Assembly (NCBI RefSeq): GCF_003287455.1
Contig: NZ_PRLC01000014.1
Span: 1 to 64,000 of the forward strand
DNA: 64,000 nucleotides
Reading direction: 5' to 3'
Source of the DNA: Faecalibacterium hattorii
GTDB lineage: Bacteria > Bacillota > Clostridia > Oscillospirales > Ruminococcaceae
In this document: piece after piece, positions 1 through 64,000 of the stretch
How the letters are laid out: each line of letters starts with the position of its first letter
Position numbering within the stretch: the first letter of the stretch is position 1
Position numbers and translations under genes: made by a program
Notes under the pieces: model-generated
The model's input: only the letters and a program-made list of their open reading frames with translations
What the model was told of the DNA's origin: nothing
Databases searched by the model: none

Positions 1-73
<73 letters not shown>

Positions 74-112
74 AAAACCACTGCACAATGTTCGTGCAGT
101 GGTTTTCTTTTG
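74..112 (+). terminator. Intrinsic terminator of tRNA-Ala
   Basis: A 12-13 bp stem (75-86 with 94-106) with a short loop is followed by a T-rich stretch. It starts right after the tRNA CCA end, so it should end the tRNA transcript. Confidence 0.85.
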
Positions 113-125
113 TCTCCCTCATGTG

Positions 126-172
126 AACAACACCCCCACCTGCGCAGGTGGGGGTGTTGTTGGTTTTTCTTT
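126..172 (+). terminator. Second hairpin terminator between tRNA-Ala and ecfT
   Basis: A perfect inverted repeat of about 16 bp per arm (126-161) is followed on the plus strand by a T-rich tract. It is a second plus-strand terminator close behind the tRNA one. It has no T-run on the minus strand, although the ecfT transcript also runs into it, so its role for ecfT would be as a 3' stabilising hairpin only. Confidence 0.6.
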
Positions 173-205
173 ATTGGGAAGTTCCTTACCGAACCTAGGA
201 AAAGA

Positions 206-1036
206 TCAGACGAACGGGTTATAGAACCGCCCGAAGCGGAGGGTCACGGTCAGGCTGAGCAGCAGCAGCGCAGCGCCCAGCCCCAGCGCGATGAAATCGC
301 GGCGGACGAAGGGGCGCTGGGTGTACCATGTGCGCTTGCTCTTTTTGCCAAAGCCCCGCAGCTCCATGGCGTTGGAGATGGTGTCGATGCGGTTCAGGCT
401 GGTCAGGATCAGGGGCAGCAGGATGTTTACGGAATTTTTGAGCCGTTTGAAGAAAGGTTCCTTCTTGCCCAGTTCCACGCCGCGGGCCTGTTGGGCCTGA
501 CTGATGCTGTGGTAGTCCCGCTGGATGTCTGGGATATACCGCAGCGCTATGGCCACCGAGTAGCCCACCTTATACGAGATGCCGATGCTGTTCAGGCTGG
601 CCGCAAACTCGCTGGGGTCGGTGGCCGAGATGAAGAGGATGGCCACCGGCAGGGCCACGAAATACTTCAGCGAGATGTTGCACATATAGAACAGTTGCTC
701 CGCCGTCAGGTCATACCGCCAGAACAGGTGGCAGAGCACCGTGCGGGTGCCGTAGAGGGTCGTGCCCTGATCGGGGTCGAACAAAAAGATGAAGAAGTTG
801 TTCAGCAGCAGGAACACCAGCATGAAGACCAGCATGAACCGCACTTCGCGGAATTTGATCCTGCTCAGCTTGAACGCCGCCAAGCTGACCGCCAGCAGCA
901 CCAGCAGCACATAGGTGTTGTAGGTGATCATGCTGGCAAAGGTAAACAGCAGGAAAAACGCCAGCTTGGTGGTGCCCGTCAGCTTATGGACGACACTTTC
1001 CCGCGGGAGATAATTCAGCACCGTTTTAGCGGCCAT
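206..1036 (-). CDS. ecfT: ECF transporter transmembrane (T) component
   Basis: This is the membrane scaffold of an energy-coupling factor vitamin transporter, linking the ATPase to the substrate-binding S protein. The 276-residue product has a hydrophobic N-terminal half. It carries the two cytoplasmic coupling motifs of the family: an ARG motif in QQARGVELG and a related RGF motif in MELRGFGKK, which contact the ATPases. The start at 1036 was chosen over an upstream ATG at 1078 because GGAGG sits 8 bases before it. It overlaps the 3' end of the ATPase gene by 11 bp, so the two are translationally coupled. The order S-A-T on one strand supports a single dedicated transporter. The substrate cannot be read from this subunit. 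Confidence 0.9.
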   Translation of the reverse strand: MAAKTVLNYLPRESVVHKLTGTTKLAFFLLFTFASMITYNTYVLLVLLAVSLAAFKLSRIKFREVRFMLVFMLVFLLLNNFFIFLFDPDQGTTLYGTRTVLCHLFWRYDLTAEQLFYMCNISLKYFVALPVAILFISATDPSEFAASLNSIGISYKVGYSVAIALRYIPDIQRDYHSISQAQQARGVELGKKEPFFKRLKNSVNILLPLILTSLNRIDTISNAMELRGFGKKSKRTWYTQRPFVRRDFIALGLGAALLLLSLTVTLRFGRFYNPFV

Positions 1037-2750
1037 TTTCTCGCACCTCCCTGTCCTGCGCGATGAAGCGCTCCACAAATTCCTGCGCGGGCTCGATGCC
1101 GCAGCGGTTGGCCAGCGTATAAAGGCTGGTCTCCTTCAGCGCGGCCCGTTCGATGAGGGCCGGGTCGCACAGAACGCCTGCCGCGCTCCGGTCCGCGATC
1201 AGCTCACCATCGCAGAAGACGAGGGCACGCTGGGTGTATTCGAGCATCAGGTGCATGTCGTGGGTGATCATGACCACCGTGACGCCCTGCGCGTTCAGGC
1301 CGCGCAAAAACTCCATGATGTCGGTATAGTGGCGGAAATCCTGCCCGGCGGTCGGCTCGTCCAGCAAAATCAGCTCCGGGTCCAGCGCCAGCACACTGGC
1401 GATGGTCACCCGCTTTTTCTGGCCGAAGCTCAGCGCCGACACCGGCCAGTTGCGGAAGGGATACAGACCGCAGATTTTCAGCGTCTGCTCGACCTTTTCC
1501 CGGATCTGCGCTTCCGTCAGGCCGGAGCGCTGCAAACCCAGCGCCACTTCGTCGTAGATCATGGTCTTGGAGATCATCTGGTTCGGGTTCTGCATCACGT
1601 AGCCGATGTGCTTGGCGCGGCTGCGGATGTTCTCCCCTGCCAGCGGGTTTCCGTTCAGGAAGATCTCACCCGCATCCGGCGTCTCGAAGCCGCAGATGAG
1701 CTTGGACAGCGTGGATTTGCCCGCGCCGTTCCGGCCCACGATGCTGACCATCTCGCCCTTGCCGATGGTGAAGCCGACATGCTTCAGGGTTGGCTGGCCC
1801 TTCTGGTAGCCAAAGCTCAGATCCCGCACTTCCAGCAGGGGGACCGGGGCCGCCGCCGGTTCCGGCTGCGGGTAGGCGGTGAACCACTGCTTCAGTGCCG
1901 CCGTATCGGCCTCGTTCAGCACAAGGCTGTCCACATGGGCAGGGCGCTTTTCCGGCGTGATGGCCACGCCCGCATACCGCAGCGCCGTAAGGTAGAGCGG
2001 CTCGCGGATACCGTTTTCGGCCAGCAGCGAAGTGGAAAGCAGTTCATCCGGGCGCAAGTCGGCCAGAATCTTCCCCTCGTTGACGAGGACGATGCGGTCC
2101 ACGTTCCGCCAGAGCACATCTTCCAGCCGGTGCTCGATGATAAGCACGGTGGTGTCGGTCTTTTGCTGGATTTCGTCGATCAGCTCAATGGCCTGTTTGC
2201 CGGTAGCGGGGTCGAGGTTGGCCAGCGGCTCATCGAAGAGGAGGATCCTGACCTGATCTACCATGACGCCCGCAAGGCCGACCCGCTGCTTCTGCCCGCC
2301 GGAAAGCTCGTGGGGCGCATAGCCGAGGTGGTTCTCAATGCCCACCAGCTTGGCGGCGCGGCGGGTGACGGCGTGCATCTCGTCCTGCGGCATACAGCTG
2401 TTTTCCAGCGCAAAGGCGATATCCTCGCCCACCGTCAGGCCGATGAACTGGCCGTCCGGGTCCTGCAGGACGGTGCCCACATGGGCCGACAGCTCAAAAA
2501 TGCTGCTGTGGGGGGCGTCCACGCCGTCCACGGTCAGGGTGCCGGTGCACTCGCCGGGGTTTGCGAAGGGGTTCAGCCCGTTGATGCAGCCCGCCAGCGT
2601 GCTTTTGCCGCTGCCGGAGGGGCCCGCAATGAGCACCCGCTCACCGGGGTAGATGTCCAGATCGATGCCGGTCAGCGTCGGGCGCTTCTGGGCGCGGTAC
2701 TGGAACGAAAAATTCTGGAACGATATAATGGGTTCTCTGCGTTCTGCCAT
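1026..2750 (-). CDS. ecfA: ECF transporter ATPase with two fused ABC domains
   Basis: This 574-residue protein contains two complete ABC ATPase domains in one chain, replacing the usual separate EcfA1 and EcfA2. Domain 1 has Walker A GPSGSGKST near residue 43, signature LSGGQKQR and Walker B ILLFDEP. Domain 2 has Walker A GRNGAGKST, signature LSFGQKKR and Walker B LILLDEP. It would hydrolyse ATP to drive uptake through EcfT and the S component. Fused double ATPases are typical of the ECF group that pairs with UPF0397-type S proteins, and such an S gene is immediately upstream. A terminator-like hairpin in the 81-bp gap to that gene may lower ATPase expression relative to the S protein. Confidence 0.92.
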   Translation of the reverse strand: MAERREPIISFQNFSFQYRAQKRPTLTGIDLDIYPGERVLIAGPSGSGKSTLAGCINGLNPFANPGECTGTLTVDGVDAPHSSIFELSAHVGTVLQDPDGQFIGLTVGEDIAFALENSCMPQDEMHAVTRRAAKLVGIENHLGYAPHELSGGQKQRVGLAGVMVDQVRILLFDEPLANLDPATGKQAIELIDEIQQKTDTTVLIIEHRLEDVLWRNVDRIVLVNEGKILADLRPDELLSTSLLAENGIREPLYLTALRYAGVAITPEKRPAHVDSLVLNEADTAALKQWFTAYPQPEPAAAPVPLLEVRDLSFGYQKGQPTLKHVGFTIGKGEMVSIVGRNGAGKSTLSKLICGFETPDAGEIFLNGNPLAGENIRSRAKHIGYVMQNPNQMISKTMIYDEVALGLQRSGLTEAQIREKVEQTLKICGLYPFRNWPVSALSFGQKKRVTIASVLALDPELILLDEPTAGQDFRHYTDIMEFLRGLNAQGVTVVMITHDMHLMLEYTQRALVFCDGELIADRSAAGVLCDPALIERAALKETSLYTLANRCGIEPAQEFVERFIAQDREVRENGR

Positions 2751-2775
2751 GGGTACGTTACCTCAGCTGTTCAAA

Positions 2776-2812
2776 CAAAAAGCCCTTCCTCCGGGATGGC
2801 CGAAGGAAAGGC
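2776..2812 (-). terminator. Terminator-like hairpin inside the ECF operon
   Basis: A 10-bp stem with one G-U pair (2781-2790 with 2803-2812) is followed on the minus strand by five U residues. It lies between ecfS and ecfA, so it looks like a partial internal terminator that would give more S-component mRNA than ATPase mRNA. Confidence 0.55.
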
Positions 2813-2831
2813 TGCGGGTTCCATCCAAAAA

Positions 2832-3386
2832 TCACTCCTGATCGAGCGAGCCCTTCTTGGCGATGGTCTTGGTATAGGCCAGCACCAGCAGACCGCCCAC
2901 CACCACTGCGGTGATGATGTTGGAGATAGCGGCGAACGCACCCTGCGCGAAGACCTTCTTGACCGGCTCGGCGTAGATCAGGATGTCCAGCACAGGGGCA
3001 ACCACGACCCATGCCAGCAGGTGTGCCACGATGTTGGCGGCGGTGAAGGCTGCCATCTGCTTCTTGCCGAACTCGCCTTCCTGCAGGTCCAGCTTCTTGG
3101 CGAACAGGCCGACCACAACGCCTACGAAGGCCGATGCGATGACCCAGCTCCACCACGGACTGCCGCCCCAAGACAGATCGATCAGGGTGTGGCCGATGAA
3201 GCCGATCAGGCCGCCCGCCACGGGACCGTACATGGCAGCCAACAGGGCCAGAACGGCGTACTGCAGACTGATGTTGGTGTTGGGCACCGGGCTGGGAATC
3301 GCCACGAAGCGGCCCAGAACAAAGAACAATGCGGCGCCGATACCGACGGCGACTACCGGTTTGATGTTGCTGTTGTTGTTTTTCAT
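2832..3386 (-). CDS. ECF transporter S component, UPF0397 family
   Basis: This 184-residue membrane protein is the substrate-binding subunit of the ECF transporter. It has about five hydrophobic segments. The opening follows the UPF0397 pattern, with VVAVGIGAALFFVLGRFV, then PNTNISLQYA and GSPWWSWV. UPF0397 proteins are often labelled riboflavin-type S components, but their substrate is not firmly established. The start has GAGGAG nine bases upstream. It is the first gene of the ecfS-ecfA-ecfT operon and has a strong promoter. There is no recognisable riboswitch in its short leader, unlike the RibU gene later in this window. Confidence 0.85.
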   Translation of the reverse strand: MKNNNSNIKPVVAVGIGAALFFVLGRFVAIPSPVPNTNISLQYAVLALLAAMYGPVAGGLIGFIGHTLIDLSWGGSPWWSWVIASAFVGVVVGLFAKKLDLQEGEFGKKQMAAFTAANIVAHLLAWVVVAPVLDILIYAEPVKKVFAQGAFAAISNIITAVVVGGLLVLAYTKTIAKKGSLDQE

Positions 3387-3443
3387 TTTCTTTCGCTCCT
3401 CTTTCTTGTCCGCGCAATGCGGCGGGTTTTACAAGACACTGTA

Positions 3444-3473
3444 AGTATACGACGGGCCGCGAAGCCTTGTCAA
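3444..3473 (-). promoter_or_regulatory. Sigma-A promoter of the ECF operon
   Basis: On the minus strand TTGACA (3468-3473) and TATACT (3444-3449) are separated by 18 bp. It lies about 60 bp before the S-component start. Confidence 0.8.
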
Positions 3474-3510
3474 TGGACAAACGGCTTTCTTTGCAGAAAA
3501 ACCGCGATTA

Positions 3511-4509
3511 TTAACGTTCCCCGCCGGAGCTTTCCTGCTCCGGCACCAGCTTGCAGACCAGCTTCACCATCACCGGCGTCAGCGGCAGCCAGACCAGCGT
3601 GCACGCCGCATTGAACAGGGTGTGGGCGTTGGCGATCTGCCGCGCAATGATCTCCAGCTCCGGCCCTTTGGGGGAAACAGCCTCCACGAGCTTTGTCATC
3701 CACGGCAGGGCCAGCAGACAGACCACGCTCCCCGACATATTGAAGCAGCAGTGGGCAGCGGCGGTGCGCTTGGCATCCTGCGGCTGGCCGAGCGCCGCAA
3801 GGATGGCGGTAATGGTGGTGCCGATGTTGTCCCCCAGCAGGATGGGCAGGGCCCCCGCCAGCCCCAGCACGCTGTGGATGCCGTCCGGCCCGGCCTGTTG
3901 GGCTGCCCGCTGGAGTACCGCGATGGTGGCCGAACTGCTCTGCACCACCAGCGTCATCCCTGTGCCCAGCGCAAGGCCCAGCAGCGGGGCCCGGCGCACC
4001 TCGGCCATCCACCGCAGAAACACCGGGCTGACCGCCAGCGGAGCCATGGCACCGGACATGACTTCGATGCCGTTGAACAGCAGCCCGAAGCCGAACACCG
4101 CCAGCCCCAGCTGCCGGGTCGGCTCCCGCCGGGCCAGCGACCAGACCAGCACCCCGATGAACAGCAGGGGGAACACCCAGTCCTCCAGCCGAAAGGCCAC
4201 CAGCTGCGCCGTCATAGTGGTGCCCACATTGGCCCCGAACACCACGGCCACCGCCTGTGGCAGCCCCATCAGCCCGGCGCTGACGAAGCCGATGACCATT
4301 ACGGTGGTGGCCGAGCTGCTCTGTAAAATGCTGGTGACAGCCAGCCCCGCCAGCGCCCCGGTCAGGGGCGTGCGGGTGACCCGGCGCAGAAAGCCCCGCA
4401 GCCGCTCCCCCGCCGCTTGCTGCAAAGCCCGGCTCATGGTCGTCATGCCGTATAAAAACAGCGCCAGCCCACCGGCCAGCCCAAACAAACTGCGGACCCA
4501 ATCTTCCAT
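3511..4509 (-). CDS. Na+/phosphate-type symporter, NptA/YqeW family
   Basis: This is a predicted inner-membrane sodium-dependent anion (phosphate) symporter of 332 residues. It contains the inverted repeat typical of the Na/Pi cotransporter family: two copies of the QSSSAT motif (QSSSATTVMV early, QSSSATIAVL later), each followed by GANVGTT or GDNIGTT. It lacks the C-terminal PhoU-like domain found in longer homologues. The start at 4509 is preferred because a purine-rich AAAGGGG lies before it and the longer reading frame would run back through a terminator. It appears to be monocistronic, separated from the pilus locus by the terminator at 4540-4572. Confidence 0.85.
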   Translation of the reverse strand: MEDWVRSLFGLAGGLALFLYGMTTMSRALQQAAGERLRGFLRRVTRTPLTGALAGLAVTSILQSSSATTVMVIGFVSAGLMGLPQAVAVVFGANVGTTMTAQLVAFRLEDWVFPLLFIGVLVWSLARREPTRQLGLAVFGFGLLFNGIEVMSGAMAPLAVSPVFLRWMAEVRRAPLLGLALGTGMTLVVQSSSATIAVLQRAAQQAGPDGIHSVLGLAGALPILLGDNIGTTITAILAALGQPQDAKRTAAAHCCFNMSGSVVCLLALPWMTKLVEAVSPKGPELEIIARQIANAHTLFNAACTLVWLPLTPVMVKLVCKLVPEQESSGGER

Positions 4510-4539
4510 GTGCGATCCCCTTTCCCAGTCGGATAACAC

Positions 4540-4572
4540 AAAAATACTCGCCTTCCAGCGGGAAAGCGAGTA
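4540..4572 (-). terminator. Terminator of the pilus operon
   Basis: A 12-bp stem with one G-U pair (4545-4556 with 4561-4572) and a four-base loop is followed on the minus strand by TTTTTG. It lies 16 bp beyond the last sortase gene. Confidence 0.85.
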
Positions 4573-4587
4573 CATTTTGGATCTGAT

Positions 4588-5226
4588 CTACTTGTCGGTG
4601 CGGACGCAGCGCAGCGCATACCGCGCCTGACCGCCGGTGGTGCAGGTGAAAAGGGTCAAGTCCCAGTCGTCGCCGGAGGACTTGACGGTCATCTTCTCGA
4701 TCTGGGTCGGCTGCAGGATCTCCCCCGCACTGACCTCGTAGTGCCACGTTTTGCCGTCCATGTCCACGAACAGCACCTCGGTGCCGACGGCCAAGTGCTT
4801 GATGGGGCTGAAATGGCGGGCGTAGTTGTGGCCCGCCACCACCAGATCGTCGGCGGCAAGGGAGCCGGCATACCGCCCCGGCGCGATCTTCAGGCCGGGA
4901 TAGCTCCACTGCTTCATCACCGGCAGCGCCAGCCCGATGGACGGGATGGAGACATAGCCGATGTAATCGTAGCCGTCAATAAAGGTGACGGTCATACCGT
5001 CCGCTTCTTCCTCGGCGGGCTCTTCGGCGGTGGCCGACTCCGCTTCGCTCTCGCCGGGCAGGATGGTCTTGGGCTGCTCAAGGGTCTCTTCCAACTGGTT
5101 CAGCACGGCATCCGCCGCCTTCTCGGCGCGGGCATTGTCCCACTGGTTGTAGCCGAAGAGGCCCGCAGCCCCCAGCAGCGCCAGCACGCCCAGCGCAATA
5201 AAGAGGGTGCCCAGCTTACTTTTCAT
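4588..5226 (-). CDS. Sortase, class D-like, probable pilus housekeeping or anchoring sortase
   Basis: This is a membrane-anchored cysteine transpeptidase of 212 residues. An N-terminal membrane segment (about 7-26) is followed by an acidic linker rich in Glu and Ala and then the sortase barrel. The catalytic His is in VVAGHNYARH, the Cys in LTLFTCTTGG and the Arg in ARYALRC. Unlike the class C sortase at 6063, it has no C-terminal membrane helix, so it resembles class D or single-helix sortases. Its likely job is attaching finished pili or the minor pilin to the cell wall, but that division of labour is inferred. It overlaps the minor pilin gene by 11 bp and is the last gene of the operon. 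Confidence 0.85.
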   Translation of the reverse strand: MKSKLGTLFIALGVLALLGAAGLFGYNQWDNARAEKAADAVLNQLEETLEQPKTILPGESEAESATAEEPAEEEADGMTVTFIDGYDYIGYVSIPSIGLALPVMKQWSYPGLKIAPGRYAGSLAADDLVVAGHNYARHFSPIKHLAVGTEVLFVDMDGKTWHYEVSAGEILQPTQIEKMTVKSSGDDWDLTLFTCTTGGQARYALRCVRTDK

Positions 5227-6079
5227 CCTTGCGGGTTCCCTTCTTGAGCTTGATCCCCGCCGCCACCAGCACCACGCCGGTCACTGCCAGCACCGGGATC
5301 GGCCAATTCAACTGGCCGGTCTGGGGCAGACCGTGAGCGCCCATGACATAGCCGTTGGGGTTGTCCGGGCTGGGGGCTTCCGGGTTCAGGTAGATCTTCT
5401 CACCGTGGGCACCGAGGACCCAGCCGTCCGGGTTGTCCGGGCCGGGAGCCACCGGGGTATTCGGGTTCTCCTCCTCCGGCTTGTCGGGGGTATCGGGGGT
5501 ATCTGGGGTGTCGGGTTTGTCGGGCGTGTCCGGCTTGTCGGGGGGTTCGGGGGTCTTCTTGGCCGCAGTGCCGACCTTGGGCAGGGCGTCCACATCGTAG
5601 ACGTAGCTGCCGTTCTCCTGAATAGGGACCGACACAAGGAACGGGTTGATGACGTTGTAATTCTCCGCCGCCGTGGTCTGAACGACCAGATACAGGCCCA
5701 CCTCAAGGTCGCCGAACTCGGCTACGCCGAGGTCGCTGATCTCCACGGTAGTGGACTCGGCAGTGGCGGCGATCTTCTCGGCAAGCCGGCCCGCCAGCTC
5801 CCCCTCCGACAGATCCCCCAGCTCCACGCCACAGTCCTCGAAGCCGTTGGTGTACACAAAGCTTAGGTTGGCGTTGTCCTTTTGGACCTTGGCCACGCGG
5901 TACAGGGTCAGCGTGCCACCGCCCACCGCCTCGGATGTTTCGCTGTCGTAGAGCGACACCTTGATGGAACCGGTGCGGCTCAGATCGACCACTTCGAGGG
6001 CAAAGGCCGGAGCCGCGCACCACACCAACAGGGTCAGCGCCGCAAGCACAGCGGCCAGCCGTTTACGGATGCTCTTCAT
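5216..6079 (-). CDS. Minor pilin or basal pilin, LPXTG-anchored
   Basis: This 287-residue surface protein has a signal peptide ending near AFALEV, a pilin-type beta domain (about 30-165), a Pro-rich spacer and a C-terminal sorting signal LPQTG followed by a membrane helix and a KKGTRKDEK tail. The spacer contains imperfect PDKPDTPDT repeats. It is followed by two copies of a unit with the core PDNP-G-V-GAHG, the second one running straight into LPQTG. A proline-rich wall-spanning stalk before the sorting signal is typical of basal pilins. It overlaps both neighbouring sortase genes, by 11 bp and 17 bp, so all three are translationally coupled. Confidence 0.85.
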   Translation of the reverse strand: MKSIRKRLAAVLAALTLLVWCAAPAFALEVVDLSRTGSIKVSLYDSETSEAVGGGTLTLYRVAKVQKDNANLSFVYTNGFEDCGVELGDLSEGELAGRLAEKIAATAESTTVEISDLGVAEFGDLEVGLYLVVQTTAAENYNVINPFLVSVPIQENGSYVYDVDALPKVGTAAKKTPEPPDKPDTPDKPDTPDTPDTPDKPEEENPNTPVAPGPDNPDGWVLGAHGEKIYLNPEAPSPDNPNGYVMGAHGLPQTGQLNWPIPVLAVTGVVLVAAGIKLKKGTRKDEK

Positions 6080-6920
6080 GATGGTTCTCCTCTCGCTGAT
6101 TTTTGCGTTTGCGCAGATGCGGCACGGCCAGCATGACCACCAGCATCACCAGCAGCATGGGCACAGCCAGTGCCGGGGCCACGATAATGGGCTCGATGCG
6201 GAGCGCGTCCGCCGTTACGCGGATGTGTTTCTGGTTTTCCGCGTTCTCGATCCGCTTGCCGCGCACCAGAAGGCGGTGGGTGTTGATGCCGTAGGGGGTG
6301 CAGGTCATCAGGGTGACGTAGTCCTTGCCCTCCACCGGCTGCAAAAGATCGGTCTCGGTGGGCAGGACGATGGAGATCTGATCGACCTCATAGGTCAGCA
6401 CCCGGTCCAGCACCGTGATGGTGAAGGTATCGCCCGCTTCCAGCTCATCCAGATTGGTAAAGAGCTTGGCGCTGGGCAGCCCGCGGTGGGCCGAGATGAC
6501 GGCGTGGGTGCCCGCGCCGCCCACCGGAAGGCTGCTACCCTCCAGATGGCCCGCCGCCACCTGCAAAACGCCGTCGCTGGTGCCGTGGTAGACGGGCAGC
6601 TCCACGCCGATCTTGGGGATGGTGATGTACCCCATGATGCCGGTACCGGAGACGTCGAGGGTGTCGGTGTAGCCGCTCACCTCTTCGGGCCGGTAAAAGG
6701 CATCGGGCGTTTCGGCCAGCCGCCGGTTGTAGTCGGCGGCGGCGTCAAAATAGGCCTGATAGTCCACGTCCGACAGGTTTTCAACCTCTTCCGAGTAGCT
6801 CGCCACAGCGCGCGACTGGTTTTTCTGGTTGACATAGTCACTGACGGTCGGATATAACATCACGGATAGACCCACGAGAAAGATCAATATTAAAATGATG
6901 TTGCTGCGATTCTTTTTCAT
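6063..6920 (-). CDS. Class C (pilin-polymerising) sortase
   Basis: This 285-residue transpeptidase should join pilin subunits by linking the LPXTG threonine to a pilin lysine. It has an N-terminal membrane helix (about 8-27) and a catalytic domain with IPKIGVELPVYHG, His in ISAHRG and Cys in TLMTCTPYGINTHR, ending with LLVRGKR. A second, C-terminal membrane helix and a basic tail complete the class C layout. The DxW/F lid motif of class C enzymes may correspond to the DAFYRP stretch near residue 75. A GGGAG site precedes the start. It follows the major pilin gene after an 81-bp gap containing a GC-rich hairpin. Confidence 0.92.
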   Translation of the reverse strand: MKKNRSNIILILIFLVGLSVMLYPTVSDYVNQKNQSRAVASYSEEVENLSDVDYQAYFDAAADYNRRLAETPDAFYRPEEVSGYTDTLDVSGTGIMGYITIPKIGVELPVYHGTSDGVLQVAAGHLEGSSLPVGGAGTHAVISAHRGLPSAKLFTNLDELEAGDTFTITVLDRVLTYEVDQISIVLPTETDLLQPVEGKDYVTLMTCTPYGINTHRLLVRGKRIENAENQKHIRVTADALRIEPIIVAPALAVPMLLVMLVVMLAVPHLRKRKNQREENHHEEHP

Positions 6921-7001
6921 GGGCTACTCCCTAATGTTATAAGGATATGTTCGGGGCAGATGCCCTCTTATTTCGGGGGAGCGGCCGGCTCCCGGTTGGT
7001 T

Positions 7002-8489
7002 TTACTTGTTTTCCATCCGCTTCTTCGCGATGAGCAGCACGGCCGCTGCAACCATCAGCCCGCCGCCGATCAAATAGAAGATCGTGGTGCCGATGCCGCC
7101 GGTCGTGGGCAGGGTGGTGCCAGCGTTGTTTTCGACGCCATAACCACCGCTCGTGTAGGTCTTATTCGTCGTGTCAACCGATGCCTTCGGTTCAAAACCG
7201 TTTTCGCCCAAGTTGACGGTCTGTAACTCATTCAGTTTGTTGTAACCCTGCGGCTCCTGAGTCTCTTCAAGATAATACGTCTTCTTCTTCAGGCCCGTAA
7301 GGGTAACTTTACCACCCTTAACCTTAATCGTTTCATTGCCCGTTTCACTGGAATCTGCCACACGATAGGTTTTGGTAGTGTCATCGTATACAAACTTTAC
7401 CGCAGCAGTTTTGCCTTCATCTTCATACAGCTTAAACTCAGCGCCATCCAGCAAATGCTTTGTGCCATCGACTTTGGTGTACTTCACAAGGTCAAACTGG
7501 TAAGTTTTAGTCGTTGTGCTGTCCTTAGTAGTCTCGTGGCTCTCACCATAATCCAGCCAAGTTTCATTTGTTTCGCCGCTCGTCTTAACTGCTTTCTTGT
7601 TGACCGTTGCGGAGTAGTAAACCTCAATATCCTTATCGCCGGTAATGCCGTTGCAGTAGTCGTCCGTCAATGCCACATGGAATGCACAGCCATCACCCGG
7701 ATTCGTTGTGAACGTGTAATCAGTATTTTCGATCAAATTAGCGTTGCCAACTTTCACCTGAACGTTTCCATTAAACGTCAGACCGTCCGTCATGGTATCA
7801 TGCAAAACGTACTTCTGCGCGCCCTTCTTGGCGTGAATCGTGGTCTTAAACTCTACAACCTTGCCAATCTGCTGATAATTTTCATCCGCCCAGTCTTCGT
7901 TGTCAACTTTGGTCTTCTTCACAACAGAAGGGACTTCATTCTTTTCTTTGATTTCTGCCGTATAGTCCGTCGTGCCCAAACTGCACAAAGCACCCGCGTT
8001 GGTATCGACCAGATAGTAGCCAAGCTCCAGACCAGACATCGTCACAGTAACAGTCGTTGCACCTTCCGCAGCCGAACTCGCAGTCTCCGTTTTCGTTGCA
8101 TCAATCTTACTAGTCGTTGCATATGCCAACGCCGCTTTTGCAAAGTCAGCTGCCTTTGTAGAGTTTGCCTCAAAGCTGGCTGTCTTTACATAACCAGTCG
8201 TGTCATCCACGGTGATGTAATTTTTGCCAGCCCCTGTTTTGAAGAATTCAGCCCACTTGTCCACAACCTTATATGTATAAGCTGCGGGCCTTGTTCCCTC
8301 TTCCGGATTGTAGCTCAACTCAAACATCTTATAAGCCTTGTATTCCGTTCCCGGAATTGCATTACTGATCGTAATGCTGCCGGTTGCCGTCGCGGGAGTG
8401 GTGCCTTCATCCGCAAACGCCGGGGCTGCCATCGCCAGCACGAGAGCCAGCGCGGCAAACAGCGCCACGAATCTCTTCATGTGTTTCAT
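7002..8489 (-). CDS. Major pilin backbone subunit, LPXTG-anchored, SpaA-like isopeptide pilin
   Basis: This 495-residue protein is the probable pilus shaft subunit. It has a signal peptide cleaved near APAFADEG and a central fimbrial isopeptide domain around 230-350. It also has a C-terminal Cna B-type domain with an E-box-like stretch YYLEETQEPQGYN, and a sorting signal LPTTGG followed by a helix and AKKRMENK. The lysine pair in VVKKTKVDN after the N-terminal domain is a candidate for the sortase acceptor lysine. The start at 8489 gives an AAGGAG site nine bases upstream; ATGs at 8495 and 8546 are alternatives. Codon use here is less GC-biased than in the flanking genes. It sits between the adhesin and its class C sortase. 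Confidence 0.9.
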   Translation of the reverse strand: MKHMKRFVALFAALALVLAMAAPAFADEGTTPATATGSITISNAIPGTEYKAYKMFELSYNPEEGTRPAAYTYKVVDKWAEFFKTGAGKNYITVDDTTGYVKTASFEANSTKAADFAKAALAYATTSKIDATKTETASSAAEGATTVTVTMSGLELGYYLVDTNAGALCSLGTTDYTAEIKEKNEVPSVVKKTKVDNEDWADENYQQIGKVVEFKTTIHAKKGAQKYVLHDTMTDGLTFNGNVQVKVGNANLIENTDYTFTTNPGDGCAFHVALTDDYCNGITGDKDIEVYYSATVNKKAVKTSGETNETWLDYGESHETTKDSTTTKTYQFDLVKYTKVDGTKHLLDGAEFKLYEDEGKTAAVKFVYDDTTKTYRVADSSETGNETIKVKGGKVTLTGLKKKTYYLEETQEPQGYNKLNELQTVNLGENGFEPKASVDTTNKTYTSGGYGVENNAGTTLPTTGGIGTTIFYLIGGGLMVAAAVLLIAKKRMENK

Positions 8490-8606
8490 TTTCATCGTCT
8501 CCTTGTGAAATAAATCCATTTCCAATTTGCTTCTTTTTGCTTCCAAGCAATCCCAAAATCTGTGCTTCTTGTGGTGATCTGCGCTCCGCCCGCAGGGGCG
8601 GGAGGG

Positions 8607-11600
8607 TCACTCGCCCCTCCTTTCCTGTCTGCGTTTTCTGCGGTATCCACCCACCAGCGCGGCACCCATCAGCACCGCACCGGCGGTGGTGTACGGGGCC
8701 GTACCGGTGGAACCGGTCGCCGGGAGTTCGTAGCCGGGGGCATTCTTGCGGTTGATCACGGTGATGGTGGCACCGGGCACTGCCGGGTTTTCAACATCGC
8801 TGGAGTAGCTCACCGTGTAACCACCCACAGTGTCCTCGACAACGTAATACTGGGCATTGGGGTCAAGGTCGGTGAAGGTATACTTCCAGTTGCCCTCGGC
8901 ATCCGGTTTTACCTTCCCACGGGTCTTTTCCTGATTTGTACCCTTTTCATAAAGGATCAGCGTAATCTCAGCCGGCAGATTCTCCGTCAGCGAGCTACCA
9001 TCCGAATCCTGCCACTTCTTCACGACATCCAGCGTCGTTTCGGTGCGCTTCTTCGTGTTGGTGACCGTCACAGTAGAACCGGTGGGTGCGCTCGTGTGGC
9101 TGTACGTCACCTTAAAGCCCGCAACCGGCGGTTCCTCAACGACGTAATACTGTGCGTCTTCCTCCAAACCGGTGAATTGGCCCTTCCAGTTGTTGCCAGC
9201 GTTCAGTTCTAAGGTTTTACCCTCGACCTTCTCGCCAACACCAGAATCGTTCACCTTATAAAGCTGAACCGTGATGCTCTCCGGCAGTTCTATGCCTTTC
9301 AGCGCAGTCTTCCCGTCCACATCCAGCCACTTCTTTTCGACCTTCAGCCAGCCGGACTTTTGCATATTCTTGATGACCACGGTATCGCCGCTGGTAAAGC
9401 CGGTATGCTGTTCGTTGCCATACTGGTCAGTATAGGAAACATTGTAGTTATCCGGTTTGTTTGTCTCTTCCACGGCGTAGGTGTAGCCGTCTTTCAAGGG
9501 TTCATCGGGGTCAACCGTCTTCGAGGTATCCGGGTAGGTATACGTCCAGTTGTTACCCGACGAGAGGGTGATGTCGGCCGACCAACCCTCGTCTTTTTGG
9601 CCATTCGCACCGTAACGGGTCAGCTTAACCGTAATGGGCTCATGGTCGACATTTTTCTCCTCCCTACCGTTTGCATCCTGCCACACCTTGCGGATGGTGA
9701 TCTGCTTGGCAGTATTTTCAACGTTCATCTGTTCCGTCTGGTTGGCTGCAACGAAGGTGATCTGCGATTCTGCAACGCCGGAACCCTGCATAGCCGTAGT
9801 GATTGCTGCGTCACCCTTCGTCTGGTTTGCCGCCAGCATCAGGAAATAGTGGGGGGTGCTGTCGCCGATGTAGCCGCTGGGGGGCGTAGTCTCTTCGAGC
9901 TTGTAGAGTACGCCTCGGTCGACATTTACAACATTTTCTTTCACCTGATCCGTGTACCGGAACAGAATCTGGCCGTCTGTATCTGTCGTGTAGTTACCAT
10001 CGGCCTCACTCCACTTGCTGCCGTCCCAATGGGTCAGTGTGAACGTTGCACCCGGCAAGGTGTTATTGTACTTGTTCCGTTCCACCTTGAGCAATTGCAG
10101 GGTGTTGGTATTGGTCTGCGAAGCGGTGCCGCCGCCTCGTACATAATTATAGTAGTAATTGTTGTTGGTTTCACCGTGCCCGAACATATCCACCTTGTTG
10201 CTGATATGGAACTGCTGGTCTCCCAGACTGCTATCGCCTACGAGGAAGCGGTACTCATACGTCAGCTTATAGTAGCAGCCATCCGGGACGGCAAACGTCA
10301 TCTTATAGACTTTGTTCGTTCCATCGGTCTGCATCGGCTCAAGGGTAAAGCGCCGCAGGTCGGTTGCTTTCACATCCGTCAACACCCCATTGACATATTT
10401 CTCCAGCTTGACGCTCTGCCGGTTGATCTCGGCATCGATCTTGGCGGGGATCGTCAGGGTATCGTGCAGCTCCAGCTCACCGCCCAGCGTGGACAGCCAC
10501 TGCTTGCCGTCTTTGTTGATCTCAACGGTATAGGTTGCGGCCTTCTTATTATTATTGCTTTCTTGGACAGTCTTCGACAAGCCGAAATTCGTGCGTTGTA
10601 CCGTAACATCGGCTTGCGCATCCTTACTGCCCTTGTTCCATGTCGCAGTGTTTGGATAAGTATCTTGGGTAAAATTGATGTCGTCCCATCTGTCATCGTC
10701 CACTCGGACGCCGAAAATGATGGCAATATTGTACCCTTTCGGATTATTTTTCTGCGCCTCTGTTAGGTTTTTCAACGTAAAAGTCAGCTTCTGTTCCTGA
10801 TTCTTTTGATACGGAGTGTAGTTCAGCGTAAGATAGCCCTGACCTTGGCGGTTAGCATCGCCCATGTTGCTCTGACCACTCAACGGGAACAAATCCGATG
10901 TTTCATTCACGCCGCTTTTTGTATCCTTCGAGAATCCAACATAGTACGAACACTTCCAGCCCGTGTCATTGGACGCAACAAAGTTTTCATACTTGAGTCC
11001 CTTCGGCAAGGTGTCGGTCACCGTTACGGTGTCATCTGTTACATTTTTCAAAATCAGTTTGAACCAGATGATTTTTCCATACTCGACTGTTGCATTCTCC
11101 GAGAAACCGTGATCCGCATTATCGCAAGCATACTTTTTCAGTTCTGCCTTGCCCGCCGCCGGTTTGGTGTAGCTGGACGTTGCCTCTTTGTGATCGCCTC
11201 CGTATGCGATCTGATTGGTCACCGTAAGCGTTTCGCCAGCGTTCAGCGAACTCACATCTTCCACATAGGAAGAATAAGATTCCGCATTCAACTGGGTAAT
11301 CACAAGGTCTTTATCCGTGGCGTTCGTCCAGTCAACCGTAATTTTGAAGGACGTCACTTCATCGGCATCCTCCGTTGCCACTTCTCCGTTAGCCTTGTAA
11401 TATGCAATGTTGATGTTTACGCCACTGAATTCCGATTTTGTAAGGTCGCTGTACGAAGCCTTGTTGGACTCTTCCCCTCTGACCCAGTAAAACTTAATGC
11501 TATTTTTCAGTTCCTGATCCAATGTGCCCTTGACGGCATAGTGCTTCAGAGTTGATGCTGTTTTACCATCAATGGTCGGTGTCAGGAATGTATCCGTTAC

Positions 11601-14501
11601 CGTGAACGAACTCTTCTTGCCCACCGATGCCTCCGTGCGGACTGCAATATTCCACTTTTTTTCCTGCATTTTACCGGTGGTGACCGTTTCCAGATTGCCG
11701 CTGGAGTTCTTCAGCAGGTTCCTCGTTCGCACCGCGTTTGACGCGGTGCCCTCGGCAGGGTATGTTTTCTCCCCTTTCTTTACATCCACCCCATTTTTAA
11801 CATCCGTGATTCCGCCCTTTCCATCCGGCATGGTGGTATAGTAAGTAAACTGATATTTTTTTCCCGTCGAACCTTCGGGGAATGTATAGGTAAAGCCTGT
11901 ATGCCCCTCATTTATCATACCATACTGCTTGTTGCCAGCAACTTCGAAGTCATGGAAGGTATTCGAATCCGTCGATTCTTTAATCTTAACCTTGTCTCCC
12001 GCACGGATGGTGATTCCGCTGGTTTTAAGGTCATCCTTAACTACATAGTCCTTCAAATCGCGGCCATTGGGGTTATTGATCGTAACCGTCCACGTGATTT
12101 TGCCATACATCTGATCATTTCCCACAATTGCACCGGTCTTCTCAACCGTAATGTCTTCCCTGCTGAGCGCTTTCTCTGCATCATCGGACGACTCATTCTC
12201 TCCCGACGTTGCCTTTGCGGTGTTTTTGACATTACCCCACGCATCATCAAATTTGCCTGAATGGCTGACTTCATAAAGATACGTCAACTCGTAATAATCG
12301 TCCTTGCCAAGCGCATCAAGGTCTTTGATTTCAAAAGTATCCTTACCCTCAGAATTTTTTGCAAACGTAATTCTCCCGTTCAAGCTTACGGAGTCCGTCC
12401 CATTTTTCGTCAGCGTGAAAGAGTTTTCATCATAGCTGCCGGTCAAATTATAAAGATTCGTGATCACATCATCGATCGTGACCGGCTGCCCGGCGGTGCC
12501 GTTCTTCGACGATACTTTGACCGTATACTTGAAGTAGGTCTTGCCGCCTTTCTCCACGACTTCCGCCGCAGCCGTTTTATCCGTTTTGATATCGCTATTC
12601 TTTTTCAGGATGAAGTGCGTATCGTCCGAGATCTTGATTTCTTCAGTGGTGCCGGTACCGCTTGCAACGATATAGCCACTGACAAAGATGTTCGCCTTGA
12701 AAGTCTTCGTATAATCAAAACCTTCCACACCATCGTCAAAGGTAATAACCGCCAGACCCTCTGTATTCACGTTCAGGCGGCCAATGACTTTGTTCGCGTC
12801 GTCTTCATCGTAAATATTTTCCGTTACCGGCTTGGCCAGCTTATAAGGAAGTTGATAGTAAGCCTTGTTGCCGTTCGTGGCATTCTTATGAAAGGTGCCC
12901 TCCGGCACCTTTGCCATATTCAAGACAAGGCAAACTTCCGTGCCCTCCTGAATCGTTAAACCATTAGGAACCTCTTCCCAGTTGTTTCCATCCGGCTTAT
13001 ATTGGAGCGTGAAGGTCAGGTTCAAATTTTTCTGAACTGTTGAATCATTCAAATTGACCGCTGGTGGATCAGTGTTAAAAATGTCACCTTCGCTCGCATC
13101 CACCGCCGCCGCATCCGTTTCCCCTGCCGGCTGCACTGCGATCTCATCGTCATGGCTGCCGTCGCGGTCGTCGGCCTCGCCCACGTAGTTGCCGTAAGCC
13201 TGATCCACGAGGATGGTGCTGGTGACATCGGTGAAGGGAACGGTCACTTCCGCGACAGCGCCCTCGACGGCACCAGAAATAACGGTCAGCGAATCGTCGC
13301 CTACCGTCTCCACGATGCCGATGGTCTCGTCGTCGGCAGTTCCGTTTTTATTATAGGTGACCACATCGCCGGGGATGGCTTCGTAAGCCGCATCTTCGCC
13401 CTCGGTGAGGTAGGCAAAGCCCATGGCATCCATATCGGCGCGCAGCGCCTCCAAGCCCAAGCGCTGCGGGATCTCCGTCTTAGGGATGCCCGCATAATGC
13501 TGGCAGAACGCGATGAACGCGACGTCCCAATCGGCGTAGGGGTTCCCGTAGAACGCACCGTAGCGGGTGTAATGGTGGACGTCGATGATGTCGCCCAGTG
13601 CCTCGTCGGTCTGGAAGTTCTTTTCGCTTTCCTTGTAGCCAAGCTGCTCCTTTGCCACGGCCAGCAGGGCCTCGTTCCAGTTATCGCTCAGGCCGACGCT
13701 GTATTTTTCCCAGTCGTCGTCGGTCTCCACGTCGGCGCTATAGTCCGCAAGGCACTCCAGCGTGTGCGTGTGTTCGGGGATGGTGCAGGTCAGCACCTTC
13801 TCATAGCACGCCTCGGTGTGGTGATGGAGCACCGGCTCGGAAACGGCCTCGCTGCTGCTGTCCTCCGCCACAGACGTGGCGGTGTTGGTATCTTCCAGCG
13901 CCGCAATGCCGTCCTCCGCTGCCGTACCGTCCGAGAGCACTTGGCCCTCTTCGTAACCGCAGATGAGTTTTTCCTCGGTCTCCGTCTCGGTGGTGAAGCA
14001 GTCGTCCGTGTGGGTGTGCTCCTCAAAGCCGCAGAGGAAGTCACCTGTATCGGGATCAACCGGGCAGGTATCATCGTGGGTATGTTCTTCTTGGCCGCAG
14101 GTCAGTTCCTTGTGCTCAACAAGCACGGTCTCGTAGCAGTCCGCCGTGTGGTGGTGCACCTCCGGTCCGATCTCTTCCGGCTCCGGGTCTTCCGGCTCGG
14201 CTTCCGGTTCTTCCGTGGTCGGCTCCGAGTCCACGGAAAAGGCGGAGTCCGGGTCTTCCGGCTGGCCTTCCTCGTAACCGCAGACCAGCTCCTCGGTATA
14301 GCATTCGTCGGTGTGGACGTGCTCCTCCATGCCGCAGCTATATTCGTTGTCGGTGGTCAGCGCCGTGCCCACCTGATGCAGCCGCCAGCTGACCGAGAGT
14401 GATGTCAGCATCGCAAGCACCAGCAGCATCGCCGTATAGCGCCGCGCTCTCACACGCTGCGCCCGCAGCTTCTGCATGATCTCATTGAACTGATTCCCCA
14501 T
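8607..14501 (-). CDS. Giant LPXTG adhesin or pilus tip protein with His/Cys repeats, CHAP-like domain and Cna B repeats
   Basis: This 1964-residue surface protein is the largest in the window. An N-terminal hydrophobic segment (about 24-44) is followed by four to six His/Cys-rich repeats with a core like CG-EEHTHTD-CY (about 55-260). Next comes a domain resembling the CHAP/NlpC fold (about 280-450), in which the usual catalytic Cys position reads WDVAF. A long array of adhesin-like beta domains follows. Near the C terminus are three tandem Cna B-type repeats, beginning KVWQDANG, KKWLDVDG and KKWQDSDG, and containing (Q)YYVVEE or similar. The end is LPATG, a helix and a basic tail. A second ATG four codon-phases from the SD (14501) gives better spacing than 14504. 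It is probably the pilus tip adhesin; its ligand is unknown. Confidence 0.88.
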   Translation of the reverse strand: MGNQFNEIMQKLRAQRVRARRYTAMLLVLAMLTSLSVSWRLHQVGTALTTDNEYSCGMEEHVHTDECYTEELVCGYEEGQPEDPDSAFSVDSEPTTEEPEAEPEDPEPEEIGPEVHHHTADCYETVLVEHKELTCGQEEHTHDDTCPVDPDTGDFLCGFEEHTHTDDCFTTETETEEKLICGYEEGQVLSDGTAAEDGIAALEDTNTATSVAEDSSSEAVSEPVLHHHTEACYEKVLTCTIPEHTHTLECLADYSADVETDDDWEKYSVGLSDNWNEALLAVAKEQLGYKESEKNFQTDEALGDIIDVHHYTRYGAFYGNPYADWDVAFIAFCQHYAGIPKTEIPQRLGLEALRADMDAMGFAYLTEGEDAAYEAIPGDVVTYNKNGTADDETIGIVETVGDDSLTVISGAVEGAVAEVTVPFTDVTSTILVDQAYGNYVGEADDRDGSHDDEIAVQPAGETDAAAVDASEGDIFNTDPPAVNLNDSTVQKNLNLTFTLQYKPDGNNWEEVPNGLTIQEGTEVCLVLNMAKVPEGTFHKNATNGNKAYYQLPYKLAKPVTENIYDEDDANKVIGRLNVNTEGLAVITFDDGVEGFDYTKTFKANIFVSGYIVASGTGTTEEIKISDDTHFILKKNSDIKTDKTAAAEVVEKGGKTYFKYTVKVSSKNGTAGQPVTIDDVITNLYNLTGSYDENSFTLTKNGTDSVSLNGRITFAKNSEGKDTFEIKDLDALGKDDYYELTYLYEVSHSGKFDDAWGNVKNTAKATSGENESSDDAEKALSREDITVEKTGAIVGNDQMYGKITWTVTINNPNGRDLKDYVVKDDLKTSGITIRAGDKVKIKESTDSNTFHDFEVAGNKQYGMINEGHTGFTYTFPEGSTGKKYQFTYYTTMPDGKGGITDVKNGVDVKKGEKTYPAEGTASNAVRTRNLLKNSSGNLETVTTGKMQEKKWNIAVRTEASVGKKSSFTVTDTFLTPTIDGKTASTLKHYAVKGTLDQELKNSIKFYWVRGEESNKASYSDLTKSEFSGVNINIAYYKANGEVATEDADEVTSFKITVDWTNATDKDLVITQLNAESYSSYVEDVSSLNAGETLTVTNQIAYGGDHKEATSSYTKPAAGKAELKKYACDNADHGFSENATVEYGKIIWFKLILKNVTDDTVTVTDTLPKGLKYENFVASNDTGWKCSYYVGFSKDTKSGVNETSDLFPLSGQSNMGDANRQGQGYLTLNYTPYQKNQEQKLTFTLKNLTEAQKNNPKGYNIAIIFGVRVDDDRWDDINFTQDTYPNTATWNKGSKDAQADVTVQRTNFGLSKTVQESNNNKKAATYTVEINKDGKQWLSTLGGELELHDTLTIPAKIDAEINRQSVKLEKYVNGVLTDVKATDLRRFTLEPMQTDGTNKVYKMTFAVPDGCYYKLTYEYRFLVGDSSLGDQQFHISNKVDMFGHGETNNNYYYNYVRGGGTASQTNTNTLQLLKVERNKYNNTLPGATFTLTHWDGSKWSEADGNYTTDTDGQILFRYTDQVKENVVNVDRGVLYKLEETTPPSGYIGDSTPHYFLMLAANQTKGDAAITTAMQGSGVAESQITFVAANQTEQMNVENTAKQITIRKVWQDANGREEKNVDHEPITVKLTRYGANGQKDEGWSADITLSSGNNWTYTYPDTSKTVDPDEPLKDGYTYAVEETNKPDNYNVSYTDQYGNEQHTGFTSGDTVVIKNMQKSGWLKVEKKWLDVDGKTALKGIELPESITVQLYKVNDSGVGEKVEGKTLELNAGNNWKGQFTGLEEDAQYYVVEEPPVAGFKVTYSHTSAPTGSTVTVTNTKKRTETTLDVVKKWQDSDGSSLTENLPAEITLILYEKGTNQEKTRGKVKPDAEGNWKYTFTDLDPNAQYYVVEDTVGGYTVSYSSDVENPAVPGATITVINRKNAPGYELPATGSTGTAPYTTAGAVLMGAALVGGYRRKRRQERRGE

Positions 14502-14513
14502 CATGGCACCTCC

Positions 14514-15104
14514 TTAGTGCACCCATGAAAGACGTGACAAGGGCCATACCCTCAAGAACACCTTGCCGACGATCTGGCTTTTGTCCACGCAGCCGATGAC
14601 GGTGCTTCGGCTGTCGATGGAAGTTGAACGATGGTCGCCCATCACGAAATAGCGATTTTCCGGCACCTGATACGGAAACTTGAGGTCGCACTCGCCCAGC
14701 GCGAGTTCATCGACGTAAGGTTCCTCCAGAGCCTCCCCGTTCACCGTAACAACGCCGCTCCGGTCGATGGAAATCACATCCCCCGGCCCGCCGATGATCC
14801 GCTTGAGCAGAAGTTTATTCTGCCAATAAAAACCGCACAGATCGCCGGTTTTCATATCATCGGTCTTGAGCAGCAGCAGGACATCCCCGCTCTGCAAGGT
14901 CGGGTTCATGCTGTCGCCCGACACCTGCAGCACCGGCAGGAGCATGGTCGCCAGCAGCACCGCCGCCGCAGCCACCACCACCAGCGCGTAGACCGTGCTT
15001 TTCAGCACCCGCACGTAGCGGTCCCGGTATTCCAGACGCTGCCGTTCCTTGTCCACTTCCTCCATGGAGGGGATCGTGGCCAGTTTCACGTGTCGTCCCT
15101 TCAT
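14514..15104 (-). CDS. lepB: Type I signal peptidase of the pilus operon
   Basis: This 196-residue membrane protease removes signal peptides from secreted proteins. A single N-terminal membrane helix (about 38-58) is followed by the catalytic Ser in VSGDSMNPTL and the catalytic Lys in LLLKRIIGGPGD. The C-terminal box E motif is YFVMGDHRSTSIDSR. In other Gram-positive pilus loci a dedicated SipA-like peptidase is often required for pilus assembly. Those proteins frequently lack catalytic residues, but this one keeps both. It overlaps the upstream coiled-coil gene by 4 bp (ATGA) and ends 12 bp before the adhesin, so it is co-translated with the pilus genes and probably serves their long signal peptides. 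Confidence 0.93.
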   Translation of the reverse strand: MKGRHVKLATIPSMEEVDKERQRLEYRDRYVRVLKSTVYALVVVAAAAVLLATMLLPVLQVSGDSMNPTLQSGDVLLLLKTDDMKTGDLCGFYWQNKLLLKRIIGGPGDVISIDRSGVVTVNGEALEEPYVDELALGECDLKFPYQVPENRYFVMGDHRSTSIDSRSTVIGCVDKSQIVGKVFLRVWPLSRLSWVH

Positions 15105-15403
15105 TCTGCGTCCGCACCTCCGTTATCCGCAGACTGCGGTGGTTCACTGGGCAGGGGCGGATTCATTGCCTTCACCGATTCCAGATACGCATCGGCAGCG
15201 GCCTGAGCCGCTTCGAACACCTGATGCAGCGCCAGCGACGCTTCCGCGATGGAACCGGCATGTTCCAGCCGCAGGGTGCGGTCGTCCAGCTGCTTCTGGA
15301 GCGCCGCGTTCTGCTGTTCCAGCTCTTCTTCGTGCTGCTTGAGCGCGTAGATGATCTCGATCAATTCGGTGCGGCTCATCCGCCGCAGTTCACGTTCCGC
15401 CAT
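15101..15403 (-). CDS. Small coiled-coil protein, first gene of the pilus operon
   Basis: This 100-residue protein has no recognised function. The first 70 residues are helical and Glu/Gln-rich, with heptad-like spacing around LKQHEEELEQQNAALQKQLD, which predicts a coiled coil. The tail is Pro/Asp-rich and probably disordered. It has no signal peptide or membrane segment, so it is cytoplasmic. It overlaps the signal peptidase gene by 4 bp and is the promoter-proximal gene of the pilus locus. That position suggests a role in regulating or chaperoning pilus expression, but this is only positional. Confidence 0.8.
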   Translation of the reverse strand: MAERELRRMSRTELIEIIYALKQHEEELEQQNAALQKQLDDRTLRLEHAGSIAEASLALHQVFEAAQAAADAYLESVKAMNPPLPSEPPQSADNGGADAE

Positions 15404-15433
15404 GTAGTTTATCTCCCTAACGGATGATTGTCA

Positions 15434-15447
15434 TAATTACCCAATTA
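15434..15447 (-). promoter_or_regulatory. Inverted repeat near the pilus transcription start, candidate operator
   Basis: TAATT-accc-AATTA is an inverted repeat that begins 10 bp downstream of the -10 box, so it overlaps or directly follows the predicted transcription start. It is short and AT-rich, so it could be chance. Confidence 0.3.
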
Positions 15448-15456
15448 CTACGTTTG

Positions 15457-15485
15457 ATTATAGCATCGCTCTTCTATTTTCGCAA
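15457..15485 (-). promoter_or_regulatory. Sigma-A promoter of the pilus operon
   Basis: On the minus strand TTGCGA (15480-15485) and a consensus TATAAT (15457-15462) are separated by 17 bp. The first gene starts 54 bp downstream. Confidence 0.85.
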
Positions 15486-15553
15486 CCGGTTTCGTGAAAT
15501 ATATCATTGATTTCCGGCGTCTGAAAGCCCGATTTTCGCCGCTTTCGGCGCAA

Positions 15554-15586
15554 AAAAGCGCATCCGCTTTTTTGCGGATGCGCTTT
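15554..15586 (-). terminator. Terminator after the double-glycine peptide gene
   Basis: A long stem (AAAAGCGCATCCGC with its complement) has a six-base loop, and on the minus strand a run of six U follows. It ends the 15610 transcript and also insulates it from the pilus promoter. Confidence 0.85.
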
Positions 15587-15609
15587 TCAGCCATTTCAGG
15601 AAATTTCGT

Positions 15610-15852
15610 TTAGTTTTTGCCGGTCAGCTTGAAGTTGTTCAGAGCCTCAATGGTGGTGACGATGACCCTGACGTTGTTGACGATGGAGCTGCCAGCGGAG
15701 AAGACGCGGGCGACGTAGTTGAACAGGGCACCGACATTCATGAAGATCAGCCAGCCCTGCGTGTCGGTGATGGAGCCGCCGTTCAGGTAGACCATCTCGT
15801 TCTCGTCGATCGCAGCGTAAGCGGCGGGCAGTTTGATCTCATTGTTCATCAT
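15610..15852 (-). CDS. Small protein with a double-glycine leader, bacteriocin-like or secreted peptide precursor
   Basis: This 80-residue protein has an N-terminal 26-residue leader ending in a Gly-Gly pair. The leader fits the double-glycine consensus well: Leu at -4, Met at -7, Glu at -8 and Ile at -12 relative to the cleavage point. The remaining 54 residues are hydrophobic and amphipathic, with no Cys, and begin SITDTQGWLIFM. Such leaders are normally removed by a peptidase-containing ABC transporter during export, as in class II bacteriocins and signalling peptides. No such transporter or immunity gene is seen in this window. The gene is preceded by GAGG, has a strong terminator, and lies 57 bp behind the InlB-repeat gene, probably on the same transcript. 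The function is inferred from the leader only. Confidence 0.75.
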   Translation of the reverse strand: MMNNEIKLPAAYAAIDENEMVYLNGGSITDTQGWLIFMNVGALFNYVARVFSAGSSIVNNVRVIVTTIEALNNFKLTGKN

Positions 15853-15909
15853 AATAAGGAATCCTCGCTTTCAAAATTTTAAGATAACTTCAGGCAAAAG
15901 CTGACCGTT

Positions 15910-16371
15910 TCAGCCGTGCAGCGCTACCAGCGTGAACACAAGAATGGTCGTGCCAACGATCAGGACTTCTCCCATATGTTCTTCGATCTTAAAGGTCTTG
16001 GTGGGTTTCGTCTCCTCTGGCTGTGCAGCCGCGGCGGAAGAAGAACTGCCGTCCGCGACCGTCCAGTGAGCGTAGAGCGTCTGACCTTCCTCTTTGAAGT
16101 TGTACTTGCTCGCCTTGATCGCGGTGCCGCCCACGATATCCTCATACCACCCATCAAAGGTGTAGCCTTCCATGGTAGGCGTCGGCAGACTGGACGCGCG
16201 GTAAACGTCGCCGTACTTGTAAACGTACACCTGCGTCGGCACACCGATACCGCCCTGCGGCTCCAGATAGATGGTGTGATATTTTTCTGCAGCAAACGCC
16301 AGCGGGGTCATGCAGCAGAACACTGCCAGCGTTACGACCCCCAGCATCAGCCTCTTCAGAAATTTCTTCAT
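15910..16371 (-). CDS. Small secreted protein with one InlB B-repeat and a C-terminal membrane anchor
   Basis: This 153-residue protein has a signal peptide (cleavage near AFAAEK) and one repeat of the InlB B or Listeria-Bacteroides type. The repeat is recognised by EGYTFDGWYEDIVGG and the closing TLYAHWT. It is followed by a Ser/Ala/Pro linker and a C-terminal hydrophobic helix of about 20 residues, with no LPXTG motif. It would be displayed on the outer face of the membrane. InlB B-repeats are normally found in multiple copies in large surface proteins, so a single-repeat protein of this size is unusual. It is first on a transcript that continues into the double-glycine peptide gene. A partnership between the two is inferred only from that. 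Confidence 0.8.
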   Translation of the reverse strand: MKKFLKRLMLGVVTLAVFCCMTPLAFAAEKYHTIYLEPQGGIGVPTQVYVYKYGDVYRASSLPTPTMEGYTFDGWYEDIVGGTAIKASKYNFKEEGQTLYAHWTVADGSSSSAAAAQPEETKPTKTFKIEEHMGEVLIVGTTILVFTLVALHG

Positions 16372-16439
16372 GTTGCGGCCTCACTTTCCAAACGTTCCGT
16401 GAACGCCATACCCTTCCCGGATATGACGTCTCTATATAG

Positions 16440-16468
16440 GTTATACGATAAACGGCCTGTTTTGTCAA
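16440..16468 (-). promoter_or_regulatory. Strong sigma-A promoter of the InlB-repeat and peptide genes
   Basis: A perfect TTGACA (16463-16468 on the minus strand) and TATAAC (16440-16445) are 17 bp apart, about 70 bp before the start codon at 16371. Confidence 0.85.
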
Positions 16469-16524
16469 TTGCTTCCTGTGAAATTTCGCAATTGTTTTGT
16501 CGTTTGTGGAAAAAGGGTCCGGTT

Positions 16525-17916
16525 TCAGGATTCGGTCTCGAAAAATTCCTTGACCAGTTTGACCACCGTGCCGGAAAGCAGCAGCAGCGCGATGAGGTTC
16601 GGGATGCTCATCAGGCCGTTGAAGGTATCGGCGATGTTCCACAGCAAGTCGAGTTCCACCGTCGCGCCCAGAATGGCCACGAAAGAGTAGACCACGAGGA
16701 AGGGCCGCACGACCTTATCCGTCTTGCAGAGGAACTCGATGCAGCGGGAGCCGTACAGGCCCCAGCCGATGATGGTGGAGAAGGCGAAGCAGCACAGCGC
16801 CACCGCCGTAAAGATGGACGACCAGCCGCCGTAGGTGGAGGTGAATCCGGCGATGGTCAGCTCGGCACCGGCGGCAGAGCCGTAGTTCACCGGCACCCCG
16901 CTGCACAGGATGACCAGCGCGGTCAGGGTGCAGATGACGATGGTGTCGGCAAAGACTTCGAAGATACCGAACATCCCCTGCTTGACCGGCTTGCGGGTGT
17001 CGGCACAGGCGTGGGCGATGGAGCCGGTGCCCAGACCGGCCTCATTGGAGAAGATGCCGCGGGAAACGCCCTTCTGCATACTGAGGAAAACGCTGCCGAT
17101 GGCACCGCCCGTGAAGGCCCGTGGGTCAAACGCGCCGCCCACGATGGAGGCCAGCACCGCCGGGAAGCGTCGGATGTTCAGGATGACAACGCCCAGCGCC
17201 AGCACCACATAGAACAGTGCCATAAAGGGCACCAGCTTTTCGGTGACACTGCCGATCCGCTTGATGCCGCCCAGCAGCACCATGGCTACCAGCATGGCCA
17301 CCAGCACGCCCGCCACAAGGTTGACGGTGGAGAGCATACTCTTGCTGAAGTCGCCGTAGGCGGTCAGGGCCGAGTCGATGGCCGTGACGATGGTGTTCAC
17401 CTGCGTGGCGTTGCCGGTGCCGAAGACGGTCAGCACACCGAACAGCGAATAGAGCGCCGCCAGCCAATGCCAGTTTTTGCTCAGGCCATTTTTAATGTAG
17501 TACATCGGGCCGCCCACCCACTCGCCGGTGGCGCTGCGCTCCCGGAAACGGACGGCCAGCGTCACTTCCGAAAACTTGGTGCACATGCCCAGCAGCGCCG
17601 AGCACCACATCCAGAACACCGCACCCGGCCCGCCGATGGCGATGGCACCCGCCACGCCCGCGATGTTGCCGGTGCCCACCGTCGCCGCCAGCGCCGTGCA
17701 GACCGCCTGAAACGGCGTCATGGCGCCGTCCGTGGCGTCTTTCTTGCGAAACATGCGTCCGATCGTTGTTTTGATGGCATAGGGGAACTTGCGGATCTGC
17801 AAAAAGCGGGTCCGCACACTGAGCAGCAGCCCCACGCCGATGATGCTGATCATGGCTGGGATGCCCCAGATAAAATGGTTGACCGCATCGTTCACGGCCG
17901 TAATGGTTTCGATCAT
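16525..17916 (-). CDS. Sodium:alanine/glycine symporter, AGCS family
   Basis: This 463-residue membrane protein has about ten to eleven hydrophobic segments. It carries the AGCS signature region around residues 80-110 (ALAATVGTGNIAGVAGAI) and FSNEAGLGTGSIAHA in the middle, a region conserved in AlsT/DagA-type carriers. It should import alanine or glycine with sodium. The ATG at 17916 is preferred to a GTG at 17928, which has no room for a ribosome site; GGAAAG lies before the ATG. It is a single-gene unit with its own promoter and a GC-rich hairpin in its leader. Confidence 0.9.
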   Translation of the reverse strand: MIETITAVNDAVNHFIWGIPAMISIIGVGLLLSVRTRFLQIRKFPYAIKTTIGRMFRKKDATDGAMTPFQAVCTALAATVGTGNIAGVAGAIAIGGPGAVFWMWCSALLGMCTKFSEVTLAVRFRERSATGEWVGGPMYYIKNGLSKNWHWLAALYSLFGVLTVFGTGNATQVNTIVTAIDSALTAYGDFSKSMLSTVNLVAGVLVAMLVAMVLLGGIKRIGSVTEKLVPFMALFYVVLALGVVILNIRRFPAVLASIVGGAFDPRAFTGGAIGSVFLSMQKGVSRGIFSNEAGLGTGSIAHACADTRKPVKQGMFGIFEVFADTIVICTLTALVILCSGVPVNYGSAAGAELTIAGFTSTYGGWSSIFTAVALCCFAFSTIIGWGLYGSRCIEFLCKTDKVVRPFLVVYSFVAILGATVELDLLWNIADTFNGLMSIPNLIALLLLSGTVVKLVKEFFETES

Positions 17917-17982
17917 GGTTCTTTCCACACCTCTGAAAAATCAACTTCCGCCGCCGGGTGTTTCCCGGCAAACATAGTTGTT

Positions 17983-18011
17983 ATTTTATCGCATCTTTGC
18001 AGTTCTGTCAA
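17983..18011 (-). promoter_or_regulatory. Sigma-A promoter of the AGCS symporter gene
   Basis: On the minus strand TTGACA (18006-18011) and TAAAAT (17983-17988) have a 17-bp spacer. Between promoter and gene the leader contains a GCCGGG/CCCGGC hairpin. Confidence 0.8.
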
Positions 18012-18051
18012 TTTTTCAAGGCGCAGAAGAGATTTTTTCATCTTTTCCGAT

Positions 18052-19128
18052 TCAAACGTCACAAATCAGTGAAACTGTGGTATCCCCGCAGGGTTTTCGG
18101 TCAAATTCCGCCTGCCATGTGACCGTTTCCGGCCGCACTGGGGCAAAATAGCAGGCGGAGGTTGCCGCAGCGGCTCCCTCCGTTTTTTCGGCACTTCCGC
18201 GCACCGTGCAGAACACGGCAGTCGGCCCATCGGCCCCGCCGATGACCGCAATGGCCGCATCCCCTTCCATCTGCGGTTCCAGCCTGTATTTCCGGGCAAG
18301 TGCCGCCTGTTCCGGCGGCAGCTTCCGTGGTTTGCGGCGCGGATGGTCTCCCTCGGCGCAGTCGGTCAGGTAGAAGTGTTCCGCTTTCGGCGTCAGACGG
18401 TACGTCATCATGCAAAAACAGTTTGGACGTTCCCAGCCGTCGCAATCCGGGAGCTCCAGCGTTTCCGACCGGACATCCAGCACCGTCAATTGATAGGCGG
18501 CATTCTCGTTTCCCGGTTCGTGGATTGTCACCGACTCCCCCGCAGCCGGTGTCGGGAACTGTTCGGCCAGATGCTGCTCCCGTTCCGCTTCCAATTCCAG
18601 TTCCAGCGTTCGGAATCGTTTGGGACGGCTCTTCCGGCTCTTTGTTGCCCATGGGTAGCTGTTCCGCCAGAAACGCCAGACCTTCGTTTCGTCCAGCCCA
18701 TAATAGTGCACCAGCGCCGCTGCCTCATCGCTTCCAGCGTCAGTTCCCGGAAGATACCCCATTCCGCAGCCATCGCTGGGGTGCAGACGCACCCCGTTCA
18801 GCCTCAGAGAGGCACAAAATCCAATATCCAGCGGATTCTCCTGCTCCATCTGGCGTTCTTCCGCTTTGGTCAACGTGCGGGTGCATTCGCCGTTTTCGGT
18901 CAGGCCCCATTTTTCCATATAGGCCCGCAGTTCTCCCTGCGGCACCTCTATCGCAAAGTCCACGACCAATCCCTGCCGGCACCGGTAGAGGGCCGGGATC
19001 AGCCACCGGTGGCCATTCCATTCAAATTCCCTGTCCAGATGCAGTTCCTCGCCTTGGTCGGTCCCCTTCTGCGTCCCCCAGTAATTTTTTCCAAAACAGA
19101 CCTTCCAGCGTCGGTGTTGGTGTTTCAT
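18052..19128 (-). CDS. Protein of unknown function with a C-terminal GGADGPT motif
   Basis: This 358-residue, Trp- and Cys-rich protein has no signal peptide or membrane helix and was not recognised as a whole. Near the C terminus (about residue 290-305) is AIAVIGGADGPTAVF. The core IGGADGPT is the hallmark of the beta subunit of sodium-translocating decarboxylases, but no other part of the protein looks like that 10-helix membrane subunit. The middle is charged (KSRKSRPKRF followed by a Glu-rich helix). It appears monocistronic and is divergent from the MoxR gene. I do not assign a function. The start at 19128 is the only reasonable ATG. Confidence 0.7.
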   Translation of the reverse strand: MKHQHRRWKVCFGKNYWGTQKGTDQGEELHLDREFEWNGHRWLIPALYRCRQGLVVDFAIEVPQGELRAYMEKWGLTENGECTRTLTKAEERQMEQENPLDIGFCASLRLNGVRLHPSDGCGMGYLPGTDAGSDEAAALVHYYGLDETKVWRFWRNSYPWATKSRKSRPKRFRTLELELEAEREQHLAEQFPTPAAGESVTIHEPGNENAAYQLTVLDVRSETLELPDCDGWERPNCFCMMTYRLTPKAEHFYLTDCAEGDHPRRKPRKLPPEQAALARKYRLEPQMEGDAAIAVIGGADGPTAVFCTVRGSAEKTEGAAAATSACYFAPVRPETVTWQAEFDRKPCGDTTVSLICDV

Positions 19129-19248
19129 GACCCTTGTCCCCTTCCGTTTTTCTTCATTCTAGCACGGTTTTCTCCGCCCCACAATCTTCCCAGTAAATTT
19201 TTGCCGAATCCTTGCCGCCCGCATCTACACATCCGCTGCGGTTTGTGC

Positions 19249-19254
19249 TATGAT
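19249..19254 (+). promoter_or_regulatory. Extended -10 element before the MoxR gene
   Basis: TGcTATGAT places an extended -10 box 50 bp before the start codon. No good -35 box is visible. Confidence 0.5.
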
Positions 19255-19303
19255 AGGGCTGAAAAATCGGTTTGGCACTGCCAACCACAAGAAGGTGTCG
19301 TTC

Positions 19304-20224
19304 ATGTCTGATTTGCTTGAAACGCTGCGGCAGGAAGGCGTCGATCCCGCGCTGCTTTCCGCCGTGGAGGAATACCGTACCACGCACCCGCTGGCTGAGG
19401 GGCTGCGCCCCCGCATCCCGGCGTCCGCCTTTACTTATTACGGAAAAGAGGTCTGGGAACAGGCGCTGGCCGCCCTGCTCTGCGGCGAGAACCTGCTGCT
19501 GGCGGGCGGCAAGGCCACCGGCAAGAATGTGCTGGCTGAGAACCTCGCCGCCGCCTTCGGCCGCCCGGCGTGGGATATCTCGTTCCATGTGAACATGGAT
19601 GCGGCCTCCCTCATCGGCATGGATACCTTTGAGGGCGGAGCCGTCAAGTTCCGGCCCGGCCCGGTCTACCGCTGCGCCCAGTGCGGCGGTTTCGGCGTGC
19701 TGGACGAGATCAACATGGCCAAAAACGAGGCGCTGGCCGTCCTCCACGCCGTGCTGGACTTCCGCCGCGCCATTGATGTGCCCGGCTACGAGCGCATCCC
19801 GCTGGCCGAGGAGACCCGTTTCATCGCCACGATGAACTACGGCTATGCGGGCACCCGCGAGCTGAACGAGGCGCTGACCTCCCGCTTCGTGGTCATCCAG
19901 ATGCCCACCATCACGCAGGACAACCTCGAAAAGCTGCTGCGGGCCCAGTTCCCAGACCTTGCGGCAAAATATGTCCATCAGTTCGCCCTCCTCTTCCTCG
20001 ACTTGCAGAAGAAGTGCGACAGCGCCGAGATCTCCACCAAGGCGCTGGACCTGCGCGGGATGCTGGACGCCCTGCGGCTCATCCGCCGGGGCGTAGCCGC
20101 CGGGGCTGCGCTGGATATGGGCATCACCAACAAAGCCTTTGATTCCTACGAGCAGGGGCTCATCCGGGACGTCATCGCCGCCCGCATCCCGGCGCAGCTC
20201 ACTGCCGAAAAGCTCTTCGGCTGA
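19304..20224 (+). CDS. MoxR-type AAA+ ATPase
   Basis: This 306-residue AAA+ ATPase has Walker A GGKATGKN near residue 67, Walker B GVLDEINMA, a sensor 1 Asn in ATMNYGYAG and an arginine finger region in LTSRFVV. MoxR, NorQ and CbbQ ATPases work with VWA-domain partners as chaperones that remodel or activate a target complex. A VWA gene follows with a 1-base stop/start overlap, which supports that pairing. The start at 19304 was chosen for its AAGAAGG site; a frame extension to 19250 has no ribosome site. The target of the pair is not evident: no metalloenzyme structural genes lie next to them. Confidence 0.88.
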   Translation: MSDLLETLRQEGVDPALLSAVEEYRTTHPLAEGLRPRIPASAFTYYGKEVWEQALAALLCGENLLLAGGKATGKNVLAENLAAAFGRPAWDISFHVNMDAASLIGMDTFEGGAVKFRPGPVYRCAQCGGFGVLDEINMAKNEALAVLHAVLDFRRAIDVPGYERIPLAEETRFIATMNYGYAGTRELNEALTSRFVVIQMPTITQDNLEKLLRAQFPDLAAKYVHQFALLFLDLQKKCDSAEISTKALDLRGMLDALRLIRRGVAAGAALDMGITNKAFDSYEQGLIRDVIAARIPAQLTAEKLFG

Positions 20225-21981
20225 TGGAAGCCCAGAGCTATACCGCCGAACAGCGGCGCGCAGCCAATCAGGTCTGGGCGGCAGCCGGAGCCTATGGATT
20301 TGAGCCGCTGTTCCTCGCGCACAACACCGACGGCACCATCGATTTTTACATGAACTGCATCGTGGGGCTGGTGCACAAATATTACGGCGACGACCTCGTC
20401 CGCAGCCTGTTCGACTGCTGGGACGGCGACATCCGCCAAAGCCAGCTGGACGACCTGACGTGGCTCTACCTCGAAAGCGCGGCCTACGCGCTGGAGCTGC
20501 CCCGCCGCCCGGTGCTGGCCGAGCTGCGCCGCGCCCACGCCGACTATTTTTTCGGCATCCAGTACAAGCTCTCCCGGCAGGAGTGGATGGCGAAAAACCA
20601 GCTCGTCTACACCATGCAGGCCCACCGCTGGCGCACCGTGCAGGGCCGCCGTCCGCCGGTGATGACGCCCTACGAAGCCGACCTTGCCAAAGCCCTTGCG
20701 CCGGACACACCGCCCGCACCCGCCGCGTTAAAGGATGCACTGCTGTCTGTTTTTGCAAAAGCAAGCCTCTTTGACGGCACCGTGCGGCAGAAACCCGCAC
20801 TCCACCTGCATCTGGAAGGGCTGCTGGCCTCCCTTGCCACCAAGACCCTGCCTACCCAGATGATCAAGACCGACCGCGTGACGGTGGAGCACTCCAACTC
20901 GGTGGATGCGGCCAGCACCGGCGGGCTGACCGTGGACAAGCGGCTGGCCCACATCACCCTGAAGCAGAACGCCGCCGAGGACCGCGCTTACATCGAAAGC
21001 TGCTTCGGGCGGTCGCTCTACCCGCCGGAGCGGCTGCGCAAGGCCGAGCAGGAGCTCTGCACCGGGAACCATCTGGGGTGCCGCCTCTGGTTTGCGGCGG
21101 GTGTGCCCAGCCCGGAACAAGCCCCCAACCCGGAGGCGAAGCACCTCGCCGAACAGGCCCAGCTTCAAGCCGACCGGAACCGCGCCTACTACGCCAAGAA
21201 CCGGGAGCTCCACCGCAGCGTCGTGCTGCGGCTGACCGAGCAGATCCGGAACTGCATCCTCGTCCACCAGCAGCCCAACGCGCGGGTGGCCCGCAGCGGC
21301 AATCTGGACCCGGAGCGGGTCTGGCGTGCGCCCCTGCTGGACGATGCCCGCGTCTTCCGCTGTGCCGAGGAAGAGAACCAGCCCTCCTTCACGGTGGACC
21401 TGCTGCTGGACGCTTCCGCTTCCCGGCTGCACTGTCAGGAGGTCATCGCGGCGCAGGGTTCCATCCTCGCCGAGAGCCTTGCCGCCTGCGGCATCCCGGT
21501 GCGGGTGAGCTGCTTTTCCAGTCTGCGCGGGTACACCGTGCTGCGGGTACTGAAGGGCTTCCAAGACAAAAACTTGCAGAACATCAATCAATATTTTGCT
21601 TCCGGCTGGAACCGCGACGGGCTGGCCCTGCGGGCGGCAGGCGACCTTGTGGACTTTGCCCCCGGCCCTGCGCCGCGCCATCTGCTCATTTTGCTGACGG
21701 ATGCTTCCCCCAACGACAGCCGCCGGGTGCCGCCCTCCTCCGAAAACCCGCTGGGCCACGATTACGGCGGGGCTTTCGGCGTGGACGATGCCGCCGCCGA
21801 GGTGCGTGATCTGCGCCGCAAGGGGCTGCGGGTCTCCGCCGTCTTCATGGGGGAGGACAGCTCCAGCCGCGACGCCGAACGCATCTACGGCAAAAACCTC
21901 GCCCGCATCCGCGGCATGGACCAACTGGCCCGCGCCGCCGGCCGGCTCATCCAGAACGAGATCCGGGAGCTGGGCGATTGA
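20224..21981 (+). CDS. VWA-domain protein, partner of the MoxR ATPase
   Basis: This 585-residue protein has a C-terminal von Willebrand A domain. The metal-binding MIDAS motif DxSxS is seen as DASAS at about residue 396, with a later acidic residue in LLTDASPND near 493. The first 380 residues are helical and charged and were not recognised. The layout resembles the NorD/CbbO type of large VWA partner proteins. The start codon shares a base with the MoxR stop (TGATG), so the two should be made in fixed ratio. It ends with a strong terminator, so the pair forms a two-gene operon. Confidence 0.85.
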   Translation: MEAQSYTAEQRRAANQVWAAAGAYGFEPLFLAHNTDGTIDFYMNCIVGLVHKYYGDDLVRSLFDCWDGDIRQSQLDDLTWLYLESAAYALELPRRPVLAELRRAHADYFFGIQYKLSRQEWMAKNQLVYTMQAHRWRTVQGRRPPVMTPYEADLAKALAPDTPPAPAALKDALLSVFAKASLFDGTVRQKPALHLHLEGLLASLATKTLPTQMIKTDRVTVEHSNSVDAASTGGLTVDKRLAHITLKQNAAEDRAYIESCFGRSLYPPERLRKAEQELCTGNHLGCRLWFAAGVPSPEQAPNPEAKHLAEQAQLQADRNRAYYAKNRELHRSVVLRLTEQIRNCILVHQQPNARVARSGNLDPERVWRAPLLDDARVFRCAEEENQPSFTVDLLLDASASRLHCQEVIAAQGSILAESLAACGIPVRVSCFSSLRGYTVLRVLKGFQDKNLQNINQYFASGWNRDGLALRAAGDLVDFAPGPAPRHLLILLTDASPNDSRRVPPSSENPLGHDYGGAFGVDDAAAEVRDLRRKGLRVSAVFMGEDSSSRDAERIYGKNLARIRGMDQLARAAGRLIQNEIRELGD

Positions 21982-21992
21982 ACCGTTTCCTG

Positions 21993-22032
21993 AACCGGGA
22001 CTGCGCAAAAACGCAGCCCCGGTTTTATTTTT
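21993..22032 (+). terminator. Terminator of the MoxR/VWA operon
   Basis: AACCGGG-CTGCG pairs with CGCAG-CCCGGTT around a small A-rich loop and is followed by TTATTTTT. Confidence 0.85.
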
Positions 22033-22097
22033 ACAACCATATCGCTTGTATCGTCGGGAATGCCGAAAAAATATTTTCGATTTCGTCAAACTTATAG

Positions 22098-22126
22098 TTG
22101 TATTTCGAGACAACTTATGCTATAAT
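22098..22126 (+). promoter_or_regulatory. Extended -10 promoter of the 22176 gene
   Basis: TGcTATAAT (22118-22126) is a consensus extended -10. A weak TTGTAT -35 lies 17 bp upstream at 22098-22103. Confidence 0.75.
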
Positions 22127-22175
22127 GTCCTCAGAAAACAACGAATCATTGGTTGTACAAGGAAGGAGACCCGCT

Positions 22176-22904
22176 ATGGACGCCAATCGTTACTTTGAGG
22201 AAATGCACCGTGCCATGTCTGCGCAAAAAAGCGACTACTCGTTGATTTTGAGCGTAAAAGTGCAGGATCTTGGCGGGGCGGACGCCTATCTGGAGCTGCG
22301 CCGCAGCGCCTCCGGCCACGCGCGGGTCTTCTACTCTACCATGGGTCGTCAGAACTTCAACTTTCAGTTGTTCCGCAAGGGCTGGCAGCTCTGCCACAAC
22401 GCTTCCGGCGAATTGACGGGCCGGTTCCCCACCAAGGCGGAGGCACTGCTGGACACAGCAGACTTTTCCGCCTGTATCCGGGACGACGCTTTTGACGCGG
22501 CCCGCACTGACTTCATCGTGGCCCAGCTCCGCCGCCTTTCGGACGCCTTCTGCCCGGCGCTGCCGCAGTCGGCCCGTGAGGGGGCCATGATCACGGTAGA
22601 CAGCTTCGTGGGCCGGGGCGGCCACTGGTGCTATTGGAGCACCCAAGCGGCGGACTGCCTTCCCATTGCGGCCATCCTCTGCTGGCTGGGCGATTTTCTG
22701 GCCGGAGCGGAACGCCGCACCCTGCAGAGCTGCCCACAGGCCATGGAGCTGGCCGCTCAGTGGCAGGCGCAGCTCTGCTCCCCCTTTGCCCGCCCGGCGG
22801 ACGCTGTTCCCCGTCCCATTTCGCGCCCTGCCCCGCGCCGTGCTGCTCCTTCCGCCCAAAACCCGCACTGGCAGAGCATTCTGGCTGTGCTGGCGACCGT
22901 ATAA
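22176..22904 (+). CDS. Protein of unknown function
   Basis: This 242-residue soluble protein was not recognised. It has no signal peptide or membrane helix, mixed alpha/beta composition, and an Ala/Pro/Arg-rich stretch near the C terminus that is probably disordered. The start at 22176 is set by GGAAGGAG seven bases upstream; an in-frame ATG at 22098 lies over the promoter. It is a single-gene unit, convergent with the corrinoid adenosyltransferase gene, and it follows the MoxR/VWA operon in the same direction but with its own promoter. Confidence 0.75.
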   Translation: MDANRYFEEMHRAMSAQKSDYSLILSVKVQDLGGADAYLELRRSASGHARVFYSTMGRQNFNFQLFRKGWQLCHNASGELTGRFPTKAEALLDTADFSACIRDDAFDAARTDFIVAQLRRLSDAFCPALPQSAREGAMITVDSFVGRGGHWCYWSTQAADCLPIAAILCWLGDFLAGAERRTLQSCPQAMELAAQWQAQLCSPFARPADAVPRPISRPAPRRAAPSAQNPHWQSILAVLATV

Positions 22905-22912
22905 CAGAATGA

Positions 22913-22998
22913 AAAAAGAGGCTGCCACATTACTCCCTTATTCACGGTTTCGCCGCGTCAGCGATGCCGGAAGGAGTTTTGCAACAGCCTCTTTGTTT
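22913..22998. terminator. Large palindromic structure between convergent genes
   Basis: AAAGAGGCTG (22915-22924) pairs with CAGCCTCTTT (22985-22994), enclosing a smaller stem-loop that ends GATGCCGGAAGGAGTTTT. It has T-rich ends on both strands, so it can stop both converging transcripts. The inner part resembles the hairpin at 32565-32608. Confidence 0.6.
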
Positions 22999-23509
22999 AA
23001 TATTCGATTCCCTGCCGCGCGGCGATCCCCTTCTGGTAGGGGTGGCGGTGGCACTTCATCTCGGTGCTGTAGTCGGCGGCGTCCAGCATCCACTGCGGTG
23101 CCGCGTGGGCGGTGAGGACGCATTCCTGCGCGGTCGGGCGGCGGAGCACCGCCTCCTGCAGCAGATCTTTGTCTACCATGTCCAACTCCCACGCGGAGCC
23201 CGCTTCGTCCAGAATCAGCAGGTCGGCGGTCTGGGCCATGGCGGCGCGCAGGTTCTCGTTCTGCAATTGGCGGGTGGCAGCCTTTTCGGCGTCATTCATC
23301 TGGAACACGAACTTCTGCCCGGCCTTGCCGCGGTAAATTTTCGCGCCCAGCTGCTCCAGCAGCGGGACCTCGCCGCTTTTGCCGCCCTTCAAAAACTGCA
23401 CGATGACGACGGTTTTCCCGCTGCCCAGCGCACGCAGGGCAAGACCCATGGCGGCGGTGGTCTTCCCTTTTCCGTCGCCCCAATAAAGATGCAGCAGCCC
23501 TTGTTCCAT
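22997..23509 (-). CDS. cobO: Corrinoid adenosyltransferase, CobA/BtuR type
   Basis: This 170-residue enzyme transfers the adenosyl group of ATP to the cobalt of a corrinoid, making coenzyme B12-type cofactor in the cytoplasm. The P-loop GDGKGKTTAAMG is at residues 11-22 and matches the CobA/BtuR/CobO family, as do AMAQTADLLILDE (about 90-102) and the LTAHAAPQWMLDAAD stretch. Full length for the family. It overlaps the upstream phosphatase gene by one base and shares its promoter. That pairing suggests a corrinoid salvage unit. Confidence 0.9.
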   Translation of the reverse strand: MEQGLLHLYWGDGKGKTTAAMGLALRALGSGKTVVIVQFLKGGKSGEVPLLEQLGAKIYRGKAGQKFVFQMNDAEKAATRQLQNENLRAAMAQTADLLILDEAGSAWELDMVDKDLLQEAVLRRPTAQECVLTAHAAPQWMLDAADYSTEMKCHRHPYQKGIAARQGIEY

Positions 23510-24105
23510 CAGGCATTTTCCTCCGCATACTGGACCGTTTTCACGACGTACAGGACCCGCTGCGTCTTCCAGTCACAGGCATCCAGCACATAGCCCCCCG
23601 CGTTGGGGCCGCACCACTCATGGAAGGTCTTGTGCGGCACGGCGAAGCGCTCCATGGCCGCCATCTGGGTGCCGCCGTGGGCCACGATGACAAGCTGTTC
23701 CTCGCCGTTTTCCAGCGCTTCATCGACCAGTTCCGCAAATGTTGTGCAGACGCGGCGGCAAAAATCGCTCTTACGCTCGCCGTCCGGGTGGGCGCTTGTT
23801 TCGTTTTCGGCCACCCACGCCAGATACTCCGGGTCCTGCTCCACATGGACGAATTTCTGCCCCTCGAAGCGGCCGAAGTTCATCTCCTTCAGCCCCTCCA
23901 CCGGCACGAGCTTCGCTTCCGGGAAGAGGATCTTCGCCGTCTGGGAAGTGCGCTGCAGCGGGGTCACATAGACGATTTCCGGGGAAAAATCGGCCCGCCG
24001 CAGCTTCGCGGCGCTCTCCGCCGAAAGCGGGATGTCCCGCTGGCCCTGATAGCGTTTCTGGACGTTGTATTCGGTTCTGCCATGACGCAGCAGATAGATC
24101 AGCAT
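23509..24105 (-). CDS. Histidine phosphatase family protein, possible alpha-ribazole phosphatase
   Basis: This 198-residue enzyme belongs to the phosphoglycerate mutase-like superfamily. The phosphorylated His is in the RHGRTEYN motif at residues 7-14, followed by KRYQGQRDIPLS, and the second catalytic His is in VAHGGTQMA. Coupling to the corrinoid adenosyltransferase gene makes alpha-ribazole phosphatase (CobC), which finishes the B12 nucleotide loop, the best guess. A general sugar phosphatase cannot be excluded. The start at 24105 has AAGGAG eight bases upstream; a further in-frame start at 24141 does not. Confidence 0.8.
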   Translation of the reverse strand: MLIYLLRHGRTEYNVQKRYQGQRDIPLSAESAAKLRRADFSPEIVYVTPLQRTSQTAKILFPEAKLVPVEGLKEMNFGRFEGQKFVHVEQDPEYLAWVAENETSAHPDGERKSDFCRRVCTTFAELVDEALENGEEQLVIVAHGGTQMAAMERFAVPHKTFHEWCGPNAGGYVLDACDWKTQRVLYVVKTVQYAEENA

Positions 24106-24139
24106 GGTGCGTTCTCCTTTTTTCGCGTTTTTCCGCACC

Positions 24140-24168
24140 ATTATAGCCTATTTGCGCTAAAATCGCAA
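24140..24168 (-). promoter_or_regulatory. Sigma-A promoter of the phosphatase-cobO operon
   Basis: TTGCGA (24163-24168) and consensus TATAAT (24140-24145) on the minus strand have a 17-bp spacer. Confidence 0.8.
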
Positions 24169-24212
24169 GGCTGCATAGAGTGGCGATGCGGCCATGCATG
24201 AAGATTTTCCGC

Positions 24213-24246
24213 AAAAAAGCACCCGCCGCAGGATACGGCAGATGCT
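24213..24246 (-). terminator. Terminator of glyA
   Basis: GCATCTGCCG pairs with CGGCGGGTGC (two G-U pairs), followed by six U on the minus strand, 17 bp beyond the glyA stop. Confidence 0.75.
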
Positions 24247-24262
24247 CCGAAAAATCAAATGC

Positions 24263-25516
24263 TTACTCGTACAGCGGGAAAGCCTTGGTCAGCGCCAGCA
24301 CGCGGGCGGCGATGTCGTCGCGCTTCTCGTCGTAGTGCCAGATGCAGTCGGCGATGCAGTCCGCGATGATCTTCATCTCGGCGGGGCCCATGCCGCGGGT
24401 GGTCACCGCCGGGGTGCCCAGACGGACGCCGGAGGTCACGAAGGGGCTGCGGGTCTCGCCGGGGACGGTGTTCTTGTTGGCGGTGATGTGCACGCTGTCG
24501 AGGCGGGCTTCCAGTTCCTTGCCGGTGCACTCCTCGTCCCGCAGGTCGATGAGCATCAGGTGGTTGTCCGTGCCGCCGGACACCAGCTTGACGCCGCGGG
24601 CCTGAAGCTCAGCGGCCATGGCCTGTGCATTCTCGACGATCTTGCGTGCATATTCCTTGAACTCCGGCTTCAGTGCCTCGCCGAAGCAGACGGCCTTTGC
24701 CGCGATGACGTGCTCCAGCGGGCCGCCCTGCGTGCCGGGGAAGACGGCGGAGTTGATCCGCTTGGCCAGCACGGCATTGTTAGTCAGGATCAGGCCGCCG
24801 CGGGGGCCGCGCAGGGTCTTGTGGGTGGTGGTGGTCACCACATCGGCGTAGGGCACCGGGCTCTGGTGATACCCGCCCGCCACGAGGCCCGCGATGTGGG
24901 CCATATCCACCATCAGGTAGGCTCCATAGCCGTGGGCGATCTCAGCGATCTTCTCAAAGTCGATGGCGCGGGGGTAAGCCGATGCACCGGCCACGATGAG
25001 CTTGGGGCGCACCTTCTTGACCTGCTTTTCCAGCTCCGCATAGTCGATGACGCCGTCTGCATTGACGCCGTAGGAAACGAAGTGGTAGTTTTTGCCGGAC
25101 ATGTTCACCGGCGAGCCGTGGGTCAGGTGGCCGCCCTGCGACAGGTCCATCCCCATAACGGTATCGCCCAGATCCAGCAGGGCGAAGTAAACGGCGAGGT
25201 TTGCCTGTGCGCCGGAGTGCGGCTGAACGTTGGCGTACTTCGCGCCAAACAGCTTGCATGCACGCTGGATCGCAATATTTTCCACCTCATCCACATAGGC
25301 ACAGCCGCCGTAATAGCGCTTGCCCGGCAGACCCTCGGCGTACTTGTTGGTCAGCACACTGCCCATGGCGGCCATGACGGCGGGCGAGACAATGTTCTCG
25401 CTGGCGATCAGCTCAATGTTCTCCCGCTGGCGGGTCAGCTCCCGGTTCATGGCGGCGGCCAGCTCCGGGTCCGCTTCCTTGACCAGACCGATGGTGTCCA
25501 TCATGTTTTCGTACAT
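24263..25516 (-). CDS. glyA: Serine hydroxymethyltransferase
   Basis: This 417-residue PLP enzyme interconverts serine and glycine, passing a one-carbon unit to tetrahydrofolate. The PLP lysine is in the family motif [14 protein letters not shown], and [16 protein letters not shown] and [11 protein letters not shown] are all typical. The length is normal. It is divergent from three folate one-carbon genes starting at 25734. Its product, methylene-tetrahydrofolate, is the substrate of FolD at the end of that group. It has its own promoter and terminator. Confidence 0.98.
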
Positions 25517-25588
25517 AGTTTACTACCCCTCTCTTGACATTCTATCGCGGCAGCGGCGGCTCCTCAGGGAGCCGGGCTCCTACTTGTT

Positions 25589-25617
25589 ACTATACCAAAT
25601 CGGCCCAAAACCTGCAA
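25589..25617 (-). promoter_or_regulatory. Sigma-A promoter of glyA
   Basis: TTGCAG (25612-25617) and TATAGT (25589-25594) on the minus strand have a 17-bp spacer. The roughly 70-nt leader contains a GGAGCC/GGCTCC hairpin but no known riboswitch pattern that I can recognise. Confidence 0.7.
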
Positions 25618-25637
25618 CCGCATTTTCGCCGAAACCC

Positions 25638-25666
25638 TTGCATTTTTCCACCGCAGCGTTTATTAT
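25638..25666 (+). promoter_or_regulatory. Sigma-A promoter of the folate operon
   Basis: TTGCAT (25638-25643) and TATTAT (25661-25666) have a 17-bp spacer and lie about 70 bp before the first start codon, back to back with the glyA promoter. Confidence 0.7.
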
Positions 25667-25733
25667 ATTTGTATATTTTTGCCGGATGGTTTTGTACAAC
25701 TTTTCGCCGTCCGCCATGGGGAGGGAAAAGCCG

Positions 25734-26321
25734 ATGGACACCGCCGCAGAAAAGTCGGCGCAGCGCAAGGCGGGCATCGCCGCGCGGCGGGCACTTTCCG
25801 AAGCCGACCGTGCGGCGGCCAATGCCGCGCTCTGCCGCCGCATCGCACAGCTTCGCTGTTTTCGCGAGGCACAGACCCTCCTCGCCTACGCCGCCTTCGG
25901 GGGCGAAGCGGACCTTTCGGCCCTGCTGGCCGAAGCCGAACGGCTGGGCAAAACGGTGGCCTACCCCGTCTGCGGGGAGGGCTTCACCCTGACCGCCGCC
26001 GTGCCGGAGCCGGGCGGCTGGGAGACAGGGGCCTACGGCATCCGCACCCCCATCCTTACAAAATCGCGGCTGCTGGCGCCGGAGGAACTCGACCTCGTGC
26101 TCGTGCCCTGCACCGCATTCGACGCCGCGTGCCGCCGCGTCGGGATGGGGAAAGGCTACTATGACCGCTACCTGCCCCGCTGCCAAAATGCCGTGACGCT
26201 GGGCGTTGCCTTTGAGGTGCAGCGGGTGGAGCGGGCGGCAGCAGACCCCCACGACCGGCAATTGGACAGCTATGCGACAGAGGAGAAAATTTATCGTGGA
26301 ACTGACAAATTTGAGCTGTAA
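25734..26321 (+). CDS. fau: 5-formyltetrahydrofolate cyclo-ligase
   Basis: This 195-residue enzyme uses ATP to convert 5-formyltetrahydrofolate to 5,10-methenyltetrahydrofolate. The family signature RRVGMGKGYYDRYLPR is present at about residues 142-157. The N-terminal KSAQRKAGIAARRALS is the basic helix that usually opens the family. The start at 25734 follows GGGAGG; an in-frame ATG at 25716 is less well placed. It is the first gene of an operon with fchA and folD, both acting on the same methenyl folate, and its end overlaps fchA by 26 bp. Confidence 0.92.
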   Translation: MDTAAEKSAQRKAGIAARRALSEADRAAANAALCRRIAQLRCFREAQTLLAYAAFGGEADLSALLAEAERLGKTVAYPVCGEGFTLTAAVPEPGGWETGAYGIRTPILTKSRLLAPEELDLVLVPCTAFDAACRRVGMGKGYYDRYLPRCQNAVTLGVAFEVQRVERAAADPHDRQLDSYATEEKIYRGTDKFEL

Positions 26322-26925
26322 AACCTTTTTGGCTGAGCTTGCCGGGAACGCCCCCGCACCGGGCGGCGGCGGCGCGGCGGCACTGGTGGGCGCAGCGGGG
26401 GCGGCGCTGGGGAATATGGTCGGCAGCCTGACCGTGGGCAAGAAGAAATATGCCGCCGTAGAAGCCGACATCCTTGCGCTGAACGAGCGCTCCACCGCCC
26501 TGCGCAAGCGGCTGGAGGGGCTGGTACAGGCCGACGCCGAGGCGTTCCTGCCGCTGGCTGCCGCCTACAAGCTGCCCAAAGAGACGCCGGAGCAGCAAGC
26601 CCACAAGGCTGCGGTGCTGGAAGAGGCCCTCAACAGGGCCTGTGCGGTGCCGCTGGAGATCATGGCCGCATGCTGCGAGGGGATCACCCTTGCAGAGGAA
26701 TATGGGGCCAAGGGCAGCGTGCTGGCCCTCTCCGACGCCGGGTGCGCCGCGCTGTTCTGCAAAGCCGCGCTCCAAGCGGCGGGGCTGAACGTTATGGTCA
26801 ACACCCGCCTGATGGCCGACAAAGCCCGCGCCGCCGCGCTGAACGCCGAGGCCGCCGCGCTGCTGGCCGATTTTGTCCCCAAGGCCGACCGGGTCTATGA
26901 ACAGCTCACACAACAGGAGGGGTAA
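26296..26925 (+). CDS. fchA: Methenyltetrahydrofolate cyclohydrolase, FchA/cyclodeaminase family
   Basis: This 209-residue, all-helical protein belongs to the formiminotransferase-cyclodeaminase C-terminal family. The opening LAGNAPAPGGGGAAAL is the family signature, with Pro-Gly-Gly-Gly binding folate, followed by GNMVGSLTVGKKKY. In clostridia such proteins hydrolyse 5,10-methenyl- to 10-formyltetrahydrofolate. The GTG at 26296, ten bases after GAGGAG, gives the normal family length; the nearest ATG would add an unrelated extension. It overlaps fau by 26 bp and lies 4 bp before folD. The neighbouring FolD lacks the residues for this same step, which makes FchA necessary. Confidence 0.9.
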   Translation: MELTNLSCKTFLAELAGNAPAPGGGGAAALVGAAGAALGNMVGSLTVGKKKYAAVEADILALNERSTALRKRLEGLVQADAEAFLPLAAAYKLPKETPEQQAHKAAVLEEALNRACAVPLEIMAACCEGITLAEEYGAKGSVLALSDAGCAALFCKAALQAAGLNVMVNTRLMADKARAAALNAEAAALLADFVPKADRVYEQLTQQEG

Positions 26926-26929
26926 TGTG

Positions 26930-27781
26930 ATGGCAACGATCTTGAAAGGCGCGCCTGTGGTGGCCGCCATGAACGAAGCAAACGCCGCCCGGTGCGCGGC
27001 ACTGAAAGCGCGGGGCGTCACCCCCACGCTGGCCGTGGTGCGGGTGGGTGCCCGCCCGGACGATCTTTCCTACGAGAAAGGCGTCCTGACCCGCTGCGGC
27101 AAGGTCGGCGTGGAGGTGAAGCAGTTCCTCCTGCCCGAAGATGCCGCGCAGGAGCAGCTGCTGGACGTGATCGCGCAGGTCAACGCAGACCCGGCCATCC
27201 ACGGCTGTCTGCTCTTCCGCCCGCTGCCCAAGCAGTTTGATGACCGCACCATCCGCGCCGCACTGGCCCCGGAAAAGGACATCGACGGCATCACCGACGG
27301 CTCGCTGGCCGGGGTCTTCACCAACAGCGCCATCGGCTACCCGCCCTGCACGGCACAGGCGTGCCTTGAGATCTTGAAGTATTATCAGGTGCCCCTCTCC
27401 GGCAAGCGGGCCGTGGTGGTGGGCCGCAGCCTTGTGGTGGGCAAGCCCGCCGCCATGATGCTGGACCGCGAAAACGCCACCGTCACCCTCTGCAACTCCC
27501 GCACCCGGAACCTCCCTGCCCTCTGCCAAGAGGCGGACGTTGTGGTAGTCGCCATGGGCAAGCAGGGCGCCATCGGCGGCGAACACCTGCGGGCCGGGCA
27601 GGTCGTGGTGGATGTGGGCATTCATGTCAACGCGGAAGGCAAGCTCTGCGGTGACGTCCGGTTCGACGAGGCGGAGCCGCTGGTGGAGGCCGTCACCCCG
27701 GTGCCCGGCGGTGTCGGCACCGTGACCACCTCGGTGCTGGTGGGCCATGTGGTCGAGGCGGCGGAAAAGGCCCTCGGCTGA
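26930..27781 (+). CDS. folD: Methylenetetrahydrofolate dehydrogenase, FolD family, probably without cyclohydrolase activity
   Basis: This 283-residue protein has the FolD fold with PLPKQFDD, KDIDGITD and the nucleotide-binding VVVGRSLVVGKPAAMML, plus the C-terminal PVPGGVGTVTTSVL. The dehydrogenase half therefore looks intact. However, in the motif that normally reads Y-x3-K-x-K-x-C, here YEKGVLTRC, the catalytic Lys position is Val. The Gln of the usual VQLPLP is replaced in LFRPLP. These two residues are required for the cyclohydrolase reaction in known bifunctional FolD. It would then act only as a dehydrogenase, with FchA just upstream doing the hydrolysis. The ATG at 26930 follows GGAGG. 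Confidence 0.93.
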   Translation: MATILKGAPVVAAMNEANAARCAALKARGVTPTLAVVRVGARPDDLSYEKGVLTRCGKVGVEVKQFLLPEDAAQEQLLDVIAQVNADPAIHGCLLFRPLPKQFDDRTIRAALAPEKDIDGITDGSLAGVFTNSAIGYPPCTAQACLEILKYYQVPLSGKRAVVVGRSLVVGKPAAMMLDRENATVTLCNSRTRNLPALCQEADVVVVAMGKQGAIGGEHLRAGQVVVDVGIHVNAEGKLCGDVRFDEAEPLVEAVTPVPGGVGTVTTSVLVGHVVEAAEKALG

Positions 27782-27812
27782 TTTTTGAATTTTTTACAAT
27801 TTGATCGTATGC

Positions 27813-27852
27813 AAAAAAAGGCGCTCGGTGAAACCGTTCACCGAGCGCCGCT
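27813..27852 (-). terminator. Terminator between folD and the MraY-like gene
   Basis: GGCGCTCGGTGAA pairs with TTCACCGAGCGCC. On the minus strand seven U follow, so it mainly ends the MraY-like transcript. On the plus strand the T-run is weaker but it probably also stops folD. Confidence 0.85.
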
Positions 27853-27868
27853 CATTCACTTTTTCGCG

Positions 27869-28813
27869 TCAGCGGGTCAGCAGAAGCAGCCATGCCGAAG
27901 CAACGGCCTGCAGGATCAGCCAGCGGGCCACCACCTGCTCATCGCTCCAGCCCATCCGCTTGCGCACATGGTCGTGCAGCGGGGTCAGGGTGTTTTTCAG
28001 GATGCTGATGTGCAGGAAACGCTTGAAGCTGATCTTCAGGATGCCCAAGCTGCCATCCACGATAAAGACCAGCGCAGCCAGCAGGAAGGAGAAGGGATGG
28101 CCGCTCTTGAGGGCCAGCACTGCGAGGAAGAAGCCCATGGCGCGGCTGCCCGCGTCGCCCATCAGCAGGGTGGAGGGCTTGGCGTTCATCCACAGGTAGG
28201 CCAGCAGAGCACCGATGAAGACGATGGCCGCCGTTGCGTAATCGCCCAGCTCCTTGCCGTAGGCCAGCAGGAAGGTGCCGATGCTGACCACCGCAAGGCT
28301 GGCGGACAGGCCGTCCACGCCGTCGGTGCAGTTGACCACATTGATGCTGGCCCAGATCAGGACGACGATGAGCACGAGGTAGAGCGGATACGGGATGGCG
28401 AAGCTCCAGTTCAGGAAGTGGACCGCCGTGCTGTTGAAGTTCAGGTAGGTCACACCCGCCACGATGGCGATGACGAGGTCGATGAGGCCCTTTTTGTATT
28501 CGTTCCACGCCACTTCCGAAGCATCGTCAAAATAGCCAGAGAGCATGGAGGCGATGAGCAGCACGGTATAGATGATATACTCGGTGCGCAGCGGCACCAC
28601 TGCCAGCGTGACCAGCGCGATGCAGAGCACGAAGATGAGGCCGGAACCGCGGGCCTTGCCCTTGGAGAGCTCGCCGTTCACCGCAAAGGCGCGGCCATGG
28701 TCTTGGGGGAGCTTTTCCCGGAAGACCGAGTCCATCAGCGCCGTCAGCGCAAAGGCCAATAGAAATCCCAGCGCATCCACGGTGCGCTGACTGCCCGATA
28801 ACAGTTGCAGCAT
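27869..28813 (-). CDS. MraY-like phospho-N-acetylmuramoyl-pentapeptide transferase
   Basis: This 314-residue membrane enzyme of the polyprenyl-phosphate sugar-1-phosphate transferase family has about ten helices. It carries the catalytic DD pair in GYFDDASE, NVVNCTDGVDGLSASLA and LLMGDAGSRAMGF, all close to MraY, which makes lipid I of peptidoglycan from UDP-MurNAc-pentapeptide and undecaprenyl phosphate. The MraY C-terminal HHH motif appears here as LHDHVRK. The gene is not in a cell wall (dcw) cluster, which is unusual for mraY. The start at 28813 follows AGAGG. A second polyprenyl glycosyl-phosphate transferase role is possible. Confidence 0.8.
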   Translation of the reverse strand: MLQLLSGSQRTVDALGFLLAFALTALMDSVFREKLPQDHGRAFAVNGELSKGKARGSGLIFVLCIALVTLAVVPLRTEYIIYTVLLIASMLSGYFDDASEVAWNEYKKGLIDLVIAIVAGVTYLNFNSTAVHFLNWSFAIPYPLYLVLIVVLIWASINVVNCTDGVDGLSASLAVVSIGTFLLAYGKELGDYATAAIVFIGALLAYLWMNAKPSTLLMGDAGSRAMGFFLAVLALKSGHPFSFLLAALVFIVDGSLGILKISFKRFLHISILKNTLTPLHDHVRKRMGWSDEQVVARWLILQAVASAWLLLLTR

Positions 28814-28874
28814 ATTTTCCTCTTTCCCGGAACGGCAGAGCGCCGCCCCTGTTGTTTCACTCATACGCAAGGAA

Positions 28875-28903
28875 AGTGTATCACGCCCGGCAGAAAAAAT
28901 CAA
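28875..28903 (-). promoter_or_regulatory. Sigma-A promoter of the MraY-like gene
   Basis: TTGATT (28898-28903) and TACACT (28875-28880) on the minus strand have a 17-bp spacer, with a TG one base before the -10. Confidence 0.7.
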
Positions 28904-28928
28904 TCGTTCCCGCCGAAAAGCCGCCGGT

Positions 28929-28957
28929 TTGACATTTTGCGCCCGCCCTTCTATAAT
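28929..28957 (+). promoter_or_regulatory. Strong sigma-A promoter of the MATE gene
   Basis: Perfect TTGACA (28929-28934) and TATAAT (28952-28957) with a 17-bp spacer, 54 bp before the start. Confidence 0.9.
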
Positions 28958-29011
28958 AAGAAGGCAAGCTGTCCCCTTTGCGGGGCATTTTTTATTGCAA
29001 CAGGAGAAACC

Positions 29012-30430
29012 ATGACACTTTCACTCGAACAGCTTTCCGCCCGGATGCGGCAGGGCGAGGACATCCCTCTGCGCGAGACGGCGCAGGTGGTACTGACGCT
29101 GAGCATCCCTTCGATCTTGCAGCAGATGGTCGTAACGGCCATGGAATACATCGACGCGGCCATGGTCGGCCACATCGGGGCCGAGGCCACCGCCGCCATC
29201 GGCATCGTCAGCTCTAGCACATGGCTGCTGCACGGCATCCTTGTGGGGCTGTACACAGCCTTTTCCATCCAGATTGCCCAATACCTCGGCGCGGACCGCC
29301 AGCAGGACGCCCGCGGCGTGCTGCGCCAATCCATGCTCTTCAACCTGCTGCTGGGCCTTGGGGCGGCGGCCTTCGGCATCGGCATCAGCCGCTTTCTGCC
29401 CGGCTGGCTGGGGGCGGATGTCTCACTTCAAGCCAATGCGTCCGCCTATTTCGCCATCTGGTCGGCGGCTCTCCCCTTCACCATGGCCATGGGGATGTAC
29501 ACGGCCATGCTCCGCGCCACCGGCGACGCGCTGACCCCCGGCCTCATCAGCGTGCTGGTCTGCATGCTGGACGTCCTATTCAACTTTTTCCTGATCAACC
29601 CCACCCGCACCCTCTCCCTCTTCGGCTCCCGCTTCACAGTCTGGGGTGCCGGGCTGGGAGTGCCGGGCGCAGCGCTGGGCACCGCCCTTTCCACCGTGGT
29701 GGGTGGGCTGCTGGCGCTGGCGATCTTATTGCTGCGGGAAGGCCCGCTCTGCATCCGGAAGCCCGGCTCGTGGAAGATCACCCGCTCCTGTCTGCTGAAC
29801 CTCTGGCGGGTGGGTGCCCCGCTGGCAGCGGAGCGCGCGGCCCTCTCCTCCGCACAGGTGCTTCTGGTGCGGATCGTCTCCGGCCTCGGCACGGTGGCCA
29901 TTGCGGCCAACAGCCTTGGCGTCAGCGCCGAGGGTCTGTGCTACATGGCAGGCTACGGCATTCAGGATGCGTCCATCGCGCTGGTGGGGCAGGCCGTGGG
30001 TGCCGGACGGAAGGACATGGCCAAACGGTTCGCCTTTCTCTGCACCGCCATCGGCATGGGGATCATGGCGCTGTCCGGCATGGGGCTGTGGCTGTTCGCC
30101 CCCGCGCTGATGGGCATCTTCACCGCCGACGCCGCTGTCATCGCGCTGGGCGCGCGGGTGCTGCGCATCGAAGCCTTTGCCGAGCCCATGTTCGGGGCCA
30201 GCATCGTGGCCAGCGGCGCGATGCAAGGCGCGGGCGACAGCACCGCCTGTTTCGTGCTGAACCTCGTCAGCATGTGGGGCATCCGGCTGACGCTGGCTTT
30301 CTTCCTCGCGCCCCGGTTCGGGCTGGTGGGCGTGTGGAGCGCCATGTGCTGTGAGCTGTGTATCCGCGGGCTGCTCTTCCTTGTCCGCCTCGCCCGCGGA
30401 AAGTGGCAGGAAAAAGGAGCTCTAAGCTGA
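29012..30430 (+). CDS. MATE family efflux transporter
   Basis: This 472-residue membrane protein has twelve predicted helices in two similar halves. It shows MATE features such as IDAAMVGHIGAEATAAIGI in helix 2 and ANSLGVSAEGLCYMAGYGIQDA in the second half. Such pumps export drugs, toxic metabolites or flavins in exchange for Na+ or H+. The true start is 29012, with AGGAG before it; the frame stays open further upstream but has no ribosome site. It is monocistronic between a near-consensus promoter and a strong terminator, so it may be highly expressed. The substrate cannot be predicted. Confidence 0.9.
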   Translation: MTLSLEQLSARMRQGEDIPLRETAQVVLTLSIPSILQQMVVTAMEYIDAAMVGHIGAEATAAIGIVSSSTWLLHGILVGLYTAFSIQIAQYLGADRQQDARGVLRQSMLFNLLLGLGAAAFGIGISRFLPGWLGADVSLQANASAYFAIWSAALPFTMAMGMYTAMLRATGDALTPGLISVLVCMLDVLFNFFLINPTRTLSLFGSRFTVWGAGLGVPGAALGTALSTVVGGLLALAILLLREGPLCIRKPGSWKITRSCLLNLWRVGAPLAAERAALSSAQVLLVRIVSGLGTVAIAANSLGVSAEGLCYMAGYGIQDASIALVGQAVGAGRKDMAKRFAFLCTAIGMGIMALSGMGLWLFAPALMGIFTADAAVIALGARVLRIEAFAEPMFGASIVASGAMQGAGDSTACFVLNLVSMWGIRLTLAFFLAPRFGLVGVWSAMCCELCIRGLLFLVRLARGKWQEKGALS

Positions 30431-30467
30431 AAAAATCTCCGGGAAGCAACGCTTCCCGGAGATTTTT
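30430..30467. terminator. Bidirectional terminator between the MATE gene and ribU
   Basis: AAAATCTCCGGGAAGC pairs with GCTTCCCGGAGATTTT around a 3-base loop, with A-run and T-run ends, so it serves both converging genes. Confidence 0.9.
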
Positions 30468-30477
30468 CATTTCTCGA

Positions 30478-31077
30478 TTACTTGCGGCCGTGCAGGATGG
30501 GCGACAGCGGCTTATAGATCACCATGCAGAGCACCGCATCCAACAAGCCCTTGACCAGCGTGAAGGGCATGTTGAAGATGACGAGGCACTTGATGAGGCT
30601 GTCTGCCGAGGGCAGGATGGCCTGATACATACCGAGGATGGCTTCCAGCGGCATGTGATAGAACTGCACATAGGCCGGATAGGTGATGAAGTAGTTGGAC
30701 GGCACACTGAACACTGCCATAGCCGCTGCACCGATCAGCGCACCGAGGATAGCCGTTTTGCGGCTCTTGCGGTGCTTATAGATGCAGCCCGCCGTGACCG
30801 AGAAGACCGCACCCAGCATGAAGTTGCACAGCTCGCCGACACACGCGGTGCTGGTGCCCTTGATGACGATGTGGAGCAGGTTCTTCATGAAGCTGATGAC
30901 CGCGCCGTACACCGGGCCCAGCGCAAATGCCCCCAGCAGGGCGGGCAGGTCGGAGAAGTCCATCTTGACGAAGGACGGGATGAGCATCGGGATGGGGAAC
31001 TCGATGAACATCAGGATGAAGGCCACCGCGCTGAGCATGGCGGCTACGGTCAGGTTGTGGGTCGTGTTCTTTTTCAT
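30478..31077 (-). CDS. ribU: Riboflavin ECF transporter S component
   Basis: This 199-residue membrane protein is the riboflavin-binding subunit of an ECF transporter. It has about five to six helices and typical RibU features, including EFPIPMLIPSFVKMDFSDLP near residue 27, which lines the ligand site, and GAVISFMKNLLH. The assignment is secured by the FMN riboswitch and terminator directly upstream. The start at 31077 has GGAGG nine bases before it. It has no ATPase or T subunit beside it, so it must borrow a shared energising module; the UPF0397-linked module at 206-3386 may be dedicated to its own S protein. It is transcribed alone. Confidence 0.95.
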   Translation of the reverse strand: MKKNTTHNLTVAAMLSAVAFILMFIEFPIPMLIPSFVKMDFSDLPALLGAFALGPVYGAVISFMKNLLHIVIKGTSTACVGELCNFMLGAVFSVTAGCIYKHRKSRKTAILGALIGAAAMAVFSVPSNYFITYPAYVQFYHMPLEAILGMYQAILPSADSLIKCLVIFNMPFTLVKGLLDAVLCMVIYKPLSPILHGRK

Positions 31078-31162
31078 AGGTAATATCCTCCCGTCGGGGC
31101 GCTTCGGCCCCAAAATTGAATTGGAAAGCCCTTTTCGCGCTGTATCGGAACCGGGAAGACAA

Positions 31163-31206
31163 CCAAAAACGCGCCCTGCTGCAACCAAAGACTGCAACAG
31201 GGCGCG
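31163..31206 (-). terminator. Riboswitch-controlled terminator upstream of ribU
   Basis: CGCGCCCTG-TTGCAG pairs with GCAGCAGGGCGCG and is followed on the minus strand by TTTTTGGTT. It lies between the FMN aptamer and ribU, where ligand binding would favour its formation. Confidence 0.85.
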
Positions 31207-31230
31207 TAGACAATTCGGATTTGTCTGCCG

Positions 31231-31340
31231 TTTCTTGCATCCGGACTATACCGTTGGCCCCGGAGTCTCACCGGGTCAGCACTCTTTGGGAGTGGTCGCG
31301 GGCTGTACCGCCAGTGGGGAATCGCACCCCGCCCTGAAAC
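31231..31340 (-). promoter_or_regulatory. FMN riboswitch (RFN element)
   Basis: The minus strand carries the conserved RFN blocks in order: TTCAGGGCGGGGTG, then CCCCACTGGCGGTA and CAGCCCGCGA, then GGTGAGACTCCGGGGCC, then AACGGTATAGTCCGGATG. This is a full FMN aptamer followed by a terminator, so FMN should switch ribU off. Confidence 0.95.
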
Positions 31341-31355
31341 GAACTTTCTAGCCAG

Positions 31356-31384
31356 AGTATAGCGCGGCAGAGGGCCCTTGTCAA
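31356..31384 (-). promoter_or_regulatory. Sigma-A promoter of the FMN riboswitch/ribU transcript
   Basis: Perfect TTGACA (31379-31384) and TATACT (31356-31361) on the minus strand have a 17-bp spacer just upstream of the aptamer. Confidence 0.9.
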
Positions 31385-31397
31385 GCCCCTGTTTCGG

Positions 31398-31427
31398 TTG
31401 CCCTTTCCGCGCGTTTTATGGTATACT
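31398..31427 (+). promoter_or_regulatory. Promoter of the MscS-type channel gene
   Basis: TTGCCC (31398-31403) and TATACT (31422-31427), 18 bp apart, with TGG before the -10 making it an extended -10 promoter. Confidence 0.7.
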
Positions 31428-31461
31428 GGGGCGTAAAATATTTTTTTCGAGGAGTTTTGCC

Positions 31462-32550
31462 ATGATTTTTTCCATCCGTGACCTCGGTTTCGAGCTGGGG
31501 CCCTTCCTGCTGGAGGGCTGGCTGGCGCTGGCGGCACGCTGTGTCTGCGCACTGGCGATCTTCCTTGCCGGGTCTTTGGTCTCCCTGCTGCTGCGCAAAA
31601 AGATCTTCCCCGCCCTGCGGGGGCGCACATGGCATTTTGCTGCCACCCCCATCCTGCTGCGAAGCTTGGAAGGCCCTCTGGAACGGATGGCTGTCTTCAC
31701 CGGCTTCTACCTTGCGCTGGCCAGTCTGCCGTGGGCCATCGCCAGCCTTCCGAAATTCCTGCTCATAGCCTACAAGGTCCTGATGACCCTGCTGTTCTGC
31801 AAGGGCCTGTATCAGGCGTCGGATGTGGCCGATTTGCTGCTGGCCTCCTGCAGCCCGGAGATCCGCTCCAACAAGACCCTGCTCTCCCTGCTGAACACGA
31901 CCTACAAGGTGCTGGTCGTCGTCCTCGGTGTGGCCACGGCGGCCCAGATCGCCGGTTTCCCCATCGGCAGCATCGTCGCCGGTGCCGGACTGGTCGGCCT
32001 GACCATTTCGCTGGCTGCGCAGGAAAGCGCCAGCAATCTGTTCAGCGGCATCGTCATCCTGCTGGACAAACCCTTCGCGGTGGGCGACTGGATCACCGTC
32101 GGCGATGTAGAGGGCGAAGTCATCGACATCAACTTCCGCTCCACCCGCATCCGCTCGCAGGATAAGACGGTCAGCATCGTGACGAACAGCAAGATTTGTT
32201 CGTCCACGGTCCAGAACGCGGCTCTGCGCACCATGCGGCCCTACAAGTTCACGCTGGGCGTCACCTACAACACCACCCGCCCCCAGCTGGAGCAGCTGAT
32301 GGCCGATCTGAAGAAGATGCTGGACGAAAGCCCCTACACCGAAAAGGGTGCGAACATCGTCCGGCTGACCAGCTTCGGCGATTCCAGCATCAACATCCTC
32401 GTTTCCGCCTACCTCAAGACCAACGCCTATGCCGTTTTTCTGGAGGAGCAGAACGACCTGAACCTGAACATCATGGACATCATGCAGAAGGATAAGGTCG
32501 ATTTTGCCTTCCCCTCCACCAGCGTCTACATCGAAAGATCCGGTTCCTGA
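31462..32550 (+). CDS. Mechanosensitive ion channel, MscS family
   Basis: This 362-residue inner-membrane channel should open under membrane tension to release solutes during osmotic downshock. Three or four N-terminal helices are followed by the pore helix and beta domain with GLTISLAAQESASNLFSGI, LLDKPFAVGDWI and RSTRIRSQDKTVSIVTNSKI, all conserved in MscS. The C-terminal alpha/beta domain is complete. The start at 31462 has GAGGAG upstream. It is a single-gene unit with its own promoter and terminator. Confidence 0.92.
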   Translation: MIFSIRDLGFELGPFLLEGWLALAARCVCALAIFLAGSLVSLLLRKKIFPALRGRTWHFAATPILLRSLEGPLERMAVFTGFYLALASLPWAIASLPKFLLIAYKVLMTLLFCKGLYQASDVADLLLASCSPEIRSNKTLLSLLNTTYKVLVVVLGVATAAQIAGFPIGSIVAGAGLVGLTISLAAQESASNLFSGIVILLDKPFAVGDWITVGDVEGEVIDINFRSTRIRSQDKTVSIVTNSKICSSTVQNAALRTMRPYKFTLGVTYNTTRPQLEQLMADLKKMLDESPYTEKGANIVRLTSFGDSSINILVSAYLKTNAYAVFLEEQNDLNLNIMDIMQKDKVDFAFPSTSVYIERSGS

Positions 32551-32564
32551 GCCGGTTTTCATTT

Positions 32565-32608
32565 ACTCCCTCCGGCATCGCTGGCGCGATGCCGGAGGGA
32601 GTTTTTTT
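32565..32608. terminator. Terminator between the MscS and ZIP genes
   Basis: ACTCCCTCCGGCATCGC pairs perfectly with GCGATGCCGGAGGGAGT, followed by seven T on the plus strand. The ZIP gene ends at this point on the other strand. Confidence 0.9.
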
Positions 32609-33360
32609 CATAGGGCCACATCCAGCGCCATCATCAGCGCAAACCCCAGCACCACGCTGATGACCCCGGCGGGCTCATCGTTTTCCACCGCTTCGGGGAT
32701 CATCTCCTGCGCAGTCACGCAGACCATGCACCCGGCGGCGGCGCTCATCAGCCACGGCAGCGCCGCGCTCACCCAGCCCGCCAGCGCAAGGGCCAGCAGC
32801 GCCCCCACCGGCTCCACGAGGCCGGAGGCCGCCCCGGCAAAAAACGCACGTTTCTTGCTCTCTCCTTTCTGCAAAAGCGGGAGGCTGACCGCCGCGCCCT
32901 CCGGGAGGTTTTGCAGCCCGATGCCGAGGGCCAGCGCCAGCGCACCGCTTGCGGCGTCCGGCTCACCGGACAGAGCCAGCGCGGCGGCAAGGCCCACCAC
33001 CATGCCCTCCGGCAGGTTGTGCAGCGTGACCGCCAGCACCATCCGTCCGCAGTGGCCGGCCCCGGAGCACAGCAGCCGCCCCGCCGCCTGTTCCAGCCGG
33101 AGCAGTCCTACCGCCCCGATCACCAGCCCCGCCGCGGGCGGCAGCCACCCCGGCAGCGGCCCCCGTTCCGCCCGCTCGATGGCGGGCAGCAGCAAGCTCC
33201 ACACGCTTGCCGCCAGCATGATGCCCGCCGCCATACCGCAGAGCATCCGCCGGGTGCGCGGCTCCTGCGTGGACCGCATCAGGAACACCCCTGCGGCCCC
33301 CACCGCCGTACAGAACGCCGGGAGCAAAAGCACCGCCGCAACCAAAAAAATCCCGTTCAA
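32608..33360 (-). CDS. ZIP family divalent metal transporter
   Basis: This 250-residue membrane protein has about eight helices. The two metal-site helices are marked by HNLPEGMVVG and QNLPEGAAVS, the ZIP signature. A third helix with AQEMIPEA adds ligands. In the second site the usual His is Gln (QNLPEG). It should import zinc, iron or manganese. The terminator overlaps its last codons. There is no obvious metal-responsive operator upstream, and a 100-bp gap separates it from the chromate transporter gene, so co-transcription is possible. Confidence 0.87.
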   Translation of the reverse strand: MNGIFLVAAVLLLPAFCTAVGAAGVFLMRSTQEPRTRRMLCGMAAGIMLAASVWSLLLPAIERAERGPLPGWLPPAAGLVIGAVGLLRLEQAAGRLLCSGAGHCGRMVLAVTLHNLPEGMVVGLAAALALSGEPDAASGALALALGIGLQNLPEGAAVSLPLLQKGESKKRAFFAGAASGLVEPVGALLALALAGWVSAALPWLMSAAAGCMVCVTAQEMIPEAVENDEPAGVISVVLGFALMMALDVAL

Positions 33361-33462
33361 ACCGCATTCCCCCTTCCTGCTGTTCTATGCAGAAAAACGG
33401 AATTCGGTGAACGGGGATCCTTGACACCCGGCAGGAGCTTCAGCCCGCCCCGCACAGCGGAC

Positions 33463-34035
33463 TCAGACGCCCCAGAATACGATGCCCAGCCCCGCCGCAA
33501 GGACGATCATCCCGATCGGCGACGGGGCTTTTTTTGCTGCCTTTTTGTAGGCGAAATGCACCGCCCACAAAATGCCGAACACGGCCACCGACCGCACCGA
33601 CACTGCCGCGCCGCCGCCCAGCCGGGTGATGCCCAGCAGGGTGGAAAGGGCCATGGTCAGGGCAGTGGCCAAGATCATCGCCACGACGCAGGGCCGCACG
33701 CCGGAGAGAAACGCTTCCACCCCGGCATATTTCATCAGGTTCCGGAGCACCGCCGCGATGAGCAGGATGATGAAGAACGAGGGCAGCACAACGCCCAGCG
33801 TGGCAAAAAATGCCCCGGCCAGCCCGCCCTGCGACGAGCCGATGAAGGTCGCCATATTGACGGCCAGCGGGCCGGGGGTGGACTCCGACACCGCGATGAA
33901 GCTCAAAAATTCGCTCTCGGTCAGCCACCCATGGTTCAGCACGACTTCCCGCACCAGCGAGATCATCCCGTAGCCGCCGCCAAAACTGAGGGCACCGATC
34001 ATCAGGAAGTTCAAAAAGAGCTGTACATAGATCAT
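33463..34035 (-). CDS. Chromate transporter, half-size subunit 2
   Basis: This 190-residue membrane protein is one half of a split CHR-family transporter. Both halves share the CHR motifs: here IGALSFGGGYGMISLV at the start and FIAVSESTPGPLAVNMATFIG in the middle. Short CHR proteins work as pairs, and the second half lies directly upstream with a 4-bp ATGA overlap. The start at 34035 is set by that overlap. Family members export chromate by anion exchange, but in anaerobic gut bacteria the natural substrate may be another oxyanion. Confidence 0.88.
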   Translation of the reverse strand: MIYVQLFLNFLMIGALSFGGGYGMISLVREVVLNHGWLTESEFLSFIAVSESTPGPLAVNMATFIGSSQGGLAGAFFATLGVVLPSFFIILLIAAVLRNLMKYAGVEAFLSGVRPCVVAMILATALTMALSTLLGITRLGGGAAVSVRSVAVFGILWAVHFAYKKAAKKAPSPIGMIVLAAGLGIVFWGV

Positions 34036-34595
34036 TTCCCCGCCCCCGCTTTCTTCACAAGCCACACCAGCACCCCTGCCGCGCCGCTGAGCAGGATGTA
34101 GTAGATGGACGAAAAAGACACCGCCGCCAGCGAGCAGCCCACCATGGCTGCGACGACCGCCGCCAGAATGCAGAGGTCGAAGGGGTCCTTTTTCAATTGT
34201 TTCAGCATCTTCAGCCCCGCCGAGAGGATGAGGTAGACGACGCAGACTTGGATGCCCTTGAACGCATTCGCCACCACGGTCAGGCTGAGAAAACGGTCAA
34301 AAAAGAGCGAGATGATGTAGATCACCACAAAGGACGGGAGGCTGACCGCAGCGGTGGAAGCCGCCGCCCCCGCCGTGCCGCCGATCTTATAGCCGATGTA
34401 GGTGGCGCTGTTCACGGCCACGGGGCCGGGGGTGGACTCGGCAATGGCGACCATATCCAAGAATTCTTCTCTGGACATCCACTGTTTTTCCTCGACGAAT
34501 TCATGTTCCAGCAGGGCCACCATAGCATAGCCGCCGCCGAAGGTGAACGCGCCGATCTTCAAAAAGGTCCCAAACAGGGTCGAAATTTTTTTCAT
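34032..34595 (-). CDS. Chromate transporter, half-size subunit 1
   Basis: This 187-residue membrane protein is the partner half of the split CHR transporter. It has FLKIGAFTFGGGYAMVALLE near the N terminus and MVAIAESTPGPVAVNSATYIG at about residues 50-70, matching the second half gene for gene. The start at 34595 has GAGG eight bases upstream; a long in-frame extension to 34925 overlaps a promoter and the divergent gene, so it is not used. An extended -10 (TGcTAAAAT) lies about 35 bp before the start. Confidence 0.88.
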   Translation of the reverse strand: MKKISTLFGTFLKIGAFTFGGGYAMVALLEHEFVEEKQWMSREEFLDMVAIAESTPGPVAVNSATYIGYKIGGTAGAAASTAAVSLPSFVVIYIISLFFDRFLSLTVVANAFKGIQVCVVYLILSAGLKMLKQLKKDPFDLCILAAVVAAMVGCSLAAVSFSSIYYILLSGAAGVLVWLVKKAGAGK

Positions 34596-34747
34596 ACGCA
34601 GTTCCTCATTTTTTCTTTTTCGCCCTATTTTAGCACACTGCCCCGCAAAAGAAAAGTGGCTGATTGCTTCTCTTTCCAGACGGAACATGGTATACTGAGC
34701 TTGGTATTCTGCATCTGCAGAAAAGACAGGAAAAGGAGATTCGTACC

Positions 34748-35548
34748 ATGAAAACAAAATTTGGCATCGTGGGCTGCGGTTTTCTGGGCGGCATCGTGGC
34801 GGATGCCTACCGGAAGGGCCTTCTGCCGGACTACGAGCTGGTGGGTGTGACCAGCCGCACCCGCGCCAAGGCGGAGGCCGTGGCAGAGAAGACCGGCTGC
34901 GCGGTCTGCGACGACGTGGATGCACTGCTGGCCCTCCAGCCGGAGTACATCGTGGAGACGGCTTCGGTGGAGGCCGTCCGCGCTATGGCCATCCCGGTGC
35001 TGAAGCAGAGCGTAAACCTCGTCGTCATCTCCATCGGTGCCTTTGCCGACCCTGCGTTCTATGAGCAGGTCAAGCAGACGGCACAGGAGAGCGGTGCAAA
35101 GGTGCATCTCGCCAACGGCGCCATCGGCGGCTTTGACGTCTTACAGACCGTCACCCTGATGGCACAGGCCCAGTCCCTGCCCGAAACGGCGGGCATCGAG
35201 ACCCACACCGGGGCCAAGGGCTTCCGCAACACCCCCGTCTGGGCCGACCATCTGCTGACCGACACCGAGAAGACTACCGTTTTCACCGGCAGCGCCAAGG
35301 AGGCCATTGCCACCTTCCCCCGCCGGGTCAATGTGGCCGTGGCCACTTCGCTGGCCACCACCGGCCCGGAGATCACCGGCGTGACCATGCACTCGGTGCC
35401 CGGCTGGGTGGGCGATGACCACTGCATCACCGCCGAGATCGAGGGCGTGAAGGCGGTGGTGGACATCTGCTCTTCCACCAGCGCCATCGCCGGGTGGAGC
35501 GTGGTCGCTTTGCTGCGCAACCTCGCTTCGCCCATCTGCTTCTATTAA
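34748..35548 (+). CDS. Aspartate dehydrogenase-like oxidoreductase (NadX/DUF108 family)
   Basis: This 266-residue protein has an N-terminal Rossmann fold with GIVGCGFLGG at residues 6-15 and a C-terminal domain typical of the NadX family, including ANGAIGGFDVLQ and HTGAKGFRNTP. NadX oxidises L-aspartate to iminoaspartate with NAD(P). In other genomes it feeds NAD synthesis, but no nadA or nadC is nearby. Here it starts a four-gene operon with a 2-hydroxyacid dehydrogenase homologue, thiD and an UlaG-like hydrolase, which suggests a different, unidentified substrate. AAGGAG precedes the start. An extended -10 TGGTATACT lies about 60 bp upstream. Confidence 0.8.
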   Translation: MKTKFGIVGCGFLGGIVADAYRKGLLPDYELVGVTSRTRAKAEAVAEKTGCAVCDDVDALLALQPEYIVETASVEAVRAMAIPVLKQSVNLVVISIGAFADPAFYEQVKQTAQESGAKVHLANGAIGGFDVLQTVTLMAQAQSLPETAGIETHTGAKGFRNTPVWADHLLTDTEKTTVFTGSAKEAIATFPRRVNVAVATSLATTGPEITGVTMHSVPGWVGDDHCITAEIEGVKAVVDICSSTSAIAGWSVVALLRNLASPICFY

Positions 35549-35560
35549 AGGAGGATCGCT

Positions 35561-36457
35561 ATGTTTGAAAAATTGGTGGCCATCGAGCCTGTCAGCCTCA
35601 TCCCGTCCGCCGAAAAAGAGCTTTTCCAGTATGCCAAGGAGGTCGTGCTGTACGACGACATCCCCGCCGACGACGAAGAGATCATCCGCCGCATCGGCGA
35701 CGCCGACGCCGTGCTGCTGAGCTATACTTCCCGCATCGAGCGCCCCGTGCTGGAGCGCTGCCCCAACATCCGCTATATCGGCATGTGCTGCAGCCTCTAC
35801 TCCGAGGCGAGCGCCAATGTGGACATCGCCTACGCCCGCACCAAGGGCATCAAGGTGCTGGGCATCCGCGATTACGGCGACCGCGGCGTGGTGGAGTATG
35901 TCCTCCACGAGCTGACTGGCATCCTCCACGGCTTCGGGATGCCGATGCTCCGCGACGAGCCGGTGGAGATCTACGGCCTGAAGGTGGGCATCGTGGGTCT
36001 TGGCGTGTCCGGCCGGATGATCGCCGATGCGCTGTCCTTCCTCGGCGCGGACATCTCCTACTACAGCCGCACCCGCAAGCCGGACGCCGAACAGGCGGGC
36101 ATGACCTACAAGCCGCTGAACCAGCTTTTACAGGACAGCGAGGTGGTCTTCACCTGCCTGAACAAGAATGTCCTGCTGCTGGGCAAAGAAGAGTTTGCAC
36201 AGCTGGGCAGCGGCAAGGTGCTGTTCAACACCTCCATCGGCCCCGGCTTCGACTCCGCCGCACTGGAAGACTGGCTCACCCAGCCGGGCAGCCACTTTTT
36301 CTGCGACACCCGCGCGGCGGCGGGCCCCGTTGCCGACGGCTTCTTTGACCGCCCCAACGTCCACTGCCAGAACGTTTCCGCCGGGCGCACCAAACAGGCT
36401 TTTGTCCTGCTGAGCCAGAAGGTACTGGCCAACATCCAAACGGCACTGGCTGAATAA
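35561..36457 (+). CDS. 2-hydroxyacid dehydrogenase family protein with substituted catalytic residues
   Basis: This 298-residue protein has the D-2-hydroxyacid dehydrogenase fold, with the NAD-binding VGIVGLGVSGRMIADAL at about 140-156 and a split catalytic domain. The three residues needed for hydride transfer in this family are not all present. The Arg normally in N-x-x-RG-x-x-V/ID is missing (FNTSIGPGFD), and the His normally before A/G-x-T is Asn (CQNVSAGRT). The enzyme may therefore use a different chemistry or bind rather than oxidise its ligand. It follows the NadX-like gene by 12 bp and precedes thiD by 25 bp, so it is in the same operon. I do not assign a substrate. Confidence 0.8.
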   Translation: MFEKLVAIEPVSLIPSAEKELFQYAKEVVLYDDIPADDEEIIRRIGDADAVLLSYTSRIERPVLERCPNIRYIGMCCSLYSEASANVDIAYARTKGIKVLGIRDYGDRGVVEYVLHELTGILHGFGMPMLRDEPVEIYGLKVGIVGLGVSGRMIADALSFLGADISYYSRTRKPDAEQAGMTYKPLNQLLQDSEVVFTCLNKNVLLLGKEEFAQLGSGKVLFNTSIGPGFDSAALEDWLTQPGSHFFCDTRAAAGPVADGFFDRPNVHCQNVSAGRTKQAFVLLSQKVLANIQTALAE

Positions 36458-36482
36458 TTTTTGCGAAAAGAGGTCTTTTTTC

Positions 36483-37277
36483 ATGAACACTGCATTGACC
36501 ATTGCGGGCAGCGATTCCAGCGGCGGCGCGGGCATTCAGGCCGACATCAAGACGATGACGGCCAACGGCGTCTTCGCCATGAGCGCCATCACCGCCCTGA
36601 CCGCCCAGAACACCACCGGCGTGACCGACATCTTCGAGACGACGCCGCATTTTTTGGCCGAGCAGCTGGACGCCGTTTTCACTGACATCTTCCCCGATGC
36701 CGTGAAGATCGGCATGGTGTCCTCGGCGGCCCTCATCGAGACCATCGCCGAACGGCTGCGCTTCTACGAAGCCAAGCACATCGTGGTGGACCCCGTGATG
36801 GTGGCCACCTCCGGCTCCAAGCTGCTGCGGGATGACGCCATCACCGCCCTGACCGAAAAGCTGCTGCCCATGGCCGAGGTCGTGACGCCGAACATCCCGG
36901 AAGCGGAGATCCTGTCCGGCCTGACCATCACCGACGCCGCCGGGATGGAGGCCGCGGCCCAGAAGATCAGCGAAGCCTACGGCTGCGCCGTCCTCTGCAA
37001 GGGTGGCCACAAGGTGAACGACGCCGACGACCTGCTCTGGCGGGACGGCAAGGCCCAGTGGTTCCACGGGGAGCGGATCGCGAACCCCAACACCCACGGC
37101 ACCGGCTGCACCCTTTCCAGCGCCATTGCGTCCAATCTGGCCAAAGGCTACGACCTCACCGCCTCGGTGGAGCGGGCCAAAGCCTACATTTCCGGCTGCT
37201 TGTCCGCCATGCTCGACCTCGGCCACGGCTCCGGCCCCATGAACCATATGTTTGAGCTGAAGAGCCGGTTCATCTGA
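36483..37277 (+). CDS. thiD: Hydroxymethylpyrimidine/phosphomethylpyrimidine kinase
   Basis: This 264-residue ribokinase-fold enzyme phosphorylates hydroxymethylpyrimidine for thiamine synthesis and often also pyridoxal-type substrates. The N-terminal AGSDSSGGAGIQAD, the middle VVDPVMVATSG and the C-terminal NPNTHGTGCTLSSAIA, with the catalytic Asp region replaced by the GTGCT anion hole, are conserved. Length is normal. It lies in a small operon with two dehydrogenase-like genes and a hydrolase, not with other thiamine genes, so it might serve pyridoxine or pyrimidine salvage instead. Confidence 0.93.
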   Translation: MNTALTIAGSDSSGGAGIQADIKTMTANGVFAMSAITALTAQNTTGVTDIFETTPHFLAEQLDAVFTDIFPDAVKIGMVSSAALIETIAERLRFYEAKHIVVDPVMVATSGSKLLRDDAITALTEKLLPMAEVVTPNIPEAEILSGLTITDAAGMEAAAQKISEAYGCAVLCKGGHKVNDADDLLWRDGKAQWFHGERIANPNTHGTGCTLSSAIASNLAKGYDLTASVERAKAYISGCLSAMLDLGHGSGPMNHMFELKSRFI

Positions 37278-37305
37278 ACGTTCCGGCCCAAAAAGGAGAA
37301 CCCCC

Positions 37306-38142
37306 ATGGAACATTGGCATCGCAGCGGCACCGCCCTGCTGGACGAGATCGCCGCCACCCACCTGCCCGCATCCCAGATCGCCGTCTGGTACATCGGGCA
37401 GTGCGGCTTCCTTTTCAAGTGCGGGGAGACGACCTTTTGCATCGACCCAGTGCTCAGCGACCTGACCGGCCCCAACGGCTCCCGCCGCCGCTATCCGGCC
37501 CCCTTTGCGCCGGGGCAGCTGCGGGCGGACTTTGTCCTCTGCACCCACGGCCACGCCGACCACATGGCAAAGGACACCCTGCGCGGCCTTGCACAGAACG
37601 ACGAAACACAGTTTATTTTTCCCTCCGGCTGCCGGGCGCTGGCCCATGAGTACGGCGTCCCGGAGGAGCGCATCCAGTTGGTGCAGGAAGGTTCCGCGCT
37701 GGAGCTTGGCCCCGCGCACCTCCGCGCCTTTTCCGCCGCCCACCCGGAACATGTCCTCGACGCTGAGGACCCCCGGATGGCGCTGGGGTATCAGCTCGAT
37801 CTCGGCGGGTTTACGGTCGTGCATCTCGGCGACACTTACCTGACGCCCCGCCTTTACGCGGCCCTTGAGGCTCTGCCCCAGCCCGACCTGCTGCTGGCCC
37901 CCATCAATGGGCAGGATTTCTTCCGCACCCAGCGGAACTGCATCGGCAACTTGGAGGCCGAAGAGGCGGCGCAGTTGGCCGTCCGGCTCCGCGCCGGGTG
38001 CAGCATCCCCACCCACTACGACATGGTGCAGGGCAACACCGCCGACCCTCTGCGGTTCGTTTCGGCCCTGCGCAGGCTGGACCCCGCCGCCCGGTTCGCC
38101 TTACCCGCGCTGGGCGAGCGGCTGATCTTCCAAAAAGACTAA
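37306..38142 (+). CDS. Metallo-beta-lactamase fold hydrolase, UlaG-like
   Basis: This 278-residue cytoplasmic metal-dependent hydrolase has THGHADHMAKD near residues 82-92, the HxHxDH metal motif. It also has a downstream FSAAHPEH metal ligand, the Asp ligand in VVHLGDTYL, and a late THYDMV. The sequence pattern (WYIGQCGFLFK, FCIDPVLSD) is like UlaG, the L-ascorbate-6-phosphate lactonase, but ascorbate genes are absent. AAGGAG seven bases before the start and a 28-bp gap put it in the operon with thiD. Its 3' end overlaps the convergent comEC gene by 4 bp. Confidence 0.85.
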   Translation: MEHWHRSGTALLDEIAATHLPASQIAVWYIGQCGFLFKCGETTFCIDPVLSDLTGPNGSRRRYPAPFAPGQLRADFVLCTHGHADHMAKDTLRGLAQNDETQFIFPSGCRALAHEYGVPEERIQLVQEGSALELGPAHLRAFSAAHPEHVLDAEDPRMALGYQLDLGGFTVVHLGDTYLTPRLYAALEALPQPDLLLAPINGQDFFRTQRNCIGNLEAEEAAQLAVRLRAGCSIPTHYDMVQGNTADPLRFVSALRRLDPAARFALPALGERLIFQKD

Positions 38143-40271
38143 GGTCGAAACCGCAGTGCCGTTTGGAGTTCGATGTCCTCATCGCCCTCTATCCAGCGGT
38201 AATTCGTGCTTTTTGTCAACATTTTCCGGTACACCACCCGGTTGGGCCGGGCCATGGAGGCCAGCAGCCAGTCCACCTCGATCGGCTGGGCGAACCGCAC
38301 GGTCCCGCTCAGGGTCAGGAAGGTCCGGCCCGCTGCCGTCACCCGCACCGCGCAGCCGGTCCGGGTGCGGACAAGCTCCAGCCGCCCGATGTCCGTCCGG
38401 AGGACCCGCGCGGAATCCATGGCGCAGGACGCTGCCCGGAGGGTCTGTTCTGCCTTTCGCGCATGGCGGTCGGAGGGGTTTATCCGCAGGTCAAGAAAGG
38501 CTTCCACGGTGCGGACATTCCGCCGGGCCAGCGTAGTCTCCACGGCGTTCCGGGTCGTTTTGCCGCCGCGGTAGAGCACAACCGCCCGGTCGTTCTGGGA
38601 GATGACCACCGCCGGGGCGCTTTTGGTCCCCACCAGCTCCACCCGGAGGGTGTCCCGGCTGAGGGCGTTCCCTGCCCCGATGGCGACCGCCGCCGTCAGC
38701 AGCAGGGCGGGCAGAGCGACCCGCAGACGGAGCCTCCAATGGAACGCCAGCCAGCACAGCCCCGCCAGCAAGAGGCAAATGAGGGCCGCATAGGCCGTAT
38801 CGAACCAGAGCTGTGCCCCCGGCCAGCCGGACACCCAGAGGGCCCACCGGTCCAGAAGGTCCGCAAGAAATTCGGCGCAGCGGGAGATCACCCGGTGGAG
38901 CGGAGCCAGCGCAGGGGCCAGCCCCAGCAGGGCCGTTCCAAGGCCCAGCAGCAGGATCGGCTCCACGAGCCAGAGCACCGCCACGCTGGAAACAAGGGCG
39001 TAGAGGCTGGCGCTCAGTCCCCGGACCACCAGCACCGGGAAGGTGGCCGCACAGGCGCAGCCCGAAACGCAGAGCGTTTCCCACACGCTGCCGCCCAGTC
39101 GTTTTCCCCTTTGCAGAATGTTATGGTACACGCCGCCGCGTTTGTGGGCGGCGTTTTTCGTTTTGCGGGTTTTCTCCGCTCTGATCCGGGCTTCTTGGCT
39201 GCGGCGGGCCAGTTCCGCCCCGGCCAGCGTGCCCACCACCGCCGCGAAGGAAAGTTCGAAGCCCATATCGCAGATGGCGTAGCTGTTGCCGAGGGTCATC
39301 CAGACGCCCGCCACGCCGAGGGAAGTCAGGGCATCCGCCGGGCCGCAGACCCAGATGCCCACTGCGCTGACCCAGACGGCCACACCGGCCCGGAGCACCG
39401 AGGGCGTGGACCCGGTGACCCCCACCATCAGCACCGCCATCCCGGCACCGAGCAGGGCCTTGGCGCGGCGGTGGGCGTAGCGGCGCAGAAGCTTGCGTCT
39501 GCGCCCTGCCGTGGGCAGATGTTCGAGGAAGCTGCCGCAGAGGATGGAGACGTGCATTCCGCTGACCACCAGCACATGCGAAAGCCCCGCGCCCCGGTAG
39601 GCAGTGCGCAGCGCGGAGGAGAGATGCGACCGGTCGCCCACGACCATGGCGGCCAGAACCCCCGCCGGGTCATGGGCCATTCCCCGGCGCAGGGCCCCAC
39701 TCAGTCGCCGCTGGAGCCGGGCCGTCCGGGCGCGGAAGGAGCTGCTCTCCCCCAGCCGTTCCAGCGTTTCGTCCCTGAGAAGTTCCCCGGTCAGAGAGAC
39801 GCCGTCCGCGTAGAGGTCGAGCCGGTCCGTTTCCGGCGGCGCTTCCAGCGTGAACCTCCCACGCACCCGCTCCCCGGCTTGGCATTTGGGCAGGGCGGCG
39901 CACCGGATGCGGAAGTCTTCCGCCTCGCCGTCCACCTGTTCCACCCGCAGCACCGCGTCCACGACGCCCGGATAATAGGAGCTGTCCGTCCGCTCCACCT
40001 CGGCGGTCAGGGTGGCGGTTTTGCCCTCGTAAGCCGTTTGCAGCGCTTGCAGCTTCGCATCCGTGTGCACCGTCAGCGCAAGGCCCAGCAGACTGCCCAG
40101 CAAAAGGCAGAGGGCACCCGCCCGCGCGGTTTTCCAGCGCAGGAGTGCGAACAGCAAGCCGGAAACAAAAATTGCCGCAAGCAGCGGCAAAAGCCATGCT
40201 TGCGGCAAAAAAGCGCACACCAACTCCACCCCCAGCGCACCGGCGCAAAAGAGGCAGAGCGGGCGTCTCAT
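38139..40271 (-). CDS. comEC: ComEC/Rec2-type competence membrane protein with degenerate C-terminal domain
   Basis: This 710-residue membrane protein is the DNA-uptake channel family. An N-terminal OB-like domain (about 60-170) is followed by the competence domain, recognised by GAGLSHVLVVSGMHVS near residue 235, and about ten helices. ComEC usually ends in a metallo-beta-lactamase domain with HxHxDH. Here the C-terminal 190 residues have a similar fold order (VVISQNDRAVVLYRGG) but the metal-binding histidines are missing. It is the last gene of a HIT-apt-comEC run on the minus strand, 3 bp after apt, with no clear ribosome site, so translation is probably coupled. Confidence 0.85.
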   Translation of the reverse strand: MRRPLCLFCAGALGVELVCAFLPQAWLLPLLAAIFVSGLLFALLRWKTARAGALCLLLGSLLGLALTVHTDAKLQALQTAYEGKTATLTAEVERTDSSYYPGVVDAVLRVEQVDGEAEDFRIRCAALPKCQAGERVRGRFTLEAPPETDRLDLYADGVSLTGELLRDETLERLGESSSFRARTARLQRRLSGALRRGMAHDPAGVLAAMVVGDRSHLSSALRTAYRGAGLSHVLVVSGMHVSILCGSFLEHLPTAGRRRKLLRRYAHRRAKALLGAGMAVLMVGVTGSTPSVLRAGVAVWVSAVGIWVCGPADALTSLGVAGVWMTLGNSYAICDMGFELSFAAVVGTLAGAELARRSQEARIRAEKTRKTKNAAHKRGGVYHNILQRGKRLGGSVWETLCVSGCACAATFPVLVVRGLSASLYALVSSVAVLWLVEPILLLGLGTALLGLAPALAPLHRVISRCAEFLADLLDRWALWVSGWPGAQLWFDTAYAALICLLLAGLCWLAFHWRLRLRVALPALLLTAAVAIGAGNALSRDTLRVELVGTKSAPAVVISQNDRAVVLYRGGKTTRNAVETTLARRNVRTVEAFLDLRINPSDRHARKAEQTLRAASCAMDSARVLRTDIGRLELVRTRTGCAVRVTAAGRTFLTLSGTVRFAQPIEVDWLLASMARPNRVVYRKMLTKSTNYRWIEGDEDIELQTALRFRP

Positions 40272-40274
40272 ATT

Positions 40275-40814
40275 TTAGTGCAGAAACAGGGGCAGGGGCT
40301 CAAGGAAGATGATGTCCTTGCGCTCGGCTGCGTCGCCCTCGGCCAGAACAGCGGCCTGACCCACGATGGTGCACTTGGTCTGCTCGGCCAGTGCGTCCAG
40401 CGCCTTCAGGGAGCCGCCGGTGGAGATGACATCGTCCACCACCAGCACGCGCTTGCCGTTCATCTTGTCCAGCTCCTTGCGGTCAATGACCAGCTTCTGC
40501 TTACCCGCAGTGGTGATGGACTGATCCTCGACCACGACCGGCTCCTTCATATAGAGCTTGACGCCCTTGCGTGCGCAGACGTAGGGCTTGCCGCTCTGGC
40601 GGCTCATCTCGTGGGCCAGAGGGATCCCCTTGGCCTCGGCGGTGAGCAGGATGTCGAAATCCGGGCACTTCTTCAGCAGCTCGGCGGCAGCGGCCACGGT
40701 CAGCTCGGTGTCTCCCAGCATGATGAAGGCCGCGATATCCATATGGTCGTTGACCTTGCAGATGGTCAGCTCGCGGGTAAGGCCCGCAACGTTCAGAGTA
40801 TAGGTTTCAGCCAT
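40275..40814 (-). CDS. Phosphoribosyltransferase, adenine/xanthine type
   Basis: This 179-residue enzyme transfers ribose 5-phosphate from PRPP to a purine base. The PRPP motif VLVVDDVISTGGSL is at about residues 121-134, and the N-terminal PDFDILLTAEAKGIPLA matches the APRT/XPRT group. It is annotated here as adenine phosphoribosyltransferase-like; xanthine as substrate cannot be excluded. It sits between a HIT-family gene (42 bp upstream) and comEC (3 bp downstream). HIT proteins of this kind hydrolyse nucleotide conjugates, so a small purine-salvage unit is plausible. Confidence 0.8.
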   Translation of the reverse strand: MAETYTLNVAGLTRELTICKVNDHMDIAAFIMLGDTELTVAAAAELLKKCPDFDILLTAEAKGIPLAHEMSRQSGKPYVCARKGVKLYMKEPVVVEDQSITTAGKQKLVIDRKELDKMNGKRVLVVDDVISTGGSLKALDALAEQTKCTIVGQAAVLAEGDAAERKDIIFLEPLPLFLH

Positions 40815-40856
40815 AACAATTCCCTTTCTCTTTGTATTCCGTTGATTTTCGGTGGC

Positions 40857-41189
40857 TCAGACCGGCAGCTTCTCGCCGCCAAGCACATGGAAATGCAGGT
40901 GCTTCACGGTCTGGCCGGCATCCTCGCCGACATTGGAGATGACGCGGTAGCCGTTGTCGAGGCCCTGCTCCTTGGCCAGCTTCGCGATGACCGCGAAGAT
41001 ATGTCCCAGCAGCGCGCCGTTTTCCTCGGTCAGCGCCGCAGCCGAGGGAATGTGCTCTTTGGGCACGACCAGAAAATGCACCTTTGCCTGCGGGTTGATG
41101 TCGTAAAAAGCAACGACCTGATCGTCCTCGTACAGCTTTTTCGAGGGGATCTTGCCCTCAGCAATCATGCAAAACAGACAATCTTCCAT
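40857..41189 (-). CDS. HIT family nucleotide hydrolase
   Basis: This 110-residue protein has the histidine triad HLHFHVLGG near its C terminus and the N-terminal zinc-type CLFC motif (residues 4-7) of the Hint/HinT group. It hydrolyses purine nucleoside phosphoramidates and AMP-conjugates. The start at 41189 follows GGAG; an in-frame start further upstream lies inside the leader repeat. It is first in the HIT-apt-comEC group. Confidence 0.92.
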   Translation of the reverse strand: MEDCLFCMIAEGKIPSKKLYEDDQVVAFYDINPQAKVHFLVVPKEHIPSAAALTEENGALLGHIFAVIAKLAKEQGLDNGYRVISNVGEDAGQTVKHLHFHVLGGEKLPV

Positions 41190-41218
41190 GGGAATTGCTC
41201 CTTTCCTATCAATTACTT

Positions 41219-41317
41219 GCCCTCTCAGTCTCACTTCGTTCGACAGCTATCCCCCTTCTGGCACAAATGTGCCACCTCCCCCGGTCGGGGGAGTCTTTCC
41301 CAAAGGGGTGAGCTTTT
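41219..41317. repeat. Intergenic palindromic repeat element
   Basis: A 99-bp non-coding element contains nested inverted repeats: TGGCAC with GTGCCA and CCCCCG with CGGGGG, flanked by CTCTCAGTCTCACTTCG and AAAGGGGTGAGCTTTT. It lies in the leader between the predicted HIT promoter and its start. I recall similar elements being common in Faecalibacterium-like genomes, but only one copy is present here. Confidence 0.5.
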
Positions 41318-41327
41318 AGACGTCCCG

Positions 41328-41357
41328 ATTTTACGCCGGTGCGGACGGAAAGAGCAA
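41328..41357 (-). promoter_or_regulatory. Probable promoter of the HIT-apt-comEC operon
   Basis: TTGCTC (41352-41357) and TAAAAT (41328-41333) on the minus strand are 18 bp apart, giving a 140-nt leader that contains the palindromic repeat. Confidence 0.6.
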
Positions 41358-41372
41358 GCACGCTTACTACTT

Positions 41373-44033
<2,661 letters not shown>

Positions 44034-44100
44034 AACTGTATCTCTCCTCGTGGTTTTTCCGGCGTCCTCCTCCGGACGCGATATTTTTATGACAGGCGCC

Positions 44101-44390
44101 AAAACAAAAACAGCCTCCGCCCCAACAAAGGGACGAAGACTGTCTGAAAAGCTCCGTGGTACCACCCAAATTGCAGGAAAATTTGTCCCCTGCCGCTTTG
44201 TGCGCGGTAACGCTGCGCCGCGTCCGGCTCATCTCGCCGGAAGCTCCGGGGCGGCTTGAAAAACCCTCTGCCGGAACGCCTTGCAGCCATAAACGGGCGT
44301 TCTCTCTGGGCGGCATCGCGTGTTTTTCTGACCCCATCCTTGCCATCTGTCATAATCCATCTTTCCGCACAAAAGGACAAATTATCCCTC
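44101..44390 (-). promoter_or_regulatory. T-box leader of alaS
   Basis: On the minus strand the leader ends with the T-box sequence GGGTGGTACCACGG (44153-44166) and then an intrinsic terminator (stem 44110-44143, followed by a U-rich run at 44101-44109). Upstream is a long structured region with GATGGATTATGACAG and GGCTGCAAGG, typical of Stem I. Uncharged tRNA-Ala should pair with the T-box bulge and prevent termination. I could not assign the specifier codon with confidence. Confidence 0.92.
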
Positions 44391-44404
44391 TGCGTTCAAT
44401 TTAG

Positions 44405-44432
44405 ATTATAGCATGGCCGCGGCGTTTGTCAA
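44405..44432 (-). promoter_or_regulatory. Strong promoter of the alaS T-box transcript
   Basis: Perfect TTGACA (44427-44432) and TATAAT (44405-44410) on the minus strand, 16 bp apart, with TGC before the -10. Confidence 0.88.
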
Positions 44433-44449
44433 CGGGTTTTCCACAAATT

Positions 44450-45169
44450 TTACGGCACCCAGATGCGGTCTACATGGGTCACCTCGCCGTTTTGGATGGT
44501 CACGGTCGTGTTTCCCGCATTCCACCCATAACCATCTTCCTCATTGCTCATTGCATCGCAGACCGCCCGGTCTCCCTTTACGATCACCGGGTCGGCTTCA
44601 AAGTCTGCTGCACCGTCCGACAGTTCGATATCGTCTGCCATAACAAGCTGCTTTGCCACTCCCACTTCATAATAAACAGGAAAATCATCCCATGTCAAAG
44701 TCCGGTAGTGGTCATCCTCTTTGCATAAGTCGATCCCGCCTTCTTCTATTCCACCGTTGATGGTCACATAGTTGTTTTCCCGCTCAACGCTTTCCACGGT
44801 CAGGGCTGTGATTTCCTCTGTCCCGTTCAGATGCGTTGCAATGGTGTCTCCTTCGCTCAATGCTTCGATCTCTGGGGCTGTGTACCGGTCATAGTCGTAT
44901 ACGACCGCGTCGTTGATGGTATTCTTGCGTTCACCGACCCATACTTTATCGCTTTCAAAGCTGATGTGATAGGTGCCATCCGGAAGGGGTTCGCTCAGTA
45001 AAACGCCTTGCATTGGCTGTACTTCCGTTTTTTGCGCCTCCGAAGAGGTGGTGCTTGTCGTGGAAGCCGCCGCGCTTCCAGCCGTGGAACCGGACGCCCC
45101 ACAGCCCGCCATGGTGATTCCAAGAGCCAACAGCACAGTAAGTGTTCCTATTTTGTGGTTCCATTTCAT
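44450..45169 (-). CDS. Putative lipoprotein of unknown function
   Basis: This 239-residue protein has a lipoprotein signal peptide with lipobox ITMAGC (Cys near residue 23). A Ser/Thr/Ala linker of about 25 residues follows, then a globular beta-rich domain with no recognised motif. It would be anchored to the outer face of the membrane. It ends 18 bp before the alaS -35 box, with no clear terminator, so some read-through into alaS is possible. It is divergent from the RluA gene. I do not assign a function. Confidence 0.78.
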   Translation of the reverse strand: MKWNHKIGTLTVLLALGITMAGCGASGSTAGSAAASTTSTTSSEAQKTEVQPMQGVLLSEPLPDGTYHISFESDKVWVGERKNTINDAVVYDYDRYTAPEIEALSEGDTIATHLNGTEEITALTVESVERENNYVTINGGIEEGGIDLCKEDDHYRTLTWDDFPVYYEVGVAKQLVMADDIELSDGAADFEADPVIVKGDRAVCDAMSNEEDGYGWNAGNTTVTIQNGEVTHVDRIWVP

Positions 45170-45191
45170 ACGAAAACCTTCCTTCTCTTGC

Positions 45192-45220
45192 TTGACGGAA
45201 TGTTTCCGTTCCGCTACAAT
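45192..45220 (+). promoter_or_regulatory. Sigma-A promoter of the RluA gene
   Basis: TTGACG (45192-45197) and TACAAT (45215-45220) are 17 bp apart, about 60 bp before the GTG start. Confidence 0.75.
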
Positions 45221-45281
45221 AAAAACGATTCAAAGACCCATTCTATTGCGACTGATTTTAAGATAGAGAGGATAATTTTTC

Positions 45282-46232
45282 GTGAGAATCTTGAAAGTGA
45301 AATGTCTGGCCCCCACCCGGCTGGACAATTATCTGATGCAGCAGTTCCCGGCGCTGAATCCGGGCCGCCTGAACAAGGCCCTGCGGGAGAACAAGATCAA
45401 GCTGAACGGCAAAAAGCAGCCGCTCTCCACCCGCGTGATGGCGGGCGACGAGATCAAGCTCTTCATTCTGGACGAGGTACTGGACGCCGACAAGCGGGTG
45501 GAAGGCCCGGCGTGGAAGAACGCCCGCGGCCCGGCGCAGGTCATCTACGACTGCCCGCAGATCTTGGTGGTGAACAAGCCCGCCGGCCTTTCCGTAGACG
45601 GCCCGGAGGACGACACCCTGCTCAACCGTGCGCTGCTCTACCTGAACCAGAAGGGCGAATATAAGGAGAACGACCTCTACACTCCGGCGCTGTGCCACCG
45701 GCTCGACACCGGCACCAGCGGCCTTGTCATCCTCGCCAAGACCCCGGAGGCCGAGCAGCTCTTCCTTGAGGTCATCAAGAACCGCGAGGTCAAGAAGACC
45801 TACCTCTGCGTCACCTTCGGCCGCCCTGTTCCGCCGGACGGCACGCTGGGCGGCTACCTGCTCAAGGACGCCGACCGCGGCATCGTGAAGATCGTGCCCG
45901 ACAAGCAGCCCGGCGCCAAGGACGTGGAGACCCAGTACGAGACCATTGCCGTCTCCGGCCGCCTCGCCCTGCTCAAGGTCCGGCTCATCACCGGCCGCAC
46001 CCACCAGATCCGCGCCCATATGGCCAGCATCGGCTGCCCCATCCTCGGCGACAGCAAGTACGGCAACAACACCGCCAACCGCGAGCTCAAGCTCAAGTAT
46101 CAGGCCCTCTGCGCGTGGGAACTCACCCTCCCCCGCTTCACCCAGCCCGATTTCGCCGACCTCTCCGGTAAGACCTTCCACGCCCCGAAACCGTGGTATT
46201 ATCAGCAGGTGCTGGATGGGACGCTAAAGTAA
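45282..46232 (+). CDS. RluA family pseudouridine synthase
   Basis: This 316-residue enzyme isomerises uridine to pseudouridine in ribosomal or transfer RNA. An N-terminal S4 RNA-binding domain (TRLDNYLMQQFPALNPGRLN) is followed by the catalytic domain with the essential Asp in CHRLDTGTSGL, and later LITGRTHQIRAHM. Which RluA paralogue it is cannot be told from this sequence. The GTG start has GAGAGG ten bases upstream. The gene is alone between its promoter and a long palindromic terminator. Confidence 0.92.
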   Translation: MRILKVKCLAPTRLDNYLMQQFPALNPGRLNKALRENKIKLNGKKQPLSTRVMAGDEIKLFILDEVLDADKRVEGPAWKNARGPAQVIYDCPQILVVNKPAGLSVDGPEDDTLLNRALLYLNQKGEYKENDLYTPALCHRLDTGTSGLVILAKTPEAEQLFLEVIKNREVKKTYLCVTFGRPVPPDGTLGGYLLKDADRGIVKIVPDKQPGAKDVETQYETIAVSGRLALLKVRLITGRTHQIRAHMASIGCPILGDSKYGNNTANRELKLKYQALCAWELTLPRFTQPDFADLSGKTFHAPKPWYYQQVLDGTLK

Positions 46233-46239
46233 AAATCAA

Positions 46240-46304
46240 AAACTCCCCGAAATCGGAAAAGCGTTTGTGCCGTATGGCACACCGCCCGATTTTGGGGAGT
46301 TTTG
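46240..46304 (+). terminator. Long palindromic terminator after the RluA gene
   Basis: AACTCCCCGAAATCGG pairs with CCGATTTTGGGGAGTT (one G-U pair), enclosing a second hairpin GTGCC/GGCAC, and ends in TTTTG. The A-run on the left side means it could also stop minus-strand transcription. Confidence 0.75.
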
Positions 46305-46320
46305 TTCCTCTTTGGGGTCA

Positions 46321-46405
46321 TTAGGGGCGAGCAGCCCCTAATTCGTGCTCCGCGCCTCGAAAAAGCGGCGCTTTTCTGGTACTCTTTTGGCGCGCAAAAG
46401 AGTAC
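46321..46405. repeat. Intergenic palindromic repeat element
   Basis: Two hairpins: TTAGGGGC with GCCCCTAA (46321-46341) and a near-perfect 27-bp palindrome GTACTCTTTT-n7-AAAAGAGTAC (46379-46405). They sit between convergent genes with no coding potential and look like a mobile or REP-type element, but the second palindrome has no other copy in this window. Confidence 0.5.
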
Positions 46406-46414
46406 ATATTCCCT

Positions 46415-47434
46415 TTAGATACGCACCATCTCGCGGCTGATCTCGCTCAGGCTGTGCGCCCCGCACATCTGCATGGTATCGGCCAGCTCCCCGGCGATCT
46501 TGTCGATGTAGCACTTCACACCCTCTTCGCCGCCGCCATAGACGGCGGTGACGAAGGGACGGCAGATGAGCACCGCGTCAGCTCCCAGTGCCAGCGCCTT
46601 GAAGACGTCCACCCCGGAGCGGATGCCGCCATCCACGAGGATCTTCACACCGCTGCCCTTGAGGGCATCGGCGATCTCCGGCAGGACCTCGGCAGTGGCG
46701 GGGCACTGGTCCAGCACACGGCCGCCGTGGTTGGAAACGACGATGGCCGCTGCCCCGGCCTCCTTGGCCTTGAGGGCGCCCTTGACGGTCATGACGCCCT
46801 TCACGATGAAGGGGCGGCCCGCCAGCGCCACGATCTCCCGGAGCTCGGCAACGCTCTTGCTGCCCGCCGGGGGGGTCATGTTCTTGAGGAAGGGCAGACC
46901 GGCGGCGTCCACATCCATGGCAACGGCAAAGCAGCCGCTGGCCTTGGCCTGTTCCATCTTGGCCTTGACGGTGTCGATGTTCCACGGCTTGATGGTGGGC
47001 ACGCCGCAGCCGCCCGCCGCGCCGATGGCCTTGGTGGCCATGGTCATTACGTCGGGGTTCACGCCGTCGCCGGTGAAGGCCGCGATGCCGTTTTCGGCAC
47101 AGGCACGCACCAGCACATCGTTATAGGTCATGTCGTTGTAGGCGTCGGAGTAGTGGAGGTTCACCGCACCCACGGGGCCCGCAAAGAAGGGCAGCTTGAA
47201 ACGCTTGCCGAACAGCTCCACATGGGTGTCGGGGGTGCCGTTCTCGCACAGGGTATCCATGTTGACCCGAACCTCGGCCCACTTATTATAATTGCGGATG
47301 GCCGTGTCCCCCACGCCCTTGGCACCGGGGCCGGGGATCTGGTTCTTGCAGGCCACACCGTTGCACACCGGGCAAGCCTTGCAGTACTGACCGATGCACT
47401 GCCGCGCATTGCTTAAAACATCCGAATAATTCAT
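46415..47434 (-). CDS. FMN-dependent alpha-hydroxy-acid oxidising protein
   Basis: This 339-residue flavoprotein belongs to the family of lactate and glycolate oxidases and dehydrogenases. The FMN barrel has VVSNHGGRVLDQ with catalytic His and Arg near residue 233, LVDGGIRSGVDVFKAL and ICRPFVTAVYGGGE. The N terminus carries a Cys-rich stretch, CxxCPVCNGVAC (about 17-29), not found in the classical oxidases and suggestive of metal or cluster binding. In an anaerobe it more likely transfers electrons than makes hydrogen peroxide. The start at 47434 follows GGAGG. Substrate unknown. Confidence 0.85.
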   Translation of the reverse strand: MNYSDVLSNARQCIGQYCKACPVCNGVACKNQIPGPGAKGVGDTAIRNYNKWAEVRVNMDTLCENGTPDTHVELFGKRFKLPFFAGPVGAVNLHYSDAYNDMTYNDVLVRACAENGIAAFTGDGVNPDVMTMATKAIGAAGGCGVPTIKPWNIDTVKAKMEQAKASGCFAVAMDVDAAGLPFLKNMTPPAGSKSVAELREIVALAGRPFIVKGVMTVKGALKAKEAGAAAIVVSNHGGRVLDQCPATAEVLPEIADALKGSGVKILVDGGIRSGVDVFKALALGADAVLICRPFVTAVYGGGEEGVKCYIDKIAGELADTMQMCGAHSLSEISREMVRI

Positions 47435-47621
47435 TGTGATCTTCCTCCTGTTTTGATTCAAATCCATCCGGAAGGGGTTCTTCCGCCCACGCTCTGCCCT
47501 CATCATAGTCCGATTTGGGGGCCGCGTCAAGAGGGTTTGCCGGGCGGATGCAGAGTTTGTAAAGCCGCATTCGCGCCCCTGCGTCGTTTTTCGATTTTTT
47601 CAATTTTTTTCAAAAAAATCC

Positions 47622-47650
47622 TTGACAAAAGTGCTTCTTTCAGGTATTAT
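47622..47650 (+). promoter_or_regulatory. Sigma-A promoter of tRNA-Ser
   Basis: Perfect TTGACA (47622-47627) and TATTAT (47645-47650) with a 17-bp spacer, 50 bp before the tRNA. The remaining gap from 47435 to here holds only AT-rich leader sequence with no gene or structure I can support. Confidence 0.85.
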
Positions 47651-47699
47651 AGTGGAGCGCTGAGGGCCACGGCCCGAAAACGCTGAAAACTGAAGATGT

Positions 47700-47791
47700 G
47701 GAAAGATGGCTGAGTTGGTCTAAGGCGCACGACTGGAAATCGTGTAACGTGTCAAAAGCGTTCTGGGGTTCGAATCCCCATCTTTCCGCCA
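47700..47791 (+). tRNA. tRNA-Ser (GGA)
   Basis: The acceptor stem GGAAAGA pairs with TCTTTCC, the anticodon stem is CACGA/TCGTG with anticodon GGA at 47735-47737, and there is a long variable arm typical of serine tRNAs, a GGTTCGAATCC T arm and an encoded CCA. Confidence 0.96.
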
Positions 47792-47796
47792 AAATG

Positions 47797-47827
47797 CCCG
47801 GAACCGATGGTTCCGGGTTTTTGTTTT
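47797..47827 (+). terminator. Terminator of tRNA-Ser
   Basis: CCCGGAACC pairs with GGTTCCGGG and is followed by TTTTTGTTTT, a few bases after the tRNA. The next gene starts 20 bp downstream and may depend on read-through. Confidence 0.85.
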
Positions 47828-47847
47828 ACAAAAGCGAGGCAGTTAAA

Positions 47848-48531
47848 ATGAGTGTTACGATCGCAATGCCAAGAATGAGCACTGACCCGGAGCTGACGGC
47901 GGCTCAGGCCAAATATCCCGAAAGCCTTGCGCGGGCCGGGGCGGACGTCTGCTGGGTCCAGCTTTCTGACCCGGAGCGCGCCGTGCAGGAGGCGCTGACC
48001 TGCGACGGCTTGCTGCTGCCCGGCGGTGGCGACATGGACCCCCAATTCTACGGGCAGAAGCGCATCCCCGCCTGTGGAGAGCCGAACCTCCTCCGCGACG
48101 CCGCCGAGCCGCCGCTGCTGCGAGCCTTTCTGGCCGCTGACAAGCCGGTGCTGGGCATCTGCCGGGGCATTCAGGTGATGAATGTCGTCTTGGGCGGCAC
48201 GCTGTATCAGGACATCAAGCCCTTTGCCCATGTCCCCCACAACGACCACTGGGCCAAGATCCACACCGTCACCGTCCGCCGGGGCACAAAGCTGGAACAG
48301 ATCTTGGGGCAGGACACCGTCCTCGTCAACAGCCAGCACCATCAGGCGGTGGATCGGATCGCCCCCGGCCTGACCCTTGCGGCCCTCAGCGAAGACGGCA
48401 TCGTGGAGGCCATCGAGAAACCGGACGCGAAATTCTGCCTCGGCGTCCAGTGGCACCCGGAGTGGCTCAGCGCCGCCGACCCCGCCATGCAGGGCCTGTT
48501 CGACGCCTTCATGGCCGCGTGCCGACATTAA
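47848..48531 (+). CDS. Class I glutamine amidotransferase-like hydrolase, PuuD type
   Basis: This 227-residue enzyme has the class I glutamine amidotransferase fold with catalytic Cys in GICRGIQVMNV and His/Glu in GVQWHPEWL, and the substrate-binding LLLPGGGDMDPQFYG. It resembles gamma-glutamyl-GABA hydrolase (PuuD), which cleaves gamma-glutamyl-linked amines. It could therefore interact with the polyamine genes further along, but the rest of the Puu pathway is not present here. GAGG precedes the start. It follows a tRNA terminator by 20 bp, so its promoter is not clear. Confidence 0.85.
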   Translation: MSVTIAMPRMSTDPELTAAQAKYPESLARAGADVCWVQLSDPERAVQEALTCDGLLLPGGGDMDPQFYGQKRIPACGEPNLLRDAAEPPLLRAFLAADKPVLGICRGIQVMNVVLGGTLYQDIKPFAHVPHNDHWAKIHTVTVRRGTKLEQILGQDTVLVNSQHHQAVDRIAPGLTLAALSEDGIVEAIEKPDAKFCLGVQWHPEWLSAADPAMQGLFDAFMAACRH

Positions 48532-48546
48532 AAAGGAGGGTTCTTC

Positions 48547-49383
48547 ATGACCGCTTCCAAACAAAAAAAGCGCGGCCGGGCCGCGCTCATCCTGTTGCTC
48601 TGCCTGTTGGTACTCTGCCTTGCGGCGGGCGGCACGGCCTACGCACTGCTGCGGCAGAAGGTCCGGGCCATTCAGGCCGGAGCCGAATTTGACTTCAGCT
48701 ACACCGTGACCTCCCCTGCCGCCGAGACCCCCGCCCTCTACGGCGTCTTGCAGCAGGCGGGCGCGGCGCAGGGCACCGTTTCCGGTCAGTATGCGCCGGG
48801 CAAGTTCCAGTTCGCGCTGACGTCCGGAAAGACTGGCAATGCCTTTACGCGGGTATACATCGACGCCAAGGAGACCCTCTACGACGCCGGGCAGCTCTAC
48901 ACCTACCTGCGCAACGAAGTCGTGAGCGCCGCACCGCTGGCGGGGCTGGTGCTGCCGGGCTGGAGCATGGGCAGCTACATCTCCCAGACCCAGTTGGCTT
49001 CCCTGCTGGGCGTGGAGCTTTCCGCCGTGGAGCTGCAGGACATGACCAGCCTTTCCCTGACGCTGGGCGCGCTGCAGAAGGTCTCCCCTGCCGGGGCGCT
49101 GGACGGCTACACCTACTACCAACTGCCCGCGGGTGAGAGCGGCCTGAGCTGCATCGTCGGTCTGTCCCTAAAGACGCTCTTCGCCAAGGAAACGCCCCTC
49201 CACATCCTGCTGACCATCCCGGAACATGAGGTAACCATCGCCCTCAACGGCACCGTCACCGCCGCCGAAACGGCTGTGGTGGCCCCCAGCTCCCGGATGA
49301 CCGATGCGGACGTTCAGCGCTTCGTGGAGCTCCGCAAAGCGCTGGAGAGCTTTACAGATGTATTGCAGAGCCTTCTCTCCTGA
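48547..49383 (+). CDS. Membrane-anchored extracellular protein of unknown function
   Basis: This 278-residue protein has a short basic start, one membrane helix (about 12-32) and a 240-residue extracellular region. The region is beta-rich, without Cys, and begins RQKVRAIQAGAEFDFSY. No catalytic motif was recognised. It follows the PuuD-like gene by 15 bp with a good ribosome site, so the two are probably co-transcribed. Function unknown. Confidence 0.72.
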   Translation: MTASKQKKRGRAALILLLCLLVLCLAAGGTAYALLRQKVRAIQAGAEFDFSYTVTSPAAETPALYGVLQQAGAAQGTVSGQYAPGKFQFALTSGKTGNAFTRVYIDAKETLYDAGQLYTYLRNEVVSAAPLAGLVLPGWSMGSYISQTQLASLLGVELSAVELQDMTSLSLTLGALQKVSPAGALDGYTYYQLPAGESGLSCIVGLSLKTLFAKETPLHILLTIPEHEVTIALNGTVTAAETAVVAPSSRMTDADVQRFVELRKALESFTDVLQSLLS

Positions 49384-49402
49384 GATGCAAAAACGGCTTG
49401 AC

Positions 49403-49460
49403 AAAAACCGCGCAGGGCGGCGCTCCCCTTCGGGAGGACCCGCTCTGCGCGGTTTGCGTT
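49403..49460 (+). terminator. Terminator of the 47848-49383 pair
   Basis: AAACCGCGCAG pairs with CTGCGCGGTTT around a larger loop, followed by a weak T-run. The convergent gene ends just beyond it, so it may serve both. Confidence 0.6.
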
Positions 49461-49473
49461 TCTACTGCAAAGA

Positions 49474-50316
49474 TCAGGAGCCCCACTCGGCGTAGTGGTC
49501 TTGGATCCACTGGGCACCTTCGCCCTTGCCGGTGACCTGACTGTAGGTCAGGTTCGTCAGTTCCTTGGTCATAGCGTCCTTCTCGGTCTTGTATTCCTTT
49601 TCGGCCTGATCCGCAATGCTCTGGTCGCGGCCATTGTCCGTCAGATACTGGCGCAGTTCCTTGATAATGGTGTTGAACTCTGCATCACACTCATTCTGGA
49701 TCTGGTTCAGCCGGTTGGACTTGCCGAGGACCACCGAGACCTTCAGCGCAAGAGAGCGCTCTTCGACCGGGTGGGCGATGTATTCGTCATAGGAATCGCA
49801 GACTGTACGGTACAGCCTCCGCTGGGTCCGCTTCTGCAAAGCCTTGATCTCATGCACGTAGGCGTTGATCTTGGCATCCACTGCGCTTTCGGCACTGGCG
49901 CTGCTGGAAGGGGTGCTGGAGGGCTCACTGCCGGAAGCCGGATGAGAAGAGGCCGGGTGGGACGATGCCGCACTGGACGCGGGCTGCGAATGGGCGGCGT
50001 CCGACGAGGAAGCCGAACTGCTGGCTGCTTCACTGGAAGATGCCGGTTCGCTCTCCGAAACGGAGTCAGGCTCCGCAGCCTCTTCTGAAGCTGCCGCAGA
50101 GTCTGCCAGTTCCGGCCCCGACACCGCAGAGCCGGCCGGGGATGACGCACTTGCCGCGCCGGATGCAGGCTCCTGCGCCGCTTCACTCGAACCGGATGCA
50201 GACTCCGAAGCCGCTCCTGAACCTGCGGGACGCGCCGCAGCAAAGCCCACCACCGCCAATATTATAATGATACCCATCACGACAGCCGCCATGAGTTTTT
50301 TCGTTTTTTTCTGCAT
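49474..50316 (-). CDS. Membrane-anchored protein with a Ser/Ala-rich stalk
   Basis: This 280-residue protein has an N-terminal membrane helix (about 8-27) and a low-complexity stalk of about 120 residues made mostly of Ser, Ala, Glu and Pro. It ends in a 140-residue helical domain starting AVDAKINAYVHEIKALQKRT with heptad-like spacing. It would be surface displayed, with the helical domain held away from the membrane. Nothing catalytic is visible. A promoter (TTGTGT-17-TATCCT) and a CTCCGCAG/CTGCGGAG leader hairpin precede it. Function unknown. Confidence 0.72.
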   Translation of the reverse strand: MQKKTKKLMAAVVMGIIIILAVVGFAAARPAGSGAASESASGSSEAAQEPASGAASASSPAGSAVSGPELADSAAASEEAAEPDSVSESEPASSSEAASSSASSSDAAHSQPASSAASSHPASSHPASGSEPSSTPSSSASAESAVDAKINAYVHEIKALQKRTQRRLYRTVCDSYDEYIAHPVEERSLALKVSVVLGKSNRLNQIQNECDAEFNTIIKELRQYLTDNGRDQSIADQAEKEYKTEKDAMTKELTNLTYSQVTGKGEGAQWIQDHYAEWGS

Positions 50317-50425
50317 GATACGCCAAATGCTCCCTTTTGATGGATTCTCCGCAGAATGCTGCGGAGCACTTTAAGGATACCATTTCACGTTCCAGAACAC
50401 AAGGGATTTTTCGTGAAACTTTTGT

Positions 50426-50617
50426 TTATTCTAGACAGTCTATGAAATAGTAGGCGGGTCCGTTGTTTTCCGCCGCGTCGATCTGGCTGTCCTGCACACG
50501 GATGGTCTTGCCCTGCAAGTCCTTCGGTCTGCGCAGCGGCTCGGTGCCGTAAAAGGAGCGTGCCCCGGCGTCGTACCAGCTCAGGCCCACCAGCTCCCGC
50601 TGGGAGAACTCCTGCAA
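50426..50617 (-). pseudogene. Remnant of a TRAP transporter solute-binding protein (DctP)
   Basis: The translated minus strand reads GLSWYDAGARSFYGTEPLRR, then LQGKTIRVQDSQI, then immediately DAAENNGPAYYF. The first parts match the middle of DctP-type TRAP binding proteins. Normally about 50 residues separate the RVQ segment from the AENN segment, so an internal deletion joined them. There is no signal peptide and no TRAP permease nearby. The fragment begins inside the terminator at 50616-50653, so it is not expressed as a functional protein. Confidence 0.7.
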
Positions 50618-50653
50618 AAAAGTCGTCTGTCCACGAGGCAGTGAACAGACGAC
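50616..50653 (-). terminator. Terminator of the two-component/propeller operon
   Basis: GTCGTCTGT pairs with ACAGACGAC around a 14-base loop, and on the minus strand six U follow. It lies 37 bp beyond the propeller gene stop. Confidence 0.85.
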
Positions 50654-50689
50654 GGCTCAAAGGAGAAATGGACTGTGGAGCGAAAAGGC

Positions 50690-52738
50690 TTACTTTGCCA
50701 GTAGGACGGAGACCGTCACTTCCTTGGCGTCGGTGCTCAAGTCAAACGCACCGCCGTCCTGCAGCGCGAAGCGGACCTCATACACGTTCTGGGCGCGGAG
50801 CTTGCCGGAGGCCTTTTCCAGCGACCAGTTCCCGGTAAAGGCGTGGTACTGGCCATCGGTGCCCAGTGCATAGAGCTTGTAGTCCGCCGCGCGGCCGGTC
50901 AGGCCGTTGACCCGGATGGCCGCGATGGTCTGGGGATGGAGATTGTCAAAGGTAACGGTGTGGAGCCATGTGGCCGGGGTGCCCTGCCCGCCGGCTGCAG
51001 CAAAGGCGGCGGGGGTGACAACGGTGCGGCGGGTCTTGTCCAGATCCACCTTGCGGTAGGGCATTTCAGGCAGATAGACAAAACGATCCTGCAAGCGGAG
51101 CAGTTCCTTGTAGCCGGTGGGGCAGTACAGCTTGTTGCCGTCCCGCCCGGCATACATGCCGATGGCCATGTTGTTGTAGCCGTAAAGGGACGAAACATCC
51201 ACGGTCAGCACGGTTTTTCCGCTGTTAAAGTCGAGGGCGATGTACTGCCACATGCCGCTGTCCACATCCTGCACGAAGCCGTAGATGTAGCCGGTGGCGG
51301 TGGAGAGCTTCATCATGGACGTATCGCTCAGGTCATCCCGGCACCAAACGCTCTTCATAGCCCAGCTGCCGTCCGCTTTTTTCACGGTGTCCACCCGCTC
51401 GACGCCGGGCATGATCATGCAGTTGCCCTTGCGCAGCCAGTTCCGGTCGTAGATATTCTCATAGCTCTGGATGGAAGAATCGCTGTCGGGCTTAGCGAGG
51501 TTCGGGCTGCCCGCGCCGAACCAGTTGCAGACGATGGTGCTGACGGTGCCGTTGCCGTGGTCGTAGACGATGGCGGAGTTTTCCACCGAGACCGGCATAT
51601 TGGCGGGCAGCTCGTCGATGACCGGGCAGCTTGCCGCCACGGCACCGGTGCGGATGTCCAGCGCCATCAGGCTAACCGTTTCCAGATTGTCGGTGAAGAA
51701 GACCAGCTCCGGGCTGAGGGAGGGCGAGCAGCCGCTGCCCCATGCAAGGCCGCCGCCGGTGGTGGCCGCACCTTCCCGGCTGTCCTTGGCCCCGGCGCTG
51801 GCGTAGGGGGTGCGCCAGACGATGTCCACGCCGTTGTCGGCCCGCAGCAGATAGCACGCGAGATTGGTCAGGATGACCGCCCCCTCCCTGCAGGATGCGA
51901 TGCCGTTTTCGGCACCCTCGCCGGGCTGCGGCGCGTAGACATGCACTTCGTGGTCAAGGTCGGCGGTGCCGCCCGCCAGAATGGTCTCGATGGCGGCATG
52001 GGAGATGTAGCCCATGGCTCCCTGCTGGCCGCGGTCGGGGTAGATGCGGAAGCCGCCCGTTACGAACCAGAGGTTGCCCTCGTAGTCGAAGACGATGGAA
52101 AGGAGGTTCTGTTCCAGCGTCCGGCCCAGCACCCGCTCGGCGGCGGCTTTGATGTTGATATCCAGCACCTTTTCAAAAATGGGCAGCGGGGTGCCGGTCT
52201 CATCGGTCGCCTTGAGCATCAGGACATGGTTGTGGCTGGTGGGGCAGACGATGAGGTTCCGCCCATCCACAAAGGAATAGGAGCTCTGGATGACATACCC
52301 GCCGCCATCGTGCTTTGCGGGCGAGAAGCAGCCCAGCGTGACCACCTCGGCGGCGTCGAGGTCGCGGATGGCAAGGCCGCCCAGCAGCGGGACCACGGGG
52401 TTGTCGAAATTGTCGAAGAAGATGGCCGGGGAGGCATTGGGGTTGATCTTTTCCATGGCCACGTTGACTTCCGGCTCGATGCCGATGGGCAGGACTGCAT
52501 CGGTGGAGTCGGTGTTGTAGCAGTCGTGGTGGATATTGGATTCGCTCCGGCCCATGAAGGGGTTCGGGTCCACGACCTTGGCCGTCAGGGGGTTGGGGGG
52601 CAGGGCAGTCTCGGCAGAGCTTTCCAACAAGCCGGAAAACAGGCCGTTGGTCTCGGCGGCGCTGGCGGCGGGGGCCAGCCCACAGGCCAGAAGGGTGAGC
52701 GCGGATGCGCTGAGAAAGCTGCGTCGTGTCAGTTTCAT
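50690..52738 (-). CDS. Exported beta-propeller-like protein of unknown function
   Basis: This 682-residue protein starts with KLTRRSFLSASALTLLAC, resembling a Tat signal (RRxFL) with a possible lipobox Cys, followed by an alternative signal peptidase site in APAASAAE. The body is rich in short beta-strand repeats with Asp/Gly turns, for example FDYEGNLWFVTGGFRIY and ALDIRTGAV, typical of propeller folds that bind ligands. No enzyme motif was recognised. The ribosome site GGAGG is good. It follows the histidine kinase by 31 bp, so it is probably in one transcript with the two-component system and may be its target or sensor. Confidence 0.7.
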   Translation of the reverse strand: MKLTRRSFLSASALTLLACGLAPAASAAETNGLFSGLLESSAETALPPNPLTAKVVDPNPFMGRSESNIHHDCYNTDSTDAVLPIGIEPEVNVAMEKINPNASPAIFFDNFDNPVVPLLGGLAIRDLDAAEVVTLGCFSPAKHDGGGYVIQSSYSFVDGRNLIVCPTSHNHVLMLKATDETGTPLPIFEKVLDINIKAAAERVLGRTLEQNLLSIVFDYEGNLWFVTGGFRIYPDRGQQGAMGYISHAAIETILAGGTADLDHEVHVYAPQPGEGAENGIASCREGAVILTNLACYLLRADNGVDIVWRTPYASAGAKDSREGAATTGGGLAWGSGCSPSLSPELVFFTDNLETVSLMALDIRTGAVAASCPVIDELPANMPVSVENSAIVYDHGNGTVSTIVCNWFGAGSPNLAKPDSDSSIQSYENIYDRNWLRKGNCMIMPGVERVDTVKKADGSWAMKSVWCRDDLSDTSMMKLSTATGYIYGFVQDVDSGMWQYIALDFNSGKTVLTVDVSSLYGYNNMAIGMYAGRDGNKLYCPTGYKELLRLQDRFVYLPEMPYRKVDLDKTRRTVVTPAAFAAAGGQGTPATWLHTVTFDNLHPQTIAAIRVNGLTGRAADYKLYALGTDGQYHAFTGNWSLEKASGKLRAQNVYEVRFALQDGGAFDLSTDAKEVTVSVLLAK

Positions 52739-52769
52739 GATGTCGATCCTCCAGATTCCAGTAAAGTTG

Positions 52770-54086
52770 TTATAAATTCAGGAGCACATTAGCCCGGAAT
52801 ACGTTGTTTTCCGTCTCGACGGTCAGGTTGCCGTGGTATTTTTGCACGGTGGTATGGATGGAGACAAGGCCGATGCCCTGCCCTTCATGCTTGGTGGAGT
52901 GCAGGATGCCTTTCTGCTTTTTCAGCACGCCGTCGTAGCGGTTCTCCACCACGATGCCCAGCATCGCCGGGCTCAGCATCCGGGCCATCACCCGCACCTG
53001 CCGCTCGTCCGGCGGCAGCTTCTGGCTGGCGAACACGGCGTTTTCCAGCAAGTTGCCCAGCAGCGTACACAAGTCCGCCTCCGGCAGGGGCAGCCGCTTG
53101 GGCAGCTCCAGCTTCCATTCCACCGGGATCCCCTTCTGCCGGGCGTCGCTGTCGTAGTGGCCGGCCAGCGCATCCACGGCGGGGTTGGCGCAGAGGGTGG
53201 GCCGCGCATCGTTCAGCTCGTCCTCGTACTGGCGCAGGTAGCTCTTCAGCTCCTCCAGCTCCCCCGCCTCAGTTAGGCCGGAAATGACGTGCAGATGCTG
53301 GCGGAAGTCATGGCGCAGACTGCGGGTCTGATCCATATAGGCCCGCAGCTCCATATAGCGGCGGGATTCCACGGCCAGAAGCTGATTTTCGCGGTCCAGC
53401 CGGGTGTTGCGGGTGTACTCCATTGCCACCCGGTACATCTCGTACAGCAGCAGGAAGATGCCAAGCAGGGAGATGGACACGGCCAGCACCGCGATGATCA
53501 TGATCCGGTTGATGAGGACGATGGCCGAGTCCCGCGGCATACAGAAGATGAGGAAGGCCGCGTAGATGGCGGGCAGCGGCCACGCCGACTGCCAAAACGC
53601 TTCGCCGTGGTACTCCCCCAGCAGCCATGCGCTCCACCGGACGGCGGTGAAGGTGAAGATGGTGCTCAGCACCACCGAGAGCGCCAGCGCGATCACCGCT
53701 GTGGATGCAAGAGAGACCGCCTCGTGGTTGCCGGTCTCGGCGCGGGCATTCAGCACCGCAGCCAGCAGCGAGCAGACCGCCAGCATCACCGCCGCAATGG
53801 CGAACAGGAAGGCCGTCTGGGTGACCGACACCCCCGGTGCCGCCCGCCACCGCAGCAGCCAGAACGCCACGATGAGAATGGGCAGCAGGAAATAGTTGCT
53901 CGGCACCTCCAGCACAGAGCAGACCCCCGCGCAGACAGCGCAGATCACCGTGACCAGCCCTGCCGCAATGCCAAAGGTCCTGCGGGGCGCGGTCAGGTGC
54001 TCCCGCAGCGGGGCAAGGCAGAGATACGCTCCCGGATACAATAATGCAAATTCGAGAAAATAGCGTCCAAACTGCGCAGCATTCAC
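52770..54086 (-). CDS. Sensor histidine kinase, AgrC-type GHKL family
   Basis: This 438-residue protein has a large N-terminal membrane domain with six to eight helices, a linker coiled coil, and a cytoplasmic kinase domain. The phosphoacceptor His is in SLRHDFRQHLHV, as in AgrC/BlpH kinases. ATP-binding motifs are NLLENAVFAS and GQGIGLVSI. The partner LytTR regulator is 22 bp upstream. In this family the membrane domain often senses a secreted peptide, but no AgrD/AgrB pair is in this window. The GTG at 54086 after GGAGG is preferred to extensions that overlap the regulator gene. Confidence 0.9.
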   Translation of the reverse strand: MNAAQFGRYFLEFALLYPGAYLCLAPLREHLTAPRRTFGIAAGLVTVICAVCAGVCSVLEVPSNYFLLPILIVAFWLLRWRAAPGVSVTQTAFLFAIAAVMLAVCSLLAAVLNARAETGNHEAVSLASTAVIALALSVVLSTIFTFTAVRWSAWLLGEYHGEAFWQSAWPLPAIYAAFLIFCMPRDSAIVLINRIMIIAVLAVSISLLGIFLLLYEMYRVAMEYTRNTRLDRENQLLAVESRRYMELRAYMDQTRSLRHDFRQHLHVISGLTEAGELEELKSYLRQYEDELNDARPTLCANPAVDALAGHYDSDARQKGIPVEWKLELPKRLPLPEADLCTLLGNLLENAVFASQKLPPDERQVRVMARMLSPAMLGIVVENRYDGVLKKQKGILHSTKHEGQGIGLVSIHTTVQKYHGNLTVETENNVFRANVLLNL

Positions 54087-54108
54087 GGCTTTTGCCTCCT
54101 CTCCGAAC

Positions 54109-54831
54109 TTAAAATTCCCGCTGCATATGGCGGAACTGATACTGTGTAAAGCGTGCCAACAGGGTGTTTTTGTCCTTCTGGCGGATGGGCAGCCGCGCAC
54201 CGTCCAGCATCTCAAAACAGTCGCCTTCGAACCGCAGCACCTTGTCCATATTCAGCAGGACGCCCCGGTTGCAGACAAGGAAGTTTTCGTGGGCGGAAAG
54301 CTCCTGCTCCACTTGGGAAAAGGTCGCTGCGGCGCGGCACTCCCCGTCGTCGGTCACGACCCGGACGATGTGGTTCTGGGAGGCCGCGTAGTGGACCTTG
54401 CTCAGCGGGATCTGCATGGTCTGCCGCGCGATCCGCACATCCAGCTCCGGTTCCTGTCGGCACAGCACCCGCCGCAGCTCGGCAGTCAGAAGCGCGATCT
54501 TTTCCTCTTTATAGGGCTTCAGTAAGTAATCGAAGGGATGCACCGGGAAGGCATCCCACACATATTCCGGCGAGGAGGTCACAAAGACGATGAGGAGCCG
54601 CGGGTCTTTCTCTCGCAGCTGCCGGGCCGTCTCGATGCCGTTGGTGCCCGCCATGCAGATATCCAAAAACACCACCTCATATGCGCCGGTGGTGAATCGT
54701 GCTAAAAGATCGTCGCCGCTGGAAAACTTCGTACAGATAGGTCTGTCCCCTTGGAACGCCCGGCGCAGCAGCAGTTCCAGCCGCCGTGCTTCCGGTTCCT
54801 GATCTTCGACGATCGCCATTCGCAGCTCCAT
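54109..54831 (-). CDS. LytTR family response regulator
   Basis: This 240-residue regulator has a receiver domain with the phosphoacceptor Asp in VVFLDICMAGTNGIE and the conserved Lys in DYLLKPYKEEK. It is followed by a LytTR DNA-binding domain with PLSKVHYAASQNHIVRV and NFLVCNRGVLLNM. Such regulators bind paired direct repeats and often control quorum sensing, bacteriocins or surface proteins. Together with the downstream kinase it forms an Agr-type two-component system. An extended -10 (TGGTAAAAT) is about 25 bp upstream of its start. Target genes in this window are unknown. Confidence 0.9.
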   Translation of the reverse strand: MELRMAIVEDQEPEARRLELLLRRAFQGDRPICTKFSSGDDLLARFTTGAYEVVFLDICMAGTNGIETARQLREKDPRLLIVFVTSSPEYVWDAFPVHPFDYLLKPYKEEKIALLTAELRRVLCRQEPELDVRIARQTMQIPLSKVHYAASQNHIVRVVTDDGECRAAATFSQVEQELSAHENFLVCNRGVLLNMDKVLRFEGDCFEMLDGARLPIRQKDKNTLLARFTQYQFRHMQREF

Positions 54832-55045
54832 CGCTACGCCCCCTTACGACTCTATTTTACCATACTTTTTCTCCTGCCGCACCTGCCATTCACGCACGAA
54901 ACACCCCCTTTCACGCAGGTTTGGGCCTATTTTTGGGGTCCCCATGTCGAACAGCGTCGAAAACCGACGGCGGGGCTTTCCCGTCTGCCTTTGTAAAAAA
55001 GTATTACTTATTCAGGTAAAATTTCATAAAATTCCAAAAAAATCA
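54832..55045. other. Intergenic region between the two-component genes and the polyamine leader
   Basis: No gene is supported here. It includes the promoter of the response regulator on the minus strand and a GC-rich stretch around 54900-54980. A LytTR-type direct-repeat site could be present but I cannot identify a clear one. Confidence 0.4.
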
Positions 55046-55074
55046 TTGACAGACAAAGTACAACATGATACGAT
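55046..55074 (+). promoter_or_regulatory. Sigma-A promoter of the polyamine leader RNA
   Basis: Perfect TTGACA (55046-55051) and TACGAT (55069-55074) with a 17-bp spacer, more than 420 bp upstream of the first gene. Confidence 0.75.
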
Positions 55075-55080
55075 AACAGT

Positions 55081-55466
55081 CGATTTTGAAAGACAAAGCA
55101 CGTCAGAGTCTTTTCAAAGCAATTTACCTAGGACCGCCCAGCGGGGCTAAGGCCATACGGACAGCCGGGTCCACTGCCGACCGGCGGCATTGCCGCCATT
55201 ATTGATTGAGTTTGAAGCTCAGATTTTATAAGTTGGTTCCTTTACAACCATGAAATTGTGCATCGTGGTGCGCAGACTTGTGAAACGGTCAATAAGAGTA
55301 GTAAAAGTGTAGTTGCTATATAGACTCTCGTCATCCCGTCTTTTTGAATCATGCGAAAACAGCTTTGCTCCGGCCTTTTTCTGCCGGTGGGCTTTGTTCG
55401 TGTGCGTTCACAGCTTTTTGAAAGCGCAGGTCTGCATCCCAGTGTGCAGGACCTGCGCTTTTTGTT
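55081..55466 (+). ncRNA. Long structured leader RNA before the polyamine operon, candidate riboswitch or attenuator
   Basis: The predicted transcript starts near 55081 and reaches a strong terminator at 55421-55466, 33 bp before the first gene. The 5' part has a compact multi-branch fold: GGACC (55131-55135) with GGTCC (55168-55172) enclosing GCCC/GGGC and GGC/GCC stems, then a GGCGGC/GCCGCC hairpin (55183-55197). I do not recognise a known riboswitch class. The position suggests control of the operon, perhaps by arginine, agmatine or a polyamine; this is an inference. A free-standing small RNA is also possible. Confidence 0.5.
55421..55466 (+). terminator. Strong terminator between the leader and the polyamine operon
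   Basis: AAAGCGCAGGTC pairs with GACCTGCGCTTT, with an inner TGCA/TGCA stem, and is followed by TTTTTGTTTT. A functional terminator here means the downstream genes need either read-through regulated by the leader or a second promoter. Confidence 0.88.
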
Positions 55467-55498
55467 TTGCCAAAAGGAGCCAAGGACGGAGGAAGAGT

Positions 55499-56965
55499 AT
55501 GAACGAGAGCAGAACGCGGACCAAGCTTGACCAGCGCCGCGCGCCCATTTATGAGGCGCTGGAACAGTTCCGCCAGATGCGGGTGGTCCCCTTTGATGTG
55601 CCCGGCCACAAGCGGGGCCGAGGCAACCCGGAGCTGACGGCCTTTCTGGGCCAGCAGTGCGTAGGCGTGGACGTGAACAGCATGAAGCCGCTGGACAACC
55701 TCTGCCACCCGGTGTCGGTCATCCGGGAAGCGGAGGAGCTGGCCGCCGACGCCTTTGGGGCGGCCCACGCCTTTTTGATGGTGGGCGGCACCACCAGCAG
55801 TGTGCAGAGCATGGTGCTGACCGCCTGCAAGCGGGGGGATGAGATCATCCTGCCCCGCAATGTGCACCGCAGCGTGCTGAATGCGCTGGTGCTCTGTGGC
55901 GCGGTACCGGTCTATGTCAACCCGGAGGTGGACAAGCGGCTGGGCATTTCGCTGGGCATGAAGCGGGAGCAGGTGGAAAAGGCCATCCGGGAGCACCCCA
56001 ACGCCGTGGCCGTTCTGGTGAACAACCCCACCTACTACGGCATCTGTTCCGACCTGCGCGCCATCGTGAAGATGGCCCACGACGCCGGGATGCTCTGCCT
56101 TGCGGACGAAGCCCACGGCACCCACTTCTACTTCGGCGGCGGGCTTCCCGTCTCCGCCATGGCGGCGGGGGCGGATATGGCCTCCGTCTCGATGCACAAG
56201 AGCGGCGGCAGCCTGACCCAGTCCAGCCTTCTGCTCATCGGGCCCAATGTCCACCCCGGCTATGTACGCCAGATCATCAACCTGACCCAGACCACCTCCG
56301 GCAGCTACCTGCTGATGTCCAGCCTCGACATCTCCCGCCGCAACCTCGCACTGCGGGGGCGGCAGGTGTTCCATCAGGTCGCGGACATGGCCGAGTATGC
56401 GCGGGAGGAGATCAACGCCGTGGGCGGCTACTACGCTTTCGGCAAGGAACTGTGCAACGGCAACTCCGTCTTTGACTTCGACACCACCAAGCTCAGCGTG
56501 CACACGCTGGACATCGGCCTTGCGGGCATCGAGGTCTACGATATCCTCCGCGACGAGTACGACATCCAGATCGAATTCGGCGACATCGGCAACATTCTGG
56601 CCTACCTGTCCATCGGCGACCGTCCGCAGGAAGTGGAGCGGCTGGTCAGCGCCTTGGCCGAGATCAAGCGCCGCTACCGCACCGACGGAGCCGGGCTGCT
56701 CAGTCAGGAATACATCGACCCGGTGGTGGCCGCCAGCCCGCAGGAGGCGTTCTACGCCCCGAAAAAGAGCCTCCCCTTACGGGAGACCGAGGGCATGGTG
56801 TGCAGTGAGTTCGTCATGTGCTACCCGCCGGGCATCCCCATTCTGGCCCCCGGCGAACGGATCACCAAGGAGATCCTGAATTACATCGAGTACGCCAAGG
56901 CCAAGGGCTGCAGCATGACCGGCCCCGAAGACCCGGACATCCTGCACCTGAACGTACTGGCATAA
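55499..56965 (+). CDS. speA: Arginine decarboxylase, fold-type I (Orn/Lys/Arg decarboxylase family)
   Basis: This 488-residue PLP enzyme belongs to the Orn/Lys/Arg decarboxylase family. The PLP Lys is in ASVSMHKSGGSLTQSS, with VVPFDVPGHKRGRGNPEL and CLADEAHGTHFYFGG also conserved. The length matches Bacillus SpeA. Agmatinase three genes on makes arginine the likely substrate, giving agmatine. The start at 55499 follows GGAGG. It is the first of a compact polyamine operon: 13 bp to speE, then overlapping starts. Confidence 0.92.
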   Translation: MNESRTRTKLDQRRAPIYEALEQFRQMRVVPFDVPGHKRGRGNPELTAFLGQQCVGVDVNSMKPLDNLCHPVSVIREAEELAADAFGAAHAFLMVGGTTSSVQSMVLTACKRGDEIILPRNVHRSVLNALVLCGAVPVYVNPEVDKRLGISLGMKREQVEKAIREHPNAVAVLVNNPTYYGICSDLRAIVKMAHDAGMLCLADEAHGTHFYFGGGLPVSAMAAGADMASVSMHKSGGSLTQSSLLLIGPNVHPGYVRQIINLTQTTSGSYLLMSSLDISRRNLALRGRQVFHQVADMAEYAREEINAVGGYYAFGKELCNGNSVFDFDTTKLSVHTLDIGLAGIEVYDILRDEYDIQIEFGDIGNILAYLSIGDRPQEVERLVSALAEIKRRYRTDGAGLLSQEYIDPVVAASPQEAFYAPKKSLPLRETEGMVCSEFVMCYPPGIPILAPGERITKEILNYIEYAKAKGCSMTGPEDPDILHLNVLA

Positions 56966-56978
56966 GGGGGAATGAACC

Positions 56979-57836
56979 ATGGAATTTTGGTTTTCGGAAT
57001 TTCACACCCCGGACGTGAAACACAGCATCCGGGTGAGCAAACAGCTCTACTCCAAGCAGAGCGACTACCAGCGCATCGACATCTTTGAGACGCCGGAGTT
57101 CGGCCGGGTGCTGACGCTGGACGGCAACGTGATGCTGACCGAGCGGGACGAGTTCATCTACGACGAGATGATCGTCCATGTGCCTATGGCCGTCCACAAA
57201 GAGGCGAAGGATATCCTCGTCATCGGCGCGGGCGACGGCGGCGTAGTGCGGGAGCTGACCCGCTACGACCGGGTAGAGCGGATCGACCTTGTGGAGATGG
57301 ACCCGCAGGTGGTGGAGGCGTGCCGCGCCTACCTGCCCGGCAATGCCTGCCGGATGGATGACCGCCGGGTGCACATCTACTTCGAAAATGCCCTCAAGTT
57401 CATCCGCCGGTGCGAGGAGGAGTACGACCTCATCATCGTGGACTCCTCCGACCCCTTCGGCCCTTCCGAAGGGCTTTTCACCCGCGAATTCTACGGCAGC
57501 TGCTTCAACGCGCTGAAGGCCGACGGCATCATGGTCAACCAGCAGGGCAGCCCCTTCTACGCCGAGGACGCCAGCGCCATGCAGCGCAGCCACAAACGGA
57601 TCGCGTCCACCTTCCCCATCAGCCGGGTGTATCAGGCCCACATCCCCACCTTCGCTGCCGGGTACTGGCTGTTCGGCTTTGCCAGCAAGAAGTACCACCC
57701 CATCGACGACCTCGACGCCGCCGCATGGAAAGCACTGAACATGCGCACCCGCTACTACACCGCCCGGCTCCACGTCGGAGCCTTTTATCTGCCCGCCTTC
57801 CTCGAAGAGATGCTGCGGGAAGTGGAGGAACACTGA
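56979..57836 (+). CDS. speE: Polyamine aminopropyltransferase (spermidine synthase)
   Basis: This 285-residue enzyme transfers an aminopropyl group from decarboxylated SAM to putrescine. It has LVIGAGDGGVVRELTRY, VEMDPQVVEA, the catalytic Asp region IIVDSSDPFGPSEGLF and the C-terminal GYWLFGFASKKYHP, all conserved in SpeE. Its end shares one base with the agmatinase start (TGATG). No SAM decarboxylase gene (speD) is in the window, so the donor must come from elsewhere or the enzyme uses another route. Confidence 0.93.
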   Translation: MEFWFSEFHTPDVKHSIRVSKQLYSKQSDYQRIDIFETPEFGRVLTLDGNVMLTERDEFIYDEMIVHVPMAVHKEAKDILVIGAGDGGVVRELTRYDRVERIDLVEMDPQVVEACRAYLPGNACRMDDRRVHIYFENALKFIRRCEEEYDLIIVDSSDPFGPSEGLFTREFYGSCFNALKADGIMVNQQGSPFYAEDASAMQRSHKRIASTFPISRVYQAHIPTFAAGYWLFGFASKKYHPIDDLDAAAWKALNMRTRYYTARLHVGAFYLPAFLEEMLREVEEH

Positions 57837-58711
57837 TGCGACCCAACATTGAAAACTTCATCGGCTGCGACAGCAGCTACCGCGCCGCCAGCATCGTGCT
57901 GTACGGTGCCCCCTACGATTCCACCACCAGCTACCGCCCCGGTGCCCGGTTCGGCCCCGCTGCCATCCGGCACGAGAGCTACGGGCTGGAGACCTACAGC
58001 CCCTACCAGAACGCCGACCTGACCGACTTCGACATCTTCGACAGCGGCGACTTGGAGCTCTGCTTCGGCTCCAGCGAGTCGGCCCTTTCCGACATTGAGG
58101 GCCGCGCCGCCGAAATTCTGGCAGACGGCAAGTTCCCGCTGCTGCTGGGCGGCGAACATCTGGTCACGCTGGGGGCCGTGCGGGCTGCGGTAGAGAAGTA
58201 CCCGGATCTCCACATCGTCCACTTCGACGCCCACGCCGACCTGCGGGACGACTATCTGGGAGCCAAGCTCAGCCACGCCTGTGTGCTCCGCCGCTGCCAC
58301 GAGCTTGTGGGGGACGGCCGCATCCATCAGTTCTGCATCCGCAGCGGCGACCGCGCCGAGTTCGACTTTGCAGCCCAGCACACCGAGCTGCACAAGTTCG
58401 ACTTCACCGGCCTCGCCGAGCTGACGGAAGCGCTCTGCGAAAGCCGGGTGCCCGTCTACCTGACCATCGACCTCGACTGCCTCGACCCCTCCTGCTTCCC
58501 CGGCACCGGCACCCCCGAAGCGGGCGGCGTGAGCTTCTTGCAGCTGTTGGACGCCATCCGCACCGTGGCCAAGGCGAACATCGTCGCCGCCGACCTCAAC
58601 GAGCTGGCCCCCACGCTGGACCCCACCGGCGTTTCCACCGCCACCGCCTGTAAGGTGCTGCGGGAGACCCTCATCGCGCTGGACAAGGGCTGGCCCGGCT
58701 TCCAAGCATAA
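57836..58711 (+). CDS. speB: Agmatinase
   Basis: This 291-residue ureohydrolase converts agmatine to putrescine and urea. The two-manganese site is seen in GGEHLVTLG, HFDAHADLRDDY and TIDLDCLDPSCFPGTGTPEAGG. The N-terminal YGAPYDSTTSYRPG is typical of agmatinases rather than arginases. It should follow SpeA directly in the pathway. The start overlaps the speE stop by one base. Confidence 0.95.
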   Translation: MRPNIENFIGCDSSYRAASIVLYGAPYDSTTSYRPGARFGPAAIRHESYGLETYSPYQNADLTDFDIFDSGDLELCFGSSESALSDIEGRAAEILADGKFPLLLGGEHLVTLGAVRAAVEKYPDLHIVHFDAHADLRDDYLGAKLSHACVLRRCHELVGDGRIHQFCIRSGDRAEFDFAAQHTELHKFDFTGLAELTEALCESRVPVYLTIDLDCLDPSCFPGTGTPEAGGVSFLQLLDAIRTVAKANIVAADLNELAPTLDPTGVSTATACKVLRETLIALDKGWPGFQA

Positions 58712-58795
58712 CGCCTGAATCAAAAACAACGCAGCGGTCGGGGCGCAGACCCCAGACACGCTGCGCGATCAAACATCATAAAGGAGAGACTTACC

Positions 58796-60054
<1,259 letters not shown>

Positions 60055-60055
<1 letters not shown>

Positions 60056-61266
60056 TGCGGCTGGCTGACACCCGCCCGCCCTTCGCGGGGCTGGCGAAGC
60101 TGCCGGAGGAAGCCCTCGCTTCCCTGCCCACCCCCTGCTACCTGCTGGACGAAAGCCAGCTGCGCCGCAACGGCGAGATCCTGCTGGGGGTGCAGCAGCG
60201 CACCGGCTGCAAGATCCTGCTGGCGCAGAAGGCGTTCTCGAACTTCGACCTCTACCCGCTGCTGGCCCCGTACCTTGCGGGCACCGAGGCCAGCGGCCTG
60301 TACGAGAGCCGCCTCGGCAAGGAGGAGCTGCCGGACAAGGAAAATCATGTCTTCTGTGCCGCGTTCCGGGCTGACGAATTCGACGAGCTGCTGTGCTGCG
60401 CCGACCACATCGTCTTCAACTCGCCCCACCAGCTGAAAAAGTTCGGCCCCGCCGCCAAGGCTGCGGGCAAGAGCGTGGGGCTGCGCATCAACCCGGAGTG
60501 CTCCACACAGGAGGGCCACGCCATCTATGACCCCTGTGCCCCCGGCAGCCGCCTTGGCACCACCCGCGCCCAGTGGGACGCCGCAGCGGAAAAAGATCCC
60601 GCCCTGCTCTCTCTGCTGGACGGGCTGCACTTCCACACCCTCTGCGAGCAGGACTCCGACGCGCTGGCCGCAACGCTGGACGCCGTGGAGGCGCGTTTCG
60701 GCGACCTGCTGCCGCAGATGCAGTGGCTGAATTTTGGCGGCGGGCACCACATCACCCGCCCGGATTACGACCTGCCCACGCTGGAGCGCTGCATCACCCG
60801 GATGCAGCAGACCTACGGCGTACAGGTCTACTTGGAGCCGGGCGAGGCGTGGGCGCTGAACGCGGGCTATCTCGTGACGACCGTCCTCGACGCGCTGCAG
60901 AACGGCGAAACGAGCCTTGCCATCCTCGACATGTCCGCCGCGTGCCACACGCCGGACGTCATCGAGATGCCCTACCGCCCGCCCCTGCTGGGCGCCGGGG
61001 AACCGGGCGAAAAAGCTTGCACCATCCGCCTCGGCGGCCCCACCTGCCTTGCCGGGGACGTCGTGGGCGACTACAGCTTCGCCGCCCCCCTCGCAGAGGG
61101 TGACAAGCTCATCTTCGGCGATATGGCGATCTATACCACCTGCAAAAACAATACCTTCAACGGAATGCCCCTGCCCCCCATCTGGGCCATGGACGAGACC
61201 GGCTCCTGCCGCGAGCTCGTGAAGTTTGGGTATGAGGAGTTTAAGGGGAGACTGGGAAGACTTTGA
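60055..61266 (+). CDS. nspC: Carboxynorspermidine/carboxyspermidine decarboxylase
   Basis: This 403-residue PLP enzyme of the alanine racemase-type barrel decarboxylates carboxyspermidine to spermidine. The PLP Lys is in LLAQKAFSNFDLYP near residue 58; LGLRINPECS-type LRINPECST, GLHFHTLCEQD and the glycine-rich LNFGGGHHIT are conserved, and LGGPTCLAGDVVGDY lies near the C terminus. It completes the SAM-independent spermidine route started by the gene upstream. It overlaps that gene by one base and ends at a strong terminator. Confidence 0.94.
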
Positions 61267-61274
61267 ATAAAAAT

Positions 61275-61324
61275 GGCCGTGTCCGAAGTCTGCATGTGCA
61301 GAGACCGGACACGGTCGTTTTTTG
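61275..61324 (+). terminator. Terminator of the polyamine operon
   Basis: GGCCGTGTCCG pairs with CGGACACGGTC, with an inner TCTGCA/TGCAGA stem, and is followed by TTTTTTG. Confidence 0.9.
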
Positions 61325-61395
61325 CTCTATAGTAAAAAAATGGGATTCGCTGAAAAGCGTTTCCCGTTTTTTCTGTGAAATCCCAACTCCAGTCC

Positions 61396-61424
61396 TTGCC
61401 CACGGGGACGGGGTGTGTTAAACT
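61396..61424 (+). promoter_or_regulatory. Promoter of the SpoIID-domain gene
   Basis: TTGCCC (61396-61401) and TAAACT (61419-61424) are 17 bp apart, with a TG one base before the -10. Confidence 0.6.
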
Positions 61425-61500
61425 GGAAGCAAAAGGCGCGGGCAGGGGGAGGCCCCGGCCCGACGCTGTGGAATGAAAAAACTAGGGGAGGAACTGACAC

Positions 61501-62562
61501 GTGAAACATCTCGCTCAAATTGCCCGCCGGGCGGCGGCGCTGGTGCTGGCGGCGGTGCTGGTCTGCACGCTGGTGCCCGCAGCCTTTGCAGAGGAGGAGA
61601 TCGCCCACCCGACCACCATCGGCGGCGCGGACACCACTCTCGTCCCGGTGGAAGAGGAAAACTGCCTGAGCTGGCTCTTCGGCTCCAAAGATAAGATCAC
61701 CATGCCCTACCTTAACATAAAGGGCAAGGGTCTGCGCCGGAACGTCACCCTCAACCTCGTGGACTGCCTTGTGGGCATCACTTACACCGAGCTGGGGTCC
61801 ATCGGCAGCTTCGTCAGCTCCTCGGCGGCGCAGCAGGCGTGGAAGGCACAGGCTGTGGCCATCCATTCCTATCTGCTGTACCAAAAACAGTACGGCTCGT
61901 CGGCCAACGCCCTCGTCTACACCCCTGTGGACCAGATCCCCTCTTCGGCGCGAGACGCCCTGCGCAAGGCTATTGAGCCGGTGAAGGACGAGGTGCTGAC
62001 CTACAACGGCTCGGTCATCGACGCCGTGTGGTCGGCCAGCGCGGGCTATAACACCCAGACCGGCGTTTACGGCACCTGCTCCGGCCTTGATGCGTGGGGC
62101 ACCGACGTGCCTTATTTGCAGAGCGTGGAAAGCCCCTACGAGGAGCAGTACCACAACCTCATGCGCCGGATCATCGGCAAGGATTACCGCTACACCGAGT
62201 ACAACGACAGCAAGACCGGCCAGCCCTACGAGAGCGCCGACACCACCCACAAGGATCTCGGCGGCTATGTGCAGTACAACACCTTCGTCTCCAATGGCCG
62301 CAGCTACCGCTACATCGGCCAGTTCGTCAGCTCCCGCTACTGCTTCGATTTCTCCGCCGACGAAAACGGCACGCCGGTCATGAATTACTACGGCTACGGC
62401 CACGGCGTCGGCATGAGCCAGTGCGGCGCGGTGGGCTACGCCAGCGAGCAGGGGATGAATTATAAAAACATCCTCAAGCACTACTACACCGGCGCCTCCA
62501 TCAGCACCTCCGGCAGCTCGTCCGGCGGGCTGTTCAGTTGGCTCTTTGGGCTGTTCCGCTGA
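61501..62562 (+). CDS. SpoIID/LytB domain-containing secreted protein
   Basis: This 353-residue protein has a signal peptide (cleavage near AFAEEE) and a SpoIID domain with KAQAVAIHSYLLYQKQYG, VWSASAGYNTQTG and the C-terminal GHGVGMSQCGAVGYA. SpoIID is a lytic transglycosylase that trims peptidoglycan during spore engulfment; LytB relatives act on vegetative walls. The gene is alone and outside any sporulation cluster, and no other sporulation gene was seen in this window, so a wall-remodelling role is as likely as sporulation. The GTG start follows GGGGAGG. Confidence 0.88.
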   Translation: MKHLAQIARRAAALVLAAVLVCTLVPAAFAEEEIAHPTTIGGADTTLVPVEEENCLSWLFGSKDKITMPYLNIKGKGLRRNVTLNLVDCLVGITYTELGSIGSFVSSSAAQQAWKAQAVAIHSYLLYQKQYGSSANALVYTPVDQIPSSARDALRKAIEPVKDEVLTYNGSVIDAVWSASAGYNTQTGVYGTCSGLDAWGTDVPYLQSVESPYEEQYHNLMRRIIGKDYRYTEYNDSKTGQPYESADTTHKDLGGYVQYNTFVSNGRSYRYIGQFVSSRYCFDFSADENGTPVMNYYGYGHGVGMSQCGAVGYASEQGMNYKNILKHYYTGASISTSGSSSGGLFSWLFGLFR

Positions 62563-62601
62563 GGAAAACCCCGGAAATTCGAAGGAATTGTAGAAAATCG
62601 C

Positions 62602-62630
62602 TTCTCAAATGGGGCGGAATTTGGTATACT
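62602..62630 (+). promoter_or_regulatory. Promoter of the glycosyltransferase gene
   Basis: TTCTCA (62602-62607) and TATACT (62625-62630) are 17 bp apart, with TGG immediately before the -10. Confidence 0.65.
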
Positions 62631-62688
62631 ATATTAGTTTGTAGTATCGCGGGCAGTCACACCCCGCAGAGAAGTGGAGAAATCAGAC

Positions 62689-64000
62689 ATGCAATTGGAG
62701 AAGGAAAAGGAATCGAGACAGGACGCCGAGCGCTGCCGTTTGCTGGCCCAGCGCATTGCGGAAGAGCTGGCTCCGGAGTCGGCGGCTGTGCTGGGGGACG
62801 ATGAAGCCACCTGCACTGCGCTGCAAAAGGCTCTGCGCAAGGCGGGCGTCCGGGCAAACGAGTGGACGGCTGCAGCGGCCCAGCAGCCCGACCTGCTGGT
62901 GGTGGAGGACCCCACCTTCGTGGAATTGCCCGCACAACTGGCCGCGAAGGTGCTGCTGGTCTGCACCGACACCACCGCTCTGGCCAACTGGGCCGAGCAA
63001 CTGGCCCAGCGCGGCTACTACCGCGATATGTTCTGGCGCAGCAAGGGCCGCACCCCGCAGTCGGCCCTCTTCCGGGCCGCCCAGCCCGGCGCTCTGGCCG
63101 TGGTCAAGGGCTACGAGCAGGAACTGGACACCCTGCGGGACCGGATGGTGCGGGCCGAACGGAGCTGCGGCGAACAGGCCGCCCTCATTGAACGGCTTCG
63201 CAGCGACCTTGCCCTGAGCCGCAGCCATGAAAAGCAGTTGGAAGAGACCCTCGGCGAGGTCACAGGCTCGACCTTCTGGAAACTGACGTGGCCCGCCCGC
63301 TATGTCGTCAGCAAGAGCCGCCAGCTCTGGCACACTCTGCCACTCTTCGTCTTCCTGCACGAGCTGCGGACCGAGGGCATTTCCGGGATGCGGGAAAAGG
63401 CCCGCGCCCGCCGCGAGTACGCCGCCCTCTTCCCCGGCAAGACCCTGCGGGCGGATGCCTTTGCCCCCGTGGAGCTGCTGGTGAAGCAGTTCAATACCCA
63501 GCCCGCTGCCCCGAAGATCAGCATCGTGGTGCCGCTCTACAACACTCCGCTGGAGTTCCTTGAAGAGCTGCTGGATTCCGTCCAGAACCAGACCTACCAG
63601 AACTGGGAGCTTTGCTGCGTGGACGCCGGGCAGGACACCGCCGTGGGCCAGAAGGTACAGGACCGCGCCAAGGCGGACCCCCGCATCCGCTACCAGAAGC
63701 TCGAAAAGAACGAGCTCATCCCCGGCAACACCAACCACGGCATCGAGATGGCCACCGGCGATTACATCGCCCTGCTGGACCATGACGATATCCTCCACCC
63801 CTGTGCGCTCTGGTACACGGCCAAGGCCATCGCCGAGCAGGGGGCAGACTTCATCTACACCGACGAAGCCACCTTCGAGGGCAACGTGGACAATGTGGTG
63901 CTCTACCACTTCAAACCGGACTTCATGCTGGACAACCTCCGCTCCAACAACTACATCTGCCACCTGACCACCTTCAGCCGCGCCCTGATGGAGCGCAGCG
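62689..64000 (+). CDS. Family 2 glycosyltransferase, 3' end outside the window
   Basis: The frame opens with ATG at 62689 (GGAG upstream) and continues past the window end, at least 437 residues. An N-terminal region of about 280 residues, with a helical segment starting KGYEQELDTLRDRMVRAE, is followed by a GT-A catalytic domain: ISIVVPLYNTPLEFLEELL, then NWELCCVDAG, and the metal-binding DHDD in ALLDHDDILHP. Such enzymes build surface polysaccharides or teichoic acids. Sugar donor and acceptor are unknown. It probably begins a polysaccharide region that lies beyond this window. Confidence 0.88.
   Translation, partial: MQLEKEKESRQDAERCRLLAQRIAEELAPESAAVLGDDEATCTALQKALRKAGVRANEWTAAAAQQPDLLVVEDPTFVELPAQLAAKVLLVCTDTTALANWAEQLAQRGYYRDMFWRSKGRTPQSALFRAAQPGALAVVKGYEQELDTLRDRMVRAERSCGEQAALIERLRSDLALSRSHEKQLEETLGEVTGSTFWKLTWPARYVVSKSRQLWHTLPLFVFLHELRTEGISGMREKARARREYAALFPGKTLRADAFAPVELLVKQFNTQPAAPKISIVVPLYNTPLEFLEELLDSVQNQTYQNWELCCVDAGQDTAVGQKVQDRAKADPRIRYQKLEKNELIPGNTNHGIEMATGDYIALLDHDDILHPCALWYTAKAIAEQGADFIYTDEATFEGNVDNVVLYHFKPDFMLDNLRSNNYICHLTTFSRALMERS

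Follow-up and report, generated by a model that had tools for sequence, protein, structure and literature searches.

In pneumococci, one C39-peptidase ABC transporter (PCAT) serves several unlinked substrates, which are bacteriocins and pheromones. PMC7018657 and PMC7595303 concern double-glycine (GG) peptides exported by pneumococcal PCATs, a route that we propose here for a peptide of Faecalibacterium. The closest described system lies in the same genus: according to the available text of PMC12184118, MAM is found in the envelope after loss of its leader, exceeds all other envelope proteins of F. duncaniae in abundance, and is an anti-inflammatory effector. A PCAT is co-present with MAM, and the same text names its Gln8, Cys14, His92 and Asp136 and the signature GIE[TL][VI]K; the corresponding part of PMC8836110 places genes for HlyD and Ig-domain proteins close to the transporter gene. 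In the portions of both papers at hand, the exporter is discussed with MAM as its substrate. MAM-like proteins have been collected with the motif MMMPANx(8,11)VxGG (257 proteins in 50 genomes; PMC12184118, available text) and by PSI-BLAST from full MAM (108 sequences, in at least ten clans that broadly track strain phylogroups; PMC8836110, available text). In the accessible part of a bacteriocin survey, PMC4573289, Faecalibacterium appears solely among the references. Among the matches listed in literature searches on Faecalibacterium and on unlinked GG leaders, only the two MAM papers appeared relevant from title and abstract, subscription papers and bioRxiv lying mostly outside the scope of those searches.

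The window analysed here is a 64,000-nucleotide stretch of one contig (C6) of the 2.79 Mb, 54-contig genome of Faecalibacterium hattorii. It carries a small gene, P0001, whose product has the same type of leader as MAM, with GG at equal spacing from the Glu and the Pro-Ala, and which likewise belongs to a genus with one PCAT per genome. Unlike the MAM gene, P0001 lies on a different contig from the PCAT gene and has a partner, P0002, with a repeat of the kind found in Flg_new and InlB B-repeat surface proteins (PF09479, TIGR02543). The P0001 leader does not fit the published MAM motif, and its 54-residue core has no detectable similarity to that of MAM, which is about 113 residues long (cargo 23–135 in the available text of PMC12184118).

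We propose, with a probability of roughly 0.7, that P0001 would be an unlinked substrate of the single MAM-type PCAT of the genus, exported and probably associated with the envelope together with its partner. The direct basis of the proposal is the type of leader, sequence conservation, the presence of one PCAT only, its co-occurrence with such leaders, the linkage of the two genes, and a single leader type in front of cargo groups that share no detectable similarity. The leader chemistry and the exporter are known; the cargo repertoire and the two-gene module are new, in that we did not find them in print within the literature searched.

The P0001 gene and its leader

An earlier note, made from the DNA alone, had read the locus as an 80-residue ORF with a double-glycine leader, and this reading was confirmed. 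Gly-Gly are residues 25–26, preceded by Leu at -4, Met at -7, Glu at -8 and Ile at -12; GG at -2/-1, hydrophobic residues at -4, -7 and -12, and Glu at -8 are the features of a GG-substrate leader. The core was also described in that note as hydrophobic and 54 residues long. The length stands, while the hydrophobicity is only moderate, given a GRAVY of 0.46 and a net charge of +2. Its best 19-residue Kyte-Doolittle mean is 1.39, below the usual transmembrane threshold of about 1.6, and the structure model places a single helix in the core at low confidence (mean pLDDT 59.9).

P0001 had no match at E ≤ 1 in Pfam and NCBIfam, and hence none to bacteriocin family models. No meaningful match was seen among the sequences of solved structures (best E 0.5), there was none in PADLOC at E ≤ 0.1, and the best in PHROGs reached only E 0.055. 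As a check on circularity, a profile was built from 37 leaders with the P0001-type ones left out; it placed P0001 first among the 473 ORFs of the window (E 3e-5, next ORF E 51, at a chosen Z of 40000). By this rank, and by retention of the leader in the orthologues, the predicted leader is not a chance likeness.

Table 1. Features of the P0001 locus and its surroundings, in window coordinates.
Feature	Position	Strand	Basis
P0001, GG-leader precursor, 80 aa	15610..15852	-	ORF reading; orthologues in 13/31 genus genomes, own included
P0001 leader, residues 1–26, MAM-type, predicted cut after GG	15775..15852	-	Leader alignments and profile
P0001 predicted mature cargo, 54 residues, amphipathic, one helix predicted (low confidence)	15613..15774	-	Alignment, model, composition
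Ribosome-binding-site-like GAGG, 10 nt before P0001 ATG	15863..15866	-	Read from sequence
P0002, 153 aa: signal-peptide-like helix, Flg_new/InlB-type repeat (residues 32–102), C-terminal hydrophobic helix	15910..16371	-	Family models and low-confidence structure model
Sigma-70-type promoter, TTGACA-17-TATAAC	16440..16468	-	11/12 consensus bases
Intrinsic terminator hairpin with U-run, behind P0001 gene	~15553..15588	-	Folding versus shuffles
Coiled-coil-like protein, conserved neighbour, no family above cut-off	15101..15403	-	Family scans, relatives
Signal peptidase I, conserved neighbour	14514..15104	-	Family scans, relatives
Large Cna_B/SpaA LPXTG surface protein, conserved neighbour	8607..14504	-	Family scan, relatives

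One exporter and several candidate cargoes

The earlier note saw no exporter near P0001. That is correct within the window, but the genome-wide search that it suggested for a peptidase-domain ABC transporter gave a different picture: a C39 domain search found one PCAT gene, of the MAM type, on contig C49, so that the genome of the putative GG substrate also encodes a C39 ABC transporter. An exporter-less system was rejected because of this gene. The PCAT is 797 aa long with C39, ABC_membrane and ABC_tran domains, and carries Q8, C14, H92, D136 and the sequence GIETIK, which fits the published signature. It is followed by a 151-residue ORF starting MMMPANYSVIAENELSYVEGG, a MAM homologue, and farther on by a HlyD-family protein and a Big_2 protein. 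We take this to be the Faecalibacterium MAM locus, with which the papers agree. Against the Bacteriocin_IIc model (PF10439), the leader of its MAM homologue scores 21.6 bits, below the cut-off of 27.1. In a second genome (G003), the first 42 residues of MAM are identical to the peptide quoted in the available text of PMC12184118. A third (G030, L107:1075-2418) has two nearly identical MAM genes in tandem.

Searched alone against its own genome, P0001 recovered GG precursors on C43 and C36 (E 8e-5 to 0.26) and missed the MAM gene. Alignment of 16 leaders, eight of them P0001-type, gives a pattern near K[LM]PAxYAxIxxEEMxYLxGG in which P, E and GG are invariant in all 16 and A is present in at least 90%. 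The likeness between the leaders of P0001 and MAM therefore extends past the general GG features. With a profile of these leaders, eight matches at E ≤ 0.01 were obtained in the genome: P0001 on C6, two each on C36 and C43, and one each on C46, C49 (MAM) and C29, the last at E 0.004, yet with a clear leader. The pairs on C43 (L010:6999-8036) and C36 (L011:7512-8298) are in tandem and encode larger proteins with MAM-type GG leaders, the cores of which have no detectable similarity to that of P0001.

Leader matches are present in 27 of 31 Faecalibacterium genomes, at three to eight per genome and 172 in total, a sum over the table in which leaders were inspected individually at fetched loci only. 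C39 positions 2–96 (2–95 in G023) were matched in 26 of the 31 genomes, with one gene per genome, in frames of 776–846 residues except in G028. There the single PCAT gene is split over two frames (L133:263-2592), yet the genome has five leader matches; the split reflects a sequencing error or else a gene that is broken. In G020 the C39 match is weak and lies in a frame of just 293 residues, and no C39 match was found in G018, G019, G025 or G026. The genomes without leader matches are G018, G019, G020 and G026 (79, 93, 99 and 89% complete, respectively), and G025 (77% complete) has four leader matches with no PCAT found. Counting G020 as without and G028 as with a PCAT, the table of leader and PCAT co-occurrence in the 31 genomes is 26/0/1/4, with a Fisher p of 1.6e-4 that serves as a guide only, since the genomes are related and the counts are not phylogenetically independent. 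Of the 26 genomes with a PCAT, no more than 13 have a P0001 orthologue, and the exporter therefore does not depend on P0001.

In a sample of the family, leader matches (E ≤ 0.001) were found in six of 247 genomes and four of 126 genera, and all three matching genomes outside Faecalibacterium contain ORFs that resemble real GG leaders. These loci (L130, L131 and L132), from three genera, join MAM-like GG leaders to other cargoes; MAM itself has been described as genus-specific.

With leaders removed, the cargoes fall into seven groups (MAM, P0001 type, C46 type, C43a, C43b, C36 and C29), assigned by pattern: MAM by an MMMPAN start and C36, with 15 heterogeneous sequences, by leader pattern, C29 being a single sequence. 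Profile-profile comparison with hhalign over the 21 pairs of groups gave a top probability of 3.6%, for the P0001 type against C43a; the leader is thus the only common part detected. Homology of P0001 to MAM beyond the leader was rejected, hhalign of the two cores giving a probability of 0.5%. Most of the fetched Faecalibacterium GG cargoes are larger than the pneumococcal ones, and they form groups without detectable similarity.

The published MAM motif was satisfied by seven of 44 leaders from loci of seven genomes, and these seven are the MAM group, itself chosen by its MMMPAN start. The census was reduced from 46 to 44 by removing false matches of a loose pattern (window 21078-21809; G030 L107 2739-3479), two long ORFs in L041 and L053 having also been removed in an earlier pass; it covers fetched regions of the seven genomes only and misses some matches, such as G003:C1:1713442. 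The leader-sharing proteins found here may be partly among the MAM-like sets of PMC12184118 and PMC8836110.

The two-gene unit and alternative readings

P0002 lies upstream of P0001 with a gap of 57 nt. Its repeat scores above both curated cut-offs (PF09479, 42.1 bits, cut-off 27; TIGR02543, 22.5, cut-off 20.95), and the structure model, of low confidence (mean pLDDT 60.5), has a terminal helix with no cytoplasmic domain beyond it. It differs from known Flg_new and InlB proteins in having a single small repeat and a C-terminal hydrophobic helix, and in its position next to a GG-leader cargo gene. The earlier description of a strong promoter and a terminator around a two-gene unit with a small InlB-repeat membrane protein was borne out by the family match, by adjacency kept in relatives, and by both elements. 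The promoter pattern, upstream of P0002, is seen four times in the window against 0.00 expected, and the hairpin behind P0001 has a z of -6.67, none of 200 shuffles being equally stable. Neither element was listed by a simple promoter and terminator scan of the window. By eye, a hairpin with a T-run follows seven of the eight P0001 orthologues inspected and is absent in L041. The two genes are presumably co-transcribed.

P0001 orthologues (E ≤ 1.6e-15) were found in 13 of the 31 Faecalibacterium genomes, including its own. The earlier note would have abandoned the peptide reading had homologues lost the GG site or the Glu at -8, and the outcome is favourable to it, both being invariant in all 13 aligned sequences. 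Altogether 21 positions are invariant, 13 of them in the core (F37, G41, N45, A48, R49, F51, S52, S55, S56, I57, N59, N60 and I64). In all ten chosen codon pairs dN is lower than dS (0.09 and 0.40 for the nearest relative). For the leader alone, nonsynonymous changes per site are fewer than synonymous in nine of ten pairs, and both are zero in the other.

Co-conservation of the two genes, a check also put forward in the note, is seen at 11 of the 13 P0001 loci, where an InlB-repeat gene homologous to P0002 is directly upstream. There are 16 P0002 homologues (E ≤ 1e-6) in 13 of the 31 genomes, and 15 of them have a GG-leader gene directly downstream on the same strand. That gene is a P0001 orthologue in 11 cases and, in G017 (L053), a second copy that has diverged; in G000, G014 and G003 (three loci) it encodes a different cargo, of the C46 type. 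The sole unpaired homologue, in G026, has two stops in frame, and that genome is without leader matches. As the InlB-repeat gene is paired with both P0001-type and C46-type cargoes, InlB-repeat protein and predicted GG cargo are a module that exists in paralogous forms. At the C46 locus of the F. hattorii genome (L055:4411-5153), the frames of the second InlB-repeat protein and its GG-leader peptide overlap by 4 nt. G003 has a P0001 orthologue without a partner at that locus. G012, a 99% complete draft, has P0001 and no P0002 homologue at E ≤ 1e-6; the sole Flg_new match there is weak and lies in a frame of 578 residues.

P0001 could instead be a class II (unmodified) bacteriocin exported through the PCAT, with the InlB-repeat membrane protein providing immunity to the producer. 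According to the available text of PMC8836110, PCATs most commonly assist antimicrobial peptides; in addition, the two-gene unit includes a membrane protein, and the amphipathic core has a net charge of +1 to +3 in eight of the nine family members computed. The MAM homologue leader also matches the Bacteriocin_IIc model below threshold, as is expected of a GG leader. However, P0001 has no Pfam or NCBIfam match, the ninth core (L049) is charged -2, and the invariant core positions and low dN describe a conserved core, so that the earlier suggestion of a bacteriocin specifically was not supported. As for the partner as immunity protein, the linkage of the two genes stands, but the role is weakened because the peptide in G012 has no partner homologue and that in G003 has none at its locus; the same type of partner also precedes the dissimilar C46-type cargo. 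In G012 and G003, immunity may come from another gene or from one that has diverged strongly. A bacteriocin and immunity pair is thus possible, though we regard it as unlikely and as less supported than an envelope-associated PCAT substrate.

We consider it distinctly improbable that mature P0001, or a fragment of it, is a peptide signal (a quorum pheromone) with a histidine kinase or the InlB-repeat protein as its sensor. The partner does resemble a displayed extracellular domain, but a conserved core of 49–54 residues is long for a pheromone, a scan of four further neighbours in the window (surface protein, signal peptidase, coiled coil and symporter) showed no kinase or regulator, and the low-confidence partner model ends without a cytoplasmic domain. 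In favour of a signal, some PCATs export pheromones (PMC8836110, available text). A further alternative, that P0001 stays in the cytoplasm or membrane and has its leader as a relic or by coincidence, draws on export being something that we infer, and is very improbable in view of the leader being kept in all 13 orthologues, the constraint on its codons, and its detection by the leave-out profile.

Proposed export and gene neighbourhood

In the reading that we prefer, P0001 as a substrate of the MAM-type PCAT, the 26-residue leader would dock in the C39 peptidase domain and be cut after Gly-Gly, and the amphipathic, helical 54-residue peptide would be exported by the transporter. The mature peptide would then probably be at the cell envelope, like MAM, and likely be held by or act with P0002, whose InlB-repeat domain would be displayed on a single membrane helix. 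Binding of P0001 to P0002 would be the weakest step of the proposal. An envelope association would fit the location of MAM and the surface-gene neighbourhood, function being less certain than export; the core has no detectable similarity to that of MAM, and the location of MAM therefore cannot be transferred by homology.

Judged from sequence comparisons, the MAM exporter probably has several cargoes that have gone unrecognised, P0001 among them. A wider reading, the chances of which we regard as evenly balanced, is that Faecalibacterium has a surface-export pathway of its own, in which one PCAT and a shared cleavable leader would bring scattered, unrelated hydrophobic or amphipathic proteins, MAM being simply the best-known one, to the envelope, with P0001 and its InlB-repeat partner as a duplicated two-gene envelope module. 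If the PCAT does serve such a repertoire, knocking it out or intervening against it would alter many surface proteins, and other cargoes may have a part in the effects ascribed to MAM. The GG-leader set also names peptides of a leading gut commensal that may be secreted or lie at its surface, and that can be searched for in existing proteomic data.

Downstream of P0001, the genes for the coiled-coil protein and signal peptidase I follow in conserved order at 10 of the 13 P0001 loci, including that of the window. Nine of these ten also have a sequence that matches the Cna_B surface protein, mostly in the N-terminal region of that protein, the fetched stretch of G030 being without it. The coiled-coil gene (E ≤ 1e-5) occurs in 10 of the 31 genomes, nine of them with P0001, and G015 has only a weak local match. 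Ancestral gene order, without function, could be the cause of this conserved neighbourhood.

A plasmid origin of the locus was rejected, there being no plasmid match, as was a phage origin: no relative was found in a scan of viral contigs, and the one match in a phage collection, MT835974.1 (L129), is an UNVERIFIED faecal scaffold filed as bacteriophage. It is most likely Faecalibacterium chromosomal DNA, probably misfiled, because its gene order is that of Faecalibacterium chromosomes, signal peptidase and surface protein included. In a collection of named genomes, P0001 alone gave no match. The P0001-family alignment gave 14 loci there, all titled Faecalibacterium (seven orthologues and seven leader-only matches), in a search that may omit records of the genome itself. 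The LPXTG surface protein beside the signal peptidase I gene of the window has repeated His/Cys-rich, HTHTxxCY-like stretches near its N-terminus.
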